From positions 1 to 16,718 of the forward strand of contig CACXJP010000033.1 of the NCBI GenBank assembly GCA_902768065.1: a stretch of DNA of 16,718 bases, given 5' to 3'. The notes below the pieces were generated by a model. The model did no database searches. It was not told where the DNA came from and worked only from the letters and a program-made list of their open reading frames with translations. A program made the translations under genes and the position numbers. Source of the DNA: an uncultured Erysipelotrichaceae bacterium. Lineage in GTDB: Bacteria > Bacillota_I > Bacilli_A > RF39 > UBA660. Shown here in pieces: positions 1 through 16,718 of the stretch; position 1 is the first letter of the stretch; each line of letters opens with the position of its first letter.

Positions 1-26
1 TTGATATTCATTTTATTTTCATTCAT
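1..26 (-). CDS. 5' end of a gene starting MNENKMNI, leaving the window (possible rbgA/ylqF start)
   Basis: A minus-strand ATG at 24-26 opens a frame reading MNENKMNI plus an incomplete AA- codon and runs off the left edge. It is preceded by a terminator, an extended -10 promoter and a weak GTGA-type ribosome site, so unlike the micro-ORFs elsewhere this copy looks like the start of a genuine, separately transcribed gene. The start matches the micro-ORFs repeated through the array. The expected next residues N-W would recall the N-terminus of RbgA/YlqF, the GTPase of 50S ribosome assembly (xINWxPGHM). Only eight codons are visible, so the identity is inferred from the repeat family and needs the sequence beyond position 1. 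Confidence 0.4.
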
Positions 27-58
27 AAGAATCACTTTTTAACACTTAAATCACTAAA

Positions 59-67
59 ATTGTATCA
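59..67 (-). promoter_or_regulatory. Extended -10 promoter in front of the left-edge gene
   Basis: The minus strand reads TGATACAAT, an extended -10 element (TGn plus TACAAT), directly after a terminator and about 33 bases before the ATG at 26. No clear -35 box is visible, which is usual for extended -10 promoters. Confidence 0.5.
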
Positions 68-68
68 T

Positions 69-92
69 AAAAAAGAAGATATTTCTATCTTC
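69..92 (-). terminator. Rho-independent terminator after the BRO-family gene
   Basis: The minus strand has GAAGATA, loop GAAA, TATCTTC, then a run of six T. The stem is a perfect 7 bp and lies 5 bases beyond the stop codon of the BRO-family gene. Confidence 0.85.
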
Positions 93-97
93 GATGT

Positions 98-937
98 TTA
101 ATGAGTCTCTATTAATTTATCATCATCTAAATATTGGTAATTCAAAGAGTTATCTTTAGATATAACTTTACTACCTGTTTCTTCTTCAAAAAAATCTTTT
201 GTTCTCTTTGCAACCCCTCCACCACGCTTGGCAACTTTTCTATTTTGATTTAATCCTTGAGGTTTTTCGTTTCTAGCAATTTCTCTAGTAGCTAGTTCAC
301 CAATATTTGTAATAGCAACTTCCAAATCAGTCATGTTATCTCTTAAATTTTCTTTTCGAATTCCTTTATAAGATTTATATTCCCCAGCAGTCATACCAGA
401 CCATTCTTTATAAATATCGTTAGTAAGTATTGCATATTCAACACCTTCTCTAACTCCATTTTCTTTCCATGTGTTTCTATCGATAATTGCTTTAATTCTT
501 GACTCAATCCATTCTAATGTATAACCTTTTTTTAATTAAAAGTCTATCATTTGATCAATACCCTTTGAAGGATCAAATGCCTCATCAATCTTATCACTAC
601 CTAGTTTTGCAAGCCACATTTTAAATGGTTCAGCTTTTGGAGATGGAATTGATTCAATCAATCTAAAGATACCTTTAGTATCTAATGTATCAGTTTCCCT
701 CATTTTTCCATCTTGAGCTTTTACTTTCAAACGTACGATTTTTTCGTACAGTTCACTTCCTTCATTAATAAGTTTTCTCTTTAAATCTGTCCAATACCTT
801 TTAGGTATATTAGAATCTGTAAGTACTTGTATAACATCGATAACACTAAAGTAGTAATCTTCTTTTTCAGCATCCCAAATACTTCTAATTTCCTTTCCAT
901 CAAATAGATTTGTAATTGTAGATAATTTATTATTCAT
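98..937 (-). pseudogene. BRO-family (Bro-N) DNA-binding protein, split by an in-frame TAA
   Basis: The frame starts at ATG 937 behind AGGGGGA and runs 280 codons to 98, but codon 134 (536-538) is TAA. The first 133 residues hold a Bro-N domain: FDGKEIRSIWD, YYFSVIDVI, RYWTDLKRKL, DTLDTKGIFRLIESIP, EPFKMWLAKLG. Reading past the stop gives LKKGYTLEWI, then WKENGVREGVEYAILTN, the segment with KGIRKENLRDNMTD (residues about 180-210), KVAKRGGGVAKR and a SLNYQYL tail. This is the continuous order expected of roughly 280-residue bacterial BRO proteins, which are often phage-linked antirepressor-like regulators. No base is gained or lost, so it is a nonsense change (a Tyr-like TAT/TAC to TAA would do). 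The N-terminal half alone could still bind DNA. It has its own promoter region and terminator, unlike the array genes. Confidence 0.85.
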
Positions 938-949
938 TTAATTCCCCCT

Positions 950-978
950 AACATATACTATATTATTTATAATATCAA
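950..978 (-). promoter_or_regulatory. Possible promoter of the BRO-family gene
   Basis: The minus strand has TTGATA (973-978), a 17-base spacer and TATGTT (950-955), 12 bases before the ATG. That places the -10 box almost on the ribosome site, so the neighbouring TATAAA a few bases upstream may be the real -10. The region is AT-rich and the call is tentative. Confidence 0.3.
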
Positions 979-1028
979 ACATTTTTTCGATATAAAAACA
1001 TATAATATGAAATATTAAAATAAGGGAG

Positions 1029-1055
1029 GTTCACAGTGCAATCTCACTACTCAAC
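1029..1055. promoter_or_regulatory. Imperfect palindrome upstream of the BRO-family gene
   Basis: On the plus strand GTT (1029-1031) and AGTG (1035-1038) face CACT (1045-1048) and AAC (1053-1055) around CAATCT. It lies between the terminator of the array and the BRO promoter region and is richer in G+C than its surroundings. It could be an operator for the BRO-type regulator or a recombination site. A GGGAGG just before GTG 1036 on the plus strand would open a 16-codon frame, which I do not call a gene. Confidence 0.35.
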
Positions 1056-1093
1056 TTCTACCAAAAAATGCATATTTTTTTATTAACAAATCA

Positions 1094-1133
1094 TAAAAAA
1101 ACACTTTTTAGTGAATTTTTTGCAAAAAAGTGT
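1094..1133 (-). terminator. Rho-independent terminator at the end of the array transcript
   Basis: The minus strand forms ACACTTTTT (1125-1133) paired with AAAAAGTGT (1101-1109), followed by a T-run (1094-1100). The loop is about 15 bases. An alternative short hairpin CACT/AGTG within the same stretch would compete with it. It is the first convincing terminator downstream of about 14494. Confidence 0.75.
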
Positions 1134-1197
1134 AATATCTAAACATAAAAATTTCGTTGAAAAATAAAGGAATCATATACGGGATCCACAAAAACGA

Positions 1198-1233
1198 TTA
1201 CAACCAGTTTATATTAGTTTTATTTTCATTCAT
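1198..1233 (-). CDS. Junction micro-ORF MNENKTNINWL (11 codons)
   Basis: AAAGGAG overlaps the TAA of the methyltransferase frame and is followed 8 bases later by ATG; the peptide MNENKTNINWL ends at TAA 1198. It is the reference copy of the junction repeat. The codons ACT AAT ATA AAC TGG TTG can be compared with the synonymous versions in other copies. It sits between the last array gene and the terminator. Confidence 0.5.
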   Translation of the reverse strand: MNENKTNINWL

Positions 1234-1247
1234 TTGGATCAACTCCT

Positions 1248-1851
1248 TTATTTTTTAGCAATAATTATTTTATAATTATCTGTTATACATGTTTCAACTG
1301 AACTAAATCCTACTTCTTTTAATATTTCAGTCTCATGTTCAATAGTAAGTGGAGTATCACAATGTTTTCCTTCACCCCCTTACAAGATTATAGTAATCTT
1401 CAAATAATTGTTTTTCGGTTTCTTCTTCTTCAGCAAAATAATCTTCATTAACAAAGACAACATCTTTTTTCAAGCACTCATATACTTTCTTATATAAAGT
1501 TAATTTATCATTTGATTCAAAATGATGTAGTGCTTGAGAAGATATAACTGCATCTATATTATTTTCAAAATCATAATCAAAGAAGCTTTTATTTACTATA
1601 GTAATATTATCACTTATATGTCTTTCTTCTAATTTCTTTAACATTCCATCTGATATATCAATAGCAGTAGTATGTACATTCGGATACACTTTATATAGTT
1701 TGATTAATTGTAATCCAGTACCTGTTCCTAAATCAATTACATTTTTCATATTTTCAGGTAAAAAATCTATTATCTTTTCTTTTGCTTCTATTAATTTTAG
1801 ATGTCTTTCGTCATAATCAATATCTACCACTCTATTAAAAAATTCATTCAT
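1248..1851 (-). pseudogene. Class I SAM-dependent methyltransferase, frameshifted in a G tract
   Basis: Residues about 40-55 read NVIDLGTGTGLQLIKL, the SAM-binding glycine loop (motif I); AIDISDGML is the acidic motif II and DAVISSQALHHF is motif IV of small-molecule methyltransferases. The frame beginning at ATG 1851 stops at 1372, but the next frame continues with GEGKHCDTPLTIEHETEIL and a typical ending VETCITDNYKIIIAKK, stopping at TAA 1248 exactly where the junction repeat begins. Removing one G from the G5 run at 1375-1379 restores one frame of about 200 codons. An upstream ATG at 1877 with a better ribosome site reads MDLNKRQ and would join NEFFNRVV if the ATGA doubling near 1850 were undone, so the start may also be damaged. 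The substrate is unknown. Confidence 0.85.
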
Positions 1852-1884
1852 TTCGTTTGCCTTTTATTTAAATCCATATTTTTT

Positions 1885-2063
1885 TCACCTTTTTTTTATA
1901 TGTTCTTAACTTTCGTAATCACCTTGCAACTTCTTAATAAATAATCACCTATTTTTACCTATTTTTTACAATTTTTTTCAATTTTTAACTATTTTTATTA
2001 AAAATATGCAAGATACATTTTAGTGTTTTTACTTATTTTATAATACTTTAGGAGTGTTCTTAA
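1885..2063 (-). repeat. Long junction module between the ASCH gene and the methyltransferase
   Basis: This gene-free stretch (about 300 bases with the micro-ORF) aligns with 4765-4880. Shared blocks on the minus strand are TTATAAAATAA (about 2040), TGCATATTTTTAATAAAAATA (a 7-bp hairpin, about 1995) and CAAGGTGATTACG (1914-1926). The motif TTAAGAACA occurs at both ends of the module. No gene is visible in it. Confidence 0.55.
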
Positions 2064-2123
2064 TTAAATTGAAATCAACCAGTTAATGTTTGTACTTGGC
2101 AACTTTTCTTTTTTATCTTCCAT
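2064..2123 (-). CDS. Junction micro-ORF with a divergent start, MEDKKEKLPSTNINWLISI
   Basis: GAAGGAAAG precedes ATG 2123. Only the C-terminal TNINWLISI matches the family, and it is written ACA AAC ATT AAC TGG TTG ATT, synonymous with the usual ACT AAT ATA AAC TGG TTG ATA/ATT. A changed N-terminus with a preserved core and synonymous third bases argues that this segment was selected as protein. Confidence 0.5.
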   Translation of the reverse strand: MEDKKEKLPSTNINWLISI

Positions 2124-2128
2124 ACTAC

Positions 2129-2170
2129 TCACTTTCCTTCTTTTTTAACAAAATCATCTATAAATTGCAT
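2129..2170 (-). other. 13-codon remnant directly after the ASCH gene
   Basis: Six bases after the ASCH stop an ATG opens MQFIDDFVKKEGK and ends at TGA 2129, just before the micro-ORF start. It has no ribosome site and reads like the C-terminal end of a lost protein to which the junction repeat is still attached. Confidence 0.3.
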
Positions 2171-2176
2171 TTGTTG

Positions 2177-2566
2177 TTATTTATAATCATAGTCCCAAAG
2201 ACTTAATTTTCCGTTTAAAAAAATTGGTTCTATTTTTTTAACATTTTCAATTTTAAATCCATAACCATTCCATTCTGTATGTTTTATTATACTTGAATAA
2301 ACTAATGAATTTTTTTCCTTTAACATTTTCCTTGCTTCATCATCAATTTTTATACAGTCTGTCAAATTGACTTTTGCAATTATACATCCAGTTGGGTAAT
2401 CCAAATTATATTTTTCGAACTTTTGCATTGCCTTTTTATCTATACTTTTCCCTGCATGAATCAAAATTTCTCCTCTATATTTAGTTTTCCATGTTCTAAA
2501 TTCATATTCTTTTATTCCTTCTGCTATCAAGGATGCAAATGGTTGCTTAATTGTTATTACTTTCAT
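2177..2566 (-). CDS. ASCH domain protein (129 aa)
   Basis: This is a compact ASCH domain, a PUA-like beta-barrel fold that binds RNA or modified nucleosides. Recognisable parts: IKQPFASLIAEGIKEYEFRT near the N-terminus (the GxKxxExR signature is GIKEYEFR), WKTKYRGEILIHAGK, then GCIIAKVNLTDC and a C-terminal GKLSLWDYDYK. AAAGGAG lies about 13 bases before ATG 2566. Length and both ends look complete. The precise substrate is unknown; members of the fold include an N4-acetylcytidine amidohydrolase. A second, partial ASCH domain occurs at 13751. Confidence 0.88.
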   Translation of the reverse strand: MKVITIKQPFASLIAEGIKEYEFRTWKTKYRGEILIHAGKSIDKKAMQKFEKYNLDYPTGCIIAKVNLTDCIKIDDEARKMLKEKNSLVYSSIIKHTEWNGYGFKIENVKKIEPIFLNGKLSLWDYDYK

Positions 2567-2667
2567 ATTACAATTACTCCTTTTTTTCTAAATTTATAAA
2601 AATATGTAAAAATCTCAACATCAAAAATTCAATATTATCAAGGGTTTGAGTGTAGTTTTCCTAAAAT

Positions 2668-2703
2668 TCACGTATCGCAGTTTATATTAGTTTTATTTCC
2701 CAT
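2668..2703 (-). CDS. Junction micro-ORF MGNKTNINCDT
   Basis: AAGGAGGACTAAC precedes ATG 2703. Two codons are lost at the N-terminus relative to MNENKTNIN and the Trp codon has become TGC before the frame ends at TGA 2668. The following sequence contains TTACATATTTTTATAAA, a block shared with the long junction modules. Confidence 0.45.
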   Translation of the reverse strand: MGNKTNINCDT

Positions 2704-2769
2704 GTTAGTCCTCCTTCTTTATTCAAATATAGCATAAAAAGAATTTCTTTTCATAATATCGTGATTTAT

Positions 2770-3267
2770 TTATAATCCTTTATTTTGATTAGTAATAATT
2801 CCTCTACTATTTAAAATATCAGATATATTACTATATTTTGACCAATTATCACCACTTAAAAGTTCTTTTTTCATAGGTAGCAGCTTATTGTATAAATCAT
2901 CAAATTCATAATTCAATGCATCTTCTAACAACACGCTATCCTTAGGAGCAATAAAATTTTGTTTTATTAGTATCTGATTAATTTGTGCATCCTCAACAAA
3001 GTTTGCAAGATCTTCATCAAATTTTGACAAGTCTTTTAATACACTTTTTTTGTGAAGAAAAAAATGTATGATTTCATGTGCAACAATAAAAGCTTGCTCC
3101 TCATCAGAAAAATCCAAGAACAAACGATTTGTATAAAATATTGTTTTTCCTTTTAAAAATGCAACTTCATCAGCTTCTTGAATATATTCAAAGTTTATTT
3201 GATACACGATTTTTTCTAAATATGGAAGCTTAATAGCTACTTTGCTTAATATTGAACCAATGTCCAT
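2770..3267 (-). CDS. Putative zinc metallopeptidase, DUF2201-like N-terminal domain (165 aa)
   Basis: The motif AHEIIHFFLH gives HExxH zinc ligands at His64 and His68 with catalytic Glu65. It is followed by FVEDAQINQILI (Glu92/Asp93 are candidate third ligands) and LNYEFDDLYNKL, the order seen in DUF2201-type metallopeptidase domains, which elsewhere are followed by a VWA-like domain absent here. The start ATG 3267 sits 7 bases after GAGGTGA. Behind the stop TAA 2770, sixteen more codons stay open until TAA 2719, right where the junction repeat begins; since other repeats start directly at a stop codon, the annotated stop may be premature. The role is unknown. Confidence 0.7.
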   Translation of the reverse strand: MDIGSILSKVAIKLPYLEKIVYQINFEYIQEADEVAFLKGKTIFYTNRLFLDFSDEEQAFIVAHEIIHFFLHKKSVLKDLSKFDEDLANFVEDAQINQILIKQNFIAPKDSVLLEDALNYEFDDLYNKLLPMKKELLSGDNWSKYSNISDILNSRGIITNQNKGL

Positions 3268-3298
3268 AAAAAATCACCTCTTTTTATATTGGCCTTGG

Positions 3299-3343
3299 CT
3301 AAATTGTTCTCAACCAATCAATATTTGTTTTATTTTCATTCAT
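3299..3343 (-). CDS. Junction micro-ORF MNENKTNIDWLRTI
   Basis: AAAGGAGTTGATC follows the peptidase stop and ATG 3343 opens 14 codons ending at TAG 3299. ACA AAT ATT GAT TGG TTG differs from the reference mostly at third bases (plus Asn to Asp). The next gene's GAGGTGA follows 15-20 bases later, so this is a short junction without the long module. Confidence 0.5.
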   Translation of the reverse strand: MNENKTNIDWLRTI

Positions 3344-3361
3344 TTAGATCAACTCCTTTTA

Positions 3362-4033
3362 TTATATTATTTTTTCATCAATTTTTTCACCATTACAAGT
3401 AATTTTATAAGTGTTTCTCAATGGATTACTTTTAATAACTTTTATATCATCGTCAATAAACTCTAACGCTACTTGATTATCAATTGCATAACCTATAATA
3501 TTTTTTTCTTTTACTACATTATAAAATTTATTTTTAGACATTTCATTCTTTTGATCATAATGTACACAATTAACTGCATTAATAACATTCATGCCTTCAA
3601 TTAAATCATAATTATATTTAAACCAGCAATAACTTCCAGCAGAAAGTCCAGAACAAACAATTCCAGAATCATATGCCTTGATTAGTATTTTATCAAGCTC
3701 CTTATCTTTTAATTCTTCAACAAGATGTCTTGTATTACCACCACCGATATAAATAATATCTGCATTTAAAATCTCTTTTTCTAATTCATTATGAGTTTTA
3801 TTTGTATCTAAATGTTTTACTATGCACCCTAATTCTTCATAGACTTTTTTTATTCCTTCAAAATATTCTTCAGGATGAGATGAAGCAATGCTAATAAATA
3901 AAAATTTGGGATGTTCTTTATTAGATAATTTTACGATTTCTTCGTCTATCTCTTTAGTTTCATATGGAAGAAAAACTCCATTTTTATATCTTGGAATTTC
4001 TCCTCCACCAATACATACTAATTTTTTACTCAT
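3362..4033 (-). CDS. Peptidase family S51 (peptidase E-like), 223 aa
   Basis: S51 is a class-I-amidotransferase-like fold with a nucleophilic serine, cleaving Asp-X dipeptides (peptidase E) or cyanophycin (cyanophycinase). Visible signatures are LVCIGGGEIPRY near the N-terminus, IIYIGGGNTRHLVE (about residues 92-106), the nucleophile elbow CSGLSAGSYCW with Ser131, and VHYDQ with His158, the likely catalytic partner. I place the start at ATG 4033 (MSKK), 8 bases after AAAGGA; the ATG at 4042 lies on the ribosome site itself. It is complete and its TAA abuts the junction repeat. The subfamily substrate is not determined. Another S51 member is at 13186-13731. Confidence 0.88.
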   Translation of the reverse strand: MSKKLVCIGGGEIPRYKNGVFLPYETKEIDEEIVKLSNKEHPKFLFISIASSHPEEYFEGIKKVYEELGCIVKHLDTNKTHNELEKEILNADIIYIGGGNTRHLVEELKDKELDKILIKAYDSGIVCSGLSAGSYCWFKYNYDLIEGMNVINAVNCVHYDQKNEMSKNKFYNVVKEKNIIGYAIDNQVALEFIDDDIKVIKSNPLRNTYKITCNGEKIDEKII

Positions 4034-4062
4034 ATTATTCATCCTTTCTTACTTGATTTTGA

Positions 4063-4107
4063 CTAAATTGTTATCAACCAATTTATATTAGTTTTATTTT
4101 CATTCAT
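4063..4107 (-). CDS. Junction micro-ORF MNENKTNINWLITI
   Basis: The ATG at 4107 follows TAAAGGATATGACTCTC, an altered leader that keeps AAAGGA; the 14-codon frame ends at TAG 4063. The post-Trp sequence TTGATAACAATTTAG matches other copies. The ribosome site of the S51 gene follows about 20 bases later. Confidence 0.5.
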   Translation of the reverse strand: MNENKTNINWLITI

Positions 4108-4121
4108 GAGAGTCATATCCT

Positions 4122-4742
4122 TTAAAATAATTTTTTTACTTCATCAAACACTTGTTGTTGACCTTTAATTGAATAATGCATTCCATCACCTTTAATTAAC
4201 TCAATATTATTAAGTTCAACATATTTATCATTACAATTATCTCTAAACAATTGTGCTAGTTTATTTCTTTCTTCTTCTCTACTTGTATCAAAAAAATCTT
4301 TTGCATCAGTAATGTAATCAAAATTTCCAGGTAAAACATATATGAACTCAGGAAATTCGTTAAAGTATCTTTGTTTATATATTGGATCCGAATATATTTT
4401 TTTAACTTTTTCTTTATACCACATCAAATCATTATAGATTTCTTCAGCTGTTCTATCATACTCTATTGATAAATCGTTTGTCCCCAATGCAATCACTATA
4501 TAATCAACAGGTGTACATGCTCTAAAAATCGCATCAAATGAACTCTTACCGTTTTTATATAGTTTTTGATTATCAATATCACCAGCTACTCTACCAGGAA
4601 GTCCTTCTTGAATTATTGTGTAATCTGAACCTAGGTACTCACCTAGCATATTTGCCCATTGTTCTTCTTCTTTTAATCTCTTATTTTCTGCAAAATTATA
4701 TCCCCATAAATTTGAATCTCCATAGATTAATATTTTTTTCAT
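4122..4742 (-). CDS. SGNH/GDSL-family hydrolase (206 aa)
   Basis: A complete SGNH esterase/lipase fold. Block I is ILIYGDSNLWG with nucleophile Ser10; block II is EGLPGR (oxyanion Gly); block III is IVIALGTNDLS with the GxND Asn; block V is GDGMHYS with Asp186 and His189 as DxxH. No signal peptide, so it acts in the cytoplasm, on an unknown ester or acetyl group. The start is ATG 4742, six bases after GAGGTG; an in-frame GTG at 4751 is part of that ribosome site and is rejected. It lies between a long junction module upstream and a micro-ORF downstream. Confidence 0.9.
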   Translation of the reverse strand: MKKILIYGDSNLWGYNFAENKRLKEEEQWANMLGEYLGSDYTIIQEGLPGRVAGDIDNQKLYKNGKSSFDAIFRACTPVDYIVIALGTNDLSIEYDRTAEEIYNDLMWYKEKVKKIYSDPIYKQRYFNEFPEFIYVLPGNFDYITDAKDFFDTSREEERNKLAQLFRDNCNDKYVELNNIELIKGDGMHYSIKGQQQVFDEVKKLF

Positions 4743-4764
4743 ATCTTGCACCTCTTTTTTAGGG

Positions 4765-4880
4765 GTTTAACTTCTCACCTTATCAATTCATATACTATTT
4801 TTACTTAAAAATAGTCATTTTTTACTAATTTTTATCATATTTTTATATAAAATATGTAAGATGTTATTTCGAGTTTTTCA
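4765..4880 (-). repeat. Long junction module with hairpin upstream of the SGNH gene
   Basis: Homologous to 1885-2063 (shared TTATAAAATAATG-like block, TTACATATTTTATATAAA, and AATTGATAAGGTGA). It contains a 9-bp perfect hairpin, ACTATTTTT (4794-4802) with AAAAATAGT (4807-4815). The plus strand at 4775-4793 matches 6411-6429 at 18 of 19 positions. TTAACCCC-like sequence stands at both ends of the module. Confidence 0.55.
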
Positions 4881-4955
4881 TTATTTTATAATGCTTTTCA
4901 AAGGGGTTAAATTAATTGTAATCAACCAGTTAATACTCGTTTTATTTTCATTCAT
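4881..4955 (-). CDS. Junction micro-ORF, 24 codons, MNENKTSINWLITI plus tail
   Basis: AAAGGAG precedes ATG 4955. The start MNENKTSINWLITI matches the family with ACG AGT ATT AAC, again mostly third-base changes; the frame then runs into the long module (NLTPLKSIIK) and ends at TAA 4881. Confidence 0.5.
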   Translation of the reverse strand: MNENKTSINWLITINLTPLKSIIK

Positions 4956-4973
4956 TTGGATTAACTCCTTTTA

Positions 4974-5390
4974 TTAGTCTTTAAAATCATCTTTCCAATC
5001 TTTATTAAACATTACTATACCATCAATAATAAAGTCGAATTTATTATAATATTTTTCTTTATCCATTTCAGTAGATAATATTCTTCTTCCATATCCGTCA
5101 TATTTTTTACAAAAATCATTCATCATAATTTTTCCAAGTCCTTGTTTCTGATATTTCGGTTTAATTAATAAATAAGTTATAAAAACATTAATCGCACCAT
5201 CATCAATAGCTGAAATTAACCCTATCAATTCATCTTCAATCCAAGCAGACATAACATATCCACTATTTTTTATAGCTGTATATAATCTATTAGGATATTC
5301 TGCAGTTTTCCATCCCACAGATGTAAATAGTTCTACTAGTTTTTCTTTTTCGATTTCCTTTTCGTATTTAAAAGTTATTTTTTCCATCAT
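4974..5390 (-). CDS. GNAT family N-acetyltransferase (138 aa)
   Basis: A single GNAT domain: core strand VFITYLLIKPKYQKQGLGKIMM carries the acetyl-CoA pyrophosphate loop Q-K-Q-G-L-G (motif A), followed by a helix and a C-terminal KYYNKFDFIIDGIVMF, the usual last strand. The N-terminus KLVELFTSVGWKTAEYPNRLYTAIKNS is common in small acetyltransferases of Bacillota. The substrate is unknown. Start ATG 5390 follows AAAGGA by 10 bases. That start region (AAAGGAAATGATTTAAATGATGGAAA) resembles the junction repeat leader, so this gene may have captured it. It follows the frameshifted gene by 14 bases. Confidence 0.88.
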   Translation of the reverse strand: MMEKITFKYEKEIEKEKLVELFTSVGWKTAEYPNRLYTAIKNSGYVMSAWIEDELIGLISAIDDGAINVFITYLLIKPKYQKQGLGKIMMNDFCKKYDGYGRRILSTEMDKEKYYNKFDFIIDGIVMFNKDWKDDFKD

Positions 5391-5404
5391 TTAAATCATT
5401 TCCT

Positions 5405-5829
5405 TTATATTTTATAATCATCCTTGGCACTTAAACTAATTATATTAATAATGCTATTATTATTTTTAAATTGTACTAACTCAAATGTATCATACTTTTT
5501 TATAATTGGATTCTCTATTTTATCTTTAAATTTTTCATAACTATCAACAAAATAATCTACTGAAATTCTATAATTGTTATAATTATCATCATGTTTTCTA
5601 ACTTTTATAAAAAATAAATCACCATAAATAGTTTCAATTGATTTTTTTATAAATTTCCACTAGACATTTCATCAATTATTCTATTATTAGCTAATTCATT
5701 ATTTATGATATCATAGTCTTCATTAGAATTAGAAAAAATAGTAACACAATCAATAATTTTATTTTCCTTGATTTTACTTATATCTTTATCATATTTTTTT
5801 AATTCTTTTTCAATTAGACTTTTAATCAT
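5405..5829 (-). pseudogene. Unrecognised small protein gene, frameshifted
   Basis: The frame from ATG 5829 gives 60 residues (MIKSLIEKELKKYDKDISKI at the start) and stops at 5647. One frame over, a long open stretch continues from KFIKKSIETIYGDLFF through RISVDYFVDSYEKFKDKI to SLSAKDDYKI, ending at TAA 5405 just before the GNAT ribosome site. One base appears missing around GTGGAAATTT (about 5652), next to an A7 run; restored, the product would have about 141 residues, with alternating polar and aromatic residues that suggest a small alpha/beta protein. I do not recognise the family. The gap to the histidine phosphatase gene is 16 bases, so both are probably co-transcribed. Confidence 0.65.
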
Positions 5830-5845
5830 AAAATAACCTTAACAA

Positions 5846-6373
5846 TTATAATTCATATTCTTTAACTTCAGTATTTTTTAAACCTAAGTTGAGCATTTTA
5901 CCATCTTCAGGAAGACCATTAAAATATATGTAAAATGCTTTTGATACTCCACTATGTGCTACTATTAAAACTCTTTTATAATTTTTAGTTTTAAGTTCAT
6001 CTAAAAACTCTTTTACTCTATTACATAAATCAGGAATTCTTTCTTCAGTATCATACTTAACATTAGTATAATAATTCCAATACTCTTCTCTATCAGTAAC
6101 ATCAACTGACTTGCCTTCTAAAGAACCATGTTTTCTTTCTACTAATCTTTCATCTATAATTATTTCTTTGTTATTAGCATTAATAATTTCTGCAGTATGA
6201 AAAGCACGAACTAATGGAGATGATATTACTATATCATAATCAATATCTTTTATCTTCTCTCTTAAATCTTCGGCTTGTTTATTTCCTTTTTCATTTATAT
6301 CTTCATTTACATAATTATATCTACCTATAACATTAGATTCACATTGTCCATGTCTTACCAAATACACCTTCAT
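5846..6373 (-). CDS. Histidine phosphatase family protein (175 aa)
   Basis: Branch 1 histidine phosphatase (phosphoglycerate mutase-like fold). MKVYLVRHGQCESN gives the RHG motif with phospho-acceptor His8; SSPLVRAFHTAEI supplies Arg56; LVERKHGSLEG the acid residue Glu79; VLIVAHSGVSK the second histidine, His140. Length and motif spacing are normal for small cobC/gpm-like phosphatases that dephosphorylate varied small molecules; the substrate cannot be read. Start ATG 6373 lies 7 bases after AAGGTGA. It ends 16 bases before the start of the frameshifted gene. Confidence 0.92.
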   Translation of the reverse strand: MKVYLVRHGQCESNVIGRYNYVNEDINEKGNKQAEDLREKIKDIDYDIVISSPLVRAFHTAEIINANNKEIIIDERLVERKHGSLEGKSVDVTDREEYWNYYTNVKYDTEERIPDLCNRVKEFLDELKTKNYKRVLIVAHSGVSKAFYIYFNGLPEDGKMLNLGLKNTEVKEYEL

Positions 6374-6394
6374 AATATCACCTTAATTATTCTA

Positions 6395-6456
6395 TTATTA
6401 GGTGGCGTAATCACCTTATTAATTCATATCATTCTTAGTTTCATTTAAATCTTTTA
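6395..6456 (-). repeat. Degenerate junction module between the DapB-like and phosphatase genes
   Basis: The plus strand CGTAATCACCTT (6406-6417) equals 1914-1925, and TCACCTTATTAATTCATAT (6411-6429) matches 4775-4793 at 18 of 19 bases. The leader part has decayed: after the DapB-like stop the minus strand reads AAAAGATTTAAATGAAAC and the frame ends after six codons. Confidence 0.45.
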
Positions 6457-7128
6457 TTAAATCAATCTATCTAAATCATATACTCCATTTGGTTTTTTGT
6501 CTTTCATCATTACTGCAATTTTCAATACATCTTCTGCCAATTCTCTAAAACCAACACCTCTACAATGTAAATCTCCTACTCTCCAATCATTTATTAATTC
6601 ATCATACTCTAAAAATGATTTAATAATAACTTCTTTTCCAGTTTCTTCTAATACTCTTTTGGCTATAACTTTTGCCGTTTCGCTAGGTATCTTTTTTGTT
6701 TTATAATGAGTTTCAATTAATTCAATTTTATCATCACAAGTTTTAGCATATTCTACTACATTGTCTATAAATTTTTTTACATCAAATCTAAAATTTCCAC
6801 CCCTAAATACTGGAATAATATCAGAAGCATCTTCAAATGCTTTCAATTGTTCCTCTGTTAATCCTGACGTTCCAATTATAATAGGTTTTTTAACTTTTAA
6901 AGCATAATTTAAAACTTTATCAAAACAATCTTTGTGCGAAAAATCAACTATGATGTCATAGTCATCCTTTATACTATCTAATTGTTCATAATTATAATAA
7001 TTACTATCACTTCTACATATACCTGCAACTATTTCTACTGAACTGCTCTGTTTTGCAATTTTCAATGCCTCTCTACCTGTTCTTCCAGTAATTCCACTCC
7101 ATAATATTCTTACTTTATTTTTATTCAT
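6457..7128 (-). CDS. Dihydrodipicolinate reductase (DapB)-like protein with altered substrate site (223 aa)
   Basis: The N-terminal Rossmann domain shows RILWSGITGRTGRE (GxxGxxG) and DIIVDFSH, then PIIIGTSGLT, as in DapB, the NAD(P)H-dependent reductase of lysine synthesis. The C-terminal domain has ETHYKTKKIPSETAK where DapB has ExHHxxKxDxPSGTA: His141 and Lys145 match the catalytic pair, but the second His is Tyr142, the Asp is missing and the Gly of PSGT is Glu150. The end VGDLHCRGVGFRELAEDVLKIA replaces the usual GEH..F..E segment. I infer a reductase of the same fold with a different substrate. GGAGGTG precedes ATG 7128; the start MNKNKV looks like the micro-ORF start. It follows DUF2000 by 23 bases. 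Confidence 0.8.
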   Translation of the reverse strand: MNKNKVRILWSGITGRTGREALKIAKQSSSVEIVAGICRSDSNYYNYEQLDSIKDDYDIIVDFSHKDCFDKVLNYALKVKKPIIIGTSGLTEEQLKAFEDASDIIPVFRGGNFRFDVKKFIDNVVEYAKTCDDKIELIETHYKTKKIPSETAKVIAKRVLEETGKEVIIKSFLEYDELINDWRVGDLHCRGVGFRELAEDVLKIAVMMKDKKPNGVYDLDRLI

Positions 7129-7151
7129 TTAGTTCACCTCCATTTTATATC

Positions 7152-7580
7152 CTATTCCAATGTCCATAATTGAAATCTTCCTGTTATTTGGTTTACTTCT
7201 TCTGTATTTCCATATAATATAGCTCCCATATATTCCATATTCTCTTCATCTTTAATACTAATTGCTTCAACTAGTTCTTCATCAGTTCTAGTTTCTAACA
7301 TTTCTTTTGGATAATCAGCTACAATTATATTAGGGTTCTTTCTTGCCATATTAATAGCATTTTTTAATTTACTAGCTTTTACTTTAGTTACAATAAATGG
7401 AAATTTACTTATTCCTAAATGACTAATCCCAGAATTATCTATTAATTCTTTCTTTCCCATAATATCATTATCTGAATATTTTCCAATTGAAATTGCTAAA
7501 TGTCCAATTACATTCATTGCTATTTTAGGATCAACATTGGTTGCTATAATTGCAACTATTTTTTTATCTTCATAATTCAT
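7152..7580 (-). CDS. DUF2000 family protein (142 aa)
   Basis: The sequence DKKIVAIIATNVDPKIAMNV followed by GHLAISIGKY is the start of DUF2000 proteins, which have a peptidyl-tRNA-hydrolase-2-like fold and no assigned activity. FPFIVTKVKASKLKNAINMA and the closing GAILYGNTEEVNQITGRFQL fit the rest of the domain. It is complete, with AAAGGAG before ATG 7580. It probably shares a message with the DapB-like gene 23 bases downstream. The short junction before it carries a damaged micro-ORF. Confidence 0.78.
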   Translation of the reverse strand: MNYEDKKIVAIIATNVDPKIAMNVIGHLAISIGKYSDNDIMGKKELIDNSGISHLGISKFPFIVTKVKASKLKNAINMARKNPNIIVADYPKEMLETRTDEELVEAISIKDEENMEYMGAILYGNTEEVNQITGRFQLWTLE

Positions 7581-7604
7581 AATATTTCTCCTTTTTATAA
7601 AAAA

Positions 7605-7637
7605 TTAACCATTTATATTAGTTTTATTTTCATTCAT
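7605..7637 (-). CDS. Junction micro-ORF MNENKTNING, truncated by a base loss
   Basis: ATG 7637 follows GAAAGTAATTCAA; the first eight codons match the reference base for base, then loss of one T before TGG gives NG and TAA 7605. The AAAGGAG of DUF2000 follows within 20 bases. The damage suggests this copy is not under selection now. Confidence 0.45.
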   Translation of the reverse strand: MNENKTNING

Positions 7638-7650
7638 TTGAATTACTTTC

Positions 7651-8511
7651 TTAAAAATTTTTATTTATCCATTCAAAAATCAATTTTGCTATTCCTTCTT
7701 CTTTTCCGTTATATGTATGTCCAGTATTTTCAATTATTTGACCTTCAAAATTATTACATTTTATTGCTTTATTCTTTAACAATTCAAATTGTAAATAATA
7801 ATCTTCTTCATTAGATCCTGAAAATGTTAGAATTGGAACATCGATAGATTCAAATTGATTCCATTTATTATTATTTCTAACAATTGGAAGATTATCAAGA
7901 TTAGATTTTTTATTAAACCAATTATAATATGTTTGTGAACTCATATACATATATTCTTCAATCTTCTTATGAAGCAATTTTGTTGGTTCACCATTATCAA
8001 TATTATTTTTTGCCTCAGTTATTAATTCAATATAATCATCTGATTGAACTAACATATGTGAACCTACCATATCTGGAGCACTTGCTAATATTATACCTAA
8101 AATATTAGGACGTTTTTTATAGTAATAATATATTATTTTATTACATCCATAACTATGCCCCAATAAAATAATTCTTTTATATCCTTTTTCTTTAGCAGTC
8201 TTTATTGCCAAATCAATATCATAAATACAATCTTCAAATATTTCATACATACAACCGCATCTTTTAAAAGAACCATCTTTCATAACAATATCATTTTCAA
8301 TTGAATGTCCCCTATTATGTTCATAGATAAATCCAATATCATTTGAAGATAAGTATTTACCCCAAACAGTTGCAAAATAATTATCTATAATTGTTCCACA
8401 CATACCATGAATACATATAACACAAATGTCTTTTTCCTCGCTTTCAAAATGAACCATAGGTAATTTTAAACCGTCTTCAGTATATGCATCACTAATAAAT
8501 TCAATATTCAT
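7651..8511 (-). CDS. Alpha/beta hydrolase (286 aa)
   Basis: Alpha/beta hydrolase fold: ICVICIHGMCGT (strand 3 and oxyanion HG), nucleophile elbow ILLGHSYGC with Ser120, IDVPILTFSGSNEEDYY (acid residue region) and ENTGHTYNG with His265. The sequence EHNRGHS in the N-terminal part and a cap-like insert of about 60 residues resemble the DUF1749/serine aminopeptidase-like hydrolases of Bacillota. It has no signal peptide. Start ATG 8511 follows GAGGTGA by 6 bases. The upstream junction is the longest combined one, carrying both the palindromic and the decayed leader modules. Confidence 0.9.
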   Translation of the reverse strand: MNIEFISDAYTEDGLKLPMVHFESEEKDICVICIHGMCGTIIDNYFATVWGKYLSSNDIGFIYEHNRGHSIENDIVMKDGSFKRCGCMYEIFEDCIYDIDLAIKTAKEKGYKRIILLGHSYGCNKIIYYYYKKRPNILGIILASAPDMVGSHMLVQSDDYIELITEAKNNIDNGEPTKLLHKKIEEYMYMSSQTYYNWFNKKSNLDNLPIVRNNNKWNQFESIDVPILTFSGSNEEDYYLQFELLKNKAIKCNNFEGQIIENTGHTYNGKEEGIAKLIFEWINKNF

Positions 8512-8528
8512 AAGTTCACCTCTTTTTA

Positions 8529-8590
8529 TAAAAGTTAGACTACTGTCACCATGTCTTAAATGCTATGACATTTTTGTAGTTTTTTATACT
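8529..8590. repeat. Palindromic junction module, copy 1 (attC-like arm)
   Basis: The plus strand has GTTAGAC (8534-8540), then ACTAC (8539-8543) pairing with GTAGT (8576-8580) and an inner TGTC (8552-8555) pairing with GACA (8567-8570), separated by unpaired bases. Positions 8529-8562 are identical to 9311-9344 (34 bases). It lies right before the ribosome site of the alpha/beta hydrolase. Confidence 0.6.
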
Positions 8591-8594
8591 TTTT

Positions 8595-8727
8595 AATAAT
8601 TATTTATGAAAAAATGTAATTACTAAATATTTACTTTTTCCTATTTTATAGAAGTTTAAATGAATCTTTAACTAAAACAATATCAACTAGTTTATATTAG
8701 TTTTATTTTATTAATTTTGCTCAACTT
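8595..8727 (-). repeat. Long junction module with a decayed micro-ORF start
   Basis: The minus strand starts at the stop of the deoxyribosyltransferase-like gene with AAGGAAGTTGAGC, then ATTAATAAAATAAAAC in place of ATGAATGAAAATAAAAC, AATATAAACTAGTTGATATT and a CTATAAAATAGG block homologous to the modules at 2040 and 4890. The start codon is lost and Trp TGG has become TAG, so no micro-ORF is made. Confidence 0.5.
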
Positions 8728-8733
8728 CCTTAA

Positions 8734-9291
8734 TTATTTTAAATGTTTATTTATTTTTCTTTTTTCAAATCCAACTAAAGGATTATCTAATAGTTGAAAT
8801 TGATCACCACGTGGTTCATACCAATTATCGAAAAACTCTCTTGCACGACATAGTTCTATCTCATCATTTAATCCCCTTACTATTGTTTCTGGATCACCTA
8901 TATTACCACTTGGACTATTAATTAATTTTAAAAACAAGTCATCACTTGGTTTTTCCATAAAAAAGATTTCTTGTCTAAAACAACTTAATATACCAAGTTC
9001 AAAAGCAACAGTAGTTCCAATATATCCATCTTTATTACAAACATAAACAAAATCCGCTTCAAGGCATTTTTTAATATAATCTTTTTCTAATTCCTTAGGA
9101 TTATTACTATTGTCTCCTACTAATAATATATAATTACCATTATTATCCTGTTTTCCATTTAATTTAGGAACTAAAACCTCAATGCCATTTGCACAAAATA
9201 TTTTTGCTGTCTCCACAATTGAATCATAGTGTTTTCCAAATGATCCAAGTATCGCGACTTTTTTAAATTGATCATCATTGTGTACTCTCAT
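8734..9291 (-). CDS. Nucleoside 2-deoxyribosyltransferase-like protein (185 aa)
   Basis: The fold is suggested by KKVAILGSFGKHYDSIVETA at the N-terminus (nucleotide/sugar-binding loop) and EADFVYVCNKDGYIGTTVAF followed by ELG, the conserved segment of 2-deoxyribosyltransferase-like proteins, where Asp88 and Glu98 stand at the binding and catalytic positions. Such enzymes exchange or hydrolyse nucleobases from (deoxy)nucleosides. The C-terminal REFFDNWYEPRGDQFQLLDN is extra. I choose ATG 9291, six bases after GAGGTG; an in-frame GTG at 9300 belongs to that ribosome site. It has the palindromic module upstream and the long module downstream. Confidence 0.72.
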   Translation of the reverse strand: MRVHNDDQFKKVAILGSFGKHYDSIVETAKIFCANGIEVLVPKLNGKQDNNGNYILLVGDNSNNPKELEKDYIKKCLEADFVYVCNKDGYIGTTVAFELGILSCFRQEIFFMEKPSDDLFLKLINSPSGNIGDPETIVRGLNDEIELCRAREFFDNWYEPRGDQFQLLDNPLVGFEKRKINKHLK

Positions 9292-9310
9292 ATGTTTCAC
9301 CTCATTTTCG

Positions 9311-9375
9311 TAAAAGTTAGACTACTGTCACCATGTCTTAAATGATATAGTATTTTAAACACTTTTTTATACTTT
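9311..9375. repeat. Palindromic junction module, copy 2
   Basis: Identical to copy 1 over 34 bases, including GTTAGAC (9316-9322) and TGTC. The opposite arm has diverged: it now offers TTTAA and ACA for a different pairing. No leader part exists in this junction, which separates the PP2C-like and deoxyribosyltransferase-like genes. Confidence 0.55.
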
Positions 9376-9421
9376 TTATTAATAAATGTTTAACCCATAA
9401 TATCAAGCATCAAATACTATA

Positions 9422-10255
9422 TTATTTTTTAAACATTACTAATGTTTTTTCTTTGCCATATTTTTCATAGTCTTCTTTTGATTTTTCTTCAATATAAGTT
9501 TCAAAAACAGCATTATCAAAATTAATTATATTATTTATAAATTCTTTATCAGTTAAATAATAACTAAATCCATCACTATAAACAATAATAATATCTCCAT
9601 CTTCTAGTTTTATTTGACCACTTCTAATAAAACTAACTGCACTTTCTTCACCCGTTAGTGCACCATATGAAACACACTTACCATCAACTATATTATTTAA
9701 ATTATTTCTATATTTGCTTCTAACTAATTTTCTTGCTTCAGGTAAATCCCAAGAAATACCTATTTTGTTGATATATGGATCACTATATAGTTCTTTATCA
9801 TCTTCAGTTTTAAACTTCATATTACCATTCTTATCATAAACAATAACACCACAATCACATATATAAGCATAATTTAATATATCATCTTCAATACTTATAC
9901 AAGAAGCAACAGCACCATAATAATCATTTTCTAAATAATCACATTCAGAAATATATGTTTCATTTAATTTTCTGACACTTTTATTTGATTCAATTAATCT
10001 ATTAACAAGTGAGCCATTAGTTTTAGAAAATGTTTCGCAAATATCATTTACAGCCAACTCAGCACCACTAGGTCTAGGATACTTTTCTAAAAAATCTTTT
10101 TTAGAACATTTAGAAAAATCACTTATACCAATTGGATCCCTAGTTATTCCATCAGCAACTATAGCAACATTTTCGTTAACATAGTATTGATCTTCAACTG
10201 GAAAATCAAATCCCACTGTCATTATATTTTCAAATGTGTTTTTATAGATTAACAT
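9422..10255 (-). CDS. PP2C-like protein phosphatase, degenerate metal site (277 aa)
   Basis: The PP2C fold is suggested by VEDQYYVNENVAIVADGITR (usually EDxx..VaDGmGG; Glu21/Asp22 and Asp35 kept, GG replaced by IT), GAVASCISI (the GsTa strand) and LEDGDIIIVYSDGFSYYL with Asp228 (SDG). The last motif, normally D-N-x-T, reads GKEKTLVMF, so one metal-binding Asp appears to be missing. It may be a divergent Ser/Thr phosphatase or an inactive relative. Start ATG 10255 lies 7 bases after GAGGTG; an upstream in-frame ATG at 10270 overlaps the end of the micro-ORF and is rejected. It is complete. Confidence 0.75.
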   Translation of the reverse strand: MLIYKNTFENIMTVGFDFPVEDQYYVNENVAIVADGITRDPIGISDFSKCSKKDFLEKYPRPSGAELAVNDICETFSKTNGSLVNRLIESNKSVRKLNETYISECDYLENDYYGAVASCISIEDDILNYAYICDCGVIVYDKNGNMKFKTEDDKELYSDPYINKIGISWDLPEARKLVRSKYRNNLNNIVDGKCVSYGALTGEESAVSFIRSGQIKLEDGDIIIVYSDGFSYYLTDKEFINNIINFDNAVFETYIEEKSKEDYEKYGKEKTLVMFKK

Positions 10256-10266
10256 GTAATCACCTC

Positions 10267-10335
10267 TCATTCCTCCAAAATAATTTGGAATAGCAAATAC
10301 AAATATATGTTGATATTAGTTCTATTTTCATTCAT
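10267..10335 (-). CDS. Junction micro-ORF, 22 codons, MNENRTNINIYLYL plus tail
   Basis: GGAAAGTTGATTTCG precedes ATG 10335. The family start is kept (ACT AAT ATC AAC) but the Trp is lost, and the frame continues to TGA 10267, ending GAG GAA TGA on the ribosome site region of the PP2C-like gene. This geometry would allow translational coupling. Confidence 0.5.
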   Translation of the reverse strand: MNENRTNINIYLYLLFQIILEE

Positions 10336-10349
10336 CGAAATCAACTTTC

Positions 10350-10885
10350 CTATTTATTTTTTAAGTATTTTTGGATATCATTAAGACTTATTTCATCTAT
10401 AAATCTAACAATCCTTCTTTTATTACTTCTATATAAGCTTTACTTGGTTGATTTAATTTATCATCTAATTTGTGTTTTGTTGTAAAAGTAAATACCGGTA
10501 TATTATCAACATAATCAACTATAAGGATTGTATCATACAATTTACATTGTTGTTCTTGTTCTAATACTCCTTTAAGCTGAATCATTTTTACCTTATATAT
10601 TTTCCCATAAGCATTACCACTATTTTCGTAATCAAGGAAAGCCATTCCTCCACCCCATTTTTTACTTTCACCCGAAAAATATATAGGACATTTAAAAATA
10701 TACTTTTTTTCTTCTACAGGTTTTGATTTATCAACACAACCATTAATTGAACTATATTTTTCATCTAAATCTCCATTAATATAATACATAAATCTATCAT
10801 AATTAATATTAGAACCATAACACGCATACCACACATAATCTTCATCATTATATTTATCTAAATCTTCTGGTTTTACTATTTCCAT
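10350..10885 (-). pseudogene. Gamma-glutamylcyclotransferase-like protein, frameshifted near the 3' end
   Basis: VWYACYGSNINYDRFMYYI (YGSN at residues 23-26) is the phosphate-binding YGSN motif of the gamma-glutamylcyclotransferase fold; KWGGGMAFLD and AYGKIYKV are further signatures. The frame stops at TAG 10397 after EVIKEGLLDL. One frame over it continues RFIDEISLNDIQKYLKNK to TAG 10350, right at the junction repeat, and this resembles the expected ending of the family (GL, about seven residues, then EIxxYL). One base is missing around GAAGGATTG (about 10400-10407). The first 160 residues are intact, so a shortened product may still fold. The start ATG 10885 follows GAGGCGATGAT. Confidence 0.78.
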
Positions 10886-10886
10886 A

Positions 10887-10928
10887 TCATCGCCTCTTTA
10901 TATTAAAATATGTAATACTTTCATTCAT
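10887..10928 (-). CDS. Truncated junction micro-ORF MNESITYFNIKRR overlapping the ygjV-like stop
   Basis: CTGATTCGAATGAATGAAA matches the repeat leader TTGATCCAAATGAATGAAA, here inside the last codons of the YgjV-like gene (DSNE, stop TGA 10921). ATG 10928 gives 13 codons ending TGA 10887, two bases before the next ATG. After MNE the repeat jumps to TTACATATTTTAATATAAA, a block of the long module, so an internal deletion is likely. Confidence 0.35.
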   Translation of the reverse strand: MNESITYFNIKRR

Positions 10929-11439
10929 TCGAATCAGTTTTTTTCTTAATATTTATTATAGCAACAAATGTTGATATTATCGCTATTATATTTGAAACTA
11001 TTCCAGCAATAGAAAATACAAATATATTATATACCAGCCATAAAAAATAGCAAAAGAAGGCTACTTTTTTTATTATTGTTTCATTACCATTCCATATAAA
11101 TATAATATAAATCAATGCTGCTAATAATGGTAATATAGATAAAATACCATTATAGGTAAATATTGAAGCTACTACATATAACATAATAAATATGAATAAA
11201 TATAAAATATTAGATAATTTCGAATGTTTTTCTTTTAATATAATAAAATAATCTCTAAATATTGCTAATAGTTTTGTAATACAACCACTATAAGCACCTA
11301 ATAAAAAATAGTGAATTAGATTTAATATATTAGACAATACCATATTACTCAAAATCTTTTTCTTTTCTTTTCTATGATATGCAATTAATGAGATTATAAA
11401 AGCACATATACCAAAGCCTTGAGATACTATATATATCAA
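10921..11439 (-). CDS. YgjV family inner-membrane protein (172 aa)
   Basis: A hydrophobic protein with about five or six membrane segments: YIVSQGFGICAFIISLIAY, an amphipathic stretch with HRKEKKK, MVLSNILNLIHYFLLGAYSG, a charged loop FRDYFIILKEKHSK, then segments around ILYLFIFIMLYVVASI, ILSILPLLAALIYIIFIW, FCYFLWLVYNIFVF and ISTFVAIINI. This layout matches YgjV-like proteins, whose function is unknown. GAGGTG is followed after 6 bases by TTG 11439, which I take as the start; an in-frame GTG at 11448 lies in the ribosome site. The last four codons are formed by the junction repeat, so the original C-terminus may have been different. Confidence 0.75.
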   Translation of the reverse strand: MIYIVSQGFGICAFIISLIAYHRKEKKKILSNMVLSNILNLIHYFLLGAYSGCITKLLAIFRDYFIILKEKHSKLSNILYLFIFIMLYVVASIFTYNGILSILPLLAALIYIIFIWNGNETIIKKVAFFCYFLWLVYNIFVFSIAGIVSNIIAIISTFVAIINIKKKTDSNE

Positions 11440-11474
11440 ATTAATCACCTCTTTTTAACCATCAAAATAAAGTT

Positions 11475-11972
11475 TTAAACATTTTTTCTATCAACTATAT
11501 AAATAACATCATATTCTTCTTCAGTAGGTTTCTCCCATTTGGACTCTAATTTTTTCATTAATCCCTCGTCCAAATAGAAATCTGAACCACCATTACCTTC
11601 AAGTATTCTCTTATTTCTTTCTTCTATATTTTGTTTCCAAGTTTCATCATCTACATAAACATAATGAATTTCACATTCAACACCATTTTCCTTATAATAA
11701 TCTCTTATTACTTTTCTATCTTCTCTTGACCAAAGTCCTCTTTCAAAAATAACATTAGCACCTGCCTTAGCAATTTCTCCAACTTTTCTTGTTAAATACT
11801 TATTTAATCTTTCTGAAAAGGCATTATAAAATTCTCCTTGTTCATTATTAATCAATTCATATGTAGCTTCATCTGGAGTAATAATAACTGCATTTAATTG
11901 TTCTTTCAATTGTTTTGAATAATAACTTTTACCACTACATATTTTACCACACACTAAAATTACCTTCCCCAT
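11475..11972 (-). CDS. P-loop kinase, zeta-toxin/chloramphenicol phosphotransferase-like (165 aa)
   Basis: VILVCGKICSGKSYYSK contains the Walker A motif GKICSGKS (Lys15, Ser16). VIITPDEATYELINNE corresponds to the substrate-side Asp region, ANVIFERGLWSREDR is the lid-proximal strand, and VYVDDETWKQNIEERNKR gives the Arg finger. The layout is that of small P-loop kinases acting on antibiotics, nucleosides or sugars, often seen as resistance-like accessory genes. ATG 11972 shares one base with the stop of the upstream kinase (TAATG), which implies translational coupling. It ends 35 bases before the YgjV-like start. Confidence 0.85.
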   Translation of the reverse strand: MGKVILVCGKICSGKSYYSKQLKEQLNAVIITPDEATYELINNEQGEFYNAFSERLNKYLTRKVGEIAKAGANVIFERGLWSREDRKVIRDYYKENGVECEIHYVYVDDETWKQNIEERNKRILEGNGGSDFYLDEGLMKKLESKWEKPTEEEYDVIYIVDRKNV

Positions 11973-12433
11973 TATAGCACCTTCTTTTTTTCATCTTTAA
12001 CTTCAATATATATAGTTGGTATACTAGATTTTTTTATTTCTTCTTCTATTTTTAATTGCATATTTTTAGCATTATTAAAATCCACATTTCTTGATTTTGT
12101 TCTTTCTAGTAATAATTCATCTGTTATATGCAAATATATTATTAAATCACAATCTAATAAAACCGTACCAAACATTGGAATACCTGGTTTTATACTTAGT
12201 CTTGTTCTAACAAGTTCATCCATCTTATTTCCAATTTCTTCAGTCCAAGGAGTTTGACATATATACTCAGTTTCTTCTTCAGTTAATAAAGGAAATATTT
12301 CTTCATCCATATCAACACCCATATTAGACTCATTAATTAAGGTTGTCTTCCCAGTACAAGTTGTTCCTAAAACACATATTCGTTTATCTTTATTATCAAT
12401 AAATATTTGTCTTAGTTCTTCAATATTTAACAT
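11972..12433 (-). CDS. P-loop kinase-like ATP-binding protein (153 aa)
   Basis: KRICVLGTTCTGKTTLINE has Walker A GTTCTGKT (Lys29). It continues with VDMDEEIFPLLTEEETEYIC, CDLIIYLHITDELLLERTKS (a lid with Arg) and a C-terminal PTIYIEVKDEK, as in nucleoside- or shikimate-kinase-like proteins; the substrate is unknown. The start ATG 12433 stands 10 bases after AAAGGAAG; a TTG at 12454 in the same frame is rejected. It overlaps the next kinase by TAATG. The palindromic module copy 3 lies directly upstream. Confidence 0.82.
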   Translation of the reverse strand: MLNIEELRQIFIDNKDKRICVLGTTCTGKTTLINESNMGVDMDEEIFPLLTEEETEYICQTPWTEEIGNKMDELVRTRLSIKPGIPMFGTVLLDCDLIIYLHITDELLLERTKSRNVDFNNAKNMQLKIEEEIKKSSIPTIYIEVKDEKKKVL

Positions 12434-12451
12434 ACAAATCACTTCCTTTAT

Positions 12452-12505
12452 CAAAAGTTAGATCCTGTCACAACACCATAAATGCTATGATATTTTTGAC
12501 AGTTT
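12452..12505. repeat. Palindromic junction module, copy 3 (best-preserved palindrome)
   Basis: The plus strand has GTTAGAT (12457-12463), CTGTCA (12465-12470) pairing with TGACAG (12497-12502), and inner CATA (12477-12480) pairing with TATG (12486-12489) around AATGC. Bases between the two stems differ in number (6 and 7), as in attC sites. It begins 8 bases after the Sel1 gene stop and ends before the kinase ribosome site. Confidence 0.6.
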
Positions 12506-12510
12506 TCTAT

Positions 12511-13104
12511 CTATTTTTTATGTTTTTTAGTACCAAATCCATACTCATTATATTTCTTGATTGCCCTTGGGAGTCCAGCTTCACAAGCTAAATTTAAATA
12601 GTATTTTGCTTTTTCAATATCTTGTTCAGTACCAACACCATTATAATAAAAGTTTGCTCCTAAATCATATATTGCAGCAATATGTCCTTCATTAGCACAC
12701 TCTTGTATAATATCAAATGCTTTTTTTTCATCTTTTTCTATATTACCTAATCCATAATAATGATAAGCACCTATAACAAATTTAGCATACAACCTTTCTT
12801 CTCGAGATAAATCTTGATTATTAATTAAACTTATTATTTTAGGATAAGCATCTATTAATAACTTATTACCTTTTTCTTTATCTATATTCAAAACGTCACC
12901 TAATCCTAATATAAGTGAAATCCCAAGCGAATATTCACATAATGGATAATCTAGATTCATACCATCATTGTAGTACTTTAAAGCTTCATTAAAATCCTCA
13001 ATTGCTCCATTTTCTTCTAAATCATAACTTCTTCCTAAAATATAACATGAAAAACCATTAGAATTATTCTCAAGTTCTTCTAAATTAAATTTAATAATCT
13101 TCAT
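12511..13104 (-). CDS. Sel1-like repeat protein (197 aa)
   Basis: Tandem Sel1-type helix pairs of about 36 residues: CYILGRSYD..ALKYYNDGMNLDY, CEYSLGISLILGLG, VIGAYHYYGLGNIEKDEKKAF, IYDLGANFYYNGVGTEQDI and KAKYYLNLACEAGLPRA. The glycine pattern LGxxYYxGxG is clear. Such repeats form a protein-binding superhelix. No signal peptide is visible. The start is ATG 13104, 5-6 bases after GGGTGA; a longer frame from 13164 reads through the junction repeat in another frame and is not believable. It ends at TAG 12511, followed by the palindromic module. Confidence 0.85.
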   Translation of the reverse strand: MKIIKFNLEELENNSNGFSCYILGRSYDLEENGAIEDFNEALKYYNDGMNLDYPLCEYSLGISLILGLGDVLNIDKEKGNKLLIDAYPKIISLINNQDLSREERLYAKFVIGAYHYYGLGNIEKDEKKAFDIIQECANEGHIAAIYDLGANFYYNGVGTEQDIEKAKYYLNLACEAGLPRAIKKYNEYGFGTKKHKK

Positions 13105-13126
13105 TATATCACCCATTTCTAAAGTA

Positions 13127-13168
13127 TTACAGAAAGTATCCATCAATATTGTTTTTATTTTCATTCAA
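13127..13168 (-). CDS. Junction micro-ORF with TTG start, (L)NENKNNIDGYFL
   Basis: CAGGAGTTGATTTCA precedes TTG 13168; the frame reads NENKNNIDGYFL and ends at TAA 13127. It is the first micro-ORF in transcription order and the most diverged: the Thr codon is AAC and the Trp is gone. Confidence 0.4.
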   Translation of the reverse strand: MNENKNNIDGYFL

Positions 13169-13185
13169 TGAAATCAACTCCTGTA

Positions 13186-13731
13186 TTATAATTTAATTAG
13201 TTTATCATTATCACTTATTCTAAATACATCACCAAGTATTTGTTTTTTTATTTCATTTGGCAAATTATCATAATGTGGAACAATCATTTTTTCAATATAA
13301 TCAAAACCATTATTCATAATTAATAAATAACCTGTAGTCGTATCATAATAATTCTTACAAAAAATCATAGCGCCAGCCGATTGACCAATTATAATTCCAC
13401 CATTACTAATAAAAAACTTTATATCATCATATAAATTAGAATTATTTATCGATTCCATTAAGTTTCTAGGTTCTCCTCCACTTAAATATAAAGCATCATA
13501 GTCATCAATATTTAACTTAACTGAATCTATATCTATAATATCTGCTTCAATATTATTTTTGTTTAATTCTTCTTTTGCAATACTAGAATTAGTTCTATCT
13601 TCACTAATTAACTTCGCATTAGGAATAATAGCAACCTTTTTATCTTTTAAAACATTAATTATATCATCATAACTATCCATGTAATTACTATATCTTGTAT
13701 CCAAACCATATGATGTTAAATAAATATTCAT
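13186..13731 (-). CDS. Peptidase family S51 protein (181 aa)
   Basis: S51 signatures: VAIIPNAKLISEDR, ALYLSGGEPRNLME (GGxxxxL loop), the nucleophile elbow GGIIIGQSAGAMIF with Ser118, and MIVPHYDN with His153. It is shorter than the S51 protein at 3362 and not a close copy of it: it belongs to the SGGEPRN/GQSAGA branch common in Bacillota. The C-terminus (ISDNDKLIKL) is abrupt and may be slightly trimmed at the junction. GAGGTGA precedes ATG 13731, starting 19 bases after the chimera stop without any repeat between them. Confidence 0.87.
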   Translation of the reverse strand: MNIYLTSYGLDTRYSNYMDSYDDIINVLKDKKVAIIPNAKLISEDRTNSSIAKEELNKNNIEADIIDIDSVKLNIDDYDALYLSGGEPRNLMESINNSNLYDDIKFFISNGGIIIGQSAGAMIFCKNYYDTTTGYLLIMNNGFDYIEKMIVPHYDNLPNEIKKQILGDVFRISDNDKLIKL

Positions 13732-13750
13732 ACTATCACCTCTTACATCA

Positions 13751-14473
13751 TCAATTCATATTCCAAATACCTAAGTGCCCTTTTGCAGGTATTGGATTAT
13801 TTAATACTTGTATATTGTCTAAAATCCAAGCATATCTACCATTTTCATAAATACCACATACATATTCATTCTTGTTCTTTTTAATTTTTTCAATAAACTC
13901 ATCTGTCATTTCAATACAATCAACCAAATTGCATGAACATATAATATTCCCGAAATTTAATTCATTAATACTTACTAAATCCATTACATCTTTTCCAAAC
14001 TTTTTCCATGTTATTTCTTGAACAACTTCAAAACCAACTTGCTTAAAAATATTAAGTGTATTACCTCTATCTACTTCAAAATTATCATATAATTCTTTAA
14101 TCTCGTTTTTTCTTGCTTCATCACACAAAAGTTTTAATGCATCCTTTGAATACCCCATACCTCTATGCTTCGAATCAATTAATATTCCACATTCATACCT
14201 ATCATCATTTTCATTATATTGATAATTAACATACCCAACAAATTCATCAATATTAGGGTCCTGTATATATGCAAAATATATATTTTCATTTTTTCTTTTA
14301 TTAAATTTCAACCCATTTTTCTTTAGAAAAATCTATACATCCCGTATCATAATGATAACCATAATAAGAAACATCATATCCTGCATTATAATCCATTGAT
14401 AAGGGATCTGATTGAATTTTTTTTCATACCAATAATCTTCCAATTTAGGTTTATATAAAAAGAGATTTTCCAT
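13751..14473 (-). pseudogene. GNAT acetyltransferase fused to the C-terminal half of an ASCH domain, with two compensating frameshifts
   Basis: AGGAG precedes ATG 14473. The start MENLFLYKPKLEDYWYEKK is followed by an indel in an A8 run (about 14419-14426); the intended frame continues SDPLSMDYNAGYDVSYYGYH to FSKEKWVE, then a second indel near GAAATTTAAT returns to the start frame (the distance is a multiple of 3). The in-between frame meets a stop. From about 14309 the GNAT core is intact: FVGYVNYQYN, CGILIDSKHRGMGYSKDALK (acetyl-CoA loop R-G-M-G-Y). At about 13966, after KDVMDLVS, the sequence switches to an ASCH C-terminal half: GNIICSCNLVDCIEMTDEFI, GIYENGRYAWILDNI, NPIPAKGHLGIWNMN. The ASCH N-terminal half with its GxKxxExR motif is missing. 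I infer an illegitimate fusion. It is the first gene of the array. Confidence 0.78.
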
Positions 14474-14493
14474 ATATCATTCTCCTCTCGTTT

Positions 14494-14502
14494 ATTATAT
14501 CA
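14494..14502 (-). promoter_or_regulatory. Extended -10 promoter at the head of the gene array
   Basis: The minus strand reads TGATATAAT, about 20 bases before ATG 14473 and just after a terminator. No other equally good promoter stands between here and the terminator at about 1133, so it may drive much of the array. Confidence 0.6.
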
Positions 14503-14526
14503 TTTTTTCAAATTTTTTTTCTACAC

Positions 14527-14559
14527 AAAAAAAGAAGATAAAATTCATTACTTCTTTTT
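14527..14559 (-). terminator. Terminator after the lipoprotein gene
   Basis: The minus strand has AAAAAGAAG (14551-14559), a 13-base loop and CTTCTTTTTTT (14527-14537). The A/T flanks make it usable in either direction. It separates the chromosomal genes on the right from the array. Confidence 0.75.
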
Positions 14560-14624
14560 ATATACATATATATTTTTATATTTATTATCATCTAAACTAA
14601 GTTTTATACTATTGTTATTAATAA

Positions 14625-15212
14625 TTATTTGACTTTAACAATATCTCTTCCACCAGTTGTATTTGATTCAAATTCAATATTGCTGCCTACATGATAATCT
14701 CCATTTAATCCTGATATCGGAATCATAGAGCTATCATATATTGCTTGAATTACATCTTCTCGAGAAACATCGTATGTTACTCCATCTTTTTTTATTCTAA
14801 ATCCCTCAACCTTTTCGGCATCATCAGCATCTACAAAAGAAACTGCATACTTAGAACCATCATCCATTTTACTATCATATGTTACAATACAGTCTACAAC
14901 CACATCATCATCAGTAATGTGATGAGAATCATGTATTACTGTATCACCTTTTTCATTAACACTTAATCCAACCGGATATATAAGCTCATCATGTGGAAGC
15001 TTATTTAATAATTCAGTTTTATTAACAAAATATCTATGTCCCTCTTCAACAATAGAGTAATAGTTTTTAGGTTCTGCATCATCAACATCATCGAAATATA
15101 TCTTAGTATCTTTATCAACTGAACTACAACCTGTAAGTCCAGCAACAGCTATAACACCAGCACACACTAAAGCACATGCCTTTCTATTTATATGTAATTT
15201 ATTTATTTTCAT
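14625..15212 (-). CDS. Secreted lipoprotein with two related segments (195 aa)
   Basis: A lipoprotein signal peptide: basic start MKINKLHINRK, hydrophobic CALVCAGVIAVAG and lipobox LTGC with Cys29, so the mature protein is anchored outside the membrane. Two parts look related: DDVDDAEPKNYYSIVEEGH with YFVNKTELLNKL, and DADDAEKVEGFRIKKDGV with YDVSREDVIQAI, suggesting an internal duplication. Highly acidic. No known family recognised. The start is ATG 15212, about 10 bases after GAGGGGGA; a longer frame to 15245 includes the promoter-proximal sequence and is unlikely. Confidence 0.8.
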   Translation of the reverse strand: MKINKLHINRKACALVCAGVIAVAGLTGCSSVDKDTKIYFDDVDDAEPKNYYSIVEEGHRYFVNKTELLNKLPHDELIYPVGLSVNEKGDTVIHDSHHITDDDVVVDCIVTYDSKMDDGSKYAVSFVDADDAEKVEGFRIKKDGVTYDVSREDVIQAIYDSSMIPISGLNGDYHVGSNIEFESNTTGGRDIVKVK

Positions 15213-15246
15213 CTTATTTATATCCCCCTCAATAAAAATATACATG

Positions 15247-15274
15247 ATTATACCACATTTTAAAAAAAATCAAA
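15247..15274 (-). promoter_or_regulatory. Promoter of the lipoprotein gene
   Basis: The minus strand has TTTGAT/TTGATT (15268-15274), a 15-16 base spacer and TGGTATAAT (extended -10, TATAAT at 15247-15252), about 35 bases before ATG 15212. Confidence 0.65.
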
Positions 15275-15285
15275 TATTTGTTCTA

Positions 15286-15305
15286 CTTTTAACAGTTATT
15301 AAAAG
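15286..15305. promoter_or_regulatory. 7-bp palindrome just upstream of the lipoprotein promoter
   Basis: CTTTTAA (15286-15292) pairs with TTAAAAG (15299-15305) around a 6-base loop. It has no T-run, so it may be an operator or a weak terminator after the transglutaminase-like gene. Confidence 0.35.
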
Positions 15306-15338
15306 AAATCAGCATAACAAAATTTATTTTTTACTCAA

Positions 15339-15902
15339 TTACAATACTATTTTATGATTATCTATATTATCTTTTTCATCTAAACTATTAATATATTGAT
15401 TAAACTCCTTAAAAGACAAATTTGGTTTTACTTCATAAAATTCTGTTACCGGTCTAGCCTTACCATCAACCATTTTAATATAATACTCATTTATTGATTT
15501 TATTGCTTCTTCTTCAGAATCAAATTCATATATTCCCACTCTCTCCCAATTAGAATGTTCTAACTGAAAGACTTTATCACCAATATAATATAGAATAAAA
15601 CAATGCATATGTTCTTCTTCATCTAAATTATTAAAATCCTTCCCCTCATATATTCTAGTACAAAACATTTTATTTGGAATACTTATACTATCCAATAAAT
15701 ATTTCATTAAATTAACTTGCTCTATACAGCACCCCATACCATGTTCAAGGGTTTCTTCTAACGTAGATGTTCTATATACTCTTCTAAAGTTTTTCATATT
15801 TCCAATATGTTCTTCACCATTTATATCAAGCCATCCATACTTAATATTTTCATCCATAAAATCTAAAATATCTTGTGGACTTTTTATATCAAATATCTTC
15901 AT
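15339..15902 (-). CDS. Transglutaminase-like domain protein (187 aa)
   Basis: The sequence EHGMGCCIEQVNLMKYLLDS matches the catalytic G-x-C-x-x-Q segment of transglutaminase-like cysteine enzymes (Cys59), HMHCFILYY gives His100 and VFQLEHSNWERVGIY a third polar position (Glu115/His116). Members hydrolyse or transfer amide bonds; many bacterial ones have unknown substrates. No signal peptide, so it is cytoplasmic. ATG 15902 follows AGAGGAAGTGA. It starts 20 bases after the MazG-like stop, so the two are probably co-transcribed. Confidence 0.78.
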   Translation of the reverse strand: MKIFDIKSPQDILDFMDENIKYGWLDINGEEHIGNMKNFRRVYRTSTLEETLEHGMGCCIEQVNLMKYLLDSISIPNKMFCTRIYEGKDFNNLDEEEHMHCFILYYIGDKVFQLEHSNWERVGIYEFDSEEEAIKSINEYYIKMVDGKARPVTEFYEVKPNLSFKEFNQYINSLDEKDNIDNHKIVL

Positions 15903-15921
15903 AATATCACTTCCTCTACTA

Positions 15922-16251
15922 TTATTTTTTATAAGTTTTTTTCAAAAAAACCCTTTTTCCAAAGCCTCCACGTTTAGCTCTTTTTTCATCAGCAATTTCA
16001 ATAATATCGTCAATACTTTTACCATTAAACTCCGCTATTGCTTTTAAAACTTCAAAAACATCAGCAAGTTCTTCTAAAGTATCTATAGGTTTCTTTGAAT
16101 CAATTACTTCATTGGCCTCTTCTAATAGCTTTTTATATAATTCATTAATGTAATCTTCATCTTTTAATATTTCCGTAATAGCTACTTCTCCATTATTCTC
16201 AATAATACTTGGTATATTATCTCTTACTAATTTATCAAATACTTTTTCCAT
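15922..16251 (-). CDS. MazG-like nucleoside triphosphate pyrophosphohydrolase (109 aa)
   Basis: An all-alpha NTP pyrophosphohydrolase: KLVRDNIPSIIENNG at the start, then KLLEEANEVIDSKKPIDTLE followed by ELADVFEVLKAI, where Glu45/Glu48 and Glu61/Asp64 form the ExxE...ExxD magnesium site, and a basic KRAKRGGFGKRVFL tail. It belongs to the phosphoribosyl-ATP pyrophosphohydrolase-like group in which a short gene stands alone; the likely job is removal of damaged nucleotides. The ATG 16251 lies 6 bases after GAGGTG; a TTG 16269 in frame is rejected. Confidence 0.87.
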   Translation of the reverse strand: MEKVFDKLVRDNIPSIIENNGEVAITEILKDEDYINELYKKLLEEANEVIDSKKPIDTLEELADVFEVLKAIAEFNGKSIDDIIEIADEKRAKRGGFGKRVFLKKTYKK

Positions 16252-16272
16252 AACATACACCTCTTTCAAGCA

Positions 16273-16281
16273 ATTATATCA
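16273..16281 (-). promoter_or_regulatory. Extended -10 promoter of the MazG-like/transglutaminase-like operon
   Basis: The minus strand reads TGATATAAT immediately after the T-run of the preceding terminator, about 22 bases before ATG 16251. Same terminator-then-promoter layout as at the left edge. Confidence 0.6.
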
Positions 16282-16282
16282 T

Positions 16283-16312
16283 AAAAAAAAGATTAAGTAT
16301 TAAACTAATCTT
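16283..16312 (-). terminator. Rho-independent terminator of the TrhA-like gene
   Basis: The minus strand has AAGATTA (16306-16312), a 10-base loop, TAATCTT (16289-16295) and then six further T. It starts right after the stop codon. Confidence 0.85.
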
Positions 16313-16313
16313 A

Positions 16314-16718
16314 TCAAATTGCATAAAGCAATATACTAAATGATTGTAGAATACAACCACCTAAAACAAACAAATGGAAAACCGAATGCATATATTTGAC
16401 CTTTTTACCTATTCCATATAAAACAGCACCAATTGTATAAACAATTCCTCCACTTAAAAGAAACATTAAACCATTTGTAGGTAATACTGCGTGTAATGAC
16501 TTAAATGATATAACAATCATCCATCCCATTATCAAATACAATATAATCGAAATAATCTTAAATTTTTCTAAATTTATTGAGTTAAGTAAAACTCCAATTA
16601 TTGCACATCCCCAAATAATTCCAAATAATGTCCAACCGGTTGCACCACCTATCAAACTTATACAAAACGGAGTATAACTTCCAGCAATAAATACATAAAT
16701 ATCACAATGATCTATTAC
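16314..16718 (-). CDS. Hemolysin III/TrhA (PAQR-like) membrane protein, C-terminal part
   Basis: The open frame enters from the right edge (134 residues visible) with VIDHCDIYVFIAGSYTPFCI, which matches the DHSxIYxxIAGtYTP signature of the hemolysin III/PAQR family. At least five further membrane segments follow, and HSVFHLFVLGG contains the C-terminal HxxxH zinc motif of the family. It is probably complete beyond the window. It ends at TGA 16314, next to a terminator. It looks like an ordinary chromosomal gene outside the array. Confidence 0.88.
   Translation of the reverse strand, partial: VIDHCDIYVFIAGSYTPFCISLIGGATGWTLFGIIWGCAIIGVLLNSINLEKFKIISIILYLIMGWMIVISFKSLHAVLPTNGLMFLLSGGIVYTIGAVLYGIGKKVKYMHSVFHLFVLGGCILQSFSILLYAI

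What the first reader, a model, noticed from the sequence alone, without database searches (positions are those of the whole stretch)
1..67. The micro-ORFs may be copies of the 5' end of rbgA/ylqF, the possible insertion site of the array
At the left edge the same MNENK-NI start sits behind a terminator and a TGATACAAT promoter and runs out of the window as a gene. RbgA/YlqF GTPases begin xINWxPGHM, which fits NINW. If units insert at that point, each insertion would duplicate the start of the gene at a junction, and synonymous differences would reflect different source genomes. Insertion into the 5' end of conserved genes is known for integrative elements such as SXT in prfC. A gene-cassette array using an rbgA start would, as far as I know, be undescribed.
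Basis: partly seen in the sequence, partly recalled or inferred. Interest (0 to 1): 0.8.

Follow-up and report, generated by a model that had tools for sequence, protein, structure and literature searches.

The report
Gene-cassette array at rbgA start
Some gut bacteria appear to collect small foreign genes one behind another by inserting each at the very start of the same essential ribosome-assembly gene, so that every insert carries a fresh copy of that gene's first codons.

Summary
The micro-ORFs are copies of the 5' end of rbgA. Of 163 matches to a DNA pattern for MNENK.[NS]I[ND]W in public contigs, 60 run on into RbgA ([YF]PGHM); 102 of the other 103 stop within 53 codons. In relatives such arrays end at rbgA, nearly all cassettes pointing its way. 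Homologous cassettes from different genomes agree up to one dinucleotide (AA[C/T]-TG-G) and not beyond, reach 85-97% identity where the rbgA bodies share 68-80%, and 0 of 88 neighbour pairs recur. A conjugative element with the same left-end module follows the array in four genomes; in one it runs on the same contig to a pair of large serine recombinases directly before rbgA, in the other three recombinase and rbgA lie on a second contig. Best reading: small elements stacked at the rbgA start by serine recombinases acting in trans. Site and exchange point are well supported; the enzyme is inferred from position. The window's left edge stops 26 bases into a site, so what follows there is unknown. 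The rbgA 5' end is a known ICE target (Tn5253); my paper searches showed no such array.

The parts
1..36 (-). Attachment-site copy cut by the window edge (MNENKMNI..); what follows lies outside
   Evidence: (20.6 bits)
98..937 (-). Cassette with a BRO-N gene, open frame interrupted (536-937 and 98-394); relatives in other arrays 72-80% identical
1181..1250 (-). Attachment site, micro-ORF MNENKTNINWL; TG at 1206-1205
   Evidence: (59.4 bits)
1372..1851 (-). Cassette gene, methyltransferase; stretch 1201-2014 is 89.8% identical to an array of G002 (L077/L179)
2058..2093 (-). Attachment site, left half diverged (..TACAAACATTAACTGG); TG at 2081-2080
   Evidence: (18.6 bits)
2177..2566 (-). ASCH cassette; 2079-2698 is 97.9% identical to a Clostridia MAG array (L013), the match starting in one site and ending at the next
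2655..2698 (-). Attachment site, TGC variant; TG at 2679-2678
   Evidence: (21.0 bits)
2770..3267 (-). Cassette gene, putative metallopeptidase domain
3291..3359 (-). Attachment site, micro-ORF MNENKTNIDWLRTI
   Evidence: 52.0 bits
3362..4042 (-). Cassette gene, peptidase S51; stretch 3321-4054 84.8% identical to L087
4057..4124 (-). Attachment site, micro-ORF MNENKTNINWLITI
   Evidence: 53.9 bits
4122..4751 (-). Cassette gene, GDSL-like hydrolase
4752..4928 (-). Left-end module after the TG: R1, A-tract region and R2-like repeat, before the GDSL gene
4902..4971 (-). Attachment site, micro-ORF MNENKTSINWLITINLTP
   Evidence: 55.8 bits
4974..7580 (-). Cassette genes: GNAT, histidine phosphatase, DapB_N, DUF2000 and a small ORF; inner boundaries decayed or not found
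   Evidence: 5380-6383 is 89.8% identical to L060
7606..7651 (-). Attachment site with one base missing before TGG
   Evidence: (27.9 bits)
7651..8511 (-). Cassette gene, alpha/beta hydrolase
8667..8730 (-). Attachment site with TA in place of TG
   Evidence: (29.7 bits)
10309..10346 (-). Decayed attachment site (MNENRTNIN..)
   Evidence: (25.1 bits)
13146..13184 (-). Decayed attachment site
   Evidence: (20.5 bits)

Best explanation
The window is part of a tandem array of small integrative gene cassettes. Each cassette is one, sometimes a few, genes bounded by attachment sites. Its 3' end carries a ribosome-binding site plus the first nine codons of rbgA (MNENKTNIN, up to the TG of the Trp codon); its 5' end begins after that TG, in most cases with a module R1 - about 120 bp of A-tract DNA - R2. 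The attB is the 5' end of rbgA. Recombination across the TG inserts a cassette; the displaced rbgA start becomes a micro-ORF, and the cassette's own copy becomes the new rbgA start, so the essential gene stays intact. Repetition builds the array (sequence evidence strong). The enzyme is inferred to be a large serine recombinase, often a pair, supplied in trans by a conjugative element with the same ends or by recombinase genes in the array.
For: Pattern: 60 of 163 matches run into [YF]PGHM. Arrays end at rbgA in G010, G008 and G014; in G007 two genes follow the last detected site before rbgA. Breakpoint: among 194 unique sites, 513 pairs homologous only on the right have 0.95 and 0.97 identity at +2 and +3 (T of TG = 0; unrelated pairs 0.77 and 0.75), and 57 pairs homologous only on the left are at background there, 0.68 and 0.74. 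In a search not requiring TG, T is kept in 171 and G in 169 of 175 non-rbgA copies, the next G in 149. Conjugative element: in five genomes the 300 bp before TG are 93.0-98.7% identical and the 300 bp after it (rbgA) 69.9-78.3%. Its left end starts at the same TG with the same module in four genomes. A pair of recombinases lies directly upstream of rbgA in G001, G017, G002, G031 and G036; contigs cut by their edge show the second one in G004 and G047. Resolvase, Recombinase and zinc-ribbon domains were confirmed for the pairs of G001 and G031. Recombinase genes lie between sites in the G006 array and upstream of the sites in L118. Cassettes: 112 of 114 with an ORF point the same way, 82 of 115 hold one forward ORF, median 946 bp; 16 families occur in two or more genomes and 0 of 88 neighbour pairs recur. 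R1 and R2 match within cassettes (111 cassettes, mean 18.3; 2000 permutations mean 14.8, max 16.0).
Against: No excised circle, no strain-level gain or loss, no recombination assay. Array, conjugative element, recombinase pair and rbgA lie on one contig only in G001; in G002, G017 and G004 the right end with rbgA is on another contig. Seven of 28 genomes have no Recombinase-domain hit, among them array carriers G005, G008 and G014 (drafts, completeness not told), so many arrays sit without a detectable enzyme. R1 types of cassettes are more varied than the one seen in the conjugative element, so it need not mobilise all. The right half of the empty site (rbgA) differs from R1. Left-hand identity is not clean evidence on its own: at -4 and -10 right-homologous pairs also exceed background a little (0.58 and 0.63 against 0.50 and 0.52), and at -1 left-homologous pairs hardly exceed it (0.56 against 0.52).
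Confidence: 0.8

Rival explanations
1. Same array, but cassettes are moved by a tyrosine integrase of the Tn5253 kind.
For: Tn5253 uses the same place, after nucleotide 20 of rbgA, with Int and Xis. 26 of 28 genomes have some tyrosine recombinase.
Against: The conjugative element at this site carries serine recombinases next to rbgA; its one tyrosine recombinase hit in G001 lies inside it between genes that look like HsdS (recalled). In G007, G014, G019 and G021 a tyrosine recombinase lies some 5-6.5 kb downstream of rbgA, as expected for housekeeping codV/xerC (synteny recalled). Two genomes, one of them with a micro-ORF copy (G009), have none (drafts).
Confidence: 0.1
2. The repeats are passive: units spread by homologous recombination between the conserved sites.
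For: Sites are long and alike, some are decayed, and several array carriers show no recombinase.
Against: Exchange points cluster at TG; the synonymous positions -4 and -10 follow the left neighbour (0.70 and 0.77; unrelated 0.50 and 0.52; right-homologous 0.58 and 0.63). Homologous recombination would place exchanges all along the 45-base left half.
Confidence: 0.07
3. RNA-guided recombination of the IS110 kind, the arm being a bridge RNA with R2 as guide.
For: R1 and R2 match within cassettes and the arm is a conserved non-coding stretch of fitting length.
Against: Transposase_20 has no hit in 13 of 19 genomes searched (drafts). The matching boxes lie on one side of the exchange and reach about 26 bases from it. 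No Rfam match in the window.
Confidence: 0.03

Closest known systems
Tn5253-type ICEs at the 5' end of rbgA (streptococci, enterococci)
   Same: Target gene, position just after the Trp codon, restoration of the coding sequence; in some a new upstream region
   Different: One large ICE with tyrosine Int/Xis; no array of single-gene units in the parts I read
Dehalococcoides ssrA genomic islands
   Same: Tandem islands bounded by repeats of the end of an essential gene, CcrB-like serine recombinase plus a smaller one, islands without recombinase thought cis-mobilizable (12 of 27 passages)
   Different: 3' end of a tmRNA gene; islands rather than cassettes of about 1 kb; no R1/R2 module in the passages read
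SCC / enterococcus cassette chromosome (CcrAB)
   Same: Paired large serine recombinases, site in a conserved gene (12 of 35 passages)
   Different: 3' end of rlmH; large elements; the recombinases here score 94 and 92 bits on the CcrB model, cut-off 900
Integron gene cassettes
   Same: Arrays of short, mostly single-gene units in one orientation, reshuffled between genomes (integron side recalled)
   Different: Array abuts rbgA, not an integrase gene; each unit carries a coding start of the target gene
CIME accretion
   Same: Elements that keep att sites but lack integration genes, stacked at one site (passages)
   Different: Many one-gene units sharing a conserved end module

Membership tests
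Integron | Integron integrase gene next to the array | tested here: inconclusive
   At the rbgA end of G010, G008, G014 and G007 no integrase adjoins; the far end was not mapped and no IntI-specific model was run
Integron | attC sites | not tested
   No attC model was run; the Rfam search of the window gave no match at all
SCC (CcrAB) | CcrA and CcrB orthologues | tested here: not met
   G001 pair: CcrB model 94.2 and 91.6 bits, cut-off 900; CcrA 69.1 and 56.4, cut-off 700
SCC (CcrAB) | Integration at the 3' end of rlmH | tested here: not met
   Junction is in the Trp codon of rbgA
Tn5253-type ICE | Integration at the 5' end of rbgA | tested here: met
Tn5253-type ICE | Tyrosine Int/Xis at the element's right end | tested here: not met
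   In G001 the right end carries two large serine recombinases
Tandem serine-recombinase islands / CIMEs | Units without recombinase bounded by att repeats, stacked at one conserved gene | tested here: met
Tandem serine-recombinase islands / CIMEs | Mobilisation by the recombinase of a neighbour | not testable with these tools
   Only shared ends and co-location seen
IS110 / bridge RNA | Transposase_20 recombinase | tested here: not met
   6 of 19 genomes have a hit, none on a contig where I had found cores

The most novel reading that the evidence does not exclude
A gene-capture platform independent of integrons: large serine recombinases collect single-gene cassettes in tandem at the start of an essential GTPase gene, in Bacilli and Clostridia of animal guts, and each capture replaces the promoter, ribosome-binding site and N-terminal codons of that gene.
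Probability: 0.55. Interest if true: 0.9.

Novelty: new variant of a known kind. Interest (0 to 1): 0.8.

Why it matters
Integrons are the textbook case of reshuffled arrays of single genes. This would be a second route to the same result, with another enzyme class, in lineages where integron arrays are not usual (recalled). It points to a reservoir of mobile small genes in rumen and gut bacteria, offers a reason why RbgA N-termini vary so much between relatives, and gives a defined site, a defined dinucleotide and candidate enzymes for testing. Serine recombinases with natural arrays of sites may also be useful DNA-assembly tools.

Tried and rejected
The own genome of the window is not held, so the sequence left of position 1 could not be read; the loci with similar ends or genes that I looked at (L081, L051, L291) do not settle it. 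Tyrosine recombinases near rbgA were considered first and set aside as xerC synteny. IS110 was considered because of the R1/R2 match and set aside. Xer/pdif modules were considered from memory only: the core looked partly dif-like to me, but the exchange point lies on the outer side of that stretch; no dif model was run. Rfam: no match. PADLOC on 10 of the 25 window proteins gave matches for four: BRO-N to candidate systems PDC-S13/S04, and mad2, capP and PDC-M11B, the last two weak; not followed. Plasmid search with one recombinase: 257 records, all below 60% identity, some annotated TndX. The weak profile hit at 7143-7114 is the start of the DapB_N gene and was dropped; the one at 10937-10917 (7.9 bits) was dropped as too weak. 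Exact-pattern counts favour synonymous forms, so the synonymous test used cores found by nucleotide distance (up to 8 of 30 differences): 128 non-rbgA cores, codons 2-9, 121 synonymous and 84 nonsynonymous changed codons, neutral expectation 15%; with at most 4 differences, 101 cores, 92 and 24; in the 59 not matching the pattern, 57 and 81.

Papers: PMC6079316, PMC13055272, PMC4701971, PMC5704250, PMC3146451 and PMC6222049 were seen as passages; of PMC8571831 I saw the outline with abstract and part 1 of 2 of the results section. The listings (empty), 46, 64, 65, 79, 80 and 90 were read; by title and start of abstract no listed paper describes an array of cassettes at rbgA. Preprints and most subscription journals are not in the library.

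Full report
What is in the window. I took 25 predicted genes forward, all on the minus strand, short and functionally unrelated (Pfam): BRO-N, methyltransferase, ASCH, metallopeptidase, two S51 peptidases, GDSL hydrolase, two GNATs, histidine phosphatase, DapB_N, DUF2000, alpha/beta hydrolase, YgjV, an AAA_33 protein and one with an AAA_28 match just below the cut-off, Sel1, HlyIII; the others have no match or only one below the cut-off. Six exact copies of ATGAATGAAAATAAAA lie on the minus strand. A profile of the site made from other loci finds eleven sites at 18.6 bits or more, none on the plus strand; 60 shuffled windows reach 13.0 at most. The left-edge copy is real but ends after 26 bases.

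What the micro-ORF is. Of 163 matches, 60 continue into [YF]PGHM, the RbgA motif (recalled), and 103 do not; 102 of these stop within 53 codons and four of them are rbgA genes with an extra base. The genes at the rbgA position of G010 and G001 carry the 50S ribosome-binding GTPase domain. Records are MAGs named Bacilli, Erysipelotrichaceae, Bacillales, Tenericutes, Clostridia and the like, many from rumen, rabbit or other animal guts. Twenty-eight of these genomes were searched whole; within each contig the copies all lie on one strand.

Where the arrays sit. In G010, G008 and G014 the array runs into rbgA; in G007 two genes follow the last detected site and then rbgA with another N-terminus. 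In the family of G001, rbgA of G062 starts 56 bases after lepB with the short start MEKINW, whereas in G056 and G073 other genes, in G073 including a serine recombinase, lie between rplS-lepB and rbgA. RbgA N-termini before INW are very diverse in 40 distinct loci listed (one without a called start): MAEINW, MEKINW, MTNINW, MNENKTNINW, M..RQNSTNINW, KGLHKSVINW, GVNKIGINW and others. Of 75 rbgA loci one pair was close enough for comparison: G007 and G065 have rbgA bodies 94.2% identical, and their upstream 200 bases align at 66.7%, the N-termini differing up to NINW. Sites followed by the usual R1 also occur with an RQN-type left half (L269), so the left half varies by lineage.

The exchange point. 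Homologous cassettes in different settings match up to the site, or into the next cassette's similar end module. The window's ASCH cassette is 97.9% identical over 620 bases to one in a Clostridia MAG; at its start the two differ before the TG and agree after it. Over 194 unique sites, pairs that share only the right neighbour rise to 0.95 and 0.97 identity at the second and third base after the T of TG, pairs that share only the left one are at background there. T and G of this dinucleotide are kept in 171 and 169 of 175 non-rbgA copies, the following G in 149. The search for required TG; one search did not.

Transfer. Between genomes whose rbgA bodies are 68.2-79.7% identical, shared cassettes reach 85-97% (matches under 350 bases or 85% were not listed; one further pair, G028 and L053, with rbgA 81.4%, shares a 99.5% stretch of 386 bases). 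Of 115 cassettes, 112 of 114 with an ORF have the longest one in rbgA's direction, 82 have one forward ORF, and the median length is 946 bases. Sixteen of 84 clusters occur in two or more genomes, and none of 88 neighbour pairs recurs, though 13 pairs join two shared clusters.

The conjugative element. In G001, on one contig, the array is followed by a conjugative element, then two large serine recombinases, then rbgA. ParB, SSB, VirB4-like and VirD4-like genes were identified in the G002 copy, which is 94.3% identical to that of G001 over 14.9 kb. The same element follows the array in G002, G017 and G004; there the recombinases (in G004 only part of the second) and rbgA are on another contig. 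Its left end begins at the site with a module like that of the cassettes. At its right end the 300 bases before TG are 93.0-98.7% identical among G001, G002, G004, G017 and G047, and the rbgA bases after it 69.9-78.3%; a more distant relative, G036, is 78.2-81.8% before and 68.0-74.5% after. Among 35 family loci fetched, a serine recombinase is the nearest upstream gene in four (G031, G036, G047, G081) and one gene away in G073; nine of the 35 have under 400 bases upstream of rbgA. In the G006 array two serine recombinase genes lie between sites, and in L118 a pair lies upstream of two sites.

The end module. R1, the 26 bases after TG, and R2, usually about 150-160 bases further, resemble each other within a cassette far more than between cassettes (111 cassettes, mean 18.3 against permuted 14.8, maximum 16.0 of 2000). 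Both have two short boxes. I infer that they are bound by the same recombinase, the boxes fitting its two DNA-binding domains (from general knowledge of serine integrases). Cassettes with a short leader lack the arm and R2. This inference is untested.

Reading-frame signature. Codons 2-9 of 128 non-rbgA cores differ from consensus by 121 synonymous and 84 nonsynonymous codons; a neutral site would give about 15% synonymous. This fits cassettes that take turns as the true rbgA start.

Distribution. With up to two mismatches the core occurs in 19 of 58 genomes of the family of G001, nine of them with two or more copies, several of these known beforehand; and in 8 of 149 genomes drawn from its class, four of them (G001, G036, G070, G081) from that family set. 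The reversed pattern gives none.

Known and new. The rbgA 5' end is a known ICE target with a tyrosine integrase. Tandem islands with CcrB-like serine recombinases at an essential gene are known in Dehalococcoides, and stacked elements without own integrase are known as CIMEs. I found no paper on arrays of single-gene cassettes at rbgA. I therefore call it a new variant of a known kind. Shown by sequence: the site, the sharp exchange point, the transfer between genomes. Inferred: the enzyme, supply in trans, the role of R2, and the order of events.

Noticed in passing
L032, L048, L092, L064 (rbgA) and L293-L312: In four Clostridia MAGs rbgA is out of frame by one base at a CGG codon just after the core (NINWYP-CGGN-HMAKT or HMEKT); reading CGGN as one step restores the gene, and in L032 the second break is also at a CGG. 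In twenty 20-kb stretches of four MAGs (three of these and G223), 5, 7, 2 and 3 long frames are joined by CGGN, against 0-1 for each of seven control words; some contexts look like glycine positions of RpoC, UvrB, UvrA and Walker A (recalled), others I could not place. In-frame CGG is rare (6 of 28066, 14 of 26566, 2 of 22058, 3 of 27866 codons). Possibly a quadruplet or +1-shift reading of CGGN as glycine; the listing of one paper search shows no such report.
   Followed up: partly
window 98-937: The BRO-N gene is interrupted: 536-937 and 98-394 are two open frames of what is one gene in relatives such as L081 (284 aa).
   Followed up: no
L169:12535-16602 (G001): Inside the conjugative element a 321-aa tyrosine recombinase lies between genes that look like restriction specificity subunits, as in invertible type I systems (recalled); a similar layout is seen in L175.
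   Followed up: no
L101 4172 (minus) and L119 17468 (plus): The same cassette (97.3% over 811 bases) occurs with and without the R1-R2 arm, as if the arm can be lost between the two repeats.
   Followed up: partly
L136 (G006), L221, L282, L289: Single serine recombinases of 406-417 aa, shorter than the pairs, occur in or near arrays or near rbgA.
   Followed up: partly
window 14625-15245: Lipoprotein-like gene (by eye) without Pfam match near the right end; the profile found no site of 7.9 bits or more beyond 13184.
   Followed up: no
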